Positions 1 to 64,000 of a stretch of DNA of 64,000 nt are shown piece by piece. Position 1 is the first letter of the stretch; each line of letters starts with the position of its first letter. The position numbers and the translations under genes are program-made. The notes beneath the pieces are model-generated. The model ran no database searches and had not been told where the DNA came from. It saw nothing but the letters and a program-made list of their open reading frames with translations. The stretch is from an uncultured Pelagibacteraceae bacterium (GTDB lineage Bacteria; Pseudomonadota; Alphaproteobacteria; Pelagibacterales; Pelagibacteraceae), in NCBI GenBank assembly GCA_902529645.1, contig CABZXO010000003.1, positions 62,001 to 126,000 of the forward strand. The letters run 5' to 3'.

Positions 1-273
1 TCTTGTATTTACAATTAAGGAATATATTTTTTTTGGTCTTTGGTTGATATTCCATTTTATATTTTCAGATACTATTTTTGACTGAGTATAAACAGAAGCG
101 TAATTCGCACCTTCTCTGAAATAGAACATTGTTAAATCATCTCTGATATCTTTATATAAATTTGCGGAAACAACTGAAATTGAAAGACCGTCTAAATGAT
201 CAAGGTCTTGAAAATCAATCATTTTAGTATTTTTTGATCGAGACGATAAAAAATTTGTTAAATTAATTCCCAT
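1..273 (-). CDS. argJ: Glutamate N-acetyltransferase / amino-acid acetyltransferase ArgJ, N-terminal part
   Basis: The minus strand is open from an ATG at 273 to the window edge, giving 91 codons. The translation (MGINLTNF..., DGLSISVVSANLYKDIRDDL, then SLIVNTR) resembles the start of ArgJ, including the segment leading to the family's V-N-[ST]-x-N-A-N stretch. ArgJ transfers acetyl groups between ornithine and glutamate in the cyclic arginine pathway. Divergent argJ beside secA is a common alphaproteobacterial arrangement, which supports the call. The catalytic Thr and most of the protein lie outside the window. argB, argD and argF of the same pathway are elsewhere in the window. Confidence 0.75.
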   Translation of the reverse strand, partial: MGINLTNFLSSRSKNTKMIDFQDLDHLDGLSISVVSANLYKDIRDDLTMFYFREGANYASVYTQSKIVSENIKWNINQRPKKIYSLIVNTR

Positions 274-338
274 ATTGTTTAAATTATTTATTTAATACAT
301 ATATTAAACAATATAAGTAAAGAATAAATCAAATAGTA

Positions 339-2885
339 ATGTTTAACCCATTAAATTTAATAACAAAATTTATCAAATCTACTAATCAAAAAGAGCTATA
401 TAGAATAGGTAAAATTGTTGAAAAAATAAACTCATACGAGGAAGATTTTAAAAATTTAAATGACGATGACTTTCCAAAAAAAACTAATGAATTTAGAAAT
501 CAGTTAAAAGATGGAAAAACTTTAGACGAGTTACTTCCTGAAGCTTTTGCTTTAGTTAGAGAAGCTGCCAAAAGAACACGTAAAGAGAGACACTTTAATG
601 TTCAGTTAATTGGAGGTGTTGTTTTGCATGAGGGTAAAATTGCTGAAATGAGAACTGGAGAAGGAAAAACTTTAACAATCACATTAGCTGCTTACTTAAA
701 TGCCTTGAGCGAAAAAGGTGTTCATATAGTTACTGTTAATGATTATCTTGCAAAAAGAGACTCAATAGAAATGGGGGAGATATATAATTTTCTAGGTCTA
801 ACTTCTGGATTTATTAATAATTATCAAGATGATACTGAGCGTAAAAAAAATTACAAATGCGACATTACATATGCAACTAACAGTGAATTAGGTTTTGATT
901 ACCTGAGAGACAATATGAAATTCTCTAAGGAACAAATGGTTCAGAGAGAACATGGTTTTTCAATTGTAGATGAGATTGATTCTTGTTTGATTGATGAAGC
1001 AAGAACACCTCTGGTTATATCTGGAGCTGCTGAGGATAAAACAGCTCAATATTTGGCAATTGATAAACTCATTAGAATCTTAAATAATAAAGATTTTGAA
1101 ATAGATGAAAAAGAAAAGAGTATTTTACTAACAAATGATGGAATTAATAATGTTGAAAAACTTTTTTCTGAAGCTGGAATTCTTAAAAATAATAATTTTT
1201 ATGATCCAGAAAATTTGCATTTAGTTCACCATGTTAACCAAGCTTTAAGAGCAAATCATTTATTCGAAAAAGGTAGAGACTATATTGTTCAAGATGGAAG
1301 TCTTAAAATTATTGACGAACTTACTGGGAGAATTCTAGAAGGTAGACGTTTTGGAGATGGTTTGCATCAAGCATTAGAAGCTAAAGAAAAAATTCAAGTA
1401 CAGGCTGAAAATCAAACTTTAGCGTCAATAACTTATCAAAATTATTTTAAACTTTATAAAAAAATATCTGGTTGTACTGGTACGGCTGCTACAGAATCTG
1501 AGGAGTTTTTTGAAATTTACAATCTTCCCGTTGTTGTTATTCCAACAAACAAAGAAATGATACGAAAGGATTTTAACGACTTAATTTTTAGAACGGAAAA
1601 GGAAAAGAATGATGCAATTATAGAAAAAATAATTGAAAAAAACAAATTAGGTCAGCCTATTTTAGTATTTACTTCGAGTATTAATAAATCTGAAGTTTAT
1701 TCAAATTTATTAAGTCAAAAAAATATTAAACATTTAGTGTTAAACGCAAAAAACCATGAGAATGAAGCCGAAATAATTGCGAATGCAGGAAAAGAAAATT
1801 CATTAATCATTACAACAAGTATTTCGGGAAGAGGAGTTGATATTCAGCTTGGTGGTAAAAAAGGTTCTATCCCAGATGACCAACTTAAAACAAATAAAGA
1901 TAAGATTAAATCCTTGGGTGGTTTATTTGTTATTGGCACAGAGAGAATGGAGTCTAGAAGAGTAGATAACCAAGCTAGAGGAAGATCTGGAAGACAAGGA
2001 GATGAGGGCAGTTCTGTGTTTTATGTTAGCCTAGAAGATGATTTGATGAGAATTTTTGGATCAGAGTCAATGAATAGTATGCTTGAAAAACTTGGGCTTA
2101 AAGACGGTGAAAGTATTGATCATCCATGGATTAATAAAGCATTAGAGAGAGCGCAGCAGAAAGTAGAAGCTAGAAATTTTGATATAAGAAAAACACTTAT
2201 AAAATTTGATAATGTTCTTAATGATCAGAGGCATGTTATATTTTCACAAAGAAATAATGTGATGAACAGTGAAAATATCTTTGATTATTCGAATGAATTT
2301 TTAAAAGAAATATGTAATAATTTAATAAAGTTAAAAATTTCAAATTTATCCAATCCAAAAAGCAATGAATTTAACAATAAGACTAAGCAAATAATTGGAA
2401 AAAGTTTTGATGAAACTGAGTTTAAAGATTTGATTGAGGCAAAAGACAAAGATTTTAGAGAAAAGATTTCTAATAAATTTCAAGAGACTAGAAACGAACG
2501 GATTAAACTTTTAGGTGAGGATCACGCAAAAGAAATTGAAAAAAGAATTTTTCTTCAATCCATCGATTTAAATTGGAAATCGCACATTCAATATTTGGAG
2601 CAATTAAGACAAGTCATAGGATTAAGATCTTATGGTCAAAGAGATCCATTGGTAGAATATAAAAAAGAAGCATTTGAATTATTTTCAAATCTTCTAGAAA
2701 AATTAAAATTAGATTATGTAACAATTCTTATAAACTTAAAAGTTGTTCTTGAATCAAGCCAGGAAAATGAAAAAAAACGAAGTAATATTTCTAAACAAAT
2801 TTCAAATAATAAAAAAATAGGAAGAAATGAACCATGTTTTTGTGGATCTGGAAAAAAATTTAAGCATTGTCACGGTGCTTTATAA
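339..2885 (+). CDS. secA: Preprotein translocase ATPase SecA
   Basis: SecA drives post-translational export of unfolded proteins through SecYEG by ATP hydrolysis at the inner membrane. The 848-aa length is normal for the family. Visible are the Walker A region (GEGKT, about residue 107), a DEID Walker B variant, the conserved LIDEARTPL stretch, the helicase motif GRGVDIQLGG and the arginine-rich RGRSGRQGD. The C-terminus carries the zinc-binding SEC-C motif (CFCGSGK..KHCHG) used in SecB or ribosome contacts. The ATG at 339 follows a 65-base AT-rich gap shared with divergent argJ. Its 3' end meets accA head-on with a 2-base gap. Confidence 0.98.
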   Translation: MFNPLNLITKFIKSTNQKELYRIGKIVEKINSYEEDFKNLNDDDFPKKTNEFRNQLKDGKTLDELLPEAFALVREAAKRTRKERHFNVQLIGGVVLHEGKIAEMRTGEGKTLTITLAAYLNALSEKGVHIVTVNDYLAKRDSIEMGEIYNFLGLTSGFINNYQDDTERKKNYKCDITYATNSELGFDYLRDNMKFSKEQMVQREHGFSIVDEIDSCLIDEARTPLVISGAAEDKTAQYLAIDKLIRILNNKDFEIDEKEKSILLTNDGINNVEKLFSEAGILKNNNFYDPENLHLVHHVNQALRANHLFEKGRDYIVQDGSLKIIDELTGRILEGRRFGDGLHQALEAKEKIQVQAENQTLASITYQNYFKLYKKISGCTGTAATESEEFFEIYNLPVVVIPTNKEMIRKDFNDLIFRTEKEKNDAIIEKIIEKNKLGQPILVFTSSINKSEVYSNLLSQKNIKHLVLNAKNHENEAEIIANAGKENSLIITTSISGRGVDIQLGGKKGSIPDDQLKTNKDKIKSLGGLFVIGTERMESRRVDNQARGRSGRQGDEGSSVFYVSLEDDLMRIFGSESMNSMLEKLGLKDGESIDHPWINKALERAQQKVEARNFDIRKTLIKFDNVLNDQRHVIFSQRNNVMNSENIFDYSNEFLKEICNNLIKLKISNLSNPKSNEFNNKTKQIIGKSFDETEFKDLIEAKDKDFREKISNKFQETRNERIKLLGEDHAKEIEKRIFLQSIDLNWKSHIQYLEQLRQVIGLRSYGQRDPLVEYKKEAFELFSNLLEKLKLDYVTILINLKVVLESSQENEKKRSNISKQISNNKKIGRNEPCFCGSGKKFKHCHGAL

Positions 2886-2887
2886 AT

Positions 2888-3982
2888 TTAAATTAAAATA
2901 AAAATCAAAGAAATTAAAATTAATCCACCGACAATTGCTGATAATACTTTTTTTGATTTTAAAATTTTATCAAAGTTATTTTTCTTAATAGTTAACGTAC
3001 TTGCATCTTCTGTATTAGACATAAAACCATCGTTTCTTCCAATTTTGAGAAATTTATTTTTTCTCTCATTGATTATTTCTTCAAAAGATAATTCCTCAAA
3101 ATATTCTAAATTTTTTGTTAAAGTTTCTTTCACGTTATTTAATATATTATCTCTATCTCTGTGTGCACCACCTAAAGGTTCTTCAATTATTTCATCAATA
3201 ACTTTTAATTTTAATAAATCTTTAGCTGAAAGTTTCATGGCTTTTGCTGCATCAAGCATTTTTTTTGGATCTCTCCATAGAATAGTTGCACATCCCTCAG
3301 GGGATATTACTGAGTAAATAGCATTTTCTAGCATAAGGACTTTGTTTGATGAGGCTAACGCTATTGCTCCACCAGAACCACCCTCACCTATGATTATTGC
3401 AATAGTTGGAACCTTAAGCTCCATACAGCATTCGATTGATTTTGCAATTGCTTCAGCTTGTCCTCGCTCTTCGGCTCCTACACCTGGATATGCTCCTGGA
3501 GTATCAATAAAAGAGATTATGGGAATATTAAATTTGTTTGCCAAGTTCATTAATCTAATAGTTTTTCTATAACCCTCTGGCCTCATCATTCCAAAATTTC
3601 TTTCTATTCTACTATCTAGATCTTCTCCTTTTTCTTGGCCAATAACTAAAACAGATTTTCCATTAAACTTTGCAAATCCGGTTAATACTGATTTATCTTC
3701 TCCGTAATACCTGTCCCCAGATAATGTAATGAAGTCGTCAAACAAATTATCAATAAAAAATTTTGCTTTTGGTCTGTCTTCATGGCGAGCAACCATAGTA
3801 GTCTGCCAAGGATCTAGATTAGAATAAATATTTTTTAATTTTTCATCTATTTCTGTTTGAGTGCTTGAAATTTTTTGAGTATCGACTTCTGACAATCCCT
3901 CTTGATTGTAAGGATCTTTCAATTTTTCTAGCTCGTTTTCTAGATCTTTAATTTCTGTTTCAAAATTTAGATAATTTTTCAT
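2888..3982 (-). CDS. accA: Acetyl-CoA carboxylase carboxyltransferase subunit alpha, with C-terminal membrane segment
   Basis: AccA and AccD (the latter at 25.4-26.3 kb) form the carboxyltransferase that moves CO2 from biotin to acetyl-CoA, giving malonyl-CoA for fatty acids. The carboxyltransferase core is clear: YRKTIRLM, SFIDTPGAYPG, GEGGSGGAIALA, YSVISPEGCA. The protein is 364 aa, against about 320 usual for the family. The extra C-terminal residues (about 315-364) form a polar linker, a short basic stretch and a roughly 20-residue hydrophobic segment ending ILISLIFILI, which looks like a tail anchor. The core function is certain; membrane anchoring is inference. Confidence 0.97.
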   Translation of the reverse strand: MKNYLNFETEIKDLENELEKLKDPYNQEGLSEVDTQKISSTQTEIDEKLKNIYSNLDPWQTTMVARHEDRPKAKFFIDNLFDDFITLSGDRYYGEDKSVLTGFAKFNGKSVLVIGQEKGEDLDSRIERNFGMMRPEGYRKTIRLMNLANKFNIPIISFIDTPGAYPGVGAEERGQAEAIAKSIECCMELKVPTIAIIIGEGGSGGAIALASSNKVLMLENAIYSVISPEGCATILWRDPKKMLDAAKAMKLSAKDLLKLKVIDEIIEEPLGGAHRDRDNILNNVKETLTKNLEYFEELSFEEIINERKNKFLKIGRNDGFMSNTEDASTLTIKKNNFDKILKSKKVLSAIVGGLILISLIFILI

Positions 3983-4060
3983 ATTTTATTTATAGAGGAT
4001 GGTTAAAATACAAAAAAGGCAATAAAATGATATTAAATAATAAGGTGTAATTCTTATTAA

Positions 4061-4089
4061 TTGACTTAAATCATTTAACAGATACAAAT
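4061..4089 (+). promoter_or_regulatory. Sigma-70-type promoter for riboswitch-glcB
   Basis: TTGACT at 4061-4066 and TACAAA at 4083-4088 are separated by 16 bases and would place the transcript start near 4095, just at the first riboswitch base-paired element. The match to the housekeeping consensus is good for such an AT-rich genome. This is a prediction from spacing and position only. Confidence 0.6.
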
Positions 4090-4095
4090 TCATTA

Positions 4096-4236
4096 TCGGG
4101 AGAGACTATTTATAGCGCCGAAGGAGCAACCACCCCGGAAACTCTCAGGCAAAAGGACCGATTGAAGCATAACACTCTGGAAAGAGATTAATTTCCGCCG
4201 AAGGAGTAAAACTCTCAGGCAAAAATACAGATGGGG
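4096..4236 (+). promoter_or_regulatory. Tandem glycine riboswitch controlling malate synthase
   Basis: Two glycine aptamers lie in series. The first (about 4098-4160) has GCGCCGAAGGAGC and CTCTCAGGCAAAAGGACCG; the second (about 4174-4234) has GCCGAAGGAG and CTCTCAGGCAAAA. These are the hallmark conserved blocks of the gcvT/glycine riboswitch, repeated as a tandem pair. The element ends about ten bases before the glcB start, so the expression platform probably acts on the GGGG-containing ribosome binding region at 4233-4236. A glycine riboswitch in front of glcB rather than gcvT is a published SAR11 peculiarity linked to glycine/serine dependence in that group. Confidence 0.95.
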
Positions 4237-4243
4237 TAAGAAA

Positions 4244-6427
4244 TTGAGTGCTATGCAAGAAAAATACATTAAAATTAATAATCTTCAGGTATCTGAAAAG
4301 CTAGCAAACTTTGTAAATGATGAATTGTTAAAAAATACAAATATATCTTCAGAAAATTTTTGGTTTGGTCTAGAAAAATCTCTTGATGACTTAGTGCCAA
4401 AAAATAAAGAATTAATTAAATTAAGGGAAGATTTACAGAAGAAAATAGATGATTGGCATATCAAAAATAAAGGTAAAGAATTTAATTTAGATGAGTACAA
4501 AAAATTTTTATTGGAAATTGGTTATTTAAAAAATCAAGGACCTGATTTTAAAATAGAAACTGAAAAGGTTGATGAGGAAATCGCTAGTATAGCTGGACCT
4601 CAATTAGTAGTGCCTGTCATGAATGCAAGGTATGCATTAAATGCTGCAAATGCAAGATGGATGAGTTTATATGATAGTCTTTATGGTACAGATGTAATTG
4701 AACAGTCTGAAGATAGCGTATCTGAGCGATATGACCCTCTAAGAGGTGAAATGGTTATAAAATATGGAAGAGATTTTTTAGATAAATACTTTCCATTAGC
4801 AGGATTAAGTTGGAATAAAATCACGAGTTTTGCAGTAAAATATGGGAAATTAAAAGTTTTAAAAGGTGCTGATATTTTTGATTTGGAGGATGAAAATAAA
4901 TTTGTTGGGCACAGAGGCGAAAGCGATAATCCATCTGCAATTATTTTAAAAAATAATAATTTACATATTGAAATTCTAAAGGACTCAAGAGCTTTTGCTG
5001 CTCAACAAGATCATGCGGGTATTAGTGATATTATACTAGAATCAGCAGTTTCAACAATTTGTGATAATGAGGATAGTGTAGCAGCAGTTGACTCGGAAGA
5101 TAAAATTATTTGTTATAGAAATTGGCTAGGTCTAATGAAAGGAAACCTTAAGTCAAAATTTGAAAAAGAAGGGAAATTGTTTGAGAGAAAATTAAATCCA
5201 AACAGAAGTTATATCTCAAAAGATGGTAAAGGTTTAAAATTACATGGTAGGAGTCTCTTGCTTGTAAGAAACGTTGGTCATCTTATGACAAATCCTTCAA
5301 TTTTATTGAGTGATGGGAGCGAAATACCTGAGGGTATTATGGATGCATTTATAACTACAGCAGCCGCGCTACATGATATTAAAAATAAAAATAATTCAAG
5401 AACTGGATCGGTTTATATCGTAAAACCTAAAATGCATGGTCCAGACGAGACCGCATTTACAGATTTAATTTTTTCTAAAGTTGAGGAAGTTTTAAATTTA
5501 CCTAAGTACACTTGTAAGATTGGAATTATGGACGAAGAGAGAAGAACATCAGCAAATTTAAAAGAATGTATTAGAAGTCTAAAAAATAGAGTTTTTTTTA
5601 TTAATACTGGGTTCTTAGATAGAACTGGTGATGAAATGCATACATCGATGGAAGCTGGTCCTATGATTAAAAAAGGTGATATGAAATCATCTAAATGGAT
5701 TACTGCATACGAAAACAACAATGTTGATATTGGTTTAAGTTGTGGGTTTTCTGGTAAAGCTCAAATTGGAAAAGGAATGTGGGCAATGCCCGATAAAATG
5801 AAAGATATGATGGAGCAAAAAACAGGACACTTAAAAGCAGGTGCAAACTGCGCATGGGTCCCTTCTCCAACAGCAGCTGCTTTACATGCTTTACATTATC
5901 ATGAAATAAATATTTTTAACGAACAAAAAAAATTAGTTGATAGAGAATCAGCTAGCCTTGATGATCTCCTAACAATCCCGATAGCAGACAGACCTAATTG
6001 GTCTGTAGAAGATATAAATAAAGAAATTTCTAATTCTGCACAAACTTTATTAGGGTATGTTGTAAGATGGGTTGATCAAGGTGTAGGTTGTTCAAAAGTG
6101 CCAGATATTAATAACATAGGTTTGATGGAAGACAGGGCCACACTTAGAATTTCATCTCAGCATATAGCAAACTGGATACATCATGGTATTACAACAAAAA
6201 TACAAGTAACTGAAATAATGAAAGAGATGGCAAAAATAGTAGACGACCAGAATAAAAATGATCCGCTATATGTTAAAATGAGTGATGATTATGAAAACTC
6301 TGTAGCATTTCAAACTGCTTGTGATTTAGTGTTTAAAGGCAAAGAACAACCTTCGGGTTATACAGAACCATTACTTCATTTAAATAGATTGAAAAAAAAA
6401 TCTAATCTGAGTTCGAAACCAAATTAG
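4244..6427 (+). CDS. glcB: Malate synthase G
   Basis: Malate synthase condenses glyoxylate with acetyl-CoA to malate. In SAR11 it lets glycine or glycolate-derived glyoxylate enter central carbon. The 727-aa size is that of the G isoform. The middle carries the G-form signature GLSCGFSGKAQIGKGMWAMPD region and the downstream AGANCAWVPSPTAAALHALHYH block. Two starts are possible: TTG at 4244, which lies 7 bases after GGGG, or the in-frame ATG at 4253; spacing slightly favours the TTG. Translation is expected to respond to glycine through the upstream riboswitch. The 3' end overlaps recR by 26 bases, tail to tail. Confidence 0.97.
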   Translation: MSAMQEKYIKINNLQVSEKLANFVNDELLKNTNISSENFWFGLEKSLDDLVPKNKELIKLREDLQKKIDDWHIKNKGKEFNLDEYKKFLLEIGYLKNQGPDFKIETEKVDEEIASIAGPQLVVPVMNARYALNAANARWMSLYDSLYGTDVIEQSEDSVSERYDPLRGEMVIKYGRDFLDKYFPLAGLSWNKITSFAVKYGKLKVLKGADIFDLEDENKFVGHRGESDNPSAIILKNNNLHIEILKDSRAFAAQQDHAGISDIILESAVSTICDNEDSVAAVDSEDKIICYRNWLGLMKGNLKSKFEKEGKLFERKLNPNRSYISKDGKGLKLHGRSLLLVRNVGHLMTNPSILLSDGSEIPEGIMDAFITTAAALHDIKNKNNSRTGSVYIVKPKMHGPDETAFTDLIFSKVEEVLNLPKYTCKIGIMDEERRTSANLKECIRSLKNRVFFINTGFLDRTGDEMHTSMEAGPMIKKGDMKSSKWITAYENNNVDIGLSCGFSGKAQIGKGMWAMPDKMKDMMEQKTGHLKAGANCAWVPSPTAAALHALHYHEINIFNEQKKLVDRESASLDDLLTIPIADRPNWSVEDINKEISNSAQTLLGYVVRWVDQGVGCSKVPDINNIGLMEDRATLRISSQHIANWIHHGITTKIQVTEIMKEMAKIVDDQNKNDPLYVKMSDDYENSVAFQTACDLVFKGKEQPSGYTEPLLHLNRLKKKSNLSSKPN

Positions 6428-7013
6428 ATCGATTTTTAAAAGCAGAAAATAAGGTGCCATCATCTAGACTTTCAATCTCTCCTCCTACTGGCAAACCTTG
6501 TGCTAATTTAGTTATTTTAACATCTAAATTTTTTAGACTATCTTGAATGTAGTAAGCAGTTGTTTGACCTTCCACAGTTGCACTAGTTGCTAGAATTACC
6601 TCCTCGATTTTATCTCTGTTAACTCTTTCTGCTAATGAGTTGATTAACAAATCTTCTTTTCTTTGGCCAACTGATGAAATTGTTCCACCCAAAATATGAA
6701 AATAGCCCTGAAAGATATTTGAATTTTCAATTGACCATTGGTCAGCAATATCCTCTACTACACAAATTTTGTTGTATTTTTCTTTCGTATTCTCACAATT
6801 TAGACATCCATTTGAATTTGACTTTAATGCACCACATGAATTGCATCTGACTACATTTTTATAAACTTGTGCCAATGTATTTGCCATAGGTTTTACAAGT
6901 TCGTCACGATTACTTATTAATTTTAAAACAATTCTTTTTGCTGATTTGGGCCCTAAACCGGGAAGTTTTGAAATTAATTTTATTAATTCTTCTATCTCAC
7001 TGATATTTTGCAT
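6402..7013 (-). CDS. recR: Recombination mediator RecR
   Basis: RecR, with RecF/RecO, loads RecA onto gapped DNA. The 203-aa protein shows the helix-hairpin-helix (KLPGLGPKSAKRIVLKL, residues 14-30), the zinc finger (C-N-S-C ... C-L-N-C, about residues 57-73), a Toprim domain beginning ICVVEDIADQWSIE, and the C-terminal TKLAQGLPVGGEIESLDDGTL signature. It follows ybaB by 3 bases in the widely conserved dnaX-ybaB-recR order, so it is almost certainly cotranscribed with dnaX. Confidence 0.97.
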   Translation of the reverse strand: MQNISEIEELIKLISKLPGLGPKSAKRIVLKLISNRDELVKPMANTLAQVYKNVVRCNSCGALKSNSNGCLNCENTKEKYNKICVVEDIADQWSIENSNIFQGYFHILGGTISSVGQRKEDLLINSLAERVNRDKIEEVILATSATVEGQTTAYYIQDSLKNLDVKITKLAQGLPVGGEIESLDDGTLFSAFKNRSNLVSNSD

Positions 7014-7016
7014 CTA

Positions 7017-7334
7017 CTATAAAGGCCATTTAAAACCAGGAATTCCAAAACCTCCAGTTGCTTTTGAAATTTCCTCAGTTGTTTTTGATTTAAGTTGAGA
7101 TTTAGCACTATTATGTGCTGCAACAATTAAATCTTCAATTATGGTTTTATCCTCTTTTATAATTTCATCGGATAACTTTATTGTTTGCATTTCTCCCTCT
7201 CCATCCAAAGTTATCTTAACAGAATTCGAGCCCGAAACTCCTTCAACTCTAATTTCCTTAATTTTTTGTTGGCTTTCTTTCATTTTTGCCTCAAGTTCTT
7301 TTGCTTTATCTAAAATTTTACTAAAATCAGTCAT
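7017..7334 (-). CDS. YbaB/EbfC family nucleoid-associated protein
   Basis: A small homodimeric DNA-binding protein of the YbaB/EbfC family, placed between dnaX and recR as in most bacteria. The chosen ATG at 7334 gives MTDFSKILDKAKELEAKMKE..., the usual beginning of the family with its long charged first helix. A longer reading from 7346 would add four residues inside dnaX and is less likely. The end, GGFGIPGFKWPL, matches the family's G-[LF]-x-[IL]-P-G-[FL] tail. It overlaps the dnaX stop by 8 bases, indicating translational coupling. Confidence 0.93.
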   Translation of the reverse strand: MTDFSKILDKAKELEAKMKESQQKIKEIRVEGVSGSNSVKITLDGEGEMQTIKLSDEIIKEDKTIIEDLIVAAHNSAKSQLKSKTTEEISKATGGFGIPGFKWPL

Positions 7335-8982
7335 TATCAACTCCATCTTTGTTTGAATTTACATCTATTAATTCTGCATCAGGAAATCTATCCATAATAC
7401 TTTTATATATTTCTGAATTTTTTACTTCATCAATTAATTGTTTTTTAACATTTTTTTGTTTGTCTTTTACTGACATTTGCCCCATTAATTTACTAAATGT
7501 AATAATCCATCTTCCCCCTGTCCACTCAAAAAGTTTTGATGATAAATCTTTTACAAAATCTTTGTCTAAACTTTCATTAAAAGATATTTCAATTCTATTT
7601 TTTTCAAATTTTACAAGATTAACGTTTTTTTCTAACTCATATTTTAGTTTAATTTCTTTTTCTTTTGCACAGATTTTGATTAGATCCTCGAATGAATTTA
7701 TATTAATTTTATATTCTGCTTTGATTTCTGTTTGAACTTCTGGTTTTATTTTTTCTTCCTGTTCAACATTCTTAATTTGATTTATTGTTTTAGAAATTAA
7801 TTCATTTTCTGTATTCTTTTTTAAATTTTCATTCTTGAAGTCAACCGAACTATTTTCAATTTTATTTTCAAATTTTACAGAACTTAAATACATTAGTCTT
7901 ATTAAGAACATCTCAATTGAAAGGTGTTGATTAGAAACTATGTCTATCTCTTCGAGAGAAGAGATGGTGAATTGCCAAAATAATACTAATACCTCTGAGT
8001 CTATTTGATTTGATAAATTTTTAATTTTAGAAAATTCTTCATCGTTTAATGAAAAGTTTGTACTTTCTAAAGTTAAAGAATTAATATTTTTAAAATAATA
8101 AAGTATCTCTAAGAAATCATTGATAAAAACCTTTGGCTCAACACCTTGGTCATAAATTTTTCTATAAATACTTATTACTTTTTTTTCCTCACCTTTTAAA
8201 ATTAACTCAAACAAATCGATTAATTGAGATTTATCAAAATACCCAAAAATCTTCTGAACTGAATTTAAATCTAATTCTTTTCCTGTATCCAAACTTAATA
8301 ATGCTCTATCCAGCAATGATAAAGAATCTCTAACAGAACCCTCAGAAATTTTTACTATAAGCTTTAAAGCATCGTCGCTTATTTTTCCATTTTCCTTGTC
8401 CTTAATTTTTTTAATATACTCAAATAATTCTGAAGATTTAATTCTAGATAGATCAAATCTTTGACATCTAGACACTACTGTAATCGGAATTTTTTTAATT
8501 TCTGTAGTTGCAAAAATAAATTTTAGATATTCTGGTGGTTCCTCCAAAGTTTTCAATAAAGCATTAAATGCTTGTTTACTTAACATATGAACTTCATCAA
8601 TAATGAATATTTTATATTTTGCTGAGGTAGGCCCATATCTTGAAAATTCTATTAAATCTCTTACGTCATCAACACCTGTTTTGCTTGCAGCATCCATTTC
8701 AAGTATATCTATATGACTAGACTCGCTTATAGATTTACAGTTTTCACAAAAGTTTTTTTTACATAAATTATCGATACCATTTAAACAATTAAGTGCTTTT
8801 GCAACAATTCGTGCTGTTGTTGTTTTTCCTATTCCCCTTATTCCAGTGAACAAATATGCATTAGGTATTTTGTCAGCTTTAATTGAATTAGTAATAGTTT
8901 CCGCAACAACTTCTTGACCAATAAGATCATCAAAAGTTTGTGGTCTATATTTTAATGCTAGTACTTTTGAGTTATTATTCAT
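7327..8982 (-). CDS. dnaX: DNA polymerase III subunits gamma/tau
   Basis: DnaX is the clamp-loader ATPase that also links polymerase cores at the fork. Residues 1-230 hold the AAA+ module: YRPQTFDDLIGQ, Walker A GIRGIGKTTTAR, a four-Cys zinc site (C-L-N-G...C-K-K-N-F-C-E-N-C), Walker B FIIDEVHML, and sensor ATTEIKKIP. The remaining tau-like part is charged and low in complexity, and the 551-aa total is at the short end for alphaproteobacterial DnaX. It starts 10 bases after the 3' end of the SRP RNA, so both are likely from one transcript. Confidence 0.97.
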   Translation of the reverse strand: MNNNSKVLALKYRPQTFDDLIGQEVVAETITNSIKADKIPNAYLFTGIRGIGKTTTARIVAKALNCLNGIDNLCKKNFCENCKSISESSHIDILEMDAASKTGVDDVRDLIEFSRYGPTSAKYKIFIIDEVHMLSKQAFNALLKTLEEPPEYLKFIFATTEIKKIPITVVSRCQRFDLSRIKSSELFEYIKKIKDKENGKISDDALKLIVKISEGSVRDSLSLLDRALLSLDTGKELDLNSVQKIFGYFDKSQLIDLFELILKGEEKKVISIYRKIYDQGVEPKVFINDFLEILYYFKNINSLTLESTNFSLNDEEFSKIKNLSNQIDSEVLVLFWQFTISSLEEIDIVSNQHLSIEMFLIRLMYLSSVKFENKIENSSVDFKNENLKKNTENELISKTINQIKNVEQEEKIKPEVQTEIKAEYKININSFEDLIKICAKEKEIKLKYELEKNVNLVKFEKNRIEISFNESLDKDFVKDLSSKLFEWTGGRWIITFSKLMGQMSVKDKQKNVKKQLIDEVKNSEIYKSIMDRFPDAELIDVNSNKDGVDND

Positions 8983-8992
8983 ATATTTATAA

Positions 8993-9076
8993 GGAGACTA
9001 GAACCTGAATAACTGTCTCTACGACTGCTTCCGTTAAGATCTGGTCGGGTTCAAGCAGCATCCACCTCTAGCCTCC
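8993..9076 (-). ncRNA. ffs: Small bacterial SRP RNA (4.5S)
   Basis: Read on the minus strand, the ends pair perfectly over ten bases (GGAGGCUAGA with UCUAGUCUCC, including one G-U), bounding an 84-nt hairpin. The apical region contains GACCAGAUC and GGAAGCAGUC, the conserved internal-loop strands that bind Ffh. The usual CGGAAG apical hexamer is UUAACG here, so the tetraloop would be UAAC rather than GGAA. Placement directly upstream of dnaX-ybaB-recR is the same as in Bacillus (scr-dnaX), which supports the assignment. The SRP RNA directs membrane-protein ribosomes to FtsY/SecYEG. Confidence 0.9.
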
Positions 9077-9082
9077 AAGGCT

Positions 9083-9112
9083 ATTATAGCAGTTAAAATT
9101 TCTAATCTACAA
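9083..9112 (-). promoter_or_regulatory. Promoter of SRP RNA and dnaX operon
   Basis: On the minus strand TTGTAG (9112-9107) and a perfect TATAAT (9088-9083) are 18 bases apart. The -10 lies 6 bases before the first paired base of the SRP RNA at 9076, exactly where the transcript should start. This independent agreement between promoter position and RNA fold raises confidence in both. Confidence 0.8.
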
Positions 9113-9122
9113 GAAAAGTTTC

Positions 9123-9956
9123 TTATTTATTTTGTCTCAAACTATCAGCTTCAAAAACACCTAGAACGTGAAAATCCTCACAATGTAGGCCTAGCTCTTC
9201 AAGAGATTTTTGAACTTTTGGATCTTCGATGTGTCCATCCAAATCACATAAAAAAAAATAAGAGTCGAAACTATTTTTTTCTGGATAACTTTGCAGTTTA
9301 GTTAAATTTACACCATTAATAGCAAAACCTCCTAGTGATTGATAGAGGGCAGCTGGCTTACTTTTCAGTTTAAATAAAAAAGAGGTTATATAAGTTTTGT
9401 CTTTAAATTCTGGTTGAGAAATATTTTTCCCCATAACTAAAAACCTTGTCAAATTTCCACTTTCATTTTCTATATTTTTTTTAATTACTTCAAGGCCATA
9501 AATTTCAGCACTTAAGGAAGATGCTATCGCAGATTGTTTGATATCTTTTGTTTTAGAAATCATTTCAGCTGATCCAGCAGTATCTGCTCTAATATGTTCT
9601 GCTAAATTATTTTCTTTTATAAACTTTGAACACTGAGACAATCCTTGAGCATGTGAGTATACTTCTTTGATATCTTTTAATTTTGCACCAGTTTGTCCTA
9701 ATAAATTGTGTTCGATTTTTTGAAAATGCTCTTTATAAATATTAAGCCTATGTTTAAATATTAAATATTCAATTCCAATATTACCAGTAATTCTATTTGA
9801 TTCTGGAATTATAATTCTGCTATCTGGCTCTTCGGATGCTTTGTTAAAACACTCATCAAAAGTTTTACATGGCAAAATCTCAGCTTTAGGATCAATAGAA
9901 AGTGCTGCTAAATGAGAATATGCACCAAAGGTTCCCTGAAAATAAATTTTACTCAT
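9123..9956 (-). CDS. pheA: Prephenate dehydratase with ACT regulatory domain
   Basis: This enzyme converts prephenate to phenylpyruvate, the committed step to phenylalanine. The catalytic part begins IYFQGTFGAYSHLAAL and contains the family's NLTRFLVMG (catalytic T-R-F). The last ~85 residues form an ACT domain (KSKPAALYQSLGGFAINGVNLTKLQS), the site of phenylalanine feedback. It is the monofunctional type without chorismate mutase. I chose the ATG at 9956, which shares its A with the kdsB stop (TGATG); a TTG three bases earlier is possible. kdsB, pheA and the neighbouring cytochrome c form a known alphaproteobacterial group. Confidence 0.95.
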   Translation of the reverse strand: MSKIYFQGTFGAYSHLAALSIDPKAEILPCKTFDECFNKASEEPDSRIIIPESNRITGNIGIEYLIFKHRLNIYKEHFQKIEHNLLGQTGAKLKDIKEVYSHAQGLSQCSKFIKENNLAEHIRADTAGSAEMISKTKDIKQSAIASSLSAEIYGLEVIKKNIENESGNLTRFLVMGKNISQPEFKDKTYITSFLFKLKSKPAALYQSLGGFAINGVNLTKLQSYPEKNSFDSYFFLCDLDGHIEDPKVQKSLEELGLHCEDFHVLGVFEADSLRQNK

Positions 9957-10687
9957 CAATTCTTATATTCCATTATTTTTTTTAAGGCTAGATAATCTTC
10001 TTCTGTATCCACTCCTATTGGAGATGAGATGGCAGGTGAAACATTGATATCAATATTATTATCTAATGCTCTTAACTGCTCTAGTCGATTTTCAATTTCA
10101 TTTTTGGATTGATCCAAGTGAACAAATTTTTCTAGACAATCTCTTGAATAACAATAAATTCCAATATGGTGATAAATATTTTCTACCTGCTCAGATTTTC
10201 TTAAAAAGGATACAGCCTTTGGAAAATGATCACTTTCTACGCTATTTTCAGTGATCACTTTAACAATATTTTCATTCTTAAGGTTTTTATTATCTTTTAT
10301 TTTTGCGGCAAGAGTTCCTAAATTAGAATTATTTTTTACCATTTTTTTGTTCAAACTTTTGATATCATCAATATCGATTGCTGGTTCATCACCTTGTAAA
10401 TTCATAATAAAATCAACATCTCTAACATTTGATTTTTTAAGTGCTTCATAAATTCTATCTGTTCCTGTCTTATGTTTATTGCTGGTTAAAATAGCATTGA
10501 AACCATTACTTTTAACATCGTCAATAATTTCTTGATCCTCTGTAGCTACAATCACGTCTCCAATATTGGCTTCTCCAGCTTTTTTAGACACATGCGATAT
10601 AATTGATAAACCATTTATTTTTAATAACGGTTTACCTGGAAGCCTAGTTGCAGACATTCTAGAGGGTATAATTACTAAAGTTTTCAT
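9956..10687 (-). CDS. kdsB: 3-deoxy-manno-octulosonate cytidylyltransferase
   Basis: KdsB activates Kdo with CTP for lipopolysaccharide inner-core synthesis. The 243-aa protein has the nucleotidyltransferase opening IIPSRMSATRLPGKPL, the NLQGDEPAI motif, and HHIGIYCYS plus the ENRLEQLRAL block typical of KdsB. The terminal GVDTEEDYLALKKI agrees with the family. kdsD (15.7-16.7 kb) and lptB/lptC in the window belong to the same LPS route, so the organism makes Kdo-containing LPS. It is divergent from the membrane cytochrome c gene with a 113-base spacer. Confidence 0.96.
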   Translation of the reverse strand: MKTLVIIPSRMSATRLPGKPLLKINGLSIISHVSKKAGEANIGDVIVATEDQEIIDDVKSNGFNAILTSNKHKTGTDRIYEALKKSNVRDVDFIMNLQGDEPAIDIDDIKSLNKKMVKNNSNLGTLAAKIKDNKNLKNENIVKVITENSVESDHFPKAVSFLRKSEQVENIYHHIGIYCYSRDCLEKFVHLDQSKNEIENRLEQLRALDNNIDINVSPAISSPIGVDTEEDYLALKKIMEYKN

Positions 10688-10800
10688 TATATTTTCAAAT
10701 TATTATACTCATTAAACAACTATAGAGGCAAATTTATACATTAAATTTTAGCTTTTTTTTAATTTATCGTGCTATACGTTCACTACAAAATTTAGAAAAA

Positions 10801-11340
10801 ATGGATTCTTTCGAAATAAATAAAATAGTTGCTGCAGTTTTAATGGTTGCCCTGCTTGTTATCGGTATTGGAAAATTATCTGATGTTATATTCCATGTGG
10901 ATAAACCTGAAACGCCTGGTTATTCTGTTGAAGTAGAAACTGCCACTACTGTATCCACAACCAGCTCAAGCACGACGTCAGACAAAATTGATGTATCAGC
11001 ATTAATGGCAATGGGAGATATTGCTCATGGTGAAAAAGTTTTTAAAAAGTGTGCAGCATGTCATTCAATTGTTAAGGGAGGGAAGAATGCTATTGGTCCA
11101 GCCTTATATAATGTTGTAGGAAGAAAAGTCGGAGCAGTTGAGGATTATAAATATTCTAAGGCTTTAGCGGCGTATGATAAAGAATGGACTTTTGAAGAAC
11201 TAAATGGATTTTTAATTAAACCTGCAAAATGGATTAAGGGAACAAAAATGGCTTACGCAGGTTTAAGAAAAGAAAAAGATAGAGCTTCTGTAATCAAATA
11301 TCTTAATGAAAATTCAGATAGCCCTTTACCACTACCTTAA
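10801..11340 (+). CDS. cycM: Membrane-anchored cytochrome c (CycM/cytochrome cy type)
   Basis: This carrier shuttles electrons from the bc1 complex to the terminal oxidase. Residues 9-28 form an uncleaved transmembrane segment (IVAAVLMVALLVIGIGKLSD), followed by a low-complexity Thr/Ser linker and a class I cytochrome c domain. The domain has CAACH haem attachment (about residues 83-87), IGPALYNVVGRKVG, and GTKMAYAGL supplying the Met ligand. The linker lets the domain swing between complexes. Position beside kdsB-pheA is characteristic of alphaproteobacterial CycM. The last 9 bases overlap the convergent argF. Confidence 0.94.
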   Translation: MDSFEINKIVAAVLMVALLVIGIGKLSDVIFHVDKPETPGYSVEVETATTVSTTSSSTTSDKIDVSALMAMGDIAHGEKVFKKCAACHSIVKGGKNAIGPALYNVVGRKVGAVEDYKYSKALAAYDKEWTFEELNGFLIKPAKWIKGTKMAYAGLRKEKDRASVIKYLNENSDSPLPLP

Positions 11341-12261
11341 TTTTCCAAAACAATATAACAAAATACTTTTTTGAACATGAACTCTATTAAGTGCTTGTTG
11401 CCACACGTGAGATTTTTTATCTAAAAAAACATCATCACTTACCTCATCACCTCTGGGCAAACAGTGTAAAAAAATACAATTTTTTTTTGCATAACTCATT
11501 AATTTTTTATCAATTTTAAAATTTTTAAATGCTCGTATTTTTTTCTTCTTATTAACTTTATCATTTAAAGAAATAACTTTATCAGAAAAAATTACATCTG
11601 CTCCAGAGACTGCTTTTTTTGCGTCATTATAAATATAAATTTTTTTATTATTTTTTTTGACCCAAGATCTAACTTCTTTTCGTGGTTCAAATTTTTTAGG
11701 ACAACCAATATGCAACTTGAAAGAAAATTTTACTGATGCAGCTATTAAACTATCTAAAACATTATTGGAGTCACCTATCCAACAAATATTTAAACTTGAA
11801 ATAGGTTTCTTCTTAATTTCCTCAACTGTAAAAACATCTGATAAAACCTGGGTTGGATGAGATGATGGGCTTAAACCATTAATTACAGGTATTGATAAAT
11901 GCTTTTCAAACTTTTCGATCTTTTTATTGCTATCGGTTCTTAGCATAAATCCATCGCCATAAGTTGATAGAATTTTAGCCGTATCAGCAATACTTTCTCC
12001 ACCTTGACCCAAATGAAGCTCATCAGATCTCAAGGTCATTGTTCCTCCACCGAGTTGTTTGATTGCTAAATAAAAGCTTAATCTAGTTCGCAAACTAGAT
12101 TTTTCAAACATTTGGATTAATAATTTACCTTTTAAGGGTGCGCCCTTATCAACTTCTAATGTGCTTAGTTTTTTTCTTAAACTTTTTCTTTTTTTTGCAT
12201 CAGTAATAATTTTTCTAAGATCTTTTGCGGGTATATCTTTTAAATTAATAAAGTGTCTCAT
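11332..12261 (-). CDS. argF: Ornithine carbamoyltransferase
   Basis: ArgF joins carbamoyl phosphate and ornithine to citrulline. The family motifs are present with small changes: FEKSSLRTRLSF (usual S-T-R-T-R carbamoyl-phosphate site reads S-L-R-T-R), SSHPTQVLSD, IGDSNNVLDSL, and HCLPRGDEVSDDVF with the HCLP ornithine-site loop. The insertion between HCLP and the E-V of the loop is shorter than in E. coli, as in other alphaproteobacteria. The start follows the argD stop by 1 base, so argD-argF is one unit. Confidence 0.95.
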   Translation of the reverse strand: MRHFINLKDIPAKDLRKIITDAKKRKSLRKKLSTLEVDKGAPLKGKLLIQMFEKSSLRTRLSFYLAIKQLGGGTMTLRSDELHLGQGGESIADTAKILSTYGDGFMLRTDSNKKIEKFEKHLSIPVINGLSPSSHPTQVLSDVFTVEEIKKKPISSLNICWIGDSNNVLDSLIAASVKFSFKLHIGCPKKFEPRKEVRSWVKKNNKKIYIYNDAKKAVSGADVIFSDKVISLNDKVNKKKKIRAFKNFKIDKKLMSYAKKNCIFLHCLPRGDEVSDDVFLDKKSHVWQQALNRVHVQKSILLYCFGKLR

Positions 12262-12262
12262 A

Positions 12263-13429
12263 TTATTTTAACTGCGAACATACCTTTTCAATTATTTTGA
12301 TTGCTATATCAATTTCATTTTTTTTAACATTCAATGGAGGTAAAATACGAACCACATTTTCTGCCGCACGAATAGTCAATAGCTGATTATCCATCAATTT
12401 TTTTATAAATTCGGTTTGATCTTTATATAATTGTATACCAATTAAAAAACCTTTTCCTCTGATTTGCTTTATAACACTTGGATATTTTTCCTGGATTTTA
12501 TTTAGTTTAAATAAAAAATATTTTGATAAACTTTTTATATTATTTAAAAATTTCTTTTTTGAAATTATATCCATTACTGTATTTCCAACAGACATCGCCA
12601 AAGGATTTCCACCAAATGTCGATCCATGAGAACCTGGTGTCATACTTAAAGCAACCTTTTTATTCATTAAAACTGCTCCAATAGGAAATCCTCCTCCAAT
12701 TCCTTTTGCAATTGGGACAATGTCTGGTTTTACTTTTGATTTTTCAAAAGCAAAGAAATCACCAGATCTTCCTATTCCACACTGGACTTCATCAAGTATC
12801 AATAAAATGTTTTTTTTATTACATAATTCTCTTAATTCTTTCAGACACCAATCAGGTATAACTTTAATACCACCTTCACCCATAATAGTTTCAACCATTA
12901 TTGCTGCAGTATTTTTATTAATTTTCTTCTTAAGAGAATTATGATCCCCATAATTGAAGTGATCAAAACCTTTTATTTTTGGACCAAATCCCTCTGTCAT
13001 TTTCTTTGATCCGCTGGCAAAAATTGCTGCCAAAGTTCTTCCATGGAATGAGTTTTTAATGCATAAAATTCTATTTTTATTTGGTTTGCCTATTGAGTAA
13101 AAATATCTTCTAGCAACTTTAATTGCTGCTTCAGTAGCCTCAGCACCACTATTTTGAAACATTACATAATTAGCAAAAGTTTTTTTACATAACTTTTTAG
13201 CCAACATTTCTCCCTCTGGGATTTGAAATGCATTAGATACATGCCATAATTTTTTTGATTGGTCTTTTATAGTTTTAACTAATTTAGGGTGTGCATGGCC
13301 TAATGAATTAACTGCTATACCTTGAACAAAGTCCAAATATTTTCTTTTATCAGTAGAATATAAATAACTGCCTTTACCATATTTAAAGGAAATTTTTTTT
13401 CTATTATAATTTTTTGCTAAATAACTCAT
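12263..13429 (-). CDS. argD: Acetylornithine aminotransferase
   Basis: ArgD is a PLP-dependent class III aminotransferase making N-acetylornithine from the semialdehyde. At 388 aa it is of normal length. Key features are FVQGIAVNSLGHAHP, FQNSGAEATEAAIK, SFHGRTLAA, LDEVQCGIGRSG and AKGIGGGFPIGA, where the Lys forms the Schiff base. HGSTFGGNPLA is also conserved. It leads the argDF pair and probably also serves as the DapC transaminase for lysine, as in many bacteria; the latter is inference, since dapD and dapE lie at 50.7-52.7 kb without a dapC. Confidence 0.96.
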   Translation of the reverse strand: MSYLAKNYNRKKISFKYGKGSYLYSTDKRKYLDFVQGIAVNSLGHAHPKLVKTIKDQSKKLWHVSNAFQIPEGEMLAKKLCKKTFANYVMFQNSGAEATEAAIKVARRYFYSIGKPNKNRILCIKNSFHGRTLAAIFASGSKKMTEGFGPKIKGFDHFNYGDHNSLKKKINKNTAAIMVETIMGEGGIKVIPDWCLKELRELCNKKNILLILDEVQCGIGRSGDFFAFEKSKVKPDIVPIAKGIGGGFPIGAVLMNKKVALSMTPGSHGSTFGGNPLAMSVGNTVMDIISKKKFLNNIKSLSKYFLFKLNKIQEKYPSVIKQIRGKGFLIGIQLYKDQTEFIKKLMDNQLLTIRAAENVVRILPPLNVKKNEIDIAIKIIEKVCSQLK

Positions 13430-13597
13430 AAATTTAATTTGTTTTATTAAGTTTAATTATTAATACAAGTTGAGATTGAAAATATATTCATGCTTTCAAT
13501 TAAACTTAATGTTGATAAGTCTCATTTTTTGTTTGTTTAATTTAATTTTATATCAGTATATTGTTATTTTATATAAACAAGATACAACATATTGATT

Positions 13598-14092
13598 ATG
13601 AGTTGGACTGATGAAAAAGTTTCAAAATTAAAAGAGCTTTGGGGCAAAGGAAATACAGCTAGTCAAATTGCAGAAATTATAGGGGGCATTAGCAGAAATG
13701 CAGTTATTGGTAAAGCGCATAGACTTAATTTATCTGCAAAAATAAAAACAAGAACAGCAGCTAGAAATCAAAATTTTGAGAATACTATAGGTAATGAAAA
13801 AATTAAGTCCAGAAGGAGTCGTAAGAGTAAATTTAAATCATTAATTATCGAAAAAGATTTTGAGCCAGAAAAACCAAAACAACTCGAGGAACTTGATGAA
13901 AATTCCTGCAAATGGCCAATTGGACACCCAAATGAAAAAACTTTTTATTTTTGTGGAAGATCATCCCTAAAAGATTTCTCTTACTGCAAATTACATCTAC
14001 TTTATGCTTATCAACCAAAAGGTAAAAAAGAGGAATTGATTGAAAAAGAAGAGGTTCCTGAATTTATTGAAAAAAAAATTAAATCAGCCTAG
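13598..14092 (+). CDS. gcrA: GcrA-family cell cycle regulator
   Basis: GcrA is an alphaproteobacterial factor that binds RNA polymerase sigma-70 domain 2 and methylated GANTC promoters. The N-terminus MSWTDEKVSKLKELWGKG..SQIAE.IGG.SRNAVIGKAHRL is the diagnostic helix-turn-helix. The C-terminal part has the Cys-rich SCKWPIGHP..FYFCGR...YCKLH motif that contacts sigma. The middle is a basic linker. ATG at 13598 gives the canonical M-S-W-T start; an upstream TTG (13592) is rejected. The gene lies alone behind a 168-base divergent spacer. No ccrM or ctrA is in the window. Confidence 0.93.
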   Translation: MSWTDEKVSKLKELWGKGNTASQIAEIIGGISRNAVIGKAHRLNLSAKIKTRTAARNQNFENTIGNEKIKSRRSRKSKFKSLIIEKDFEPEKPKQLEELDENSCKWPIGHPNEKTFYFCGRSSLKDFSYCKLHLLYAYQPKGKKEELIEKEEVPEFIEKKIKSA

Positions 14093-15081
14093 ACCTTTTT
14101 AATTTTGTCTTCTTTATCTTGTTTATATAAATATTTTTCTGTAGAAAACTGTCCACCATCTCTCCACATGAAAGAATATTTTTTAACTTCCTCATCAAAT
14201 TTTTTTAGACTTGGAATGCCGATATCAAAATTTGACTTATACTTTCCTGATAAAATATTATCATATTTCAGAAGTCTCAATTGATCTTTTGTAAGTAAAG
14301 GTTTAGGCAGTATCTCAAAAATACTTGCTGACAGTTCTGCTGCTAATAAGGGCATAGGAATTAATAATCTTTTTTTTCCAATTAATTTTAACAATTTTTT
14401 TATTATTTCCTTGTAGGAAATTATTTCTGGACCTACACACTCTATAATTTTATAATTATCATTATTTGAAATCACATGTAGAATAATGTCTGTTAAATCA
14501 GAGCAATGAATTGGCGCAAACCTTGTTTTGCCATTATAAAAAAGTGGAAAAAAAGGAAGTCTATTTAGTAACGTCATAAAACTAGTAGTAAAATTATCAT
14601 CTACAGAATAAACAATCGATGGTCGCAAAATTGTAGATAAAGAAAAATTTTTTAAAACTTTATTTTCTCCATCTAGTTTACTTTGAGCATAATATGAATC
14701 TGTTGCTTCATTAACACCAAGTGCTGATATATGAATAAAGTGTTTTAAATTGTATTCTTTACATAACTTTGCCAAAATTGATGGAAAAATAGTATGTATA
14801 TTTTTAAAAGTATTTCCTTTTTTTTGTTCAAACAATATACCAATTAAATTTATACATATGTCTGCTTTTTTAAAAACCTCTCTAATTTTTTTTTCATCAA
14901 AAATATTAGCCTCTGTAATATCAATATATCCAACATTAGCTTGGGTTTTGATAATATAACTTTTTTGATGAATATTTCTTGTTACAACAGTAACTTTGTA
15001 ATTATTTTTTGTAAGTTTTCTTATTAAGTTTCTCCCAATTTGGCCACTACCGCCAAAAATTAGACAATTTTTTGCTTTCAT
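14089..15081 (-). CDS. Complex I NDUFA9-subunit family NAD(P)-binding oxidoreductase
   Basis: An atypical short-chain dehydrogenase of the NDUFA9/NAD-dependent epimerase kind. The N-terminus has the Rossmann motif NCLIFGGSGQIGRNLIRKL, followed by VTRN, CINLIGILFE, HISALG, YAQSKLDGE and TILRPSIVYS. The same order is seen in alphaproteobacterial proteins annotated as complex I NDUFA9 subunit family. These are thought to support respiratory complex I, but the bacterial role is not proven. I start at the ATG at 15081; a TTG at 15105 would overlap the divergent RNase D gene. The 3' end overlaps gcrA by 4 bases. Confidence 0.85.
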   Translation of the reverse strand: MKAKNCLIFGGSGQIGRNLIRKLTKNNYKVTVVTRNIHQKSYIIKTQANVGYIDITEANIFDEKKIREVFKKADICINLIGILFEQKKGNTFKNIHTIFPSILAKLCKEYNLKHFIHISALGVNEATDSYYAQSKLDGENKVLKNFSLSTILRPSIVYSVDDNFTTSFMTLLNRLPFFPLFYNGKTRFAPIHCSDLTDIILHVISNNDNYKIIECVGPEIISYKEIIKKLLKLIGKKRLLIPMPLLAAELSASIFEILPKPLLTKDQLRLLKYDNILSGKYKSNFDIGIPSLKKFDEEVKKYSFMWRDGGQFSTEKYLYKQDKEDKIKKV

Positions 15082-15097
15082 ATATATATGCTTTAAA

Positions 15098-15709
15098 ATG
15101 AACAATAATATTCAATTATATAAAAACGATCTACCAGAAGATTTAAATTTAGGCAATATAATTGCTGTAGATGGAGAATTTATGGGTTTAAATGTCAGGC
15201 GAGATCCACTCTGCTTAATTCAAATTTCATCTGGTAATTCAGATGCACATATTATTCAATTTGATAGAAAAAATTATAAGGCCCCAAATTTAGTTAAGAT
15301 ATTAAATGATGAAAAAACTACAAAAATTTTTCATTATGGTAGGGCGGATATTGCTCATATAAAATATTATCTAAAAACAGAAACAAATAACATTCTTGAT
15401 ACTAAAATTGCATCTAAACTCGCAAGATCATACTCTGACAATCATTCCTTAAAAGCTCTTATAAAAGAATTTGTGAATTTAGATATTAGTAAGCAATTTC
15501 AAAATTCAGATTTTGGTGGAGAACTTACACCAGCGCAGTTAAAGTATTGTGCTAATGATGTAATATATTTGCACAAAATTCATGAAGAATTAGAAATAAT
15601 TTTAAAAAGGGAAAGTAGAATTAAATTGTATAAGGATTGTCTTAAGTTTCTTAAAACAAGAGTAGATCTTGATCTTGCATTATTTAAGGATGATATTTGG
15701 TCTCATTAA
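15098..15709 (+). CDS. rnd: Ribonuclease D (exonuclease-domain-only form)
   Basis: A 203-aa DEDD-superfamily 3'-5' exoribonuclease. The four acidic positions appear in VDGEFMG (D, E), FHYGRADIAHI (D) and YCANDVIYLHKIH (D with a downstream Tyr/His). Only the catalytic domain is present; the HRDC domains of E. coli RNase D are missing, as in many alphaproteobacteria. It probably trims tRNA 3' ends. It begins the long plus-strand gene run; its stop TAA overlaps the kdsD ATG (TAATG). Confidence 0.9.
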   Translation: MNNNIQLYKNDLPEDLNLGNIIAVDGEFMGLNVRRDPLCLIQISSGNSDAHIIQFDRKNYKAPNLVKILNDEKTTKIFHYGRADIAHIKYYLKTETNNILDTKIASKLARSYSDNHSLKALIKEFVNLDISKQFQNSDFGGELTPAQLKYCANDVIYLHKIHEELEIILKRESRIKLYKDCLKFLKTRVDLDLALFKDDIWSH

Positions 15710-16677
15710 TGAATAATAAAAAATTTATTTCAACTGCTAAAGACGTAATTAATTTAGAAATTAAAGCACTTCAAAAATTAAAAAAAAATATTAACAAACC
15801 TTTCTGTGATGCGGTAAAAAAAATTGTAAAATGTCAGTCTAAAATAATATTATGTGGAGTTGGTAAAAGTGGATTAATTGCTTCGAAGATTTCTGCAACT
15901 CTAGCATCGGTTGGAACTCCATCTTTTAGTCTCGCTGCAAGTGAAGCCTCTCATGGAGACTTGGGTATGATTTCAAAAAAAGATATTTTAATACTGATAA
16001 GCTACTCAGGTAAAACGAACGAGTTAAAAAATATAATTCAATATGCTAATAGAAATAGAATATTTTTAATTGGTATAGTTTCAAAAAAAGATTCCCTTTT
16101 ATATAAAGCATCAGATATCAAACTTTTAATTCCTCAAGTGGATGAAGCAGGTGGTATAGTTCCTACAGCAAGTACAACTTCACAGCTTGCTTTAGGGGAT
16201 GCACTTGCGATTTCATCAATGAAGTTTAGAAAATTTGGAAAATTAGATTTTAAGAAATTACACCCAGCAGGAAGTCTTGGTGCTCAATTAAAAACTGTTG
16301 AAGATATAATGTTAACTGGGAGAAAAATTCCATTTGTAAGTGAAAACTTAAAAATGAAGAAAGCATTACAAATTTTAAGCAATAAAAAACTTGGTGTTTT
16401 AATTGTTAGAAGTAAAAAACAAAAAACCTTAGGAATAATTACAGACGGACAAATAAGAAGGTACAATGAAAAAAATTCAGATCTTCATGTAAAAAAAGTA
16501 GGTGAAATTATGACAAAAAATCCTATATGTGTTGATAAAAATATACTTGCTGCAAAAGCTCTTTCCATTATGAATAATAACAAAATTACCTCAGTATGCG
16601 TCTACGACAACAAGAAAAAGTTTAGAACTATAGGGATTTTACATATGCATAATATTTTGCAGTCAGATATTTCATAA
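15709..16677 (+). CDS. kdsD: D-arabinose 5-phosphate isomerase
   Basis: KdsD/KpsF interconverts ribulose 5-phosphate and arabinose 5-phosphate, the first step to Kdo. A SIS domain occupies roughly residues 30-180 (GVGKSGLIASKISATLASVGTP, HGDLGMISKKD, SYSGKTNEL) and two CBS repeats fill the rest (residues 200-322: DIMLTGRKIPFV..., EIMTKNPICVD...). The ATG at 15709 overlaps the RNase D stop; a longer reading is internal to that gene. It sits upstream of lptC-lptB, as in most Proteobacteria. Confidence 0.96.
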   Translation: MNNKKFISTAKDVINLEIKALQKLKKNINKPFCDAVKKIVKCQSKIILCGVGKSGLIASKISATLASVGTPSFSLAASEASHGDLGMISKKDILILISYSGKTNELKNIIQYANRNRIFLIGIVSKKDSLLYKASDIKLLIPQVDEAGGIVPTASTTSQLALGDALAISSMKFRKFGKLDFKKLHPAGSLGAQLKTVEDIMLTGRKIPFVSENLKMKKALQILSNKKLGVLIVRSKKQKTLGIITDGQIRRYNEKNSDLHVKKVGEIMTKNPICVDKNILAAKALSIMNNNKITSVCVYDNKKKFRTIGILHMHNILQSDIS

Positions 16678-17256
16678 ATGAACAAAAAATTATTTTTAAT
16701 TTTGAGTTTAGTATTTCTTATTATTATTTTAATTTTCATCTCTTTAAACAACCTAAAAAAAAAACAAAAAAAAACTGTTGTGAACGAAAAAAAAATAGAG
16801 GAAGAAATAATATACAATTCAAATATTATTAAAAATATAAAATATTCCTCAAAAGATTTAAAAGGAAATAAATATATAATATTAGCGGATGAAGGTGAAA
16901 TTGATTTAAATAATAGTGATATAATTTACTTAACGGGAGTGACTGCTAGGATTGAATTAAAAGATAAAAATGAAATAATAAACATCTCATCTGATTTTGG
17001 GAAATATAATAGCTTGAATTTTAATACTATTTTCTCAAAAAACGTAATTATAAATTACATAGACAATGAAATAACTAGTGAGTATTTAGATTATTCAATG
17101 ATAAAAAATAAAATAATAATCAGCAAAAATGTTATATATAAAAATCTTGAAAATATATTAAAAGCAGATGTAATTGAATTGGATACATTATCAAAAGATA
17201 CAAAAATATTTATGCATAGTACAAAACAACAAGTAATTATAAAGAGCATTAATTAA
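16678..17256 (+). CDS. lptC: LPS export protein LptC
   Basis: LptC is a single-pass inner-membrane protein that receives LPS from the LptBFG transporter. The first 25 residues hold a hydrophobic segment (LFLILSLVFLIIILIFISL) and the remainder is the periplasmic beta-jellyroll (Lpt/OstA) domain, recognisable from spaced beta-strand repeats rather than strict motifs. The call depends mainly on position between kdsD and lptB and on the N-terminal anchor. Normally lptA follows lptC; here the ATP-binding subunit starts 1 base after the stop and no lptA is present. Confidence 0.8.
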   Translation: MNKKLFLILSLVFLIIILIFISLNNLKKKQKKTVVNEKKIEEEIIYNSNIIKNIKYSSKDLKGNKYIILADEGEIDLNNSDIIYLTGVTARIELKDKNEIINISSDFGKYNSLNFNTIFSKNVIINYIDNEITSEYLDYSMIKNKIIISKNVIYKNLENILKADVIELDTLSKDTKIFMHSTKQQVIIKSIN

Positions 17257-17257
17257 C

Positions 17258-18034
17258 ATGGGGCTAATTAAAAAATTTCGAATTAAATCTTATAAAAGCC
17301 CTAAATCAATCATAGCTTTTGAAAATGTTACGCTATCTTATGGAAACAGAATAATTTTAGATAAAATAAATTTCAGAATAAATGAAGGTGAAATATTCGG
17401 AATGCTTGGTCCGAACGGAGTGGGCAAATCAACAATATTTAATTTAATAACAGGTTTAGTCAGTCCTGATCAAGGAAAGATTAAGTTAAATAATGTAGAT
17501 GTTGGTAAATACCCAATATACCTTAGAACAAAGGAATTCAAAATTGGCTATGTACCGCAATATGGTGGCTACTTTAATGACCTTACCTTGTATGAAAATA
17601 TGAAAGCAATAGCAGAAATTGTCATAAATGAGAAAAATTTAGAGGAAAATAAAATAAACAGTTTAATAAATAAATTTGAATTAGAAAGTCTAATTAATGT
17701 AAAGGCTAAATTTTTATCGGGTGGTCAAAAAAAAAAATTGGTTATAGCTCTATCGTTAATAAGTGATCCAAGAGTACTACTTCTTGATGAATGTTTTGCT
17801 GCTTTAGATGTTTTAACTATAAAAATGTTACAAGAAATAATTGTTAATCTTCAAAAAGAAAATAAAATTACAATCTGCATTTGTGACCATCAAGCAAGAG
17901 ATTTGTTGGCATGTGTAGATAGCGCCATGATATTGAATAATAGTAAAATTATTGCAGAAGGTAGCCCCTCTGATCTAGTAAATAATATTGATGCTAAAAG
18001 TGCTTATTTTGGAGATTCCTTCAAATTTAATTAA
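17258..18034 (+). CDS. lptB: LPS export ABC transporter ATP-binding protein LptB
   Basis: LptB powers LPS extraction from the inner membrane with LptF and LptG. The 258-aa protein has Walker A GPNGVGKST, Q-loop GYVPQYGGYFNDLTLYENM, the ABC signature LSGGQKKKLVIALSL, Walker B LLLDECFAALD and the H-switch ICDHQARDLL. The YFGDSF end matches LptB, whose tail often has Y-L-G. An N-terminal extension of about 18 basic residues precedes the first strand. The Walker B residues read DECFAALD, where Cys replaces the usual Pro in DEP. Confidence 0.93.
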   Translation: MGLIKKFRIKSYKSPKSIIAFENVTLSYGNRIILDKINFRINEGEIFGMLGPNGVGKSTIFNLITGLVSPDQGKIKLNNVDVGKYPIYLRTKEFKIGYVPQYGGYFNDLTLYENMKAIAEIVINEKNLEENKINSLINKFELESLINVKAKFLSGGQKKKLVIALSLISDPRVLLLDECFAALDVLTIKMLQEIIVNLQKENKITICICDHQARDLLACVDSAMILNNSKIIAEGSPSDLVNNIDAKSAYFGDSFKFN

Positions 18035-18040
18035 TAGTAC

Positions 18041-19363
18041 ATGTCAAAATCAATAAAAATTAATAATAAAATCAGTCAGTTTAATAAAACGATAAAAGTT
18101 AGCGGCGACAAAAGTATAAGCATAAGGTGGGTTTTGTTATCATCTTTAGCAAATGGTGTTTCTAAATCAAAAAATTTATTAATGTCTGAAGATGTTTTGG
18201 CAGCAATTAATGCAATTAAAGTTCTTGGCATAAAATCAACTATAAACAAAAATATATGTAAAATTTATGGAAAAGGAATAAATGGGTATACTTATAAAAA
18301 AAATCTCACTTTGGATGCAAAAAATTCAGGTACATTAGGTAGATTAATTCTTGGATTACTGATTAATAATACTAATCAATTAAAATTAATTGGAGACAAA
18401 AGTTTATCAAAAAGAGATTTTAAAAGAATTTCTGATCCTTTAAGTAAATTTGGTGCAAAATTTAAATTGTATAAAAAAAATAAATTACCTTTAGTGATAT
18501 CAGGTATAGAAAAACCAAAATCAATCAAATATTTTGAAAAAAAAGGATCCGCACAATGCAAAAGTGCCGTAATCTTTGCAGCTATGAGAGCTGAGGGCAC
18601 TACATTGATAAAAGCAAAAAAATCAAGAGATCACACTGAACTTTTATGTAAACATCTTAATCTGCCAATAAATATTAAATATAGAAAAAAATATGATGAA
18701 ATTAAAATTAAAAAAGTGAAAAAAATTAAAACATTAAATTATGATATTCCTTCAGATATAAGCTCGAGTGCATTTTTTATTGTTTTGACTGCTTTATCTA
18801 AAAATTCCGAACTTCTAATAAAAAAAGTAAACATAAATAAATCTAGGATAGGAATTATTGACATATTAAGAAAAATGGGTGTGAAAATAAAATTTCAAAA
18901 TAAAAAAAATTATAAAGGAGAACAAATTGCTGATATTAAAATTACAAGCGCAAGATCATTAAAACCAATTAATTGTCCAGAAAAATTTAATAGTGCTGCA
19001 ATTGATGAGTTTTTAGTAATTTTTTTAGTAGCTGCAAAAGCAAATGGGATATCCTATTTTAAAGGCTTGTCTGAATTAAATCAAAAAGAAAGCCCTAGGC
19101 TTAAATGGGGATCAAAAATTCTAAAAAAGATGGGAATTAAAAATATTGTTACTAAAAATTCAATAAAAATATTTGGTAATCCACATTTAAAAATAAAAAA
19201 TAAAATAATAATTAAAGATTTTCTAAGAGATCACAGGGTATTTATGACAAGTGTAATTGCAGCATTATCATTTGGTGGTTTTTGGACAATTCATGACAAA
19301 GACTCAATACAAACCTCATTTCCGAATTTCCTTAAGTTAATTAATAGTTTAAAAAAAAAATGA
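18041..19363 (+). CDS. aroA: 3-phosphoshikimate 1-carboxyvinyltransferase (EPSP synthase)
   Basis: AroA makes EPSP in the shikimate pathway. Motifs: KVSGDKSISIRWVLLSSLANG (shikimate-3-phosphate and PEP binding Lys/Ser), LDAKNSGTLGRL (the N-[AS]-G-T loop), GSAQCKSAVIFAAM (S-A-Q-x-K-S-A), ELNQKESPRL (usual E-L-R-x-K-E-S-D-R), and the terminal DHRVFMTSVIAAL. These favour the class II-like form found in alphaproteobacteria. The ESDR variant ESPR and high Lys/Asn content show lineage divergence. It overlaps cmk by 4 bases and shares the pathway with aroK-aroB at 58.3-59.9 kb and pheA. Confidence 0.94.
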   Translation: MSKSIKINNKISQFNKTIKVSGDKSISIRWVLLSSLANGVSKSKNLLMSEDVLAAINAIKVLGIKSTINKNICKIYGKGINGYTYKKNLTLDAKNSGTLGRLILGLLINNTNQLKLIGDKSLSKRDFKRISDPLSKFGAKFKLYKKNKLPLVISGIEKPKSIKYFEKKGSAQCKSAVIFAAMRAEGTTLIKAKKSRDHTELLCKHLNLPINIKYRKKYDEIKIKKVKKIKTLNYDIPSDISSSAFFIVLTALSKNSELLIKKVNINKSRIGIIDILRKMGVKIKFQNKKNYKGEQIADIKITSARSLKPINCPEKFNSAAIDEFLVIFLVAAKANGISYFKGLSELNQKESPRLKWGSKILKKMGIKNIVTKNSIKIFGNPHLKIKNKIIIKDFLRDHRVFMTSVIAALSFGGFWTIHDKDSIQTSFPNFLKLINSLKKK

Positions 19364-20016
19364 AAAAAAGAAAAAATATTTTAAAAATTGCCATAGACTC
19401 TCCTGCTGCTGCTGGTGCAGGTACTATAGGAAGGGCTATATCCAAACACTACAATCTATTTTATCTAGATACCGGAAAAATTTATAGATACATTGCCTAT
19501 CTAAAATTAAATTTTCCAAAAAAATTTAATAATAAATTTCTTAAATCTAAAATTTCATCATTAAATAAAAAAGATCTTTCAAATAAAAATTTATTAACTG
19601 ACGAAGTTGGCACACTGGCATCTTTGTTAGCAAAAATTAAAAGTATAAGAAAAATTGTGCACAAATTGCAATTAACTTTTGCTTACAACCCACCAAAAAA
19701 GTACAGAGGATCTTGTCTTGATGGTAGAGATATTACATATAAAATTGTACCAGATGCAGATTTTAAATTTTATATTACTGCAAATATAAAGATACGAGCT
19801 CAAAGAAGATTTAAGGAACTAAAAAATTTAAAAAAAAATATTTCTTATGGAGAAGTTCTAAAAAGTATTAAAAAACGTGATAAAAATGACCTGAATAGGA
19901 AAGTTTCTCCATTAAAGAAAACCAAAGATTCACTATTGATTAATACAACAAACCTTAATAAAAGGGCATGTTTTTTAAAAATTAAAAAAATAATAGACAG
20001 GAAATTAGACAAATAA
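19360..20016 (+). CDS. cmk: Cytidylate kinase with altered P-loop
   Basis: Cmk phosphorylates CMP and dCMP. The family is recognised from IAIDSPAAAGAGT, LDTGKIYRY (usual L-D-T-G-x-x-Y-R), CLDGRDITYKIVPDADFKFYITA and RDKNDLNRKVSPL. The P-loop normally reads D-G-P-x-x-[AS]-G-K-G-T; here the first Gly is Ser and the Walker A Lys is Ala, clear in the codons at 19419-19434. The rest of the active site appears intact and position between aroA and rpsA is the standard one, so this is the real cmk and not a duplicate. Confidence 0.92.
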   Translation: MKKRKNILKIAIDSPAAAGAGTIGRAISKHYNLFYLDTGKIYRYIAYLKLNFPKKFNNKFLKSKISSLNKKDLSNKNLLTDEVGTLASLLAKIKSIRKIVHKLQLTFAYNPPKKYRGSCLDGRDITYKIVPDADFKFYITANIKIRAQRRFKELKNLKKNISYGEVLKSIKKRDKNDLNRKVSPLKKTKDSLLINTTNLNKRACFLKIKKIIDRKLDK

Positions 20017-21743
20017 TGGAGATTTATAAAGATTTAACAAGTCCCGCCTCAAAAGAATTCGAAAAGCTACTTAACAGTCAACTTTCAAAAATACAAATAG
20101 AAGAAGGTAAAATAATTGAAGGAAAAGTTAATAAAATTACAGAAAAATTTGTTTTCTTATTTGTTGAGGGTTTAAAATCTGAACCTGTTCTAGATATTAA
20201 CGAGTTGAAAAGTATGGGTCTTTCAGAAAAAATCAAAATAGGAGAGACAATAGCTGTTTTGTTAGAAAAAATTGAAGATAAAAATGGAGAAGTTTTAGTT
20301 TCTGCAAGCAAAGCTCAAAAAATTAAAGGATGGGATAAACTGGTAGAAGCTTACGAAAAAAATGAGCCAATTATGGGTAAGATTACTTCTAAATGTAAAG
20401 GTGGATGTATTGTTGAACATATTGATACTGGATCGTTAATGTTTTTACCAGGTTCACAAATAAGTGATAAGCCTTTAAAAGATATTAGTCATTTAATGAA
20501 CGAGCCTCAAAAGTTTGCTTTAATAAAATTAGATAAAGTAAGAGGTAATGCATGTGTATCTAGAAGAGAAATTATTTCTTCATTTAAAAAAGAAGACAAA
20601 GCAAAAATAGTTGAAAAATATAAAGTTGGAGACATAATTAAGGGAGCAGAAGTTAAAGGTTACAGTTCTTTTGGTTGTTTTTTTAATGTAAATGGTGAAT
20701 TAGATGTGTTGGTTCATTTGCAGGAAATTTCGTACTCTAGAGTTAATCATCCGGATGAAGTTTTTAACATCGGTGAAAAACATGATTTGAAAGTTATAAG
20801 TGTTGATAAAGAAAAATTACAAGTTGGCTGCTCTGTTAAACAATTGTCACCTGATCCTTTTGAACATATTGAAAATTATGAATTAAATAAAATTTATAAA
20901 GTTAAAGTAGTTAAACTTATGGATTTTGGGGCATTTTGTGAGCTTGAACCTGGATTGACTACACTACTTCACTCAAGTGAACTTAGCTGGACGAAAAAAA
21001 ATATTTCAGCAAAAAAAATGTTTAAAGTTGGAGACGAAATAGAATGCATAATTACAGAAATTGATAAAGATAAGAGACGTGTAGCTATTTCACACAGATT
21101 AACTCAAGAAAACCCTTTTGAAACTTTCCAAAATAAATTTCCTTTGGATACTGTTGTAGAAGGAGAGATAGTTAGTAAAAATGAATATTCATTGTTTGTT
21201 AAAATTGAGGATTTAGATGTAGATGCCTTTTTACACTGTAATGATTTAACATATTTAAACAATGGTGAAGAAGAATTAGCAAAATATAAAAAAGGAGATA
21301 AGATAAAAGTTAAAGTTTTAGAGATAAAACCAGCAGAACAAAAAATAAGGGTAGGATTAAAACAAACCCAAACAGATCCGTTTGATTGGTTTAAAGGTAA
21401 ATCTAAAAATCAAACTATAACTGTCAAAGTAATGTCCACAGATAATAAAGGATTAATCGTTAGACCAGAAGGATGTGAAATGGATTTTCAAATAAAAAAA
21501 TCAGCGATTGCAATTAATGCAGCGGATGCAAGACCAAGTAGATGGACAGGTGGAGAAAAATTAGATTGCGCTATTGCAGATCTAGATATATCAAAAAGAA
21601 AAGTTTCACTAAGTATTAAACTTCTTGAAGAAATAGAAAAAAAAGAAGCCTTAGAAAAATATGGATCTGAAGGTTCTGGAAAAAACCTACCTTTTTCCTC
21701 ATTATCTGATGATTTAAAGAAAAAAGAAGAAGAGAATAATTAA
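20016..21743 (+). CDS. rpsA: 30S ribosomal protein S1
   Basis: S1 brings mRNA to the 30S subunit and unfolds it. The 575-aa protein is a chain of six S1/OB-fold repeats, visible from recurring V-[GK]-x-[IV]..G-[AC]-F-[CV] and LH.S[EQ] patterns (for example KGAEVKGYSSFGCFF...LDVLVHLQEISY and KVVKLMDFGAFCELEPGLTTLLHSSELSW). Start ATG shares its A with the cmk stop. Given the scarcity of good Shine-Dalgarno sequences in this genome, S1 may be especially important for initiation, which is inference. Confidence 0.97.
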   Translation: MEIYKDLTSPASKEFEKLLNSQLSKIQIEEGKIIEGKVNKITEKFVFLFVEGLKSEPVLDINELKSMGLSEKIKIGETIAVLLEKIEDKNGEVLVSASKAQKIKGWDKLVEAYEKNEPIMGKITSKCKGGCIVEHIDTGSLMFLPGSQISDKPLKDISHLMNEPQKFALIKLDKVRGNACVSRREIISSFKKEDKAKIVEKYKVGDIIKGAEVKGYSSFGCFFNVNGELDVLVHLQEISYSRVNHPDEVFNIGEKHDLKVISVDKEKLQVGCSVKQLSPDPFEHIENYELNKIYKVKVVKLMDFGAFCELEPGLTTLLHSSELSWTKKNISAKKMFKVGDEIECIITEIDKDKRRVAISHRLTQENPFETFQNKFPLDTVVEGEIVSKNEYSLFVKIEDLDVDAFLHCNDLTYLNNGEEELAKYKKGDKIKVKVLEIKPAEQKIRVGLKQTQTDPFDWFKGKSKNQTITVKVMSTDNKGLIVRPEGCEMDFQIKKSAIAINAADARPSRWTGGEKLDCAIADLDISKRKVSLSIKLLEEIEKKEALEKYGSEGSGKNLPFSSLSDDLKKKEEENN

Positions 21744-21754
21744 GTAGATTAAAA

Positions 21755-22048
21755 TTGGCTGTTGTAAAATCAAAGCTTTTAAAACAACTCTCTAATAGCT
21801 ATCCTAATTTTTTAAAAAAGGATTTAGAAAAACTCACAAATATAATTTTAAATGAAATTAAAAAAGCACTTAAAAGAGGTGATAGAGTTGAATTAAGAGG
21901 TTTTGGTGTTTTTTCTACAAATGTACAAAAAGCTAGAATATCTAGAAATCCTAAGACTGGTGAAAAAGTTAACACCCCAGAGAAAAAAACAATTCACTTT
22001 AAGATGTCAAAAGACTTGTTTAAAAAATTAAATAATAATGAAGAATAA
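21755..22048 (+). CDS. ihfB: Integration host factor subunit beta
   Basis: IHF-beta is a DNA-bending HU-family protein that pairs with IHF-alpha. The 97-aa translation has the DNA-arm block RVELRGFGVFSTNVQKARISRNPKTGEKV and the characteristic RNPKTG tip with the intercalating Pro. The only suitable start is TTG at 21755 (MAVVKSKLLKQLSN...); no ATG or GTG lies before the conserved helix, so an unusual start codon is likely. It follows rpsA by 11 bases, the standard cmk-rpsA-ihfB order, and overlaps pyrF by 11. Confidence 0.93.
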   Translation: MAVVKSKLLKQLSNSYPNFLKKDLEKLTNIILNEIKKALKRGDRVELRGFGVFSTNVQKARISRNPKTGEKVNTPEKKTIHFKMSKDLFKKLNNNEE

Positions 22049-22730
22049 AATTATTTTTGTAGCTTGTGATACTTCAAATTTAAATAAAATTAAAAAAATA
22101 ATTGATCAAACTAATTCAAATAAATTAAAAATAATTCCAAAATTTGGCCTTCAACTCTTTTATTCAAAGAATGGACGAAAATTTTTAGAAAAATTTAAAA
22201 AGGATTTTTGGTTAGATTTAAAAATTAATGATATCCCCCAAACTGCATTGTCTGCCATTGACAGCTTAAAAGATTTGAAAAAATGCAAATATATAACGGT
22301 TCATGTAAATGGTGGTTTGGAAATGCTTAAATCAATAAAAAAAAAGGCAAAGAAAATAAATAAAAATTTAAAAATTTTAGGAGTTACAATCTTAACAAGC
22401 CTTAATAATAAATCACTTAAAGAGATAGGTCATACAAAAAACGTAGAGCAATTAGTTTTAAAACAAGCAAAATTAATTAAAAAATCAGGATGCGATGGAA
22501 TAGTTTGCTCTGCTCAAGAAGCTTTGATGGTTCGTAAAAGATACAAAAATTTATTAATCATAACTCCAGGAATAAGATTGCCTGATGATAGCTCAAATGA
22601 TCAAATGAGAATTATGACACCTAAACAAGCTTTTAAAAATAAAGTTTCTGGTATTGTTATAGGAAGATCTCTTACAATAGGTAATATAAAAACTAACACC
22701 AAAAAACTTTCTGATCATTTAAACAAATGA
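22038..22730 (+). CDS. pyrF: Orotidine 5'-phosphate decarboxylase
   Basis: PyrF makes UMP from OMP. Catalytic motif FWLDLKINDIPQT corresponds to the family's [FL]-x-D-x-K-x-x-D-I, although the first Lys/Asp pair reads D-L-K-I-N-D. Other signals are VTILTSLN, CDGIVCSAQEA, ITPGIRLPDDSSNDQMRIMTPKQAF and IVIGRSLT for phosphate binding. Length (230 aa) is standard. It overlaps ihfB and, by an ATGA overlap, trpF, so these are translationally linked. Confidence 0.94.
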   Translation: MKNKIIFVACDTSNLNKIKKIIDQTNSNKLKIIPKFGLQLFYSKNGRKFLEKFKKDFWLDLKINDIPQTALSAIDSLKDLKKCKYITVHVNGGLEMLKSIKKKAKKINKNLKILGVTILTSLNNKSLKEIGHTKNVEQLVLKQAKLIKKSGCDGIVCSAQEALMVRKRYKNLLIITPGIRLPDDSSNDQMRIMTPKQAFKNKVSGIVIGRSLTIGNIKTNTKKLSDHLNK

Positions 22731-23356
22731 TCAAAGGTTGTAAGATTTGTGGTGTAAAAGATTCTGATACTTTAAATTATATTATTAATCATACCCACCC
22801 TCCTAAATTTATTGGCTTCATTTGCAATTACCCCAAAAGCTCAAGATATGTTGAACTTAACTCTCTAAACAAATTATTAAATGTAAAAAAAAACAAAAGT
22901 GAATTTGTTGCTGTTTTAGTAAAACCTAACAATAGAATTTTAGAAGAAATTAAAAATTTACCTTTTGATTATTATCAATTGTATGACTGTACTCCAGATG
23001 AAATTAAAATTATAAAACATAAATACCAAAAAAAAATTATAACAGCTTTAACAATAAAAAATGAATCCGATGTTCTTAGATATAGGTCATTTGTTGACGT
23101 AACAGATGTATATTTATTTGATAGTAAAGGTTATGAAAAAAGTCTGAGCTTTGATCATAACTTGATAAAGAATATTGAATTAAATAAGGAAATAATGCTA
23201 GCTGGTAATATAAAATTCGATGATAATCTTAAAAATTATGAGAAAATTGCAAATTACCTAGATTTATCTGGTGGCTTGGAAACTTCTGGATTAAAAGATA
23301 CTTCCAAAATAGATATTTTTTTAAACAATTTAAATAAATTAAAAAATGAAACTTAA
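22727..23356 (+). CDS. trpF: Phosphoribosylanthranilate isomerase (divergent)
   Basis: TrpF performs the Amadori rearrangement in tryptophan synthesis. The N-terminus KGCKICGVKDSDTLNYI has the K-I-C-G motif with the catalytic Cys; the C-terminus has AGNIKFDDN and LDLSGGLETSGLKDTSKI, matching L-D-x-S-S-G-[VL]-E-x-x-x-G-x-K-D. The middle is poorly conserved; the general acid Asp is likely in FVDVTDVYLFDS. It stands immediately before trpB and trpA, which confirms the pathway. The divergence parallels that of the two synthase subunits. Confidence 0.88.
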   Translation: MIKGCKICGVKDSDTLNYIINHTHPPKFIGFICNYPKSSRYVELNSLNKLLNVKKNKSEFVAVLVKPNNRILEEIKNLPFDYYQLYDCTPDEIKIIKHKYQKKIITALTIKNESDVLRYRSFVDVTDVYLFDSKGYEKSLSFDHNLIKNIELNKEIMLAGNIKFDDNLKNYEKIANYLDLSGGLETSGLKDTSKIDIFLNNLNKLKNET

Positions 23357-24575
23357 AAAAAATATTCCTCTAATTGACCAGCATGATCGTTACGGTTTTT
23401 GGGGTGGTAAATTTGGAGGGAGTTTTATTCCTGAAACTTTAAAAAAGCCTGTGGAGGATCTAACACGGGAGTTTTCAAAATTAAGAAATAATAAGAAATT
23501 TTTAAAAAAGAGAGATTATTACTTTAAAAATTATATAGGATCACCCACATCATTTGTAAAATTAGAAAATTTATCTAATCATTTGGGTGGTGCTCAAATA
23601 TGGGCCAAAGTTGTATCGGAAGCTAATGGTGGTGCCCATAAAATATACAACGCAACTGTTCATGCCCTAATTTGTAAGGCTATGGGGAAAAAATATATAG
23701 TTGGTGACACTGGTGCTGGTTATGCAGGTAAAATGTTAAGTATGGCTGCAGAAAAATTTGGCCTCAAATGTAAAATTTTCATGGGTGCAAAAGACATCAA
23801 GAGACAAAAACCAAATTGTGATGCTATGAGAAAAAATGGTGCTGAAATAGTTCCTGTATATTCAGGCAGTCAAACTTTGGTCGATGCAGTTAGTGAGTGT
23901 ATGAGATATTGGGTATCAAATTGTGACACTACACATATGTGCGTTGGAAGTACAGTTGGCCCAAATATATTTGTAAAAATTTGTGGATGGAGTACAGCAC
24001 AAATTTCAAGAGAATTAAAAACACAGATAAAAAAAGAATTCAAAAAAATTCCAAAAAAAATTAAATTAATTAACTGTGTAGGTGGTGGAAGTTCAGCATA
24101 TGGTTTTTGGAGTGAATTTATAGATTTTAACAAGTCACAAATAGAATTAGTTGGAGTAGAGGCTGGGGGTCCAAAAAAATCAAAACTCCATGCTGCTCCT
24201 TTAAGTAGAAATGCTAAAATCGGAATTTTACATGGTGCAGCTTCTTATGTTTGTCAAAATAATGAAGGTCAAATTAATGACACTGAGTCAATTAGTGCTG
24301 GATTGGATTACCCAGGGGTAAGTCCAATACACTGTTTTTTAAAAGATACAAAACGAGCGAGATACACTTATGCAACTGATGAAGAGGCACTTAAAGCACA
24401 TGTCATGGTAACTAAATTTGAAAAACTTAATCCAAGTTTAGAACCTAGTCATGCGTTTGCAGAAGCAATAAAAATTGCTCCAAAGTTAAGTAAAGATACA
24501 ATTATAATTGTTAATTCTTGTGGAGATGCTAAAAAAGATAGAGATATCTTAAGAGAGAGACTGGGTAAAAATTAA
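23346..24575 (+). CDS. trpB: Tryptophan synthase beta subunit (strongly divergent)
   Basis: TrpB condenses indole and serine on PLP. The 409-aa length, GFWGGKFGGSFIPETL start, GGAHKIYN (PLP Lys), GSTVGP, NCVGGGSSAYG (phosphate loop) and LEPSHAFAEA support the family. However, several positions that are nearly fixed in TrpB differ: the block usually reading K-R-E-D-L-N-H-T-G-A-H-K is K-V-V-S-E-A-N-G-G-A-H-K, so the catalytic Glu (Glu109 in Salmonella) aligns with Val, and the Ser pairing with the PLP ring nitrogen aligns with Cys in VNSCGDAKKD. It overlaps trpF by 11 bases and is followed by trpA (TAATG). Confidence 0.87.
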   Translation: MKLKKNIPLIDQHDRYGFWGGKFGGSFIPETLKKPVEDLTREFSKLRNNKKFLKKRDYYFKNYIGSPTSFVKLENLSNHLGGAQIWAKVVSEANGGAHKIYNATVHALICKAMGKKYIVGDTGAGYAGKMLSMAAEKFGLKCKIFMGAKDIKRQKPNCDAMRKNGAEIVPVYSGSQTLVDAVSECMRYWVSNCDTTHMCVGSTVGPNIFVKICGWSTAQISRELKTQIKKEFKKIPKKIKLINCVGGGSSAYGFWSEFIDFNKSQIELVGVEAGGPKKSKLHAAPLSRNAKIGILHGAASYVCQNNEGQINDTESISAGLDYPGVSPIHCFLKDTKRARYTYATDEEALKAHVMVTKFEKLNPSLEPSHAFAEAIKIAPKLSKDTIIIVNSCGDAKKDRDILRERLGKN

Positions 24576-25375
24576 TGAGTTCATTAATTAACAAGACGTT
24601 CTCAAATGCTAAGAATGAAAACAGGCCTGCATTACTTACTTATACAGTTGCTGGAGATAATACTAAAAAAAAATCTTTAGAAATATTAAAATCAATTTCT
24701 AATTACGTAGATATTTGTGAATTAGGTTTTCCACATAACACTCCAATAGCTGATGGAGGACAAATACAAACAAGTGCATACCGAGCAATTAAAAATGGTA
24801 TTAAAATTAATGATGTATTTTCAATTGCAAAAGATTTTAAAATAATAAAAAAAAATAAACCAATTATACTGATGGGCTATTACAACATGATCTATCAATA
24901 TAATGAAAATAAATTTTTAGAAAAATGTAAAAAATCAAATGTTGATGGTTTGATAGTTGTTGATTTACCATATCCTGAAAATAAAAATTTTGCATCGAAA
25001 TGCAAAAAAAAAGGAATTAATTTTATTCAATTGGTTTCACCAACAACTTCTCAGATAAGACTAAAAAAAATAATAAAAGATTCACACGACATGATTTATT
25101 ATATAAGCATGTTATCCACTACAGGTGGAAAGCTTAAAGTGTCCCCAAAAAAAATACTAGAAAAATACAATAATATAAAAAAACAAAATAAATCGAAAAA
25201 TGTCGTTATTGGCTTTGGTATTACAGAAAAAACAATCAAATCTCTAAAAAAAGCTGATGGTTTGGTGGTTGGTAGTGCAATTTGCAAGGAAATCTCTAAA
25301 TCAATTGAAAAGAGACAAAATGCTGTCACAAATGTTACTAATATCGTCAAGAGATTAAAGAACAAAATTCTATGA
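24575..25375 (+). CDS. trpA: Tryptophan synthase alpha subunit
   Basis: TrpA cleaves indole-3-glycerol phosphate and channels indole to TrpB. The catalytic Glu and Asp are kept in CELGFPHNTPIADGGQIQ. Also visible are PIILMGYYNMIYQY and DGLIVVDLPYPE (family: D-G-[LV]-[IL]-x-x-D-[LV]-P), and VIGFGITEKTIKSL with VVGSAI for the phosphate site. The S-x-T-G loop reads MLSTTGGKLKVSP, where most homologues have S-V-T-G-x-T-G-A-R. So this subunit has a changed mobile loop to match the altered beta subunit. It shares an ATGA overlap with accD. Confidence 0.9.
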   Translation: MSSLINKTFSNAKNENRPALLTYTVAGDNTKKKSLEILKSISNYVDICELGFPHNTPIADGGQIQTSAYRAIKNGIKINDVFSIAKDFKIIKKNKPIILMGYYNMIYQYNENKFLEKCKKSNVDGLIVVDLPYPENKNFASKCKKKGINFIQLVSPTTSQIRLKKIIKDSHDMIYYISMLSTTGGKLKVSPKKILEKYNNIKKQNKSKNVVIGFGITEKTIKSLKKADGLVVGSAICKEISKSIEKRQNAVTNVTNIVKRLKNKIL

Positions 25376-26301
25376 ACTGGATAACTAAAATTATTAAAGC
25401 AGGTGAGAAAATTAAAACTGCTATACGTGAAAGAGCTACAAAAGAAGATATTGCAAAAAGCGATTGGACATCGTGTTGCAAAGGTCCAATTTTAAAAAAA
25501 GATTTAGAAGAAAACTTGTGGGTATGTCCAGATTGTAAACGTCATCATAGAATAAAACCACATCAAAGATTTGATATTTTGTTCGGAAAAAATAATTATG
25601 AGATTTTCAAAACTCCAATACCAAAAGACGATCCACTAAATTGGACAGATTCTAAACCATATAAAGAAAGATTAAAAAGTGCTCGAAAAAAAACAGGATT
25701 AGAATGTGGAATGATGGTTGCTTCTGGAACTATAAATAATATTAAAATTACCGCTGTAGCTTCTGATTTTGATTTTTTAGGAGCTTCAATGGCAGCAGCA
25801 GAAGGTGAAGCTTTTTTATATGGAATACAACATGCTATAGAAAATCAAACACCTTTTTTATGTATTAGTGCAGGTGGGGGAATGAGAATGATGGAAAGTT
25901 TAATTTCATTATCTCAAATGACAAGAACAACACTTGCAATTAATGAATTAAAGAAAAATGGTCTTCCTTATTTAGTTTGCATAACTGATCCAACAGCTGG
26001 AGGTATTACCGCATCATACGCCATGTTAGGTGATATTCATATTGCAGAACCAGGTGCTTTAATTGCATTTGCAGGTGCAAGAGTAATTCAAGGAACTGTT
26101 AAAGAAGAACTCCCTGAGGGTTTCCAAAAAAGTGAATATGTAGAAAAAACAGGTTTTGTTGATTTAATTGTTGAGCGTAAAGAACTTGCATCTAAAATTG
26201 GAACTTTATTATCAATATTGTTAAAGAAAAATTCTGATATAAGTGCTGAACAAAATGAAACTTCAGAAGATAGTCAGTCGCTTACAAGAGCTGCATCCTA
26301 A
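25372..26301 (+). CDS. accD: Acetyl-CoA carboxylase carboxyltransferase subunit beta
   Basis: Partner of AccA in malonyl-CoA synthesis. The N-terminal zinc ribbon has WTSCCKGPILKKDLEENLWVCPDCKRHHR; the second Cys pair is normal (C-P-D-C) but the first is adjacent C-C rather than C-x-x-C, so metal binding may be altered. The crotonase-like core shows ASDFDFLGASMAAAEGEAF, ISAGGGMRMMES, TDPTAGGITASYAMLGD and FAGARVIQGTVKEELP. trpA-accD-folC is a conserved alphaproteobacterial order. It overlaps the preferred folC start by 47 bases. Confidence 0.96.
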   Translation: MNWITKIIKAGEKIKTAIRERATKEDIAKSDWTSCCKGPILKKDLEENLWVCPDCKRHHRIKPHQRFDILFGKNNYEIFKTPIPKDDPLNWTDSKPYKERLKSARKKTGLECGMMVASGTINNIKITAVASDFDFLGASMAAAEGEAFLYGIQHAIENQTPFLCISAGGGMRMMESLISLSQMTRTTLAINELKKNGLPYLVCITDPTAGGITASYAMLGDIHIAEPGALIAFAGARVIQGTVKEELPEGFQKSEYVEKTGFVDLIVERKELASKIGTLLSILLKKNSDISAEQNETSEDSQSLTRAAS

Positions 26302-27523
26302 AGAAATAGATTTAAGTCTAGATCGTATTCAAAATCTCTGCAAAAAATTAGGAAATCCCCAAGATAAAATAAAAGCAATTTCTATTGTTGGTACTAATGG
26401 AAAGTACTCAACTATCCAAGCAATGTTTTCTATTTTAAAGGAAGCAAATTTCAATTGTAATATCTACACTAGTCCTCATATCAAAAGTATTAATGAGAGG
26501 TTTGTTTTTAATAATGAAGAATTAAATGATGAAGATTTAGCAAATTTACTTGAAGAAATTGAAAATACTAACAAAGGTGAACCAATTACTTTTTTTGAAA
26601 TACTGACAGCAGCCTATTTTTTAAGAGCATCACAATACCCAGATAATATCAATTTAATTGAAAGTGGATTATTTTTTAGATTTGATGCTACTAATATCTT
26701 AAAAAATAATCTTGCTAGCGTTGTAACATCTATTGGTCTTGATCATTTAGATTGGCTACCTGAAAATGAGAAAACTGTTGAAAAAATTATTTTTGAGAAA
26801 ACATCAAGCTTATTAAACTCAAATATTATAGTTGCAAAACAAAGTACTAATAAAATTAAAGAAAATATTAAAAAAACAATTTCAAATAATAGATCAAATA
26901 AGTTTTTCCATAATGAAAATTATAGTTTTACAATGCAAGAAAATGACTTCTTTTACTATGAAGATCAATTTGGGGGAATAAAATTACCTATGCCAAATGT
27001 TAAAGGTAAATTTCAATTAGAAAATGTCTCAACAGCAATTGCGACCCTTAGAATTTTGAAAGATTTAAAAATTAAAGATGACCATATTAAAAAAGGTATT
27101 TTAAAAATAAATTGTATTGCAAGATTACAAGAAATTAAATCTGGAAAACTTAAAGAGCTTGTAAAAAATCACAAACTTTATGTTGATGGATCTCATAACC
27201 CATTGGGAGCAAAAGTTTTGAATGAATACTTGGAAAGTTTAGATTGCAATAAACACATCATTCTTGGAATGATGGCTAATAAAGATCATAATGAATATAT
27301 GAGTTTCTTTAAAGATATCTCTACATTGACTACAATAGATATACCTAATCAACCTAATTCAATTAAAGGAGGAGAACTTAAAGATAAGCTAAACGGCTTT
27401 TCAAATGTAAATTATAAGGAAAGTATAGAAGATGCTATAAAGTCAATCCCGGTAAAAGAAAACGATATAATACTTATTACTGGATCGTTATATCTTGCGG
27501 GTGAAGTTTTAAATTTAAATTAG
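26255..27523 (+). CDS. folC: Folylpolyglutamate synthase / dihydrofolate synthase
   Basis: FolC adds glutamate to (dihydro)pteroate or folates. The Mur-ligase-like ATP site reads SIVGTNGKYSTIQAMF; the usual G-T-N-G-K-G-S has Tyr in place of Gly after Lys. Other signals are TSPHIKSINERF, LIESGLFFRFDATNIL (normally E-x-G-x-G-G-R-x-D-A-T-N), TSIGLDHLDWL and VDGSHNPLGAKVL. I use the ATG at 26255; a GTG at 26243 adds four residues. It ends the long plus-strand run and overlaps the convergent trxA stop by 4 bases. Confidence 0.92.
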   Translation: MKLQKIVSRLQELHPKEIDLSLDRIQNLCKKLGNPQDKIKAISIVGTNGKYSTIQAMFSILKEANFNCNIYTSPHIKSINERFVFNNEELNDEDLANLLEEIENTNKGEPITFFEILTAAYFLRASQYPDNINLIESGLFFRFDATNILKNNLASVVTSIGLDHLDWLPENEKTVEKIIFEKTSSLLNSNIIVAKQSTNKIKENIKKTISNNRSNKFFHNENYSFTMQENDFFYYEDQFGGIKLPMPNVKGKFQLENVSTAIATLRILKDLKIKDDHIKKGILKINCIARLQEIKSGKLKELVKNHKLYVDGSHNPLGAKVLNEYLESLDCNKHIILGMMANKDHNEYMSFFKDISTLTTIDIPNQPNSIKGGELKDKLNGFSNVNYKESIEDAIKSIPVKENDIILITGSLYLAGEVLNLN

Positions 27524-27837
27524 ATATTTTTATCTAGAAATTCCTTCATGTGACTTTCGGGAACTCCACCAACTTTTCTATCTACTTCAACGCCTTTTTT
27601 ATAGATAATAACTGTTGGAACACCTCTGATACCTGCTGCACTTCCGGTATTTATTCCACCATCTTCAACATCAGCATAATAGAAACCAGCCTTATCTTTA
27701 TATTCATCAGATAACTTATCCATTACTGGTTTTAGTGCCTTGCATGGACCACACCACTCAGCTGAAAACTGAATTACTGAAACATCTTCATTTTTAATTT
27801 TAGTATCAAAATCTTCGTCTCTAAAGTTTGTAAGCAT
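27520..27837 (-). CDS. trxA: Thioredoxin
   Basis: A 105-aa cytosolic thioredoxin that reduces disulfides in ribonucleotide reductase and other targets. The active site is WCGPC (about residues 28-32) in VIQFSAEWCGPCKALKPVMDKL; the cis-Pro motif is IRGVPTVIIYKKG. The folC-trxA neighbourhood is typical, but alphaproteobacteria usually have addA and addB next; here an ExoI-like gene follows upstream instead. Confidence 0.96.
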   Translation of the reverse strand: MLTNFRDEDFDTKIKNEDVSVIQFSAEWCGPCKALKPVMDKLSDEYKDKAGFYYADVEDGGINTGSAAGIRGVPTVIIYKKGVEVDRKVGGVPESHMKEFLDKNI

Positions 27838-27871
27838 ATATCCTTTCTATTAATTAGAGCCTTAAAGTCAA

Positions 27872-29308
27872 CTAGGCAATTTCATATTTTTTTTCTATAG
27901 ACATAATAAATTCATTTATTTCATCTAATTTTTTTAGTTCCTCTTCATCATCTCGATTTGATGCTTGATCTCTTAAGGTATCAATTTCTTGATAGGCCAT
28001 TCCTATAGTTTGCCACTTTTCTCTATTTTTGCTTAAAATTCGTCTAGCAATTTCACTTTTTATATTTTTATATAAATCTGGTGGCAAAATATGCGGTGCT
28101 TCTTGATAAATAATTTTTTGCCCAAACCAACTACATCTTTTATCTTGAAACTTATCCAACATTCTTAATTTATCTTCCCAAGAAGAACTATGCCAATTTT
28201 TAAATAATTGGGTGTCTTTATTAGGAATGAATTTTTCATATAAAGTTTCTTCTGGTAACAAATCTTCCTGGGTTTGAGTTTGAGCTTTTTCTTCAGCGGC
28301 CTCTCTATTAATGATTTGAATATTTTTACAAAAATTTTCACTATTTCTAACCATTTTTGCTCTTTTCTGGATTGTTTCTGAATCTAAGTCAGCATATGCC
28401 TTTTCCTTTAATGCAAACTTTTTATCTAAAACAACAGGAGCTTTGTTGGTTTTGATTACCCTAAGTGCTTTTGGACTAAACTTTTTTAAATAAACTTTAA
28501 GATCATTTATTGATAAATTTAATAATGGCTCAGGATCTCTTCTCAAATCCCATAAATATCCCCAGGAAGCATAAGCTGGATGGAAACAATGATCTGGATG
28601 TAATGTAGAGACAAGATATATCATATTTTTTCCCTTAACATTTTCGAAAATTGAATAAATCCCCTCACTTTTTAAAATAGTTTCAACGCTATTTTTTGTA
28701 GATGTACTTAAAAAATTTTCCCAATTATCTTTGTGTTTATCTTTTATAATTCTGAGAATTTTTAAGCTTGTGAATGCATCATGATAAGCTGTGTGTTGTT
28801 GAGATGTATCAAATCCTTGTTGTCTAGCTAAACCTTCTAAAGCTAGACTTTCATTTCCGGCTTCTGTTAATTCAGTCTTTAATGTTTCAGGATTCAAGGT
28901 TTGTGCTACTCTTGCAACATGAAGTCCATCATGTTCTTTATTGGGTGATGAATGTGTAATGTAAGGATATCTATTCCCTTTAAAAAAATTAAAATGAAAC
29001 ATTCGTCTATCAAAATTTAAGTTACTCCAACCCATAAACAATGCTGGTGCAGCTTTTGAGAAAAAATTCTCTACTGCGCCTAAAAAATCGTAATGCGAGT
29101 AATTACCTTTAGTAAGTAAATCAATACTTGTTGAATTAACTAATAAAGCCTTTGCACTTGGAACCTCACCCTCGGGCATTCTGCCACGAATATTTAGCTT
29201 ACCAATTTCTTTTAAGTTTTTATCAACAACTACAGCACCTACTTCAATTATTGAGCCCCAAATTGTACTATTTGTTGTTTCTGTATCGTAAATTACTATT
29301 TTATCCAT
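27872..29308 (-). CDS. Exodeoxyribonuclease I-like DEDDh exonuclease
   Basis: A 478-aa protein resembling SbcB/ExoI, a 3'-5' single-strand DNA exonuclease used in recombination and mismatch repair. The DEDDh residues appear in VIYDTETTN (D, E), GWSNLNFDRRMFH (D) and HTAYHDAFTSLKIL (H, D). The downstream segment (YLVSTLHPDH..., then NLSINDLKVYLKKFSPKALRVIKTNKAPVV) matches the ExoI SH3-like region, and WHSSSWEDKLRMLDKFQDKR the C-terminal helical domain. It is 6 bases from the PD-(D/E)XK nuclease gene and probably cotranscribed with it. Naming it sbcB is reasonable but orthology is not shown. Confidence 0.85.
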   Translation of the reverse strand: MDKIVIYDTETTNSTIWGSIIEVGAVVVDKNLKEIGKLNIRGRMPEGEVPSAKALLVNSTSIDLLTKGNYSHYDFLGAVENFFSKAAPALFMGWSNLNFDRRMFHFNFFKGNRYPYITHSSPNKEHDGLHVARVAQTLNPETLKTELTEAGNESLALEGLARQQGFDTSQQHTAYHDAFTSLKILRIIKDKHKDNWENFLSTSTKNSVETILKSEGIYSIFENVKGKNMIYLVSTLHPDHCFHPAYASWGYLWDLRRDPEPLLNLSINDLKVYLKKFSPKALRVIKTNKAPVVLDKKFALKEKAYADLDSETIQKRAKMVRNSENFCKNIQIINREAAEEKAQTQTQEDLLPEETLYEKFIPNKDTQLFKNWHSSSWEDKLRMLDKFQDKRCSWFGQKIIYQEAPHILPPDLYKNIKSEIARRILSKNREKWQTIGMAYQEIDTLRDQASNRDDEEELKKLDEINEFIMSIEKKYEIA

Positions 29309-29314
29309 AAAATC

Positions 29315-30001
29315 CTAAGTTAAATCCGATAGCTCATTAAATTTTTTTAATCTTCCCAAAAACAAATTTTGATAAACAATTAAATCATGCCCTTGAATTT
29401 TAAACTCTTGGAATAATTTATCTACTGTGCAAACCAAAATTACACAAGAAGTGATATTGGAGTTATACACAATGTTATGTGCTAATGAATATGCACTTGT
29501 TTGAAGAAGCCATGAGTCTATATATTCAGCCTTTTTAGGTTTATTACTTTGTTTAAAATCAATTATTGTTTCTTTTCCTTCATACACTCCAACACAATCA
29601 GCAGTACCTGCATACTTCTCTGGGTAATAAAGAGTGCACTCAACACCCCAGATTTCATCCAATCTATTTTTTAAACCTTTTTCTATAATTTCTTTAGCCA
29701 TTAATTTGTATTGTTCGTTGTCTTCAAAAAAACTTAAATTCTCTCTTCCAAGTAAATAAGACTCTAAATAGTTGTGCATTTGAGATCCCCTGCTACTTGC
29801 AGCTTTTGTAATTGCTTCAGCTTCTTTTTGCCCAGTTCTTTCTCTCCAATTAGCAAGAGCTGCCTTATCTTCCTCAGAACGAGTTTGATCAAGAATACTG
29901 GTAACTGATGGAAGTTTAGCTTCTCCTAACAAATACCTTCTAATTCCATCTACTGTTGCTCTTGATGATTTTGGATAATCATATTTTTGATTCCACTGCA
30001 T
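29315..30001 (-). CDS. PD-(D/E)XK nuclease, RecB/MGME1-like
   Basis: The 228-aa protein from ATG 30001 has the RecB-type exonuclease signature: RGSQMHNYLES (about 71-81, motif with His), GVECTLYYP (Glu), AGTADCVGVY (Asp about 135), TIIDFKQS (D-x-K, about 148-150) and LLQTSAYSLAH (Gln/Tyr motif). The arrangement resembles the mitochondrial nuclease MGME1 and phage single-strand nucleases. A longer reading from 30106 would overlap rmuC by 68 bases and add an unlikely N-terminus. Neighbours ExoI-like and RmuC suggest a role in DNA end processing. Substrate is not known. Confidence 0.8.
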   Translation of the reverse strand: MQWNQKYDYPKSSRATVDGIRRYLLGEAKLPSVTSILDQTRSEEDKAALANWRERTGQKEAEAITKAASSRGSQMHNYLESYLLGRENLSFFEDNEQYKLMAKEIIEKGLKNRLDEIWGVECTLYYPEKYAGTADCVGVYEGKETIIDFKQSNKPKKAEYIDSWLLQTSAYSLAHNIVYNSNITSCVILVCTVDKLFQEFKIQGHDLIVYQNLFLGRLKKFNELSDLT

Positions 30002-30038
30002 GAGATTTCTTATAGACGTTATTACGGAAAAAAAGAAA

Positions 30039-31130
30039 TTAATTTTTAAGCTGCCTATTTCGTTCAACAAATTTTTCCACGTTTTCAGTTTGTACAGCCT
30101 TCTCAACCTGCTCGGGATCTTTAATATTTTCTAAGGTTCTTGAAATTGATCTTGCATCCGTTCCAAATTTATCAACAACTCCCATAGCATCTTCTAATTT
30201 TTTTCTAAGAACTATAATGTTGTCAAAATGTTTAGAAAATCTTGTACTGATTGTTTTTAAATGATTATAAATTTCCGTTGCACCTTTTTGTACCTTCAAT
30301 GATTGAAATCCCATATGTAAAGACTGTAAGTAAGCAGAAAGAGTATTAGGTCCACATATTACAACTTTATATTTTTTCATTAACTCTTGAGTTAATAATT
30401 CTTTTGTACTCGGATCTTGGTATTCAGTTAACTCTTTGTACAAACTTTCTGTAGGAGCATACACAATTGCAAAATCAGTGGTTTTTGGTGGCACAATATA
30501 TTTTTCATTAACGCTTTTAGCTTTTGCTTTAAAAGCTGAGGCTAATTTTGCTCTAGCGTCTGCAACAGCCCTTTTGTCTTCCGCGTCATGACCATCGGTA
30601 ATTGCTTTAAATTTTTCTACTGGAAAATGACTATCGACAGGTACCAAAACATCTCCTTGGAGCTTAATTGCAAATTCTACATTTTCACTTGTATCCTCTT
30701 TCATTTTTACATTGGTCATGAATTGAGAAGCTGGCAGCAAATCTTTAATTAATGCATCTAAGCTAAATTCTGCAAGAGTTCCATATTTCTTAACCCCAGC
30801 TAAAATTTTAGTTATCCCCTCTTGGCTTTGATTTAATAGTTGAACTTGCTGATTAAAATTTCCAACTTTTTCTTCTACCTTAGTTAAGGTCTCGGTCATA
30901 TCTTTAGTTACCCCAGTTGATAATGCATTAAACGAGGTAGACATTGATCCTAGTGAAGTATTAATGGTTGAGTTAAGCGAGTCTTTTAAGGTAACAATCT
31001 CAGCTTTAAGATTAGCAATTTCCTCTAAATCTTTACTCTCCTCTTTAGGTTTTGATTTTATGTTTAAATAAAGAATTGCAACTGCAACTCCTAACAACAA
31101 TATTAAAATACTAAGCGATACTACATCCAT
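30039..31130 (-). CDS. rmuC: DNA recombination protein RmuC
   Basis: RmuC is a membrane-tethered protein with a predicted PD-(D/E)XK-type core that limits recombination at inverted repeats. Residues 1-24 are a transmembrane helix (VSLSILILLLGVAVAILYL), followed by a long coiled coil (about 30-110) and the RmuC domain: GTLAEFSLDALIKDLLP, VLVPVDSHFPVEKFKAI, DFAIVYAPTESLY and ICGPNTLSAYLQSLHMGFQSL. The 363-aa length is typical. It lies downstream of the small minus-strand genes and may share their transcript. Confidence 0.94.
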   Translation of the reverse strand: MDVVSLSILILLLGVAVAILYLNIKSKPKEESKDLEEIANLKAEIVTLKDSLNSTINTSLGSMSTSFNALSTGVTKDMTETLTKVEEKVGNFNQQVQLLNQSQEGITKILAGVKKYGTLAEFSLDALIKDLLPASQFMTNVKMKEDTSENVEFAIKLQGDVLVPVDSHFPVEKFKAITDGHDAEDKRAVADARAKLASAFKAKAKSVNEKYIVPPKTTDFAIVYAPTESLYKELTEYQDPSTKELLTQELMKKYKVVICGPNTLSAYLQSLHMGFQSLKVQKGATEIYNHLKTISTRFSKHFDNIIVLRKKLEDAMGVVDKFGTDARSISRTLENIKDPEQVEKAVQTENVEKFVERNRQLKN

Positions 31131-31162
31131 GATTCTCTACGTTATACTCCTTTATTTTTATT

Positions 31163-31369
31163 TCAATTTTTATTTTCTTTACCGTAATAAAATGTTCCTA
31201 TTCCATCACAACTTAAGCAAATAGTTTCTGGATATGTTTCAGTAAGCACTCCTAAACCTCCACACTCAAAACATTCACCTACAATTTCATTTTGATAGAT
31301 TTTGCCTTCTTCAATTATTCTCTTTTTAACGAAATATTCTGAAAAAATTATCACGTTACTTTTCTTCAT
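31163..31369 (-). CDS. Small DnaJ-type zinc-finger protein
   Basis: Not a named family. The 68-aa product has GECFECGGLGVLTETYPETICLSCDGIG: two C-x-x-C-x-G repeats, as in the zinc region of DnaJ, which points to metal binding and a possible role in protein or RNA contacts. The ATG at 31369 is preferred because GAGG is 6 bases upstream; an ATG two codons earlier sits directly on that GAGG. It overlaps the preceding gene by 14 bases and lies 32 bases before rmuC. Confidence 0.6.
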   Translation of the reverse strand: MKKSNVIIFSEYFVKKRIIEEGKIYQNEIVGECFECGGLGVLTETYPETICLSCDGIGTFYYGKENKN

Positions 31370-31649
31370 TTTCATCCTCTTGGTAGTCCAATTGGCTATA
31401 AATATAGTCAATTTCTATGGCATTTTTTTCCAAATCCTTAGCAACTCTTAAATTATGGAAAAAATTAATTAAATTTATTGGTAAAAGATAAATTGTTAAA
31501 AGAAATTTTCTAATTGGTCTCTTTCTATAATATTCCTCATTTACCTTGTTGGTAAGACTTTTAGACATCAAGTATAACTCTGTATCCCTTCTCCAATCTA
31601 GGCAGTACTCAAGTCTATCTTTTAATTTTTCTTTAAAAAAATAATTCAT
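31356..31649 (-). CDS. Small protein of unknown function with one hydrophobic segment
   Basis: I do not recognise this 97-aa protein. It has a basic, Arg/Lys/Tyr-rich first half, one hydrophobic stretch (about residues 48-66, FLLTIYLLPINLINFFH) and an acidic tail rich in Asp/Glu. Its ATG overlaps the stop of the gene before it (ATGA), implying coupled translation, and it overlaps the next by 14 bases. That tight packing supports its being real despite lack of homology. Confidence 0.5.
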   Translation of the reverse strand: MNYFFKEKLKDRLEYCLDWRRDTELYLMSKSLTNKVNEEYYRKRPIRKFLLTIYLLPINLINFFHNLRVAKDLEKNAIEIDYIYSQLDYQEDENEEK

Positions 31650-31825
31650 TGATATCTCACAATTTGTTTATAGCATTGAGGCTTTTCTGAGGATTTTCCA
31701 ATAATTTCTATTTTTCCATTTCGAATGTAATAGACCCAATAATAATTTTCTTTATTCTCTTCATCTATTACCTCTTCGATCCTAATCTCGGTTATTTTAT
31801 CAATTTCATTTTTTGTTTTTTTCAT
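31646..31825 (-). CDS. Small hypothetical protein downstream of tRNA-like element
   Basis: A 59-aa product starting MKKTKNEIDKITEIRI at ATG 31825. It is predicted to be mostly beta strand (ENYYWVYYIRNGKIEIIGKSSEKP), resembling small soluble beta-meander proteins, but no family is recognised. Upstream is a 7-bp hairpin (31842-31861) and an A-rich stretch without a Shine-Dalgarno. A longer reading of the frame would run back through the tRNA-like element and is rejected. Its stop overlaps the next start (ATGA). Confidence 0.5.
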   Translation of the reverse strand: MKKTKNEIDKITEIRIEEVIDEENKENYYWVYYIRNGKIEIIGKSSEKPQCYKQIVRYQ

Positions 31826-31883
31826 AAATATTTTTTTTGCAGGGAGAGGACTATCTCTCCCCACAAGACATAGTCGTCTATAA

Positions 31884-31968
31884 TGGTGCTCAAAACCAGA
31901 TTTGCACTGGTACCCACCGTAGTGGAACAAGCTTTACTTGTCGCGTCTGACTGTTCCGCCATTTGAGC
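31884..31968 (-). tRNA. Non-canonical Leu-type (class II) tRNA-like gene
   Basis: An 85-base cloverleaf reads on the minus strand: acceptor GCUCAAA/UUUGAGC, A73, encoded CCA; D-arm GCG/CGC in the Leu-like context UGGCGGAA...AGACGCG; a long variable arm CCAC-UACG-GUGG; T-stem ACCAG/CUGGU. Several features are abnormal. The anticodon arm is two bases short if folded ACAAG/CUUGU, or has a GUAAAGC loop with formal anticodon AAA; the D-loop lacks the GG pair; the T-loop is UGCAAAU. It is embedded between small genes on the same strand and followed by a 7-bp hairpin at 31842-31861. Either a decayed or repurposed tRNA; decoding is doubtful. Confidence 0.6.
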
Positions 31969-31985
31969 ATGTAAATTATTATTCA

Positions 31986-32084
31986 TTAAATTCCTAAAAT
32001 TAATTTCACTAAATAAAATATTCCAAATCCACATATTATTGCTAGAATTAGACTTGTTAATATCGACCAGATAAAACCAAACAT
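31986..32084 (-). CDS. Tiny single-pass membrane protein
   Basis: A 32-aa reading frame, MFGFIWSILTSLILAIICGFGIFYLVKLILGI, that is almost wholly hydrophobic and would form one transmembrane helix. It begins 5 bases after the stop of the zinc-ribbon gene on the same strand and ends 17 bases before the tRNA-like element. No family is recognised. The support is composition, spacing and strand only. Confidence 0.4.
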   Translation of the reverse strand: MFGFIWSILTSLILAIICGFGIFYLVKLILGI

Positions 32085-32089
32085 AAGAA

Positions 32090-32290
32090 TTAATTTTTTT
32101 GAAATCCTAAAATCATTAACTTTATAAATTCAGAAACTGGTTCTCCTAATCTTGCGGGTATTACAAATTCTTCGTTACATCTATCACATACTGAGTCTGT
32201 GACTTTCAAATTTAAAAGAGGTTGAGGGTTATTACCTATTCCTTCAATTTCATTATCACATATTGGATTTGAGCAGTATTTTTTTTTCAT
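32090..32290 (-). CDS. Small zinc-ribbon protein
   Basis: A 66-aa protein with two Cys pairs: YCSNPICDNE (C-x4-C) and SVCDRCNEEF (C-x-x-C), consistent with a small zinc ribbon, followed by a mildly hydrophobic tail. A good AGGAG precedes the ATG by 4-5 bases (32290 upstream). It is the first gene of the minus-strand cluster and is separated by about 150 bases from the inverted promoter-like motif at 32449-32459. Function unknown; nucleic-acid or protein binding is possible. Confidence 0.6.
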   Translation of the reverse strand: MKKKYCSNPICDNEIEGIGNNPQPLLNLKVTDSVCDRCNEEFVIPARLGEPVSEFIKLMILGFQKN

Positions 32291-32448
32291 TTCTCTCCTA
32301 TTTAAAAATTTCGTTGAAACTAGTTTAAGTTAGAAAGGATTATCAGATGACAACAAGGTGGACAAAGACAAGAAACAAACCTTTGAGTATATTGCTATAT
32401 CTCACATCTGAATTGTAAGAACTTCAAACTAGCTCCAACGTATATGTA

Positions 32449-32486
32449 TATACCCCGGACAATTTTCTATAACTATCCGGGGTATA
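32449..32486. repeat. Inverted pair of TCCGGGGTATA elements between divergent genes
   Basis: TATACCCCGGA (32449-32459) and TCCGGGGTATA (32476-32486) are perfect inverted copies separated by 16 bases. The TATA ends face outward. On each strand they sit where a -10 box would be: for the plus-strand gene at 32494 the TATAAA at 32483 would start transcription at or near the ATG; for the minus-strand cluster the start would fall near 32441. A third copy occurs at 33120. This is most simply a shared operator or extended promoter element. Confidence 0.7.
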
Positions 32487-32493
32487 AATAGGT

Positions 32494-33060
32494 ATGAATA
32501 AAATAATTTACCCACAAATAGGAAATGCTGCACAGCATGGTATTTTCCTTGCGCTAGCTAAAGAGAAAAATTTAAAAGATTCTATAGCTGAAGCTCAGAT
32601 GATGTTCAAATATAGTACAAGAAAAATAAGATCTAAGGAGTTAATCAATTGTTCTAAACAATTAGAGTCGATAATAAAAAGAGGTTATTTTGAATTTAGC
32701 AAACTAGGACAGATCGTAAATTATCAAAAAACAAAAAAAATAAATAACTTTAAGCTTAATTTTATAAATAATAACAAATGGTCTGTAATAAATAAAAAAG
32801 ATAAAAGACATATTAGATTTGATTTTGAGTTCATTCCTAATTCAAAAAAACTAAAAAATATTATTCTAGAATTAAAAGTAGTTTGGAATATCCCCACTAA
32901 AGTTCCAAAAAGGGTTCAAAAACAGTTAATCACATATTCTAAGAATTCTCGTAAAAGGTGTATTGTTTGTTTTTTAGTGGTTAAGAAATTTGGTAAAAAA
33001 ACAAATTTTATAAACACTCATCCTTATTGGTTTGAGATAAATACAAGAAAAGCCTCATAA
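32494..33060 (+). CDS. Hypothetical protein, possible PD-(D/E)XK nuclease fold
   Basis: A 188-aa basic protein with no clear family. The N-terminal ~70 residues are helical. The C-terminal half has the spacing of a PD-(D/E)XK core: HIRFDFEF (Asp about 109), then IILELKV (E-x-K, about 125-127), then VQKQLITYSK (Gln/Tyr) and a hydrophobic strand CIVCFLVV. These are weak signatures and need structure prediction. The start ATG lies only 8 bases after a TCCGGGGTATA element, so its mRNA may be leaderless. It is separated from the DruA-like cassette by 191 bases carrying a palindrome and another such element. Confidence 0.45.
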   Translation: MNKIIYPQIGNAAQHGIFLALAKEKNLKDSIAEAQMMFKYSTRKIRSKELINCSKQLESIIKRGYFEFSKLGQIVNYQKTKKINNFKLNFINNNKWSVINKKDKRHIRFDFEFIPNSKKLKNIILELKVVWNIPTKVPKRVQKQLITYSKNSRKRCIVCFLVVKKFGKKTNFINTHPYWFEINTRKAS

Positions 33061-33070
33061 TTTTAAACTA

Positions 33071-33084
33071 TTCCAACGTTGGAA
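33071..33084. promoter_or_regulatory. 14-bp perfect palindrome, candidate operator
   Basis: TTCCAACGTTGGAA is a perfect dyad lying 35 bases before the third TCCGGGGTATA element. A half-site-like TCCAACGT also occurs at about 32434, next to the inverted pair. With no loop it makes a poor RNA hairpin and has no U-tract, so a protein-binding site is likelier than a terminator. No regulator is known. Confidence 0.4.
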
Positions 33085-33119
33085 CTATTAAATAAGCATT
33101 GATTTTCCTTGATTTTTTA

Positions 33120-33130
33120 TCCGGGGTATA
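33120..33130 (+). promoter_or_regulatory. Third TCCGGGGTATA element, upstream of the defence-like cassette
   Basis: An exact copy of the 11-mer seen at 32476-32486; the match extends as TATCCGGGGTATAWATA. If TATATA at about 33127 is the -10, transcription would start near 33138, leaving a leader of about 114 bases before the ATG at 33252. It thus links this cassette to the two divergent transcripts at 32.45 kb. Confidence 0.65.
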
Positions 33131-33137
33131 TATATAT

Positions 33138-33251
33138 AACATAAATAAGTAAACCGCAGGTGGTTTGCGCAATAGGAGCCCTCGAGTTCCTAAAAGATGC
33201 GAATTGCACATGCCAAATTTCCTCGGTTGAGCCAATAACCAAGGAGGAAAA
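33138..33251 (+). promoter_or_regulatory. Structured 5' leader sequestering the Shine-Dalgarno
   Basis: This leader is far richer in G and C than its surroundings. It contains AAACC/GGTTT (33151-33155 with 33162-33166), an AGGA/TCCT hairpin around 33174-33191 and a possible GCAAT/ATTGC closure. Most telling, TTTCCTCGGTT (33218-33228) pairs with AACC (33237-33240) and GAGGAAA (33244-33250), hiding the very strong AAGGAGG site. Translation of the downstream gene is therefore expected to be off unless this hairpin opens. No known riboswitch class is recognised. Confidence 0.6.
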
Positions 33252-34004
33252 ATGGCAAATGTAAAGTGTAATGTTGCATCTGACTTAAATAATCTTAAGC
33301 CAGCAACAAACGATGAGTATAGTTCTTTAGTAGGAGAACTTTATACTAACCAAAAAAATGGTTTTGTTAATAACTGGGTAGGTAATCAAACCCGGGGAGT
33401 AAAAGGGATTAACGAAGCTGTAATTGCTGAACATAAGCGAGATGCTGAAGATGTTTTTTCATCAGCAATTTTATACATGTTGGAGAAGGCTTACGCCAAT
33501 TATAAAAAAGCAAGTAAGTCGAACAATCCAATATACTTATACAATCCTAATGGAAAAGGACTTGGTAAATTACCTTGTATAATTAAATACTTTTCCCAAG
33601 TTATACGAACTAAAGTTTATCACTTCTTTAGAGGCTGCAAAAGAATGGTTAATGCAGTTTCTTCTTACTTGGATGCTCTCAAGTCAGGTATTGATATGAG
33701 CATTTATGTAAGTGCTGATGAGCAAACTAAAAAAGCTTATAAAAAGGACGTCGAAGATGGAAAGTATAAGAAATCAGATGGTTCTTTATCTGACTGGATA
33801 AGAGAAAAATCTTTCCAATCTAATGAGGGATGCGATGTGCTTCCTAAGCCAGAGAATAGATCAAATAGTCCATATTTCAGTGTGGTCTTGCCTGATCAAG
33901 AAGCCCTTAACCCAGAAAATATCGTTATAGCAGCAGAGGAGAAATCCTCTGCTACTATTTATAATTTCCCAAAAATTAACCAAAGCTGTTTTATAGCTGC
34001 CTAA
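33252..34004 (+). CDS. Unknown protein, first gene of DruA-like cassette (weak sigma region 2 resemblance)
   Basis: I do not recognise this 250-aa protein with confidence. Residues about 60-130 (EHKRDAEDVFSSAILYMLEKAY ... KYFSQVIRTKVYHFFRGCKRM) have the look of sigma-70 region 2: an A-E-D-V-x-x-x-[AT] helix, then a helix ending in basic residues. Residues 215-232 (DQEALNPENIVIAAEE) resemble the linker that precedes region 4 in ECF factors, but no region 4 follows. It is led by a strong, hairpin-buried AAGGAGG and lies 14 bases before the GHKL gene. Function is open; DNA or RNA polymerase binding is a guess. Confidence 0.55.
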   Translation: MANVKCNVASDLNNLKPATNDEYSSLVGELYTNQKNGFVNNWVGNQTRGVKGINEAVIAEHKRDAEDVFSSAILYMLEKAYANYKKASKSNNPIYLYNPNGKGLGKLPCIIKYFSQVIRTKVYHFFRGCKRMVNAVSSYLDALKSGIDMSIYVSADEQTKKAYKKDVEDGKYKKSDGSLSDWIREKSFQSNEGCDVLPKPENRSNSPYFSVVLPDQEALNPENIVIAAEEKSSATIYNFPKINQSCFIAA

Positions 34005-34018
34005 AATAAAGGAGAAAT

Positions 34019-35827
34019 ATGAGCCAAGTACTAAAAGAACAAATTGATTATGCTAAGAAAAATAATAGTGATAAGTCATTTATTGATGCAAGCAATTTTT
34101 TAGAAAGTGAAAGAGAGTCAGGTTATAAAAATACAGTTTATGCATTATACGAATTAATTGATAATTCTTATGAAGCTCAAGCCTCTAAAATATTTATTAC
34201 TGCAAAAAATAAACCAGGTACAAACCACCCGAACCAAATCGCTGTAATTGATAATGGTGAAGGAATGGGAGTAGATGATGAAGGAAATGATTTTTTGTAC
34301 GAAGCTTGTAAAGTTGGAGGTACTCATAGAGAAAGTTCCAAAACTCCTTTAAAAAGAAAAGGATATGGAAGATTTGGTTTTGGTTTACCAAAATCATCTA
34401 TTAGTCAAACCAGATCATTTACTGTTTTTACCAAAGTTAAGGAGGATCAAAATTGGAGATCACTAAATGTTGATCTAGACGAATTAATTTCAAAAAATTC
34501 TACAGAATTAAATGAAATTAAAAAAATCTCCTCTGATGAACTTCCAGATTACATACGCGAATGTTTGAAAAATAATTTTTCAGAAGATAAATCAGGAACT
34601 ATTGTTGCATGGAATGATTGTGATCGAATGACATATAAAACTGAAGAGTCTCTTAAACAAAATTTAGGATGGCGAGTATCCATGGCTTACTGGAGAAATA
34701 TTAAATCTGGCTTTTCAGTAAATATATTGGGAGATTTTATAAAACCAATTGATCCTCTATTTTTAGACAAATCTTGTGAACATGTTGAAAATTGTGGGTC
34801 AAACAAATTAAAAGCAATTGAATATGAGTCTTGGAATTGGCCATTTAAGGTCAAGTCTGAGGGAAAAGAGGTTGTAATTAATGCAGTAGTAAGAGCTGCG
34901 AGATTTCCATTCAGATTCGGGAGTAAAGATATTTCCAAGGAGGCAAGAGGACAAAATGGAAATATAAGACAAAAAATTTTGAGAGAACATAATGGAATAC
35001 TTTTTTACAGAGAAGGAAGATACATTGATTGTATGAGACACGTGCCTTCGGAGGCAAAAAAAACTCACAGATTTCAGCCTTATGATCAAAATTATAAGAT
35101 TGAAGTTAATTTCCCAGCGTCTTTGGATGAACCCATGGGTGTTACAAATAACAAACAATTCGTAAATTTAAGATTTCCAACTTTACAAAGTGATGGTTTT
35201 GTTAAATTGATGGAAGAAGCAAATAACATGTATAACGATGTAAAAAAGTCAGAGTTAGATATAGAAGTGGCTTCCCTGTCAAAAGAGAACGCGGCTGCAC
35301 AGGCAATTGATGCAGCTAGTGATTTTTTTGAAAAAAATCAAACTGATCCCATTCAAGAACAAAAGAGGAAAAGACTAGCAGAACTTGCTGCTAAGAATCT
35401 TGATGATGTAATTAATTTAGAGGTTGAACGAAGAAAAAAGAAATTTGGTGAAGATGTAGATAAAGAAAAAGTAAAAGCAGAAATTACTCCTTTATATACT
35501 CCGAGTAAAACTGAATTTAAATTTGATAACCCTGGACCAAATGCACCTTTCTTTAGAGTTGTGCCAGTAGGAGGAAAAAGAGAATATTATATTAATCAAG
35601 ATCATAGTTTTTTTACAAAAATATGGATGAATCCAAGGTCAAACGAATTTATGCGTGAAAGTTTGAAACTAGTCATTGCAGCAATTGGAGATGAGTATGT
35701 TGGTGCAGTTGAAGATGGGAAAAGATGGTATAATTATGAGATGGTAGAATGGTCAAGAAATTTAAATAATAGCTCTGATCAATTTATCGAAAAATTTAAT
35801 TTAGATCGTAAAGAAGACGAAAGCTAG
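34019..35827 (+). CDS. GHKL-superfamily ATPase of a defence-like cassette
   Basis: A 602-aa protein with an N-terminal Bergerat-fold ATPase: N-box YELIDNSYEA (about 44-53), G1 box VIDNGEGM (about 76-83), and G2 lid GYGRFGFGLPKSSIS (about 115-129). This combination is found in MORC, MutL and Hsp90-like proteins rather than sensor kinases, as no phospho-acceptor domain is present. The middle (to about 400) resembles a transducer region with conserved Arg/Tyr clusters; residues 420-470 are charged helices. It is followed 10 bases later by the DruA-like gene. Likely an ATP-gated clamp or switch; partner and target are unknown. Confidence 0.8.
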   Translation: MSQVLKEQIDYAKKNNSDKSFIDASNFLESERESGYKNTVYALYELIDNSYEAQASKIFITAKNKPGTNHPNQIAVIDNGEGMGVDDEGNDFLYEACKVGGTHRESSKTPLKRKGYGRFGFGLPKSSISQTRSFTVFTKVKEDQNWRSLNVDLDELISKNSTELNEIKKISSDELPDYIRECLKNNFSEDKSGTIVAWNDCDRMTYKTEESLKQNLGWRVSMAYWRNIKSGFSVNILGDFIKPIDPLFLDKSCEHVENCGSNKLKAIEYESWNWPFKVKSEGKEVVINAVVRAARFPFRFGSKDISKEARGQNGNIRQKILREHNGILFYREGRYIDCMRHVPSEAKKTHRFQPYDQNYKIEVNFPASLDEPMGVTNNKQFVNLRFPTLQSDGFVKLMEEANNMYNDVKKSELDIEVASLSKENAAAQAIDAASDFFEKNQTDPIQEQKRKRLAELAAKNLDDVINLEVERRKKKFGEDVDKEKVKAEITPLYTPSKTEFKFDNPGPNAPFFRVVPVGGKREYYINQDHSFFTKIWMNPRSNEFMRESLKLVIAAIGDEYVGAVEDGKRWYNYEMVEWSRNLNNSSDQFIEKFNLDRKEDES

Positions 35828-35837
35828 ATTAATATTA

Positions 35838-37814
35838 ATGTCTGAGATTACTCCAGATATCAAATTAGAAGATCTTAATTTTATCAAAGATAAAGTTATT
35901 GAAAGTAAAGAAGACTCCTCTTTTGATTTGGTATCTGAGCTTAGATTAAAGAGTGAGCAACCAAGTACCACAACTGACTCTTTAAAATTCAGAACTTTTT
36001 GTAGCCTACTAGCTGATTTAATTGATTTAGGTTGGTCTATAGAAATTACTAGGAAAGGTTTTGATATATCTCCACCAAAATACATAAAGTCCAATGAAGC
36101 AAAAATTCAGGCTAGAAATTCTAATTGGAAAGCTGCTGAAAATGATATTAGCAATCTTCAAGATGCTACGTTTATAACAAAGTTAAGAAACCCTCCGGTA
36201 GGCTCTAAATTTAAATCTGTAGATTTATTAGTAGATAACGGAGAAGAGTTAAAAAAATTATTTGAAGATATAAACACCTTAAAAGATGAGGATAAAAAAG
36301 TTGATGCATTAAAAAAAATTATTAAGCCAGAAATTCAGCACTGTTTTTTGGATGAAACCTGTTCATATACTGGATTAAGATTAATAGATATTTGGAGATA
36401 TTTCAGACTGACATGGTCAATGCCATATCAAACATCTAATGCGAGAACTATGCCTTTTCTAGTTAGAAATGGTGCTAGACCCAATAAACCTGTGATTGGC
36501 ATATTTCAATTAGTAAATCCGTTTTTCAACAATACTGGAAGAAATGCATTTTTGTGCTGGGATAATTATGCAACAGCAGCTAATGAAATTAAAAATAAAA
36601 ATCTAACAGTAAATGAATTATCAGATGCATTTTTACAATCGATAGATAAATCATTAAAAGAGACAAGATATGATGACTTAGTAAGCGACATCAAACTTAT
36701 AAGAAAACCTGATCAAAAAATTATTTCAAAATTATCAAAACTAAGTGATCAATACAGGGTCCAAGAAAACGAAGAAGAAAAAACACAATTTAATAAAAAA
36801 ATAAAAATAAAAACTAGAAGAGAAGTGGAAACATCGCTTTCTAGATCAAATGAAAAAATGTACTTAAAAAAAAGGTCAAAAAGATTATCAAAACTTCTTT
36901 TTGCTAGAATGATTTTTAATGAGTATGGCCTTAAAAAAGATCCAAAAAGAGCACTAACTATAATGATGCAAATTGCGGACGGTCAAAGAGCAATGAATAT
37001 TGCATTAGAATATATGAGACAAAGTATTTATAGCACACAAGCAGCTGATCTAAATGTTTGTGGATCAATAGCTCCATATAATGAATTGTTGGGAGGAAAA
37101 TTAATTACATTACTTTCAACATCTAAAAATGTAATGGAAAAGTATGATGAAAGTTACAAAAAAGAAAAAAGTATTATATCTTCTGCAGTAGCTGGAAGAG
37201 ATATAATCAAGCCTTCTAAATTATTATTTTTAACAGTTTCTAGCTTATATGATATTGCAAGCAGTCAATATAATAGGCTTAAACTTTATAAAAAAGATTT
37301 TCCCAAACTAAAAACTGATTTAATATTTCACGAAGCAGGAACTACTGAAGGTATCGGAAGTTATCACATAAGCCAAAATACAAGCAATTTAATAAATGAA
37401 CTTACTGGAAAGGTGAGAAAATTTATGAAAAAAAGTATTTCTGGAAAAGGTCATAGTCATAAAATTAGAAAAATTATCATTGGCTTGAGAATTCTAAATA
37501 TAAAAGCTGATGATATAATGATGCACAACCAAAAAAGAAGGAACTATGTATTTTTTCATAAAAATAAAAAAAATATGATTAAGTATTTATATGGATTAAA
37601 AAAAGTTGAAAATTTTAATCATTGTAGTTCTGATCTAAGTATAACTGAAGCTTGGATAAAAAGATGGGTAATAAAAAGAATTTTAAGAAAAGAAAGTTTA
37701 GAAAAAATAGGAAAGTCTAATTATAAAACTTTATCTTCTCTTTTTGAAAATGTGGTAAAAGAATATGCAAATGAAGAGGAAAATTTCAACTTATTCTCAA
37801 ACATGAGTAATTGA
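35838..37814 (+). CDS. DUF4338 / Druantia DruA-like protein
   Basis: The 658-aa product has blocks typical of DUF4338: TGLRLIDIWRYFRLTW (about 178-193), the following NARTMPFLVRNGARPNKPVIGI, LNVCGSIAPYNELLGGKL (about 405-422), SSLYDIASSQYNRLKLY (about 468-484) and EAGTTEGIGSYHIS (about 499-512). DUF4338 is the DruA subunit of the Druantia anti-phage system; its chemistry is not well defined. An N-terminal region of about 170 residues and a basic C-terminal region surround the core. No DruE helicase, DruB-D or other Druantia partner is present; the neighbour is a GHKL ATPase. Confidence 0.75.
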   Translation: MSEITPDIKLEDLNFIKDKVIESKEDSSFDLVSELRLKSEQPSTTTDSLKFRTFCSLLADLIDLGWSIEITRKGFDISPPKYIKSNEAKIQARNSNWKAAENDISNLQDATFITKLRNPPVGSKFKSVDLLVDNGEELKKLFEDINTLKDEDKKVDALKKIIKPEIQHCFLDETCSYTGLRLIDIWRYFRLTWSMPYQTSNARTMPFLVRNGARPNKPVIGIFQLVNPFFNNTGRNAFLCWDNYATAANEIKNKNLTVNELSDAFLQSIDKSLKETRYDDLVSDIKLIRKPDQKIISKLSKLSDQYRVQENEEEKTQFNKKIKIKTRREVETSLSRSNEKMYLKKRSKRLSKLLFARMIFNEYGLKKDPKRALTIMMQIADGQRAMNIALEYMRQSIYSTQAADLNVCGSIAPYNELLGGKLITLLSTSKNVMEKYDESYKKEKSIISSAVAGRDIIKPSKLLFLTVSSLYDIASSQYNRLKLYKKDFPKLKTDLIFHEAGTTEGIGSYHISQNTSNLINELTGKVRKFMKKSISGKGHSHKIRKIIIGLRILNIKADDIMMHNQKRRNYVFFHKNKKNMIKYLYGLKKVENFNHCSSDLSITEAWIKRWVIKRILRKESLEKIGKSNYKTLSSLFENVVKEYANEEENFNLFSNMSN

Positions 37815-37816
37815 TT

Positions 37817-37942
37817 ATGAATACGTTTATAATATCACTGATGGTTATTTTTGGCATAATTGGCCTTTATGCAATATTAAGAAATTTAGATATTATCAAA
37901 ATAATTTTAATTTACTGGAAAGACTTAATTTTTAGAAAGTAA
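37817..37942 (+). CDS. Tiny membrane protein closing the cassette
   Basis: A 41-aa frame, beginning MNTFIISLMVIFGIIGLYAI and ending with a basic WKDLIFRK tail, starts 2 bases after the DruA-like stop. It has one hydrophobic helix and a positively charged C-terminus. It overlaps the convergent hisG end by 18 bases. No family is recognised. Small membrane proteins are common effectors or accessories in defence operons, but that role is only a suggestion. Confidence 0.45.
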   Translation: MNTFIISLMVIFGIIGLYAILRNLDIIKIILIYWKDLIFRK

Positions 37943-38617
37943 CTTTATTATTTTTCGAAGGCCCATTTTATTATTGGAAGACTTAGAAATCATCATACAA
38001 GCCTCTGATCTGAGTATCTCTCCATCTTTTAGAACACGAAGATTATTAGCTTTTAAAGTTTCTCCAGTAGATGTGATGTCTGTAATTATCTCCGAAGAAC
38101 CTGTAAAAGGATAAGCTTCAGTTGCACCTAAACTATCAATTAATTTAAATTGGGTAACACCCTTTGAAAACAAAAATTCCCTTGTTAAGTTTGGATATTT
38201 TGTTGCTACTCTTAATCTTTTCTTTTTCTTATCTTTAAATTCAAATGCAATTTCTTCTAAATCTGCAACTGTTTGCACATCTATCCATGGATCAGGAATT
38301 GCAACTACTAATGTGGCCTTTCCAAAATTATATCTTTTTAAAACATTAATTTTCTTTTGAGTATTTATTTCACTCTCTTTCAATAGATCAAAACCAGAAA
38401 AACCTATATCCAAAGATCCATCTCCGAGTCTTTCTATGATTTCTCTTGCATGAAGATATAAAATTTTAATATTTTTATATTGTTTTACTGACCCTAAAAG
38501 ATCTCTTTCTCCTCTTTCTGAAATAAGAGTTAATTTATTTTTTTTAAAAATATTTAAAACATCTTTTCTAAGTCTGCCTTTGCTTGGAATTCCAATATTT
38601 AAAATATTTTTTGTCAT
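37925..38617 (-). CDS. hisG: ATP phosphoribosyltransferase catalytic subunit, short form
   Basis: HisG begins histidine synthesis by joining ATP and PRPP. At 230 aa it is the short form, lacking the C-terminal feedback domain of the long form, and therefore needs HisZ. Visible motifs are LNIGIPSKGRLRKDV, DIGFSGFDLL, ATKYPNLTREF, and the PRPP-binding GATEAYPFTGSSEIITDITSTGETLKANNL. It shares a single base with the hisZ stop (38617), and hisZ is the next gene upstream, as expected for a hetero-octamer. Confidence 0.96.
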   Translation of the reverse strand: MTKNILNIGIPSKGRLRKDVLNIFKKNKLTLISERGERDLLGSVKQYKNIKILYLHAREIIERLGDGSLDIGFSGFDLLKESEINTQKKINVLKRYNFGKATLVVAIPDPWIDVQTVADLEEIAFEFKDKKKKRLRVATKYPNLTREFLFSKGVTQFKLIDSLGATEAYPFTGSSEIITDITSTGETLKANNLRVLKDGEILRSEACMMISKSSNNKMGLRKIIKLLSKN

Positions 38618-39669
38618 TAGTAATTTAAATTTAAAGCAGCACCTACTGCTGGAGTTTGTTTTTTTGATCCTAAGTCTGAAATTAGACCATCATAACGACC
38701 ACCATTAATAATATTTTTTAATGAGTTTTTGGATTTAATATCAATTTTAAAAACCATTCCGGTGTAATATTCTAATTGTCTTCCAAAGGATGCTGAAAAT
38801 ACTACATTTAATTTTGAAACCTTATTATTAGAGATTGGAAAATATTTTTGATCTACTGCTAGATTTATTTTGTTTTTTTTAAAAAATTTATTTAACTCAA
38901 TTGCTGCTTTATTTATGGGACATTTAATTTTTAAGAAATCTTTAATTATTTTTGAAACATTCTTTCCTTTACTAGCTCTTCTAGGATCTTTTATTTTCTG
39001 ATCAAACCTTTTTAATATTTCATTAATTGTTCGTCCTGCAACAATATTTGATAAATCCTCTTTAAGCATTTTCACGTAACGTTTTTTATCTATTTCAACA
39101 ATTGTTGGATCAACATCTGAATTAGTTTCTAATCTTTTTAATAAATCATTAAAATATTCTTCTCTCCAGAAATGTCTGGCTAATCTTAGCTTCCATCTCT
39201 TTGGAATATCCAATTTTGAAATTAACAAATTAAATATTTCAACATTTCCAATAGTAAGTGTTCCTGATGAATATTTAATATTTTGAAGTGATTTAAGAGA
39301 TGTTTTTATAATTTCTTTATCGTCATTTTTCTCATCCTTAGATCCTAAAATTTCAAATCCAATTTGATTTCTAATGATTGAGTCTTTTTTATTTTGTGAT
39401 TTTCGATAAGCTTGACCGCTATAAAAAATTTTTTCCTTACCCTTTAAATTATTTTCTAAATATCTTAAACAAGATGCAATTGTTAAATCTGGTCTTAAAC
39501 ACAACTCGCTTCCATTCTGATCGGTAAAAGAGAAGATAAACTTTCTAAAATTTTCTCCTGATCTTTGAACAATGTGATTAGCCTCAATTACTGAAGGTAA
39601 ATCAATATACTTAAAACCCTTAGATTTTACTGATCTAAGGATACTTTCAGATAAGTTTTTTGACTTCAT
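38617..39669 (-). CDS. hisZ: ATP phosphoribosyltransferase regulatory subunit
   Basis: HisZ is a catalytically inactive paralogue of histidyl-tRNA synthetase that activates and feedback-regulates short HisG. The 350-aa product keeps the class II synthetase scaffold: SFTDQNGSELCLRPDLTIASCLRYL (motif 2-like), FSASFGRQLEYYTGMVF and NGGRYDGLISDLG. It lacks the anticodon-binding domain. Its start overlaps hisS by 23 bases and its end overlaps hisG, so hisS-hisZ-hisG is one translationally coupled unit. Confidence 0.9.
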   Translation of the reverse strand: MKSKNLSESILRSVKSKGFKYIDLPSVIEANHIVQRSGENFRKFIFSFTDQNGSELCLRPDLTIASCLRYLENNLKGKEKIFYSGQAYRKSQNKKDSIIRNQIGFEILGSKDEKNDDKEIIKTSLKSLQNIKYSSGTLTIGNVEIFNLLISKLDIPKRWKLRLARHFWREEYFNDLLKRLETNSDVDPTIVEIDKKRYVKMLKEDLSNIVAGRTINEILKRFDQKIKDPRRASKGKNVSKIIKDFLKIKCPINKAAIELNKFFKKNKINLAVDQKYFPISNNKVSKLNVVFSASFGRQLEYYTGMVFKIDIKSKNSLKNIINGGRYDGLISDLGSKKQTPAVGAALNLNY

Positions 39670-41041
39670 CGATTAAATTTTCTTTTGGAAATGTTTTATT
39701 GTTTTCACCCTTAACGCCTTTGAGACTTTTTATAGTGACTGTATTTTCATTAAATTCGTTTTCACCACATATTATTGCAACATCCAACTCACGTTTATTT
39801 GCTAGGGTTAGTTGCTTACCTAAATTTTTTTTTGTATCTAAAAAAATTTCAGCATTAATATTATTATTTCTTAAAAGATCTAAAATTTCATAATAATTTT
39901 TAAGATATTTTTCATCCATTACACAAACTAAAACTGGTTTTTGATTATCTACTTTTACTTGATCCAATTGCATTAAAGCAAATAACAATCGATCAACACC
40001 AAAACTAATTCCGGTGCCTGGAATATCTACACCTTTAAATCTTGAGATTAATTTTGCATAGGCTCCTCCAGAACAAATACTGCCTATATCGACCTCTTTG
40101 CCTTTATTATTTGTGACTTTAAAATTTAGATTTGTTTCAACAATGAAATCTGAATAATAAGCCAATCCCCTAACAATTGTAAAATTTGTTTTGACCTGAT
40201 TTAAATTTGAACTGTAACCCAATACTTCAAATACTTGTTCTAATTCCTTTATGCCTTCTTGAGACAATGGATTTTTTAATGTTTCTTTTAGTTCTTTCAA
40301 ATCTTTAATTTTTAGAAAATTAAGTATTTCGGACGCTTGCTCATCGTTTAAATCTGCACCCTTAGTGATTGCACCGCTTATATCTTTTCTTTCTTTTTTA
40401 AGCAGATCTTCAACACCTTTTAAACCAAAACCTGGTTTATCTAATTTATCAATTGCCCTAATTACTTTTACTTGCTTCTCTTCTGATATTTTTAAATCAT
40501 CAATTAATCCTTGAACTATTTTTCTGTTACTAACGTTGATTGTAAATTGATCTTTTTTTAAACCACAATCTAACAAAGTACTTGAAATTAAATTGCAAAG
40601 CTCCGCATTTGCTTGTGCAGGATTGACATTTCCCACTATATCAAAATCCGCTTGCATAAATTCTCTGTACCTTCCGTTACCAGCCTTTTCATTTCTAAAG
40701 ACATTTTGAATTGCATATCTTTTAAAGATTGATGGAAGCTCTTGATTATTTTGTGCAACAAATCTAGCTAGTGGGCTTGAAAGATCATACCTTAGAGTAA
40801 TGCTTTTTTCTCCATCCTTAAATGAGAATACATCAGACATAGGATTAGCATCATCTTCTGCCAAAAAAGATCCTATATTTTCACTTATCTCAAACGAAGG
40901 GGTTTCTAAAGCCTCAGCTCCAAATTTAATAAAATTATTCTCAATAGCTTTTAAAAGCTTTTTTTTGAGAAGAAGTTTTTTATCCCAACGATCTTCAAAT
41001 CCTGAAGGTAATCCAGGAATTAATTTTTTTTCTTTATTCAT
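39647..41041 (-). CDS. hisS: Histidyl-tRNA synthetase
   Basis: A class II aminoacyl-tRNA synthetase charging tRNA-His. Motifs are FGAEALETPSFE, ITLRYDLSSPLARFVAQ (motif 2 region), FRNEKAGNGRYREFMQADFDIVG and the histidine-specific SGGAYAKLISRF and GISFGVDRLL (motif 3), plus a C-terminal anticodon domain. The GNGRYREFMQADFD form, rather than the E. coli type, matches the alphaproteobacterial/eukaryote-like HisRS that co-evolved with tRNA-His lacking G-1. I use ATG at 41041 rather than a longer reading that would overlap the tRNA-His 4 bases upstream. Confidence 0.95.
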   Translation of the reverse strand: MNKEKKLIPGLPSGFEDRWDKKLLLKKKLLKAIENNFIKFGAEALETPSFEISENIGSFLAEDDANPMSDVFSFKDGEKSITLRYDLSSPLARFVAQNNQELPSIFKRYAIQNVFRNEKAGNGRYREFMQADFDIVGNVNPAQANAELCNLISSTLLDCGLKKDQFTINVSNRKIVQGLIDDLKISEEKQVKVIRAIDKLDKPGFGLKGVEDLLKKERKDISGAITKGADLNDEQASEILNFLKIKDLKELKETLKNPLSQEGIKELEQVFEVLGYSSNLNQVKTNFTIVRGLAYYSDFIVETNLNFKVTNNKGKEVDIGSICSGGAYAKLISRFKGVDIPGTGISFGVDRLLFALMQLDQVKVDNQKPVLVCVMDEKYLKNYYEILDLLRNNNINAEIFLDTKKNLGKQLTLANKRELDVAIICGENEFNENTVTIKSLKGVKGENNKTFPKENLIDEVKKLI

Positions 41042-41045
41042 TTTT

Positions 41046-41120
41046 TGGTACCCGGGCTGAGAGTCGAACTCAAACTTAAAGTTCCACAAACTTCCGTGCT
41101 AACCATTACACCACCCGGGC
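41046..41120 (-). tRNA. tRNA-His(GUG), alphaproteobacterial type without G-1
   Basis: The minus strand folds into a canonical cloverleaf of 75 bases with acceptor GCCCGGG/CCCGGGU, D-stem GUG/CAC, anticodon stem GAAGU/ACUUU with loop UUGUGGA (GUG), T-loop UUCGACU and encoded CCA. The base before the acceptor is A, and position 73 is A, so the usual G-1:C73 identity pair is absent; position 1:72 is G-U. This is the known alphaproteobacterial exception. It precedes hisS by 4 bases. Confidence 0.95.
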
Positions 41121-41162
41121 TTATCCTCTTTGTTTTTATCTTATTTTATGTGGATTTAAAAT

Positions 41163-41301
41163 TATAATATAAATAAATAGCCTACTGGCTATGGAAACAG
41201 TTTCTGTGAGTACTTTTAAAAGTCTTTCTGTATGTAATATTTATATTCATGGGCAGTCTTTTAGACAAAAAAAATTAATATTCAAGGTCTAAATAGAAAA
41301 A
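41163..41301 (+). ncRNA. Candidate small RNA between hisS and cspA
   Basis: The 230-base space between tRNA-His and the cspA end holds TATAAT at 41163-41168 on the plus strand, followed from about 41175 by a GC-richer stretch with hairpins UAGCC-UACU-GGCUA (41178-41191) and GAAACAG..., and ends at the strong hairpin at 41302. The composition and a promoter-plus-terminator frame suggest a transcript of 130-165 nt. No known RNA family (including 6S) is confidently recognised. It could instead just be the cspA 3' region. Confidence 0.35.
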
Positions 41302-41333
41302 GGACGTTTATCTATTTGATAGATAAAACGCCC
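41302..41333 (-). terminator. Rho-independent terminator, probably bidirectional
   Basis: GGACGTTTATCTA and TAGATAAAACGCCC form a stem of about 12 pairs around a short TTTGA-type loop. On the minus strand it follows the cspA stop and is followed by a T-run (41301-41297); on the plus strand it is followed by CTTTT. This is one of very few clear terminators in the window, in keeping with cspA being highly expressed. Confidence 0.8.
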
Positions 41334-41351
41334 TTTTAAATAATTTCTAAA

Positions 41352-41564
41352 TTAGTCTATTTTTTTTAAATTAACTGCAGAAGGACCTTTGGGACCATCT
41401 TCTAATGTGAATTCAAGTTTATCACCTTCATTGAGATATCTCATACCAGCAGCTTTTACTGCTGAAGCGTGAACAAAGGCATCTTTTTCTTTATCATCTC
41501 TTTCAATGAAGCCATATCCCTTTTTACCATTATACCATTTAATTTTTCCTTGTAGTGTACTCAT
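41352..41564 (-). CDS. cspA: Cold-shock-like RNA chaperone
   Basis: A 70-aa cold-shock domain protein that binds single-stranded RNA and DNA. The RNP-1 and RNP-2 motifs are KGYGFIE and DAFVHASAV; the start is GKIKWYNGKKGYG. The length and sequence are those of stand-alone Csp proteins. It lies behind tRNA-Phe with an 80-base gap that probably holds its own promoter, and ends at a strong terminator. The exact paralogue number is uncertain, so the symbol is generic. Confidence 0.94.
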   Translation of the reverse strand: MSTLQGKIKWYNGKKGYGFIERDDKEKDAFVHASAVKAAGMRYLNEGDKLEFTLEDGPKGPSAVNLKKID

Positions 41565-41644
41565 CTTATTTCTTAGTCCTTTTGTTATTTATTATCTCTT
41601 AAAGGTAATTTTTTTTACAATTATTTCAAGATGAAACTTTGTGG

Positions 41645-41719
41645 TGGTGGCTGAGGAAGGATTCGCACCTCCGACACAAGCCTTTTCAGGGCTCTGCTCT
41701 ACTCCTGAGCTACTCAGCC
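41645..41719 (-). tRNA. tRNA-Phe(GAA)
   Basis: A 75-base cloverleaf: acceptor GGCUGAG/CUCAGCC, D-arm UAGCUCAGGAGUAGAGCA, anticodon stem GAGCC/GGCUU with loop CUGAAAA (anticodon GAA), T-stem GGAGG/CCUUC with T-loop UGCGAAU, A73 and encoded CCA. The T-loop has G where pseudouridine 55 is usual. It begins 4 bases after the infA stop on the same strand, so it is probably cut from the infA transcript. Confidence 0.95.
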
Positions 41720-41723
41720 TTAT

Positions 41724-41939
41724 TTATCCCCTAAAGATAATTCTTCCTTTAGTAAGATCGTAAGGTGTCATTTCAACTGTCACATTATCACCTTGGAGAA
41801 CTCTAATTCTGTTTTTTCTTAACTTACCAGCTGTATGAGCAGTAACGGTATGACCATTTTCTAATTTTACTCTGAACATTGCGTTCGGAAGTAGGTCTAT
41901 CACTACGCCTTTAAATTCCAACAAGTCTTGTTTTGACAA
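41724..41939 (-). CDS. infA: Translation initiation factor IF-1
   Basis: IF-1 binds the 30S A site during initiation. The 71-aa S1-like OB protein is near universal: [56 protein letters not shown]. It lies 2 bases after hisD and 4 bases before tRNA-Phe, so a single transcript carries murA-DUF2948-hisD-infA-tRNA-Phe. infA behind murA-hisD is an alphaproteobacterial order (with arsC-like genes lost here). Confidence 0.97.
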
Positions 41940-41941
41940 AT

Positions 41942-43225
41942 TTATTTTCTCCTTATTCTTTTTACTACAGATTGAGCGTGTCCAACCAACCCTTCATAAT
42001 TTGCAAGTGTTATAACTGATGGTCCAAGACTTTCAATACCCTTTTTTGATAAGTTTATGTATGAAATTCTTTTATAAAATTCATTTACACTTATACCACT
42101 TGAGTATTTTGCAGAACCATTAGTCGGCAACACATGGTTTGATCCAACATTATAATCAGTCATTGCCATGACTGCATATTTTCCTAAACATATTGATCCA
42201 GAATTTTTTATTTTTGGAACTAACGATTTATAATTTTTAATATTTAATTCTAAATGTTCTGGTGCAATTTTATTTACAACACTTGTTATTTTAGCGTCTG
42301 ATGAAATATACATAAGAATTCCATTGTTAATTAAACTTCTTCTTGCAACAGAAGCTCTTGGAATTTCTTTTAATTGTTTAGTAATTTCAATTTTTACTTT
42401 ATCTAGCAAATCTTTATCTTTTGAAATCAAAATACATTGTGCAAGGATATCATGTTCAGCTTGTCCAATTAAATCACTTGCAACCCACTCAGGATTTGAG
42501 AATTTGTCACAAACAACAGTCACTTCTGAAGGACCTGCAGTCATACCTTCAATTCCAACAACACCAAAAACTTCTTTTTTTGCTGCTGCAACATATGCGT
42601 TTCCTGGACCAACTATTTTATGAACTTTTTTAATTTTTTTAGTCCCAAAAGATACAGCTGCAATAGCAGAAGGGCCCCCGATAGAATAAATTTCTTTTAT
42701 TTTGCATTTTTTTGCAGCGTATAATACTGCTGGATTTTGTTTTCCTTTATAGCCTGGATTAATCATAACTATTCTCTTAACGCCTGCAACAATTGCTGGA
42801 ATAGCGTTCATCAATACACTTGATGGGTATGAAGCAGTAGAACCAGGAACATAAATTGCAACGGACTCCAAAGGTACATATTTATATTCAAGTTTGTTTT
42901 TTAATTTATCTGTATAAGAAATATTTTTAAATTTTTGAAGTGAATGAAATTTATAAATTCTATTATAAGCCGTATCGATTGCTTTCTTTACTTTTTTATC
43001 AAGTGAATTTATAGATTTTTTTATTTGTTTTGTGCTTGGAATGATTATGTTATTTTGACTGAATCTTTTCTCGTATTTTAATAATGCTTTATCTCCATTT
43101 TTTTTAACATCTTTAATTATATTTGTTACAGAGACAGAATCTGATTGAATTTTTTTTTTTCTTTGTAAAAGCAAATTCTCTAATAATTTGTCAAAATTTT
43201 TACTTTTACTATTTAATATCTTCAT
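41942..43225 (-). CDS. hisD: Histidinol dehydrogenase
   Basis: HisD oxidises histidinol to histidine in two NAD-linked steps with a zinc ion. The 427-aa protein has [47 protein letters not shown] (Gln, His zinc ligands), IAPEHLEL (catalytic Glu/His) and [23 protein letters not shown]. hisG and hisZ are only 3 kb away, but the two groups are on separate transcripts. Flanked by DUF2948 (2 bases) and infA (2 bases). Confidence 0.96.
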
Positions 43226-43227
43226 AA

Positions 43228-43620
43228 CTATTTAATCTCACTTTGATCCTCTAATCTTGCTTCAATAGTTTCTGTAGTTAAAGCAATATGAGCATTGTTA
43301 TTAAAAATAAGATTTATTTCATAAACATCATTATTTTTCAAATAATCTATACCTATTAGTTCTAAAACTGTTTCTTGATTTGATTGATCAATGTTCTTTG
43401 ATCTTACTTTGTCAACAAAATCAAACCTACAAATGCTATTGATTTTTTTATCTTCCTGATCACTTTCAACCTTGGTTCTTTCAATTGATAACAAAAAAAC
43501 CTTATTGGATGCGAGATATTTTATATCTGCAATTTTAACCTTAGCCCCTGAACTACAAGCTGAAATCATCTGTAACCCTTCTTGGTCGCTTGCTATAATT
43601 TTTGCTAAATATTTATTCAC
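43228..43620 (-). CDS. DUF2948 family protein
   Basis: A 130-aa protein of unknown function. It is recognised mainly by position: murA-DUF2948-hisD is a fixed order in alphaproteobacteria. The pattern IASDQEGLQMISACSSGAKVKIADIKYL (family: A-x-D-x-E-D-L-x-x-[IL]-S-A-x-x-Q-D-A) and the RFDFVDKVRSKNIDQ block (family: L-x-F-x-x-V) agree. The first base of murA's stop overlaps its start. The link to cell-wall or histidine metabolism is unknown. Confidence 0.8.
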   Translation of the reverse strand: MNKYLAKIIASDQEGLQMISACSSGAKVKIADIKYLASNKVFLLSIERTKVESDQEDKKINSICRFDFVDKVRSKNIDQSNQETVLELIGIDYLKNNDVYEINLIFNNNAHIALTTETIEARLEDQSEIK

Positions 43621-44879
43621 TATTTTAATCTTTTAATTTTAACACCTATTTTTTTTAATTTATTTTCTATTTGTTCATAACCTCTATCTAAGTGATAAAT
43701 TCTGTTAATATATGATTTACCGTTAGAAACTATAGCTGCCAGAACCAAAGCAACAGAAGCTCTTAAATCACTAGACATTAATTCGGCGCCAATGAATTTA
43801 GTATTTCCTTCTATCGTAGCAGTATTATTTTTAATATTTATTTTTGCTCCTAATCTTTGCAATTCTGCAACATGCATAAATCTATTTTCAAAAATACTTT
43901 CGGTTATTGAACTTTTGCCAACTGCTTTGCACATTAAAACCATTAATTGTGCTTGAAGGTCTGTAGGAATGCCTGGAAACTCTTTAGTTTTAATACTTTT
44001 TATTGATTTTATTTTTTCAGGTCCTTTAATTAAGATTTTATTTTCGCTAGTTTTTATTTTGGCACCAACTTTTTTTAGTAATTTTATTTCTGTACCAATA
44101 ATTTTAGGATTTAAATTATTTATTTGTAAATTACCTTTTGCAAGTGTTGCAGCTACACAAAATGTACCTGCTTCTATTCTATCAGCCATTACAGAATATT
44201 CAGTTTCATGTAAAGAATTTACACCTATTATTTTACAAACTCTTCCTTTCCATTTTATTTTCGCTCCAGCTTTATTTAAAAAATTTGTAAGATCTTTAAT
44301 CTCAGGTTCTATTGCACAGTTTTTTAAAACTGTTTTTCCTTTTGCTAAACATGCTGCTATTATAGAATTTTCAGTTGCCCCAACACTTATCTTTGGAAAA
44401 TTTACAGTTGTTCCGCTAAGTTTTCCTTTTGATTTTGCTAAAATATATCCATCTTTTAGTTCATATTTCATACCAAGTTTTTTTAATGCTGTTAGATGAT
44501 AATTGACTGGTCTAGCACCTATTAAACACCCTCCAGGTAAAGAGATTTTAGATTTATGGTATTTTGAAATAAGTGGACCTAAAACTAAAATAGAACCACG
44601 CATTGTTTTGACTAAAGAATAACTAGCAAAAGTTTTCATATTTTTTTTATTTATAATTTTTGCTTTTTTTTTATCTTTTGATAAAATTATTTTAGAACCA
44701 AGAGACTTTAATAAGTTTAACATTGTATTAATGTCTCTAACTCTTGGTAAATTTTTGATAACTACAGGTTTATCAAATAATAGTGTTGCAGCTAATATGG
44801 GTAGGGATGCATTTTTCGAACCTGAAATTGAAACATTGCCCTTGATTTTACAAGGGCCATTAATCAGAAATTTATCCAT
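43620..44879 (-). CDS. murA: UDP-N-acetylglucosamine 1-carboxyvinyltransferase
   Basis: MurA adds enolpyruvate to UDP-GlcNAc, the first peptidoglycan step. It shares fold with AroA. Key signals: GSKNASLPILAATLL, KTMRGSILVLGPLISK, LPGGCLIGARPVNYHL (the Cys targeted by fosfomycin), FPGIPTDLQAQLMVLMC and the terminal DRGYEQIENKLKKIGVKI. The 419-aa length is normal. It lies 3 bases after dcd and overlaps DUF2948. Confidence 0.97.
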   Translation of the reverse strand: MDKFLINGPCKIKGNVSISGSKNASLPILAATLLFDKPVVIKNLPRVRDINTMLNLLKSLGSKIILSKDKKKAKIINKKNMKTFASYSLVKTMRGSILVLGPLISKYHKSKISLPGGCLIGARPVNYHLTALKKLGMKYELKDGYILAKSKGKLSGTTVNFPKISVGATENSIIAACLAKGKTVLKNCAIEPEIKDLTNFLNKAGAKIKWKGRVCKIIGVNSLHETEYSVMADRIEAGTFCVAATLAKGNLQINNLNPKIIGTEIKLLKKVGAKIKTSENKILIKGPEKIKSIKSIKTKEFPGIPTDLQAQLMVLMCKAVGKSSITESIFENRFMHVAELQRLGAKINIKNNTATIEGNTKFIGAELMSSDLRASVALVLAAIVSNGKSYINRIYHLDRGYEQIENKLKKIGVKIKRLK

Positions 44880-44882
44880 AAA

Positions 44883-45443
44883 TTACTTTTTAATTTTAGC
44901 AACTTGAATTGTAGTTTGACCCTGATATTTACCGTTCTTTGATTTATAAGTTGTTTCTGGCTGAGTATCTGATTTAAAAAATAAAAATTGTGCTATTCCC
45001 TCATTTGAATAAATTTTTGCAGGGTTAGGTGTTGTATTGCTTAGCTCGATTACAATATTGCCCTCAAATTCATTTTCAATTGGAGTAACATTACAAATAA
45101 TTCCTGTCCTTGCATAAGTACTTTTTCCAACACAAATGCATAAAACATCTTTTGGTATTCTAAAATATTCTACTGTTTTAGCTAAAACGAATGAATTTGG
45201 AGGGATAATACAATGTGGTCCTTTTCGTTCTATGAAGTTATCATCAGAAAAATTTTTTGGATCAACTAAAGAACTATTAACATTGGTAAAAATTCTATAT
45301 TCATCTGAGATTCTTACATCATATCCCATACTACTTAATCCATAAGAAATTTTACCTTCAGAAACTTGATGATCCAAAAATGGCTCTATCATATTGTGCT
45401 CTTTGCACATTTTTTTAATCCAAGAATCAGGTTGAATTGACAT
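44883..45443 (-). CDS. dcd: dCTP deaminase
   Basis: Dcd converts dCTP to dUTP, supplying dTMP synthesis. The 186-aa trimer subunit shows [48 protein letters not shown], and [26 protein letters not shown] with the catalytic Glu. Position before murA with small basic genes upstream is unusual but the translational links are tight: the preceding 33-aa gene ends in TAATG overlapping this start. Confidence 0.97.
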
Positions 45444-45544
45444 TATTTATTTTTCTTTTTATTTTTTTTTTGGAAAATTTTTCTTTTCTTTAAATTTTTT
45501 CTAAGCGCCAAGCTTAAACGCTCATTTTTTTCTTTTGAACTCAT
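45443..45544 (-). CDS. Small basic protein of unknown function
   Basis: A 33-aa frame, [22 protein letters not shown] then [11 protein letters not shown], extremely Lys/Arg-rich. Its start overlaps the stop of the upstream 66-aa gene (ATGA) and its stop overlaps dcd (TAATG), so it is translated in a coupled series. The pattern R-L-x-x-A-L-R-x-N-L-x-x-R-K resembles small alphaproteobacterial hypothetical proteins; the family name is not known. It might bind RNA or ribosomes. Confidence 0.6.
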
Positions 45545-45741
45545 TCTTTATTTGGGTTAGTCAGGAAATCTAAAGAAATTGGTTTATTGGGATCTAGTGC
45601 AGGTGCTTTTTCCTCTTCTTTTTTTGGGCCTTCTTTAGCTAAACGTTTAGCTTTTTTTTCAGCAAGCTTTCTCTCTCTTTTAGCTTGCTTTTCCATAAGC
45701 TTATTACCTTTAGTTGATTTGTAGTCGTAATGAATTCCCAT
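45541..45741 (-). CDS. Small Lys/Glu-rich protein
   Basis: A 66-aa soluble protein with a Lys/Arg/Ala/Glu-rich helix (residues about 15-48) and a tail [20 protein letters not shown]. The ATG at 45741 has AGGA seven to eight bases upstream. A short, highly charged alpha-helical protein, it probably folds only in contact with a partner. It begins the dcd-murA-hisD-infA unit. Function unknown; the strong start signal and coupled overlap with the next gene support reality. Confidence 0.65.
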   Translation of the reverse strand: MGIHYDYKSTKGNKLMEKQAKRERKLAEKKAKRLAKEGPKKEEEKAPALDPNKPISLDFLTNPNKE

Positions 45742-45841
45742 AACATTTTCCTAAAATAGATATAAATCATATTCATCAAAAAATTAAGGCAATAATTTGA
45801 AAAAAATGCTTTATTATCAATAAAATACAATTTGTCTCTAA

Positions 45842-45915
45842 GCTCCTGTAGTTAAATGGTATAACAAGTCATTGGTAATGACTAGTTCCCTGGTCAGTAC
45901 AGGGTGGGAGCACCA
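45842..45915 (+). tRNA. tRNA-Thr(GGU)
   Basis: A 74-base cloverleaf with acceptor GCUCCUG/UGGGAGC (two G-U pairs), D-arm GUUAAAUGGUAUAAC, anticodon stem AGUCA/UGACU with loop UUGGUAA (anticodon GGU, threonine), T-stem CCCUG/CAGGG, A73 and CCA. The T-loop GUCAGUA keeps U55 and C56 but lacks U54 and A58, an unusual state. The D-arm is close to tRNA-Gly in form, but the anticodon and A73 suit Thr. The TVP38 gene ends 1 base away on the opposite strand. Confidence 0.85.
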
Positions 45916-46638
45916 CTAATTTCTATAAAAAAACTTTCTCAAAAATATCGTAATCAGAATTAAAATAAAGAAAGCTGTAATAGGAACATATATTTCAGGT
46001 GAAAGTATTATGTCAGTTATTCCTGGTACTTCAGCATTTTGGTCTATAATTTTTTCTAATCCACTTCCAATAGAAACGGCTAAAAAAATTTGAGGAATTA
46101 TACCAATCAATGTAGCAAAGAAAAAATTTATAACCTTAACATTAAATAAGGTTGGTAAGATACAGCTCAGCTGCCAAGGTATACCACCTATAAAACGGTA
46201 AATTAATAAATAAATAAATTCAGATTGTTTAAATTTTATTTCCAAGATTTGAAACTTATTTAAAAACTTTTCTCTAATAAACTGTTTTAAAAAATAATTT
46301 CCAAAAATATACAAAAAAGTGGCACCAATACTCAAGCCTAAAACAACAACAAGTGTACCTATCCATTTTCCAAAAATAAATCCACCCATTAAAGCAACTG
46401 GAGATCCAAATCCTAAAAAGGGGAAAACCCAAAGAATAGTTAATGCTAAATAAATAATAGAAATCAAAAATAAGTTAGATTTTTTAAGTTCAAAAAAATA
46501 AGATTGGTTATCTCTTAGAAAATCATAGGATGTAATTTCTGAAAGACTAAATTTTGAAAAAAAAAAATACAAAAATAAGCCAACAATTAATAAATAAGAC
46601 AATCCAATAAATAATTTAATTTTTTTTGTATTTTCCAT
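45916..46638 (-). CDS. TVP38/TMEM64 family (VTT/DedA) membrane protein
   Basis: A 240-aa polytopic inner-membrane protein. At least five hydrophobic segments are visible, with the VTT-type core FGSPVALMGGFIFGKWIGTLVVVLGLSIGATFLYIFGNYFL and the following ...YRFIGGIPWQLSCILPTLFNVKVINFFFATLIGIIPQIFLAVSIGSGLE (usual R-x-x-P-x-x-P-x...). These proteins are linked to lipid scrambling and membrane homeostasis. Substrate is unknown. It is monocistronic and divergent from rpmH with about 96 bases between. Confidence 0.87.
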   Translation of the reverse strand: MENTKKIKLFIGLSYLLIVGLFLYFFFSKFSLSEITSYDFLRDNQSYFFELKKSNLFLISIIYLALTILWVFPFLGFGSPVALMGGFIFGKWIGTLVVVLGLSIGATFLYIFGNYFLKQFIREKFLNKFQILEIKFKQSEFIYLLIYRFIGGIPWQLSCILPTLFNVKVINFFFATLIGIIPQIFLAVSIGSGLEKIIDQNAEVPGITDIILSPEIYVPITAFFILILITIFLRKFFYRN

Positions 46639-46734
46639 GATTCTTCTTATTTTAATGCTTAATCTTCTATTTGCTATTTTAATTATTACTAATATAAAGG
46701 TGCAAAAATATTAAAAACTATATCAAATCTAATT

Positions 46735-46875
46735 ATGAAAAGAACTTATCAACCCTCAAATAAAAAAAGAGCTCGAAAACACGGCTTTCGTTCAAAAATG
46801 AAAACTAAAGGTGGTAAAAAGCTTTTGGCTAGAAGAAGAGCAAGAGGAAGAAAATCACTAACTGTTTCTGTATAG
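46735..46875 (+). CDS. rpmH: 50S ribosomal protein L34
   Basis: A 46-aa basic ribosomal protein: [19 protein letters not shown], then [22 protein letters not shown]. The start and size are diagnostic. It is first in the rpmH-rnpA-yidD-yidC group found in almost all bacteria, often near oriC, but no DnaA-box cluster or dnaA was seen here. The stop is 4 bases from the rnpA start. Confidence 0.98.
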
Positions 46876-46879
46876 AATA

Positions 46880-47221
46880 ATGAAAAGCAAAATACTTGCT
46901 CTTTCAAAAAACGAAGAATTTAAAAATTTACTTAAACAAAAAAAGATTACCAATAAATACGTAAGTATTTTTTTTGGAAAACTATTAAATAAAGATAAAA
47001 AAAGACTAAATATCAGTTTTGTAACTAAAAAAAAAATTGGTAATGCAGTAAAGAGAAATAAAATTAAAAGAAGATTAAGAAACATTATGAATGAAGCTGT
47101 TAAAAAAGTAGAGATAAACTTTGATTATTCATTTGTTGTTATAGCCAAGTCTTCTATGCTAAATAATGAATACAAAATTATAAAAGAAACTCTTTTTCAG
47201 GATTTTGCTAAAATAAAATAA
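46880..47221 (+). CDS. rnpA: Ribonuclease P protein component
   Basis: RnpA assists the catalytic RNase P RNA in tRNA 5' maturation. The 113-aa protein carries the diagnostic arginine-rich stretch [20 protein letters not shown] (K-R-N-x-x-[KR]-R-x-[LI]-R) after an N-terminal [16 protein letters not shown] segment, and ends with a helix [17 protein letters not shown]. Its stop overlaps yidD (TAATG). The RNA subunit is not in this window. Confidence 0.95.
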
Positions 47222-47472
47222 TGAATATATTTACTTTAATTTTAATTAAATTTATCAAAGCCTATAAATATTTGATCAGTCCATTATTGGGTCATTCTTG
47301 TAGATATTTGCCCACATGTTCTGAATACAGCATAGATGCTTTAAAAGAATACGGTTTTTTTAAAGGTTTATTAATTAGTATAAAAAGAATTTTATCCTGC
47401 CACCCAATAAAATTTTTAGGAGGTGGAGAAGGATTTGATCCAGTTAAAAAAGAAATGAAGGATAATAAATAA
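47221..47472 (+). CDS. yidD: Membrane protein insertion efficiency factor YidD
   Basis: An 83-aa peripheral membrane protein associated with YidC. The diagnostic Cys-rich motif is present: [26 protein letters not shown] with [27 protein letters not shown] (C-R-[YF]-x-P-[ST]-C-S-x-Y; R-[IL]-x-[KR]-C-[HN]-P). The start shares its A with the rnpA stop and its stop shares one base with yidC, so the three are coupled. Confidence 0.96.
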
Positions 47473-49151
47473 TGGAAACTAGAAATATAATTGCTGCTAT
47501 AAGTTTATCAGCTGCTGTAATTATATTATACTCGCTATTTTTTGCACCACCTCCTGTAACGAAAGAAAATTTAGCTGAAAAAACTAAGACTGAACAGAAT
47601 TCTGACGCACCTAGTCTTGATCGAAAAGAAAATGTAACTGAAATTTCACGAGAAGAAGCGTTACAACAAAGTGAAAGAATTCAATTTGAAAACCAAAGTA
47701 TTGTTGGGTCTATTTCTTTGAAAGGAGCTGCAATAGACGATCTAACTTTCAAAGAATATAATGTTAGTTTAGAAAGTGATGAAAAAGTAAAATTTCTTAC
47801 ACCACGAAACTCTAAAGAAGGCTATATAATAGAAAGTGGTTTTATCACTACTGATAAAAATATCGATATTCCAAATGCAGGTTCTATTTGGTCAGTTTCT
47901 GGAAATAATAAATTAACTGATCAATCTCCTATAAAACTAAGTTGGACTAATGATCAAGGCATCACTTTTGAAAAAGAAATTGCATTAGATGATAAGTTTT
48001 TATTCACAATAAAACAAAGAGTTATAAATTCTACTGATAAAAACTATGACTTCTATTCTTATGGACAAATTATAAGAAATCAAATCCCAGAAGGTTTAAC
48101 CGATTTTTACATTCTTCATGAAGGTCCTATTGCTACATTAGATGAAGAATTAATTGAGGAAGATTATGACGATATTGAAGAGAAAAAATTTTCAAGAACT
48201 GCCCAAAAAGGATGGTTAGGTCTAGGAGATAAATATTACATATCAACTCTAATTCCACCAAGAGAAAAAGAATTTAAAACTACGATGGATTACAAAAACA
48301 AGTACAGAATTAACTTTGTTACAACAGAACCATTAGAGTTAACTGGAAACTCCTCTATAGAAGAAAACTTGCAAGTAATAGTAGCTGCTAAAAGAGTTGA
48401 TGTAATAGATGGGTACGCAGAATCATTAAAAATTGATAAATTTGATCTTACGATTGATTGGGGATTCTTATACTTTTTAACACGTCCTTTGTTTACTGCT
48501 TTAGAATATTTCTTTAAAATATTTGGTAATTATGGATTGGCAATTATTGCAGTTACTGTTTGTATTCGTTTAGCATTTTTTCCACTTGCTAATTTTTCAT
48601 TCAGAAGCATGGCTAAAATGAAAGCTCTTCAGCCTGAGATGACAAGACTTAAGGAAGTACACAAAGATGACAAGATGAAATTACAACAAGCAATGATGGC
48701 TCTTTACAAGAAGGAAAAGGTAAATCCAATGTCTGGATGTTTGCCAATTCTAATTCAAATACCTGTATTTTTTGCTTTGTATAAAGTTTTATTTGTAACG
48801 ATAGAAATGCGTCATATGCCTTTTTATGGTTGGATCCAAGATTTAAGTGCAAAGGATCCTACTTCTATATTTAATTTATTTGGATTACTTCCATATGATG
48901 TACCTTCTTTCCTTGTAATTGGAGCTTGGCCAGTTGCTATGGGGGTATCAATGTGGGTGCAACAAAAGTTAAATCCCGCTCCAACAGATCCAATGCAAGC
49001 AAAAATATTTATGTTCTTCCCTTTATTTTTAACAGTAATTCTTGCACCATTCCCAAGTGGGCTAGTAATTTATTGGACAGTTAATAACATTTTAACAATG
49101 GCTCAGCAGGTTGTAATAATGAAACGTACAACAGTTAAAACTGTAACCTAA
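47472..49151 (+). CDS. yidC: Membrane protein insertase YidC
   Basis: YidC inserts and folds inner-membrane proteins with or without SecYEG. The 559-aa gram-negative form has an N-terminal signal anchor (ISLSAAVIILYSLFF), a periplasmic P1 domain (about 60-330), and five C-terminal transmembrane segments with WGFLYFLTRPLFTALEYFFKIFGNYGLAIIAVTVCIRLAFFPL, the conserved MKALQPEMTRLKE loop and the PMSGCLPILIQIPVFFALYKVL segment. engB, often next, is missing; argB follows after 14 bases. Confidence 0.97.
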   Translation: METRNIIAAISLSAAVIILYSLFFAPPPVTKENLAEKTKTEQNSDAPSLDRKENVTEISREEALQQSERIQFENQSIVGSISLKGAAIDDLTFKEYNVSLESDEKVKFLTPRNSKEGYIIESGFITTDKNIDIPNAGSIWSVSGNNKLTDQSPIKLSWTNDQGITFEKEIALDDKFLFTIKQRVINSTDKNYDFYSYGQIIRNQIPEGLTDFYILHEGPIATLDEELIEEDYDDIEEKKFSRTAQKGWLGLGDKYYISTLIPPREKEFKTTMDYKNKYRINFVTTEPLELTGNSSIEENLQVIVAAKRVDVIDGYAESLKIDKFDLTIDWGFLYFLTRPLFTALEYFFKIFGNYGLAIIAVTVCIRLAFFPLANFSFRSMAKMKALQPEMTRLKEVHKDDKMKLQQAMMALYKKEKVNPMSGCLPILIQIPVFFALYKVLFVTIEMRHMPFYGWIQDLSAKDPTSIFNLFGLLPYDVPSFLVIGAWPVAMGVSMWVQQKLNPAPTDPMQAKIFMFFPLFLTVILAPFPSGLVIYWTVNNILTMAQQVVIMKRTTVKTVT

Positions 49152-49165
49152 TTAAAAAATAATAA

Positions 49166-50014
49166 ATGGACCTTGAAAAGATATTACCTAAAGACGGGCC
49201 ACCAATAAATGAAGTTAATAAATATATTGAAAAATATAAAAATGATTTAATAGTAATTAAATACGGTGGTAACGTTTTAATTGATAGAAACGTATTTAAT
49301 AATTTTATAACTGATCTTAGTGTTTTAAATAAATTAGGCCTTGCAACTGTGGTAATTCATGGTGGCGGACCTAGAATTAAAAGAAAGCTAGAAAAATCAA
49401 ATATTAAATCAAAATTTATAAGAGGACTAAGAGTAACTGATAAAAATATAATTAATATTGTTGAGTCTGTCTTGATCGATTTTAATGACGATATTGTTAG
49501 TTCTTTAAAAGACAAAGGAACAGAAGCAATCTCTATTCATACAAAAAAAAATAACATTATAAAAACTATACCAGAAGCAGAAGAACTAGGATTTGTAGGT
49601 ATACCGAACGAGATAAATAATGAACAAATATTAAAAGTAATTAGTCAAAATAGAATTCCTATTATTTCACCATTAGGCTTAGGGAAAGAAAATCAAACAT
49701 ATAATATTAATGGAGATACAGCTGCAATGGCTATAGCAAAATCCTTAAAATCTAGAAGATTGTTGTTGATGACGAATGTAGATGGTGTTCTAGATAAAAA
49801 TAAAAAACTAATAGAAGAAATTTCTTCATCTGAAATTTTGGAAATGATTAAAGACGAAACTATTACTGAGGGTATGATACCTAAAATAAATGCCTGCTTA
49901 GATGCAATTAATAATGGTGTTACTGCAGTGGGTATAATTAATGGAACAAAGCCGCATTCATGTTTATGGGAAATTTTCTCTGATAAAGGTTCAGGAACCT
50001 TAATAAGACAATGA
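49166..50014 (+). CDS. argB: Acetylglutamate kinase
   Basis: ArgB phosphorylates N-acetylglutamate, the second step to arginine. The 282-aa amino-acid-kinase-fold protein shows VIKYGGNVL, VIHGGGPRIKRKLE (binding loops), RGLRVTD, NINGDTAAMAIAKSLK (Asp, Lys catalysis), LLMTNVDGV and EGMIPKINACLDAI. With argJ (partial), argD and argF in the window, most arginine genes are here but scattered in four loci. It overlaps the next gene by 4 bases. Confidence 0.97.
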   Translation: MDLEKILPKDGPPINEVNKYIEKYKNDLIVIKYGGNVLIDRNVFNNFITDLSVLNKLGLATVVIHGGGPRIKRKLEKSNIKSKFIRGLRVTDKNIINIVESVLIDFNDDIVSSLKDKGTEAISIHTKKNNIIKTIPEAEELGFVGIPNEINNEQILKVISQNRIPIISPLGLGKENQTYNINGDTAAMAIAKSLKSRRLLLMTNVDGVLDKNKKLIEEISSSEILEMIKDETITEGMIPKINACLDAINNGVTAVGIINGTKPHSCLWEIFSDKGSGTLIRQ

Positions 50015-50682
50015 AAGAATTAAAAAATATTAAGAACATTTTATTTGATTGTGATGGTGTACTGTATGCTGATCTTGAAGGAGTTTTTGGACAAGTCAGT
50101 AAAAAAATGACCCAATATATTTCAAATAAATTGAATGTAGATTTAAAAGAAGCAAAAGAATTACAAACAACATATTTTCATAAATACAACACTAGCCTTA
50201 ACGGTTTGATGATACATCATGATATACCTCCAAAAGAATTTTTAGACTACGTTCATGATATTAATTTAGAATTTTTAGAAAAAGATGTCGTTTTGAGGAA
50301 TGAACTAGAAAATATTAACCTAAACAAATTTGTGTTTACAAATGGTAGCAAAGAGCATGTTAAGAATATTACTACTCACTTAGGAATTGATGATCAATTT
50401 AATGGTATATTTGATATTGTTGATGCTGAATACAGTCCCAAACCTGCAGCAAAAGCGTTTGACCTTATGGTTAAAAAATTTCAAATCGATCCAACTGAGA
50501 CACTTTATATAGAAGATATCGCAAAAAATTTATCTATTGGAAAAGAGAGAGGAGCAAAAACAGTTTGGTTAATCAATGATGAATACTGGGGGAAAAAAGA
50601 GTCTGATGAAGAGTATATTGATTACAAAATAGAAAATCTTTCTTTATTTTTAAAAGAAATAAGGTTATTAAAAAACTCTTAA
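50011..50682 (+). CDS. HAD-superfamily phosphatase, pyrimidine 5'-nucleotidase type
   Basis: A 223-aa haloacid-dehalogenase phosphatase. Motif I is FDCDGVLY (about 13-20), motif II KFVFTNGSKEHV, motif III SPKPAAKAF and motif IV YIEDIAKNLSIGKERGAKTVWL. A helical cap lies between motifs I and II. The place between argB and dapD is that of alphaproteobacterial proteins annotated as pyrimidine 5'-nucleotidase. It would dephosphorylate UMP/CMP-like substrates, but specificity is inferred from context. Confidence 0.85.
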   Translation: MKELKNIKNILFDCDGVLYADLEGVFGQVSKKMTQYISNKLNVDLKEAKELQTTYFHKYNTSLNGLMIHHDIPPKEFLDYVHDINLEFLEKDVVLRNELENINLNKFVFTNGSKEHVKNITTHLGIDDQFNGIFDIVDAEYSPKPAAKAFDLMVKKFQIDPTETLYIEDIAKNLSIGKERGAKTVWLINDEYWGKKESDEEYIDYKIENLSLFLKEIRLLKNS

Positions 50683-50686
50683 AATT

Positions 50687-51514
50687 ATGAGTATTGAAAA
50701 TATTATAAATGAAGCTTGGGAAAATAAAGACCAAGTAAGCCAAAATTCAGATAAATCTTTAAAGGATGCTGTTAATCAAATTATTGATGATTTAGACAGT
50801 GGAAAAGCAAGAGTAGCTGAAAAGATCAGTGGCAAATGGGTTACTCATCAGCATCTAAAAAAAGCTATCATGTTAAGCTTTAGAATGTATCCAATGGAAA
50901 ATTTAAATGGTCCATACAGTAGTTGGTATGACAAAGCTCATTTGCTTAAAGGGAAAACTGCTGGATGGACAAGAGAAGATCACGAAAAAGCTGGTTTTAG
51001 AATGGTACCTAATTCACCAGTAAGAAAAGGATCATTTGTAGGAAAGAATGCGGTTTTGATGCCATGTTATGTAAATATTGGAGCATATATTGATGAAGGA
51101 ACAATGATGGATACATTCAGTCGTGCAGGAAGTTGTTGTCAGATTGGAAAAAATTGTCATATCTCTGCAGGTTCTGGAATTGGGGGGGTCTTGGAACCCG
51201 CTCAAGCATTACCAACAATTATTGAGGATAATGTTTTTGTTGGGGCGATGTCTGAAGTTGTTGAAGGTGTGATAGTTGGAGAAGGCTCTGTATTAAGCAT
51301 GGGAATGCTGATTACTCAAAGTACTAAAATAGTAACGCGCTCAACAGGCGAGATTACTTATGGGAAGATTCCTCCATACTCAGTTGTTGTACCAGGTTCT
51401 TTGCCAGATAAAAACAATCCATCTGCACCATCTTTAAGCTGTGCAGTAATTATTAAACAAGTTGATGAAAAAACAAGATCAAAAACATCAGTTAACGATC
51501 TTTTAAGAGATTAA
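50687..51514 (+). CDS. dapD: 2,3,4,5-tetrahydropyridine-2,6-dicarboxylate N-succinyltransferase
   Basis: DapD succinylates tetrahydrodipicolinate in the lysine/diaminopimelate pathway. The 275-aa protein has an N-terminal helical domain, and a left-handed beta-helix made of hexapeptide repeats (residues about 105-220: ...VLMPCYVNIGAYIDEGTMMDTFSRAGSCCQIGKNCHISAGSGIGGVLEP...). The MVPNSPVRKGSFVG entry is typical. It is followed by dapE after 2 bases. Confidence 0.97.
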   Translation: MSIENIINEAWENKDQVSQNSDKSLKDAVNQIIDDLDSGKARVAEKISGKWVTHQHLKKAIMLSFRMYPMENLNGPYSSWYDKAHLLKGKTAGWTREDHEKAGFRMVPNSPVRKGSFVGKNAVLMPCYVNIGAYIDEGTMMDTFSRAGSCCQIGKNCHISAGSGIGGVLEPAQALPTIIEDNVFVGAMSEVVEGVIVGEGSVLSMGMLITQSTKIVTRSTGEITYGKIPPYSVVVPGSLPDKNNPSAPSLSCAVIIKQVDEKTRSKTSVNDLLRD

Positions 51515-51516
51515 AC

Positions 51517-52674
51517 ATGCCAACAATAAATGAATTACAATTAGCTAAAGAGCTAATTAGGTTTCCATCTGTTACAAAGACTGATGCTGGTGTAATTAAA
51601 TTTTTAGAAAAAAAATTAAAAAAACTTGGCTTTAAAACTAAAATACTCGAGTTCAAAGATAAAAACAGTTATCCTGTAAAAAATCTTTATGCAAGACTTG
51701 GCACCACAAGTCCAAATTTTTGTTATGCAGGCCATTTGGATGTAGTGCCACCTGGTAATTTAAATGATTGGACTATTAATCCTTTTAAACCTGCTGTTAA
51801 GAAAGGATATTTAATTGGCAGAGGTGCAAATGACATGAAAAGCTCAATAGCTGCATTTGTTGCTGCAGTTAGTAATTTTTCTAAAATAAATAAAAAATTC
51901 GGTGGGTCTATTAGTCTTCTAATTACTGGAGACGAAGAAGGAATTGCAATTAATGGAACAAAAAAAGTTGTCGAGTATTTAAGAAAAAGAAAAGAAAAAA
52001 TAGATTTTTGCTTGGTGGGAGAACCTACGAATCCAAATAAATTAGGAGAAATGATAAAAATTGGTCGTAGAGGCAGTATGACTGGAAAATTATCTGTCAT
52101 TGGAATTCAAGGTCATGTCGCTTACCCTAATAGAGCTAACAATCCGTCAACAGCTTTAGTCCAAATACTAAAAGAGTTAAAAGAAATTAAATTTGATAAG
52201 GGGACAAAAGATTTTCAACCTACAAATTTAGAAATAACAAAAATTAGCATTGATAATTCAGCTGATAATGTAATTCCAGGATTAGCTAGTGCATCCTTTA
52301 ATATTAGATTTAATAACAAACACACATCTTACAAATTAAAGAATAAAATAAATAAAATAATTAAAAACATATGTAATAGAAATAAATCAAAATATAAAAT
52401 CGAATATAGTGTTTCTGGTGAGGCTTTTCTAACTAAGCCTAACAAAACTACGTTTATGATACAAAATACAATTAAGAGAATTACTAAAATTAAACCTAAA
52501 TTATCTACAACTGGTGGTACATCAGATGCTAGATTCATAAGAAAAATAGCTCCATGTTTAGAATTTGGATTAGTGGGAAAAACTATGCATAAGGTAGGAG
52601 AATGTGTGTCCTTATCTGATTTAAAAAGATTAACTTTAATTTATACTAAAATCTTAGATAATTACTTTAAGTGA
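51517..52674 (+). CDS. dapE: Succinyl-diaminopimelate desuccinylase
   Basis: DapE releases L,L-diaminopimelate, a zinc-dependent M20-family hydrolase. The zinc and catalytic motifs are visible: CYAGHLDVVPPG (His, Asp), GRGANDMKSSIAAFV (Asp), TGDEEGIAINGT (Glu-Glu), CLVGEPTNPNKLG and SGGTSDARFI, with the terminal H-x-[VI]-x-E in GKTMHKVGECVSL. At 385 aa it is standard. Its stop TGA overlaps the GTG start of the next gene. Confidence 0.97.
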   Translation: MPTINELQLAKELIRFPSVTKTDAGVIKFLEKKLKKLGFKTKILEFKDKNSYPVKNLYARLGTTSPNFCYAGHLDVVPPGNLNDWTINPFKPAVKKGYLIGRGANDMKSSIAAFVAAVSNFSKINKKFGGSISLLITGDEEGIAINGTKKVVEYLRKRKEKIDFCLVGEPTNPNKLGEMIKIGRRGSMTGKLSVIGIQGHVAYPNRANNPSTALVQILKELKEIKFDKGTKDFQPTNLEITKISIDNSADNVIPGLASASFNIRFNNKHTSYKLKNKINKIIKNICNRNKSKYKIEYSVSGEAFLTKPNKTTFMIQNTIKRITKIKPKLSTTGGTSDARFIRKIAPCLEFGLVGKTMHKVGECVSLSDLKRLTLIYTKILDNYFK

Positions 52675-53600
52675 AAACTGGTTTAATTACATCAGATACA
52701 TCTCAAAATCATGATACAGGTCCTGGGCATCCAGAACAAATAGCAAGAGTATCAGTCATAGTAGAAAATTTTAAAAAACTTAATAATAAAAACCTTGTAT
52801 GGAAGAAACCATCTAAAGTTTCAGACGATATTCTATTAACTACACACGATTCTGATTATATTAATTTTGTAAAAAATTCTTTTCCTAAGAAAGGTTTTTC
52901 ATCACTTGATGGAGATACAATTATTTCACCAGGGAGCAAGGAAGCTACGTTTGATGCTGTGGGATCAATTATTACTGCTATTGATGGGGTAGAAAAAAAA
53001 GAAATAAAAAATGCATTTTGTTGTGTTCGTCCACCAGGGCACCACTCAAGTCAAAATAAAGCTGCTGGTTTCTGTGTTCTAAATAATGTGGCCATTGGCA
53101 GTCAATATTTATTAAAAAAATATAAATATAAAAAAGTTGCTATTTTGGATGTAGATGTTCATCATGGAAACGGTACACAGGACATTTGTTACGATAATGA
53201 AAATATTTTATTTATTTCAACACATCAATATCCATATTATCCCGGGACAGGTTCTGAACAAGAAAGAGGAAAGTTTAATAATATTAAGAATATACCACTT
53301 CCAGCAGGAACAAATTCTAATCAGTATTTTGATGCTTTTGAACATGGTTTAAAAAAATTAGAAGAATTTAAGCCTGAATTTATTCTAATTAGTTTAGGGT
53401 TAGATGGGCACCAAGCTGATCCATTGGCTCAATTTAATCTTAAAACAGAAGACTATTACACAATTACAAAAAGAATATTAGAGACATCTAAAAAATTTTG
53501 TAATGGAAAAGTTGTTTCAATACTAGAAGGTGGTTATGACTTAAATGCACTTAAGGACAGCACTAAGAGACATGTTGATGCTCTTTTAGAATTTAATTGA
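52671..53600 (+). CDS. Histone deacetylase-family amidohydrolase
   Basis: A 309-aa zinc hydrolase of the HDAC/acetoin-utilisation/acetylpolyamine amidohydrolase superfamily. It has GPGHPEQIARV, CVRPPGHHSSQNKAAGFCVLNN (catalytic His pair), VAILDVDVHHGNGTQDICY (Asp, His zinc ligands), YPYYPGTGSEQERG and SLGLDGHQADPLAQ (Asp). Bacteria lack histones, so substrates may be acetylated proteins, polyamines or small molecules. The GTG at 52671 is the start, overlapping the dapE stop by 4 bases. Confidence 0.9.
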   Translation: MKTGLITSDTSQNHDTGPGHPEQIARVSVIVENFKKLNNKNLVWKKPSKVSDDILLTTHDSDYINFVKNSFPKKGFSSLDGDTIISPGSKEATFDAVGSIITAIDGVEKKEIKNAFCCVRPPGHHSSQNKAAGFCVLNNVAIGSQYLLKKYKYKKVAILDVDVHHGNGTQDICYDNENILFISTHQYPYYPGTGSEQERGKFNNIKNIPLPAGTNSNQYFDAFEHGLKKLEEFKPEFILISLGLDGHQADPLAQFNLKTEDYYTITKRILETSKKFCNGKVVSILEGGYDLNALKDSTKRHVDALLEFN

Positions 53601-53634
53601 TAATTCTTTAGAAAACTCTAAATAAAAAACTTTC

Positions 53635-54129
53635 ATGAAATTATATAAAATAAAAAAATCCAGTATAGATAATAAAGGTAGGGGACTTTATGCAGCTCGT
53701 GATATCAAAGAAGGTACAAAAATAATAGATTATATTGGGAAAATAATTACGAACAAAGAAGTGGAAGAATCGGATAAATATGACAATAAAAAACCTATTT
53801 ATCTTTTCACATTGAACAAAAGATTTACAATGGATGGAGATTTTTCGTACAACGTTGCGGGATTAGTAAATCATAGCTGTGATGCTAATGCACGTTATGA
53901 CGGAAAAGGTCTTAAAGTATGGATAACAGCTGAGAGAGATATTAAGAAAGGTGAAGAGATAACTTGTGATTATGGTTTTAGTTTTGATAAGAATGATTAT
54001 AAGCAATTCCCCTGTAAATGTGGATCAAAAAATTGCTGTGGTTGGATTATTCGTGAGGAAAGCCGTTGGAGAATTCATCGTAAATTTGCAATGAGTAATA
54101 AAAATAAATTAATAAAGAACTCTAAATAA
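53635..54129 (+). CDS. SET-domain protein lysine methyltransferase-like
   Basis: A 164-aa protein formed by a SET domain with a post-SET zinc knuckle: GRGLYAARDIKEGTKIIDYIG (SAM-binding start), the central NHSCDANARY, ERDIKKGEEITCDYGFSFD and CKCGSKNCCGWI (C-x-C-x4-C). The residues N-H and the Tyr are those used for SAM and lysine binding. Bacterial SET proteins can modify host or own proteins; the SAR11 target is unknown. It is next to the HDAC-like gene, with a 34-base gap, and overlaps truA by 21 bases tail to tail. Confidence 0.9.
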   Translation: MKLYKIKKSSIDNKGRGLYAARDIKEGTKIIDYIGKIITNKEVEESDKYDNKKPIYLFTLNKRFTMDGDFSYNVAGLVNHSCDANARYDGKGLKVWITAERDIKKGEEITCDYGFSFDKNDYKQFPCKCGSKNCCGWIIREESRWRIHRKFAMSNKNKLIKNSK

Positions 54130-54849
54130 AAATAAACCACTTGGTGGTGCTGGTGGAGCACACAGTGTTCTTTTTTTTGACTTAAATCTTTTTTCAAAAG
54201 TTTTCAAATCCCATTTCTTTTCCCCCAAATATTTTAAACAACCAACCATAGATCTGACCTGATGTTGTAAAAAAGATTGAGAACTAAATTGAAATTCAAT
54301 TTTGTTTTTTGATGATTTAATATTTATTGATTTTATAGTTTTAATTGGACTTTTTGCATGACAGCTTGATGATCTAAAAGTTGAATAATCATGGGTTCCT
54401 AATAACTTTTTTGCACCCCTTTTCATTAATTCTAAATCTAAAGGCTTACGAACATGCCATGCTCTATTTTTTTCAATTATTGGTTGGCTTATTTGATTAA
54501 AAATAAAATATTTATAAATTCTTTGTCTTGCTGAAAATCTAGCATGAAATTTATTATTTCTTTTTTTAATATTCATAATTGCAATGTCTTTTAAATTTAA
54601 AAAATGATTTATGGATTTTAAAAATTTAACTGTATCAATTATTTTATTTTTACAATCAAAGTGTGCAGATTGTTCAAATGCATGAACCCCTGCATCAGTT
54701 CTTCCTTGACCATGTAAAACAATTTTTTCTTTTAATAATTTTGATAATTTTTCTTGAATTAATCCTTGAATTGTTAAACCCTTTTTTTGAATTTGCCATC
54801 CTCTAAAATTTGTCCCTACATACTCAATAAGTATTTGGTATCTATTCAT
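54109..54849 (-). CDS. truA: tRNA pseudouridine(38-40) synthase
   Basis: TruA modifies uridines in the tRNA anticodon stem. The 246-aa protein contains the catalytic loop HGQGRTDAGVHAFEQSAHFD (Asp), IEYVGTNFRGWQIQ at the start, ARFSARQRIYKYFIFN, GTHDYSTFRSSSC and QVRSMVGCLKYLG. It lies just after fmt and is separated from it by a single-base overlap (54849), making def-fmt-truA one unit for translation functions. Confidence 0.96.
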   Translation of the reverse strand: MNRYQILIEYVGTNFRGWQIQKKGLTIQGLIQEKLSKLLKEKIVLHGQGRTDAGVHAFEQSAHFDCKNKIIDTVKFLKSINHFLNLKDIAIMNIKKRNNKFHARFSARQRIYKYFIFNQISQPIIEKNRAWHVRKPLDLELMKRGAKKLLGTHDYSTFRSSSCHAKSPIKTIKSINIKSSKNKIEFQFSSQSFLQHQVRSMVGCLKYLGEKKWDLKTFEKRFKSKKRTLCAPPAPPSGLFLFRVLY

Positions 54850-55772
54850 TATAAAAATGAACCCTTTTTAATTTGTGTTCCTAAAACAAATTCTCCAATA
54901 CTTTGAGGCTTTTTTCCTTGTCTTTGTATTTCTTTAATTTTTATTGATTTTTTATCTCCACATGAAATTTCTAAGTGATCAGATAAAACTTCACCTGGTT
55001 TTCCTTGTGCTTGTCCAATTTCTGCTTTTAATATTTTATATCTCTCACCGTTAAAAATGAAATAAGCACCTGGAACTGGGTAAAGTCCATTTATTTTACC
55101 AATTATAATTTTAGCATCTTCTTTCCAATTAATTTGCCCCTCTATTTTTTGAATTTTTGATGCGTATGTAGCTGATGAGTGATCTTGTTCTATAAAGTTT
55201 ACTTTATCCTCATATATATCATCTATATTATCTAAAATTTTCTCTGCAGCCAAACTTGATAGCTTTTCATTAATATCTTCAGCATTTAAATTATTTTCTA
55301 TATTAATTTTATAAACATTACATACCGGTCCTGTATCTAGTTCCTCCCCTATTTTCATAATACTAATTCCTGTCTCTTTATCTAAATTCATAATTGATCT
55401 TTGAATAGGAGCAGCACCTCTCCATTTTGGAAGAATTGATGCATGTATATTAATAAATCCTTTTTTAGTTAAATTTAAATATGACTTTGGTATAATTTGA
55501 CCATAAGCAACCACTATTGCCAAATCTGCCTCTAAAGATTTAAAATATTCTAATTCCTCTAAATTTTCCTTTAATGAATTTGGTGTTCTAAATTCTATGT
55601 TTAAAGTTTCTGAAATTAATTGAATTGGTGACTTTTTAATTTTTTGACCTCTTTTAGATTTTTGAGGGGGTTGTGTATAAACACAAGAAATAGGATATCC
55701 ATTTTGATAAAGTGATTTTAAAATTGGAACAGCGAACATGGGAGTACCCATAAAAACTATTTTTTTTAGCAT
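54849..55772 (-). CDS. fmt: Methionyl-tRNA formyltransferase
   Basis: Fmt formylates initiator Met-tRNA. The 307-aa enzyme has VFMGTPMFAVPILKSL, GYPISCVYTQPPQKSKRG, VVAYGQIIPKSYL, NIHASILPKWRGAAPIQRSIMN (Asn, His, catalytic Asp in the following T-G-I-S-I-M) and the C-terminal OB-like domain with GLYPVPGAYF. Together with def it forms the standard N-formyl-Met cycle. It follows def after 2 bases. Confidence 0.97.
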   Translation of the reverse strand: MLKKIVFMGTPMFAVPILKSLYQNGYPISCVYTQPPQKSKRGQKIKKSPIQLISETLNIEFRTPNSLKENLEELEYFKSLEADLAIVVAYGQIIPKSYLNLTKKGFINIHASILPKWRGAAPIQRSIMNLDKETGISIMKIGEELDTGPVCNVYKINIENNLNAEDINEKLSSLAAEKILDNIDDIYEDKVNFIEQDHSSATYASKIQKIEGQINWKEDAKIIIGKINGLYPVPGAYFIFNGERYKILKAEIGQAQGKPGEVLSDHLEISCGDKKSIKIKEIQRQGKKPQSIGEFVLGTQIKKGSFL

Positions 55773-55774
55773 GT

Positions 55775-56293
55775 TTAAAGAATTGCTGCTGAAGATTTTT
55801 TCTTAGATAATTTTTTAATTATCATTGATCTTTTTAATTTCGAAAGATAATCAATAAATAGTATCCCCTCTAAATGGTCCATTTCATGCTGAATACATGT
55901 TGCAAGAAGACCATCTGCCTTTAGCAATTTCTTTTCTCCATCATAATCAAGATATTCTACTTCACAATTACTAGGTCTATCAATTTCTGCAAACTGATTT
56001 GGCACAGAAAGACATCCTTCCTCATAAGTTGCTTTTTCAGGATCTTTATTTTTGATAACCGGATTTACAAAATATCTTGGCTCTTTTTTACTCTCATCTT
56101 TACTTATATCCATTACGATAATTCTCTTTGGTACACCAACTTGTATCGCCGCGAGACCAATTCCATTTGCGTCGTACATTGTCTCTAGCATATCATCCAT
56201 CAATTTTTGCTCTTCTTTACCAACACTATTGACTGGTTTAGATATTTGCCTAAGTAATTTATTAGGTTCTGTTATTATAGTTCTGATAGCCAT
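55775..56293 (-). CDS. def: Peptide deformylase
   Basis: Def removes N-formyl from nascent proteins. Its three motifs are intact: GIGLAAIQVGVP (motif 1), EEGCLSVPN (motif 2, Cys metal ligand) and QHEMDHLEGILFID (motif 3, HExxH). At 172 aa it has the usual C-terminal helix. The start is 21 bases downstream of the secreted protein gene on the same strand. The start MAIRTIITEPNKLLRQ is typical. Confidence 0.97.
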   Translation of the reverse strand: MAIRTIITEPNKLLRQISKPVNSVGKEEQKLMDDMLETMYDANGIGLAAIQVGVPKRIIVMDISKDESKKEPRYFVNPVIKNKDPEKATYEEGCLSVPNQFAEIDRPSNCEVEYLDYDGEKKLLKADGLLATCIQHEMDHLEGILFIDYLSKLKRSMIIKKLSKKKSSAAIL

Positions 56294-56314
56294 AACTTGA
56301 TTTTATTATAATTT

Positions 56315-58078
56315 TTATACTTTTAAAGGAAGAACTTTTAGCAATAATTTGTTTCTAATTAAATCAACATTTAACTGATTTAAAGTATTGATAATAAAAT
56401 AAACTGTGTCTTCATCAATATTTTCAATTTTGTCAGGTCCAATTACCTCAATTATTCTCAATAATGCGGCACCAATCTCATTATTATCTATCATTGTTTG
56501 AATATCGGCAGGCATTTCAGATTGCTTCACCTCATAAAGACTGTCATATTTTTTTGAAATTTCAACTCCGTCAGATTTAAGCGCCTCTAGAAAAATTATA
56601 TCTTTTTTTGATAAAAAATATTTTTTATCTTTTTTGATTTTCTTTAAAAATTTATCTAGATCCTCTTCAATTTTAGATTTAGCATAGTCCCCATTGAAAT
56701 AATTTATAAGTTTTGATTGGTGTAAAATTTTACTATTGTATTTAATTTTTTTATCTGTTGTCTCTTTCTTGTTCAGATTACTATTATAAAATGTTGTAAA
56801 ATTTGATGGAACATCCTCAACATTAATTTCAGCTAAAAATTTTTTTAATTCTAAATCAAAGGCACCGCCTATATCATCAGATATAAATAGATCCTTCAAT
56901 GTCTTTATAAATTCTAATTTGATTTTTGGTTCTTCTGTTAAAAGAGTTCTTTGATATAAGAGAGCACGTCCCTCGATTGAAGATAAAGATTTATACGCCT
57001 CTTTTGCGTTTAAAAATTGATTAATATTAAATTGGAATTTTTTATAGAATTCGAATAACTCCTCTTCGGAATAATTTTTATCATTAACAGCTTTTTCAAT
57101 TGTAGAAATTTTTTCTACATCAGTAATTTCTATATCTTGAATTTTAAAAAGTAAATTAGCAGCTGAAAGATACTTCCAAATTATTTTAGGTGTATCTTCT
57201 GTTGGTTCATAAGTAAACTCAGGGTTGGTTCTATGAGCTAAATGAAAATCTAAAATTGAATTTATTGATATTTCTTTATCTGCCTCATCTAGATATCCAA
57301 ATAAATAATTTATTTTGTTTTCGTAATAACTGTCTTCGAAACCTAACTCTTTTTTTAAATCTAAAATTAGTTGTGCCTCTTCATTTTTTCCATAATTGAT
57401 TAAACAATATAAATTAAATTTTGATAGATATTCATCTTGAAGAGGTTCTGTATTTTTAGAAAAAATCTCACATGATTTTTTTACATTTGATTCTGATAAA
57501 TAAGTATCTACCAAATATCTTGCCAAATTCGGATGTAAATTTATTATTTGATTTTTAATTAAATATTCTTCTATTAATTCTAAGTTTGCATCCTTTATTA
57601 ACCAATCGGATTTAAAGTTCATAAATTCTTGCTCAGTAATATTTTGAGTTGGAGAATAAGCATTGGTTAATAAAGATATGTGCATTATATCAGATGCATC
57701 TTCAGAAAGATTGAACTTATTAATAGTCTGAAATAAATTTTTTAATGTAGTGCCATCTGAGTTTGACCACATATTCATACTTAAGCCGTATTCACTTGGA
57801 TCATATAACCCAACAATTTTAATTTCTTTTGATGAAAATTCTTTATCTAATTTAATTGTATCTATTTGTTTACTTGTTTGTAATTCGTAAACACTATTTT
57901 GAGTAGTACCACTAGAATTTTCACTTGAAATATTTGTCTCTGAAATAACCTGATTATCTTTTTTTTGTATATTCCAAATATCAATTGGTTTCTCTTCAGC
58001 AAGCACAGGTGTAAAGCAAATAAGACAAAATAATTTAATTGAAAGAATTTTCTTATTTAATGATTTTAAAATTTTCAT
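56315..58078 (-). CDS. Large secreted helical-repeat protein of unknown function
   Basis: A 587-aa protein beginning at ATG 58078 with a signal peptide (MKILKSLNKKILSIKLFCLICFTPVLAEE), then long, mostly helical, charged sequence without cysteine clusters. Segments such as KKSCEIFSKNTEPLQDEYLSKF and NYGKNEEAQLILDLKKEL look like TPR or Sel1-like helical pairs. I do not recognise the family. A reading 15 residues longer exists but breaks the signal peptide. Position upstream of def is unusual and may be lineage-specific. Exported to the periplasm or surface is inferred. Confidence 0.7.
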   Translation of the reverse strand: MKILKSLNKKILSIKLFCLICFTPVLAEEKPIDIWNIQKKDNQVISETNISSENSSGTTQNSVYELQTSKQIDTIKLDKEFSSKEIKIVGLYDPSEYGLSMNMWSNSDGTTLKNLFQTINKFNLSEDASDIMHISLLTNAYSPTQNITEQEFMNFKSDWLIKDANLELIEEYLIKNQIINLHPNLARYLVDTYLSESNVKKSCEIFSKNTEPLQDEYLSKFNLYCLINYGKNEEAQLILDLKKELGFEDSYYENKINYLFGYLDEADKEISINSILDFHLAHRTNPEFTYEPTEDTPKIIWKYLSAANLLFKIQDIEITDVEKISTIEKAVNDKNYSEEELFEFYKKFQFNINQFLNAKEAYKSLSSIEGRALLYQRTLLTEEPKIKLEFIKTLKDLFISDDIGGAFDLELKKFLAEINVEDVPSNFTTFYNSNLNKKETTDKKIKYNSKILHQSKLINYFNGDYAKSKIEEDLDKFLKKIKKDKKYFLSKKDIIFLEALKSDGVEISKKYDSLYEVKQSEMPADIQTMIDNNEIGAALLRIIEVIGPDKIENIDEDTVYFIINTLNQLNVDLIRNKLLLKVLPLKV

Positions 58079-58235
58079 TTGGAACAATTTTTTCAATTTC
58101 TTTTTTAGGTGAAGGAAAATCAATTGTACTTAGAAAAAAAATAATACCTAAAATAACCCCTAATCCGATAATAGATTTAATCACAAGTCCAATGATGCTT
58201 GCTTTGCCTGTACTTGTGTTTTTAATAAATTGCAT
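58053..58235 (-). CDS. Small single-pass membrane protein
   Basis: A 60-aa protein with a transmembrane helix (about residues 13-36, ASIIGLVIKSIIGLGVILGIIFFL) between a short N-terminus and a basic, Pro-Lys-rich tail. It overlaps the downstream secreted-protein start by 26 bases and is probably coupled to it. The arrangement (small anchor plus secreted protein) may be a functional pair. No family recognised. It diverges from aroK with a 57-base gap. Confidence 0.6.
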   Translation of the reverse strand: MQFIKNTSTGKASIIGLVIKSIIGLGVILGIIFFLSTIDFPSPKKEIEKIVPNENFKIIK

Positions 58236-58292
58236 ATACTTTTAGATAATTTCAAATTAAGACATATTTATGTTTTTTCTATAAAGAAACTT

Positions 58293-58805
58293 ATGAAATC
58301 AAAAGAAAACATAGTTTTTTTGGGAATGATGGGTTCAGGAAAGAGTTCCATTGGGTCCTTAGTAGCAAAAAAATTAAAATTAAATTTTGTAGATATAGAT
58401 GAGGAAATTGAAAAAAATTTAAAAATTACAATTAAAAAAATCTTTGAAGTTAAGGGTGAAGATTATTTTAGAAAAATTGAGGAACAAACAACTTTAAAAA
58501 AGCTTAAATTAAATTCTACTGTTATTTCGCTTGGTGGAGGAGCATTTACAAATAATAATATTAGGAAAGAAATTTTAAAAAATCATTTATCTTTTTGGCT
58601 GAATTGGGATGATAAGACATTATTAAATAGAATTAAAAATAGTAAAAAAAGACCATTGGCAACTAATTCGACAGATACTGAATTAATTGATTTAATCAAT
58701 AAAAGATCTAACATTTACTCTAAAGCATTATATGAGATAAAGTGTGATAATCTTACTAAAATTGAAATAGTAAATAACATCATAAAAATTTATGAAACAA
58801 ACTAG
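58293..58805 (+). CDS. aroK: Shikimate kinase
   Basis: AroK phosphorylates shikimate, a P-loop kinase. The Walker A is FLGMMGSGKSSIG; also DIDEEIEKN (shikimate Asp), YFRKIEEQT (Arg), ISLGGGAF and RPLATN (lid). The start ATG at 58293 gives MKSKENIVFLG...; longer readings are rejected because homologues begin near this point. At 170 aa it is typical. It overlaps aroB by 14 bases; aroKB is a classic unit. Confidence 0.96.
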   Translation: MKSKENIVFLGMMGSGKSSIGSLVAKKLKLNFVDIDEEIEKNLKITIKKIFEVKGEDYFRKIEEQTTLKKLKLNSTVISLGGGAFTNNNIRKEILKNHLSFWLNWDDKTLLNRIKNSKKRPLATNSTDTELIDLINKRSNIYSKALYEIKCDNLTKIEIVNNIIKIYETN

Positions 58806-59898
58806 ATTAAACGTAATAACTAAAACCAAAAAATATCCAATAATTATTGGATCAAATTTGACCCCGAATGTATCAAAAATTTTTAAATTAAATTCAATTG
58901 ATTTTAATAAATGTTTAATTGTTGTTGATAAAAGTATTCCAAAAAAATTTATCTCAAATATTAAAGAGTCATTAAAAAATAAAAAAATTTATTTGTTAAT
59001 TTTTAATGCTAGTGAAAAAAATAAAAGCATTAATAGCGTTTATAAAATTTTAGAAATTTTGTTAAATAAAAACTTCTCAAGAAATGACGTTTTAATTTCT
59101 TTAGGAGGTGGAATTACAGGCGATGTCAGTGGTTTTGCAGCAAGTCTCCTCAAAAGAGGTCTCAAGTTTATAAATATTCCAACAACTCTTTTGTCACAAG
59201 TTGACTCATCCATAGGTGGAAAAACTGGAGTTAATTCTAAGTATGGTAAAAACTTAATAGGAAGTTTTTATCAACCATCATTAGTTTTATCAGATATACA
59301 ATTTCTTAATTCTTTATCTAAAAGAGATATAATTTGTGGTTATGGAGAAATATTAAAGCATTCATTAATTGATAATAAAAAATTATTTAATTACTTGAAT
59401 AAAAATTTGAAAAAAATTTTAAATCTTTCATCTCCATATATTGAAAAAGCTATCTATGAAAGTTGTAAAATTAAAAAAAAGATAGTTGAAAAAGACGAAA
59501 AAGAAATAGCATTAAGAAAAATATTAAATTTCGGTCATACATTTGCCCACGCTTATGAGGCCAGCTTAGGTTACAGTCATAAACTAAATCATGGTGAAGC
59601 TGTAATACTTGGAATGAAGACAGCGCTTAATTTTAGTTTAAGAGAAAATATGCTTAAGAAAAGTGAGTATAATTTAATTGTAAATCACATTGAAAATTCA
59701 GGTTTACCTTCTTCAATAAAAAAATATTTTTCTATAAAAGATTTAAATAAGATTTTATCCTTTATGGCTAAAGATAAAAAAAATAATTCTGAAAAAATTA
59801 ATTTAGTTTTGTTAAAAAAAATTGGTAAACCAATTTTTAATAAACAATACTCAAAAAAAAGGTTAGGTTTATTTATGAAAAAATTTTTAACTAATTAA
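58792..59898 (+). CDS. aroB: 3-dehydroquinate synthase
   Basis: AroB makes dehydroquinate from DAHP in a multi-step reaction with NAD and zinc. The 368-aa protein has LISLGGGITGDVSGFAASLLKRGL, IPTTLLSQVDSSIGGKTGVNSKYGKNLIGSFYQP, GYGEILKHSLI, LNFGHTFAHAYE (His zinc ligands) and LNHGEAVILGM. All family signatures are present. The 3' end overlaps bolA by 12 bases, convergent. Confidence 0.97.
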   Translation: MKQTRLNVITKTKKYPIIIGSNLTPNVSKIFKLNSIDFNKCLIVVDKSIPKKFISNIKESLKNKKIYLLIFNASEKNKSINSVYKILEILLNKNFSRNDVLISLGGGITGDVSGFAASLLKRGLKFINIPTTLLSQVDSSIGGKTGVNSKYGKNLIGSFYQPSLVLSDIQFLNSLSKRDIICGYGEILKHSLIDNKKLFNYLNKNLKKILNLSSPYIEKAIYESCKIKKKIVEKDEKEIALRKILNFGHTFAHAYEASLGYSHKLNHGEAVILGMKTALNFSLRENMLKKSEYNLIVNHIENSGLPSSIKKYFSIKDLNKILSFMAKDKKNNSEKINLVLLKKIGKPIFNKQYSKKRLGLFMKKFLTN

Positions 59899-60147
59899 AA
59901 TCTGTATTGAGTGGATGAATTCTTTTAATTCTTTATCTAAAATTTTGTAAATTTTTTTATTACTTTCAATTTTATTCATTTTTTTTAGTTCATCAGAAAT
60001 AATTATTATTTTTAAATGATATTTTCCTTCTTGATTTCCTCTATGATTTTTATGAAGAAAAGATTTGTCTTCAATATTTATACTCTCAATATTTATTTGA
60101 TTTAATAATTTTTTTTTTACAATTGTAATTAAGTCATTTATATCCAT
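59887..60147 (-). CDS. bolA: BolA-family protein
   Basis: An 86-aa BolA fold protein (class II KH-like). The signature HKNHRGNQEGKYHLKIIIISDEL corresponds to the family's H-x-x-H-x-G...-x-[FY]-x-[VIL]-x-[IV]-[VI]-S-x-x-F. These proteins bind monothiol glutaredoxins and [2Fe-2S] clusters. The bolA to J-domain divergence, next to cobST, is the usual alphaproteobacterial group. Start ATG is at 60147, with a 17-base divergent spacer. Confidence 0.92.
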   Translation of the reverse strand: MDINDLITIVKKKLLNQINIESINIEDKSFLHKNHRGNQEGKYHLKIIIISDELKKMNKIESNKKIYKILDKELKEFIHSIQILIS

Positions 60148-60164
60148 ATATGTTACTATATATC

Positions 60165-60698
60165 ATGAAAAATATTTGTGATTGGAATAATTGTAATAAA
60201 ATTGGTGAATACAAGGCACCAGTTGAAAAAGATAATAGCAGAAAATTCAGAATGCTTTGCCTTGAACACGTTAAAGAATTTAATAAAAATTGGAACTATT
60301 TTTCAGGAATGAATGATGACCAAGTAATGGATTTTTTAAAATCTGATATGACTTGGCACAAACCCACTCAAAGTTTTAGCTCTTCAGATAATTTTTTCAA
60401 AGTATTGTGGAATACAACTTTGAAAGATGAACTCGATAAAGAAAAAATTAATGGAGATTATAATCATATGCGTCAATTTAAATTTGATCATAAAGACATA
60501 AAAGCTTTTGGAATATTGGGTGTTTCTGTAGGTTTAAAGTGGAAGAAAATACAAGATAAATTCAAATTACTTGTGAAAAAATTTCACCCTGATATGAATT
60601 CTGGAAATAAAAAATACGAAGAAAAACTTAAACTTATAACATTAGCTTATACTCAATTAAAAAATACCTATAGAGAAAAATTTGACCCCAAATCTTAA
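60165..60698 (+). CDS. J-domain co-chaperone-like protein
   Basis: A 177-aa protein with C-terminal DnaJ domain (about residues 115-172): [28 protein letters not shown] with the HPD tripeptide, then [19 protein letters not shown]. The N-terminus has Cys residues (C-D-W-N-N-C, C-L-E-H) suggesting a small metal site. It stimulates a DnaK-type ATPase. Position next to cobST matches alphaproteobacterial DnaJ-like genes (class C). The ATG at 60165 is preferred over an upstream alternative. Its end overlaps the cobS start by 17 bases. Confidence 0.88.
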
Positions 60699-61656
60699 TA
60701 CAGAACCGGATATAAAAGTTTCATTGAAACAAACTTTTGGAATTGACTCAGAAATGGAAGTAGACGCATTTTCTAAAAAAAATGATTATGTTCCTGAAAT
60801 TGATAAAAACTACAAATTTGATAGAGATACTACTTTAGCCATTATTTCAGGATTTGCATTTAATAAAAGAGTTTTAGTTCAAGGATATCACGGCACTGGT
60901 AAATCTACTCACATTGAGCAAATAGCTGCAAGATTAAATTGGCCTTGTATACGTGTAAATTTAGATAGCCATGTAAGTAGGATAGACTTGATTGGAAAAG
61001 ACGCAATAGTTCTTAAAGACGGCAAACAAATAACCCAATTTAATGAAGGTATTTTACCATGGTCGATTCAAAATCCAGTTGCACTTGTTTTTGATGAGTA
61101 TGATGCTGGAAGGCCTGATGTGATGTTTGTAATTCAAAGGGTTTTAGAGGCAGAGGGTAATTTTACATTATTAGATAAAAATAAAGTAATTAAACAAAAT
61201 AAATTTTTTAGGTTATTTGCTACTTCAAATACTGTTGGACTAGGTGATACTACCGGCCTTTACCATGGTACACAACAAATTAACCAAGGTCAGATGGATA
61301 GATGGAATATCGTTACAACATTAAATTATCTAAGTCTAGATAGAGAAATGGATATTGTGTTGTCTAAAAATAAAAATTTAAATAATACAAAAGGTAAAGA
61401 AAAAGTTGCAAATATGATAAAAGTAGCCTCTCTTACACGTAAAGGATTTATAGCAGGAGATATCTCTACGGTAATGAGCCCTAGAACGGTATTACACTGG
61501 GCTGAAAATTCAGAAATTTTTAAAGATACTGGTTACGCTTTTAGAGTAACTTTTCTTAATAAATGCGATGATATTGAAAAAAATACTATTGCTGAATATT
61601 ATCAGAGATGTTTTGGAGAAGAATTGCCAGAGTCTTTGGTTAATATTCAAATTTAA
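60682..61656 (+). CDS. cobS: Cobaltochelatase-type AAA+ subunit CobS
   Basis: CobS is the AAA+ ATPase of the aerobic cobaltochelatase. The N-terminal [20 protein letters not shown] and the P-loop [63 protein letters not shown] and sensor [21 protein letters not shown] are almost identical to the family. The only suitable start is TTG at 60682, overlapping the J-domain gene. cobN, which holds the chelatase active site, is not in the window, so the pair may have another target. Confidence 0.93.
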
Positions 61657-63456
61657 ATGAGCTCAAGAGAAACTAACCTTAAAGAAAAATTTAGAATTGC
61701 TTTAAACTCAACAGCAAGAGTAATTTCAGATGATTTTGATTTAGTCAAAAAAAACTTAGAGGATAAAAAAACTAAAGATATTATTTCATTAGAAATCGAT
61801 AATATTAATAGTCCAAGTGACTTTATAAGACTACGTGCTGAAACTGACTCAAGTGCTCTAAAAAAAAAATTTTCTGATGAGTTAATTTATAAAAAAAACC
61901 TACCTAATAATACTTCTTCCAGATCACTTTATAATATTGCGGAAAAAATTAGATACGAGGCTTTGGGTGGTCAAATGCTTAAAGGAATAGAGAAAAACTT
62001 TCATGAAAATTATTCACAAATTATTAATCGTAAAAGAAAAGATCAATTAAAAACAAAAGAGGATGTGTCTGTGGCAGAAGCTTTTGAGTTATATATGCTT
62101 AAAAACTTTCATAAAATAAAGTTAAATGCTCTAACTTCTAGAATGTTAAATTTTTGGGAAAAAGATTTTGAAAATTCTATTGAAAAACATAGAGAATTTT
62201 TGATGAATAATTTAGAAGATCAAAACACCTATTCTTCAAAATTTTCTCAGATATTCGAAGAAATGGATATTTTTCAAAGTGATGAAGATGACAAAAAAGA
62301 GGAAGAAAATCAGGAACAAGGTCAAGACAATCCTTCAAATGACGATCAAAATAGTGATAACGAAGATAATAAAGATGAAAACAATGACCAGGAAACTCAA
62401 GCCTCTCTAGATGCTGATTATAGTGTTGATGAATTTAACTTAGATGAACAGCTTAATGAAAATGAGTCAGATGAACAAAGTTCAGAACAAATAGTAAAAA
62501 AAAATATAGATAATATTAATCTTGATTACAAAATATTTACCACACAATATGATGAAATAGTGAAAGCAGAAAATTTGGAAAATGCTGATGAAGCTACTAA
62601 ACTTAGAAAAAGTTTAGATCAGCAGCTAATTGGTTTCCAAGATGTTATTACGAAATTAGCAAATAAACTTCAAAGACAATTACTTGCAAAGCAAAATAGG
62701 GCTTGGGAATTTGATTTAGAGGAAGGTTTATTAGATAGCTCTAAACTTCCAAGAATAATAATGGACCCTTATAATTCTTTATCTTTTAAAAAAGAAAAGG
62801 ATCTAGATTTTAAAGATACCGTAGTAACTTTATTGATTGATAATTCTGGATCCATGAGAGGAAGACCGATTACAATCGCTGCTATATGTGCAGATATCTT
62901 ATCTAGAACTCTAGAAAGATGTTCTGTTAAAGTAGAAATTTTAGGTTTCACAACTAAAAACTGGAAAGGAGGACAAAGTAGGGAGCTATGGACAAAAAGT
63001 TCTAAACCTAAAACACCAGGCAGGTTAAATGATTTGAGACACATTATATATAAAGGTGCAGATACACATTGGAGACAAGTAAAAAATAATTTGGGACTGA
63101 TGCTAAAAGAAGGTTTGCTGAAGGAAAATATTGATGGAGAAGCAATATCATGGGCTTACAATAGAATTAAAAAAAGAAAAGAAGAAAGAAAAATCTTAAT
63201 GGTAATTTCCGATGGTGCACCTGTGGATGACTCAACTCTTTCTGTAAATTCAGGAGATTTTTTAGAAAAACATTTAAAAAAAATTGTTAAATTTATTGAA
63301 AATAAATCTGATATCGAAGTTTTAGCTATAGGGATCGGTCATGATGTTTCGAGGTATTATGACAAAGCAATAAAAATTACTGATGTAAATGAGTTAGGAG
63401 ATGTCATGATATCTCAATTAAGTTCATTATTCGAAACAAAGAAAAAATATCACTAA
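61657..63456 (+). CDS. cobT: Cobaltochelatase-type VWA subunit CobT
   Basis: CobT, with CobS, remodels the chelatase. The 599-aa protein has a helical N-terminus, a central Asp/Glu/Asn-rich acidic region (about 210-280, [15 protein letters not shown]...), and a C-terminal VWA domain with the MIDAS motif [10 protein letters not shown] (about 396) and VISDGAPVD (D-G). The start ATG follows the cobS stop without a gap. It ends with a 4-base overlap with the regB-like gene on the other strand. Confidence 0.93.
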
Positions 63457-64000
63457 ATATTAAATAATTCTCTATTACTCCATTTAATATTAACTTCAGC
63501 TCCACTTCGTGTTTTAGAATTTCTACAGTTAACCACTGCAAAATTTTTTTCTAATAAAGTTTTTCCAATAAACAACCCAAGACCAAGGCCTTGCTTCGAT
63601 TTATCATTAGGATTGTTCGATTTTAGATATGGCTCTCCGATTTTTGATATGATATCTCTAGGATAGCCATCGCCGTCATCCTCTATAGTAATCTCTGTTA
63701 TTTCACTATCGCTTTTTAAATTAATAAATATAGTGTTTTTGGCAAATTTATTAGCATTACCAATAAAATTTCTTAATCCATAAACTATCTCTATAGATTT
63801 GCTTATTTTTTTTGGGTTTGAATCCTGATCAAAATTAAAAATAAAATCTTTTTTACTAATTTCTTTAAATGATGAGATAATTTCACTCAAATAATCTCTA
63901 ATGTTAATATCTTTATCTATAAATTCATCTTCCTCGACAGGGTTAAGAGTTAAACGCTTTAAAATTTCATTGCATCGATCAACTTGACTGTTTAATAATT
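63453..64000 (-). CDS. RegB/PrrB-type sensor histidine kinase, C-terminal part
   Basis: An open minus-strand frame of 182 codons reaches the window edge. It carries the HATPase_c domain with N-box [16 protein letters not shown]1 IEDDGDGYP, and G2 [16 protein letters not shown]. The residues before it ([20 protein letters not shown]) match the conserved Q-V-x-R-C-x-x-I-L redox switch region of RegB, where the Cys senses oxidation. RegB phosphorylates RegA to control respiration and light-responsive genes. The phospho-His and membrane domains are outside the window. Confidence 0.8.

Follow-up and report, generated by a model that had tools for sequence, protein, structure and literature searches.

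The window analysed here is a 64-kb stretch of the genome of an uncultured member of the Pelagibacteraceae (SAR11), for which a 1.29-Mb assembly, about 90% complete, is available. Between the core genes rmuC and hisG lies an island in which a run of small reverse-strand features, including a tRNA-like sequence, adjoins a divergent defence operon (Table 1). Since relatives lacking the island have nothing between hisG and rmuC, the tRNA-like belongs to the inserted island; a place in an ancestral rmuC–sbcB operon was rejected, as hisG lies directly next to rmuC in relatives. The divergent operon resembles a Druantia/MZA-like defence system, and no DruE-type helicase was seen within it. An operator-like sequence, TATCCGGGGTATAwATA, is repeated before p188 (32474–32490) and before p250 (33118–33134), and the leader between these two genes (33060–33251) is conserved in relatives and possibly structured. 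The zinc motifs of ZnF82 are of the DnaJ zinc-finger type, and the protein belongs to no known family. Elsewhere in the window, a glycine riboswitch (Rfam RF00504) was found at 4087–4170, well above threshold.

Table 1. Features described in the text and their positions in the 64-kb window.
Feature	Positions	Strand	Description	Basis or occurrence
rmuC	30039–31130	−	Core flank of the island	Adjoins hisG in relatives without the island
ZnF82	31163–31411	−	Small protein carrying two zinc motifs of CxxCxGxG type	Beside nearly all class A cassettes
s97	31356–31649	−	Accessory island gene	Beside most class A cassettes
s94	31646–31825	−	ORF of 59 codons from ATG; first cistron to follow the cassette here	
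Hairpin element	31837–31878	−	Conserved GACGACTATGTC, then 12-bp hairpin (31837–31866) with loop AUAGUC, and A-run	Alignment, covariation
tRNA-like	31884–31968	−	Leu-type class II tRNA-like RNA, 85 nt, encoded ACCA end	Fold, homologues, pairing
Anticodon arm	31927–31941	−	Invariant stem ACAAG/CTTGT, variable 5-nt loop (TAAAG here)	Column variation in 15 sequences
Micro-ORF	31986–32084	−	32-codon transmembrane micro-ORF, MFGFIWSILTSLILAIICGFGIFYLVKLILGI; 17 nt between its stop and the tRNA-like	pN/pS, length conservation, hydropathy
s66	32090–32290	−	Upstream ORF; stop 5 nt before the micro-ORF ATG	
Defence operon	32494–37814	+	Divergent; p188, p250, GHKL ATPase (MzaB/BbrUII-like), DruA-like protein	
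hisG	37925–38617	−	Other core flank of the island	
tRNA-Phe	41645–41719		Ordinary tRNA-Phe with A18G19 and G55	Same elbow in ordinary tRNAs at L011, L024, L124–L126

The tRNA-like sequence forms a complete class II cloverleaf with a 7-bp acceptor stem, a 3-bp D stem, a 4-bp variable arm and a 5-bp T stem, followed by A73 and an encoded CCA. The initial annotation had listed the acceptor, T-stem, long variable arm, A73 and CCA as intact, and re-reading of the sequence bears this out. The class II cloverleaf with a long variable arm and A73 is a feature of decoding tRNA-Leu, and the D-loop and the 2-nt joint after the variable stem are likewise of the Leu type. Ordinary SAR11 tRNA-Leu genes (UAA, CAA, UAG and GAG) share the class II fold, the D-loop pattern GRAA..AGACGC, A73 and the two-base joint, whereas they have a 7-nt loop with a Leu anticodon in place of the variable 5-nt loop and cassette context of the tRNA-like; the best identity between the two is about 60–70%. 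A73 is present in all copies of the tRNA-like, and A15/U48 and the elbow are kept. The general Rfam tRNA model gave no match to the element even at E ≤ 10, none of the 4227 Rfam models tested matched it above chance, and ARAGORN found no tmRNA at the locus. A 70-codon reading frame that crosses the element was rejected as a gene, as the frame is interrupted or missing in homologues and the changes track the stems.

The anticodon arm can be folded in two ways, and both are present in the sequence, as first proposed: an arm two bases short, or one that gives the anticodon AAA. In the former, five base pairs close a 5-nt loop (ACAAG-TAAAG-CTTGT); in the latter, G26·U44 and four further pairs enclose a 7-nt loop that reads AAA. 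ARAGORN selects the second fold, pairing G26 with U44 and opening the G-C pair that closes the 5-nt loop, and calls tRNA-Phe(aaa). Among 15 distinct class A sequences, none of the ten anticodon-stem columns and none of the six D-stem columns varies. All five columns of the anticodon loop vary, giving 10 different loops and a mean entropy of 1.11 bits, compared with 0–0.44 in other regions. Because of this variation, the “anticodon” reported by ARAGORN differs by genome, being Phe(aaa), Lys(ttt), Stop(tta) or Leu(tag) in homologues, and it is probable that genes of this kind are wrongly annotated as tRNA-Phe(AAA), Lys or suppressor tRNAs. The 7-nt loop with U33 and a conserved Leu anticodon that marks a decoding tRNA-Leu is absent.

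Ordinary Leu(taa), Leu(caa) and Leu(gag) genes are present in the source genome. Leu(tag) was not found there, probably because the assembly is incomplete; of six other genomes with the cassette that were searched, five have it, and all four ordinary tRNA-Leu occur in one complete relative that lacks the cassette. Ordinary Leu isoacceptors thus coexist with the tRNA-like. Together with the compensated stems (see below) and the short, drifting anticodon loop, this comparison of sequences strongly supports the view that the tRNA-like does not decode, as the initial annotation had suggested. Its further suggestion of a decoy for an anticodon nuclease is disfavoured, since the loop that such a nuclease reads is the sole part that is not conserved.

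The D-loop lacks GG and the T-loop (UGCAAAU) starts with UG, as was first observed; to count these changes as abnormalities, however, was misleading. A D-loop with A18-G19 combined with a T-loop with G55 is also found in the ordinary tRNA-Phe(GAA) and tRNA-Val(GAC) of both the source genome and the complete genome G012, and in the tRNA-Thr(GGU) of G012. Because it occurs in these ordinary tRNAs of the lineage, the A18/G55 elbow is no sign of decay. In the tRNA-Thr(GGU) at 45842 and in the genome's tRNA-Val(GAC), positions 54 and 58 are changed too. The placement of A18 in class A assumes a one-base shift of the D-loop. In class B, the locus G301 has G18G19 with UUC, and its close relatives L091 and L096 have A18G19 with UGC; the 18–55 contact seems to have been remade rather than lost. 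Since the stems covary and A18/G55 switches jointly with G18/U55 among these close relatives, the L-shape of the tRNA is selected.

Full-length or nearly full-length homologues of the tRNA-like were found by blastn in nine other genomes among 397 of the family, at 77–95% identity, and a covariance model of the element matched 8 of the 399 genomes in the genus. A class-wide spread was rejected, as the best matches of this model elsewhere in Alphaproteobacteria, at the same threshold, were ordinary tRNA-Leu with normal anticodons. A search pattern for the element 3′ of the tRNA-like matched 17 records in the GTDB species set, and every complete record of these also has the tRNA-like (locus L083 is truncated at one end); the related sequences come from records under Pelagibacteraceae (SAR11) names. 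The same Leu-type class II cloverleaf was recovered in 17 distinct sequences of Pelagibacteraceae, one of them from a contig labelled Micavibrio (L089/G1117). By these sequence searches, the tRNA-like is a sparse accessory feature of the Pelagibacteraceae plus this single contig. In the Micavibrio-labelled contig, the G+C content falls from ≈40% to ≈28% where the island starts (L155, about 16300–19844), which suggests either that the contig is chimeric or that the island moved horizontally between distantly related alphaproteobacteria. An origin of the tRNA-like from phages or plasmids was rejected: searches of phage records, IMG/VR patterns and plasmids yielded no match, the two IMG/VR hits obtained not being tRNAs.

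The stems of the tRNA-like are kept in these relatives, and the element is far removed from a chance cloverleaf. In the 15 distinct class A sequences, 99.7% of the stem cells are paired and four pairs are changed on both sides, and sliding the stem partners, as a control, destroyed the pairing signal. The acceptor, variable and T stems covary across the homologues; the class B acceptor stem is strongly different, with one mismatch. The argument that perfect stems speak against simple decay is thereby strengthened by compensatory changes. Random stem mutations, the signature expected of a pseudogene, were not seen, and the other fold chosen by the standard tool yields a genome-dependent “anticodon” rather than a normal tRNA.

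The tRNA-like lies in the middle of a cassette of ≈250 bp with a fixed order: the micro-ORF, a gap, the tRNA-like, GAYGACTATRTC, and a covarying 12-bp hairpin. The initial annotation had missed the upstream micro-ORF and the fact that the three parts travel together. In the 17 loci that were aligned, conservation begins at the micro-ORF ATG and stops after the hairpin, and the outside sequence is unrelated between locus groups. The gap between the micro-ORF stop and the tRNA-like is 12–17 nt in these loci, and the next start codon follows about 50–70 nt after the tRNA-like (18 loci; in G000 and L087, the spacing of about 60 is counted from the ATG and not from an earlier GTG), whichever gene comes next: s94, ZnF82, s97 or a PtuB-like HNH protein. 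Three independent entry points, namely the tRNA-like, the hairpin and the micro-ORF (7 of 8 strong matches), recover the same cassette. An obligate partnership of the tRNA-like with s94 and s97 was rejected, as both occur without it in G017 (locus L037).

The micro-ORF is 32 codons long in all 17 loci, and its mean pN/pS of 0.32 indicates purifying selection. Its product is strongly hydrophobic, with a mean hydropathy of about 2–2.6 over 19 residues; from this and its size, it is predicted to be a single-pass membrane protein, possibly toxic. The micropeptide matched no family in Pfam or PHROGs, and no known toxin family there. Clear relatives of the micro-ORF numbered eight in 297 genomes, seven of them beside a tRNA-like. 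The remaining one, in the complete genome G012 (L105, G012:C1:1112413-1112502), lacks both the tRNA-like and the hairpin, with another small ORF directly after it.

In the cassette alignment, the 12 pairs of the hairpin are 99.4% formed, and 6 of the 12 are changed on both sides. A hairpin just 3′ of the tRNA-like had been proposed initially; its presence stands, while its size of 7 bp is to be corrected to 12 bp including U-G wobbles, and the start codon said to lie shortly behind it is the ATG of s94. An intrinsic terminator was rejected, since the A-run follows on the transcribed strand, as was a pseudoknot between GACUAU and the loop, for which the 12-bp stem is too long given so short a linker.

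In most loci, the micro-ORF begins −1 to 28 nt from an upstream stop on the same strand, and the tRNA-like would therefore belong to a longer transcript; in this genome, the short distance from the s66 stop makes the cassette intercistronic. Five loci (G301, L082, L087, L091 and L096) have no ORF that runs directly into the micro-ORF, and co-transcription with an upstream gene is thus not general. The initial idea of a tRNA mimic in an mRNA leader is partly supported: judged by gene spacing, the element would lie inside an operon, between the micro-ORF and the next gene, ≈50–70 nt ahead of the start.

Cassettes were found at two chromosomal hotspots, hisG/rmuC and near groEL. The hisG/rmuC site in relatives is either empty or occupied by islands with differing defence-like cargo: DruA with a GHKL ATPase, other GHKL ATPase sets, or cytosine or adenine methyltransferases, the latter accompanied by Vsr-like nucleases. 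The class B cassettes near groEL precede the PtuB-like HNH protein (a weak family match), and in the Micavibrio-labelled contig, a GHKL ATPase again lies beside the cassette.

The tRNA-like is neither a normal nor a decayed tRNA but part of a gene-control or defence cassette, and comparison of the loci makes it almost certain that this cassette is a conserved, non-decoding unit of three parts. RNase P and RNase Z recognise the tRNA elbow (PMC4810234). Because the cassette often lies a few bases from an upstream stop and keeps the elbow and acceptor end, we infer that it may be cut out by tRNA enzymes, and the rigid cis spacing favours control of the two flanking messages. We tentatively prefer, as a plausible reading, an element for processing or expression control in cis inside the operon. 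RNase P and the tRNA 3′-end enzymes would recognise the acceptor, T-arm and elbow in the operon transcript and excise the tRNA-like. This would leave a micropeptide message that ends 12–17 nt past its stop without a protective 3′ structure, and a downstream message that begins with the hairpin as a 5′ stabiliser beside the start codon. The cassette would thereby set how much of a possibly toxic micropeptide is made relative to the downstream genes, and this balance could depend on the capacity for tRNA processing while a phage attacks; the released RNA, possibly leucylated, might be a by-product or have a role of its own. The solitary micro-ORF homologue in G012 speaks against the cis model.

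Control in cis does not require everything that is conserved. RNase P would need no invariant D and anticodon stems, Leu-type D-loop or A73, and there may therefore be a factor that recognises the entire tRNA body; the invariance of these stems and the Leu-type features would allow for a partner in trans. It is possible, if somewhat unlikely, that the excised tRNA-like, either carrying leucine or bound in uncharged form, works as a sponge, a sensor or an aminoacyl donor for LeuRS, EF-Tu, the CCA enzyme or a phage or host tRNA-binding factor, with the micropeptide as a membrane partner. Bacterial LeuRS needs no anticodon, and A73 in all copies, the Leu-type D-loop, the 2-nt joint, the retained A15/U48 and elbow, and the class A D and anticodon stems that stay invariant while other stems vary all suit such a role. 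However, a trans-acting RNA needs no rigid cis linkage to a micro-ORF and hairpin at fixed spacing, the divergent and mismatched class B acceptor stem fits it poorly, and a nuclease decoy should keep its anticodon. The tRNA-like may be a decoy for a tRNA-binding protein other than an anticodon nuclease.

The size and hydropathy of the micropeptide, the purifying selection on it, and its occurrence across several unrelated types of defence island also accord with a type I-like toxin–antitoxin or abortive infection system, in which the tRNA-like and hairpin restrain the message of a 32-aa toxin until a phage disturbs tRNA processing. We consider this unlikely: Pfam and PHROGs gave no known toxin family for the peptide, the toxicity is putative, and no antisense antitoxin was seen. 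The conserved sequence begins only at the micro-ORF ATG. Doubtful to a slightly greater degree is an anti-phage cassette in which RNase P, by cutting the tRNA mimic after the stop, would silence the message of a membrane-active micropeptide; phage-disturbed processing would leave the message uncut, so that the peptide stops the infected cell, and the same cut would tune the downstream defence genes.

tRNA genes are common integration sites, and the location in genomic islands and the unusual anticodon arm could point to a decaying tRNA-Leu pseudogene left as an attachment-site relic; the compensatory stem changes in 15 distinct sequences and the conservation of micro-ORF and hairpin alongside make this very improbable, and a search of the window for a further tRNA 3′ end and of the (incomplete) source genome for a tyrosine recombinase found neither. 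Scarcely credible is a working tRNA that decodes as Phe-AAA or Leu, for in spite of the ARAGORN call and the intact CCA and elbow, the assigned identity changes from Phe(aaa) to Lys(ttt), Stop(tta) or Leu(tag) by homologue, the 5-nt loop varies at every position, and ordinary Leu(taa, caa, gag) genes are present here and Leu(tag) in five other cassette genomes.

Type I toxin micropeptides of the Hok, TisB and Ibs class are hydrophobic, single-pass peptides of ≈30 aa whose messages contain RNA structure. The predicted micro-ORF product is alike in both respects, although in the SAR11 cassette a tRNA-like comes after the ORF, no antisense RNA was found and the toxicity is putative. MALAT1/mascRNA is an example of a tRNA-like element that recruits RNase P, and to our knowledge the known elements of this kind belong to eukaryotic long non-coding RNAs. 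They share with the SAR11 element a non-decoding tRNA fold just 3′ of another RNA unit, whereas the latter lies in a bacterial operon and its processing is putative. Such elements bring in RNase P, which matures the end of a longer RNA (PMC4810234). The nearest described case, by analogy, is tRNA-Other of Bacillus cereus, a pseudo-tRNA beside a genomic island that is not used in translation, is kept in several genomes of one group, was reported inside larger transcripts and has been proposed as a structural element of a larger regulatory RNA (PMC3399842). Compared by description, both are island-flanking tRNA-likes with a fold kept by selection and no role in translation (as inferred for the SAR11 element), whereas tRNA-Other has a Trp anticodon and no reported counterpart of the fixed membrane micro-ORF, hairpin and defence genes that accompany the SAR11 element. 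No equivalent element in SAR11 was found in the literature searched (open-licence papers), nor any described counterpart of a three-part cassette with a non-decoding tRNA body.

SAR11 is among the most abundant groups of ocean bacteria and has few accessory genes. Ordinary tRNAs of this lineage, with their paired A18/G55 elbow, also bear on how the contact between the D- and T-loops can be rebuilt. A selected tRNA body without an anticodon, tied to a membrane micropeptide and a hairpin in the defence islands of this group, is a use of tRNA structure for which we found no description, and the cassette offers a clean natural test of the function of the tRNA body apart from decoding.
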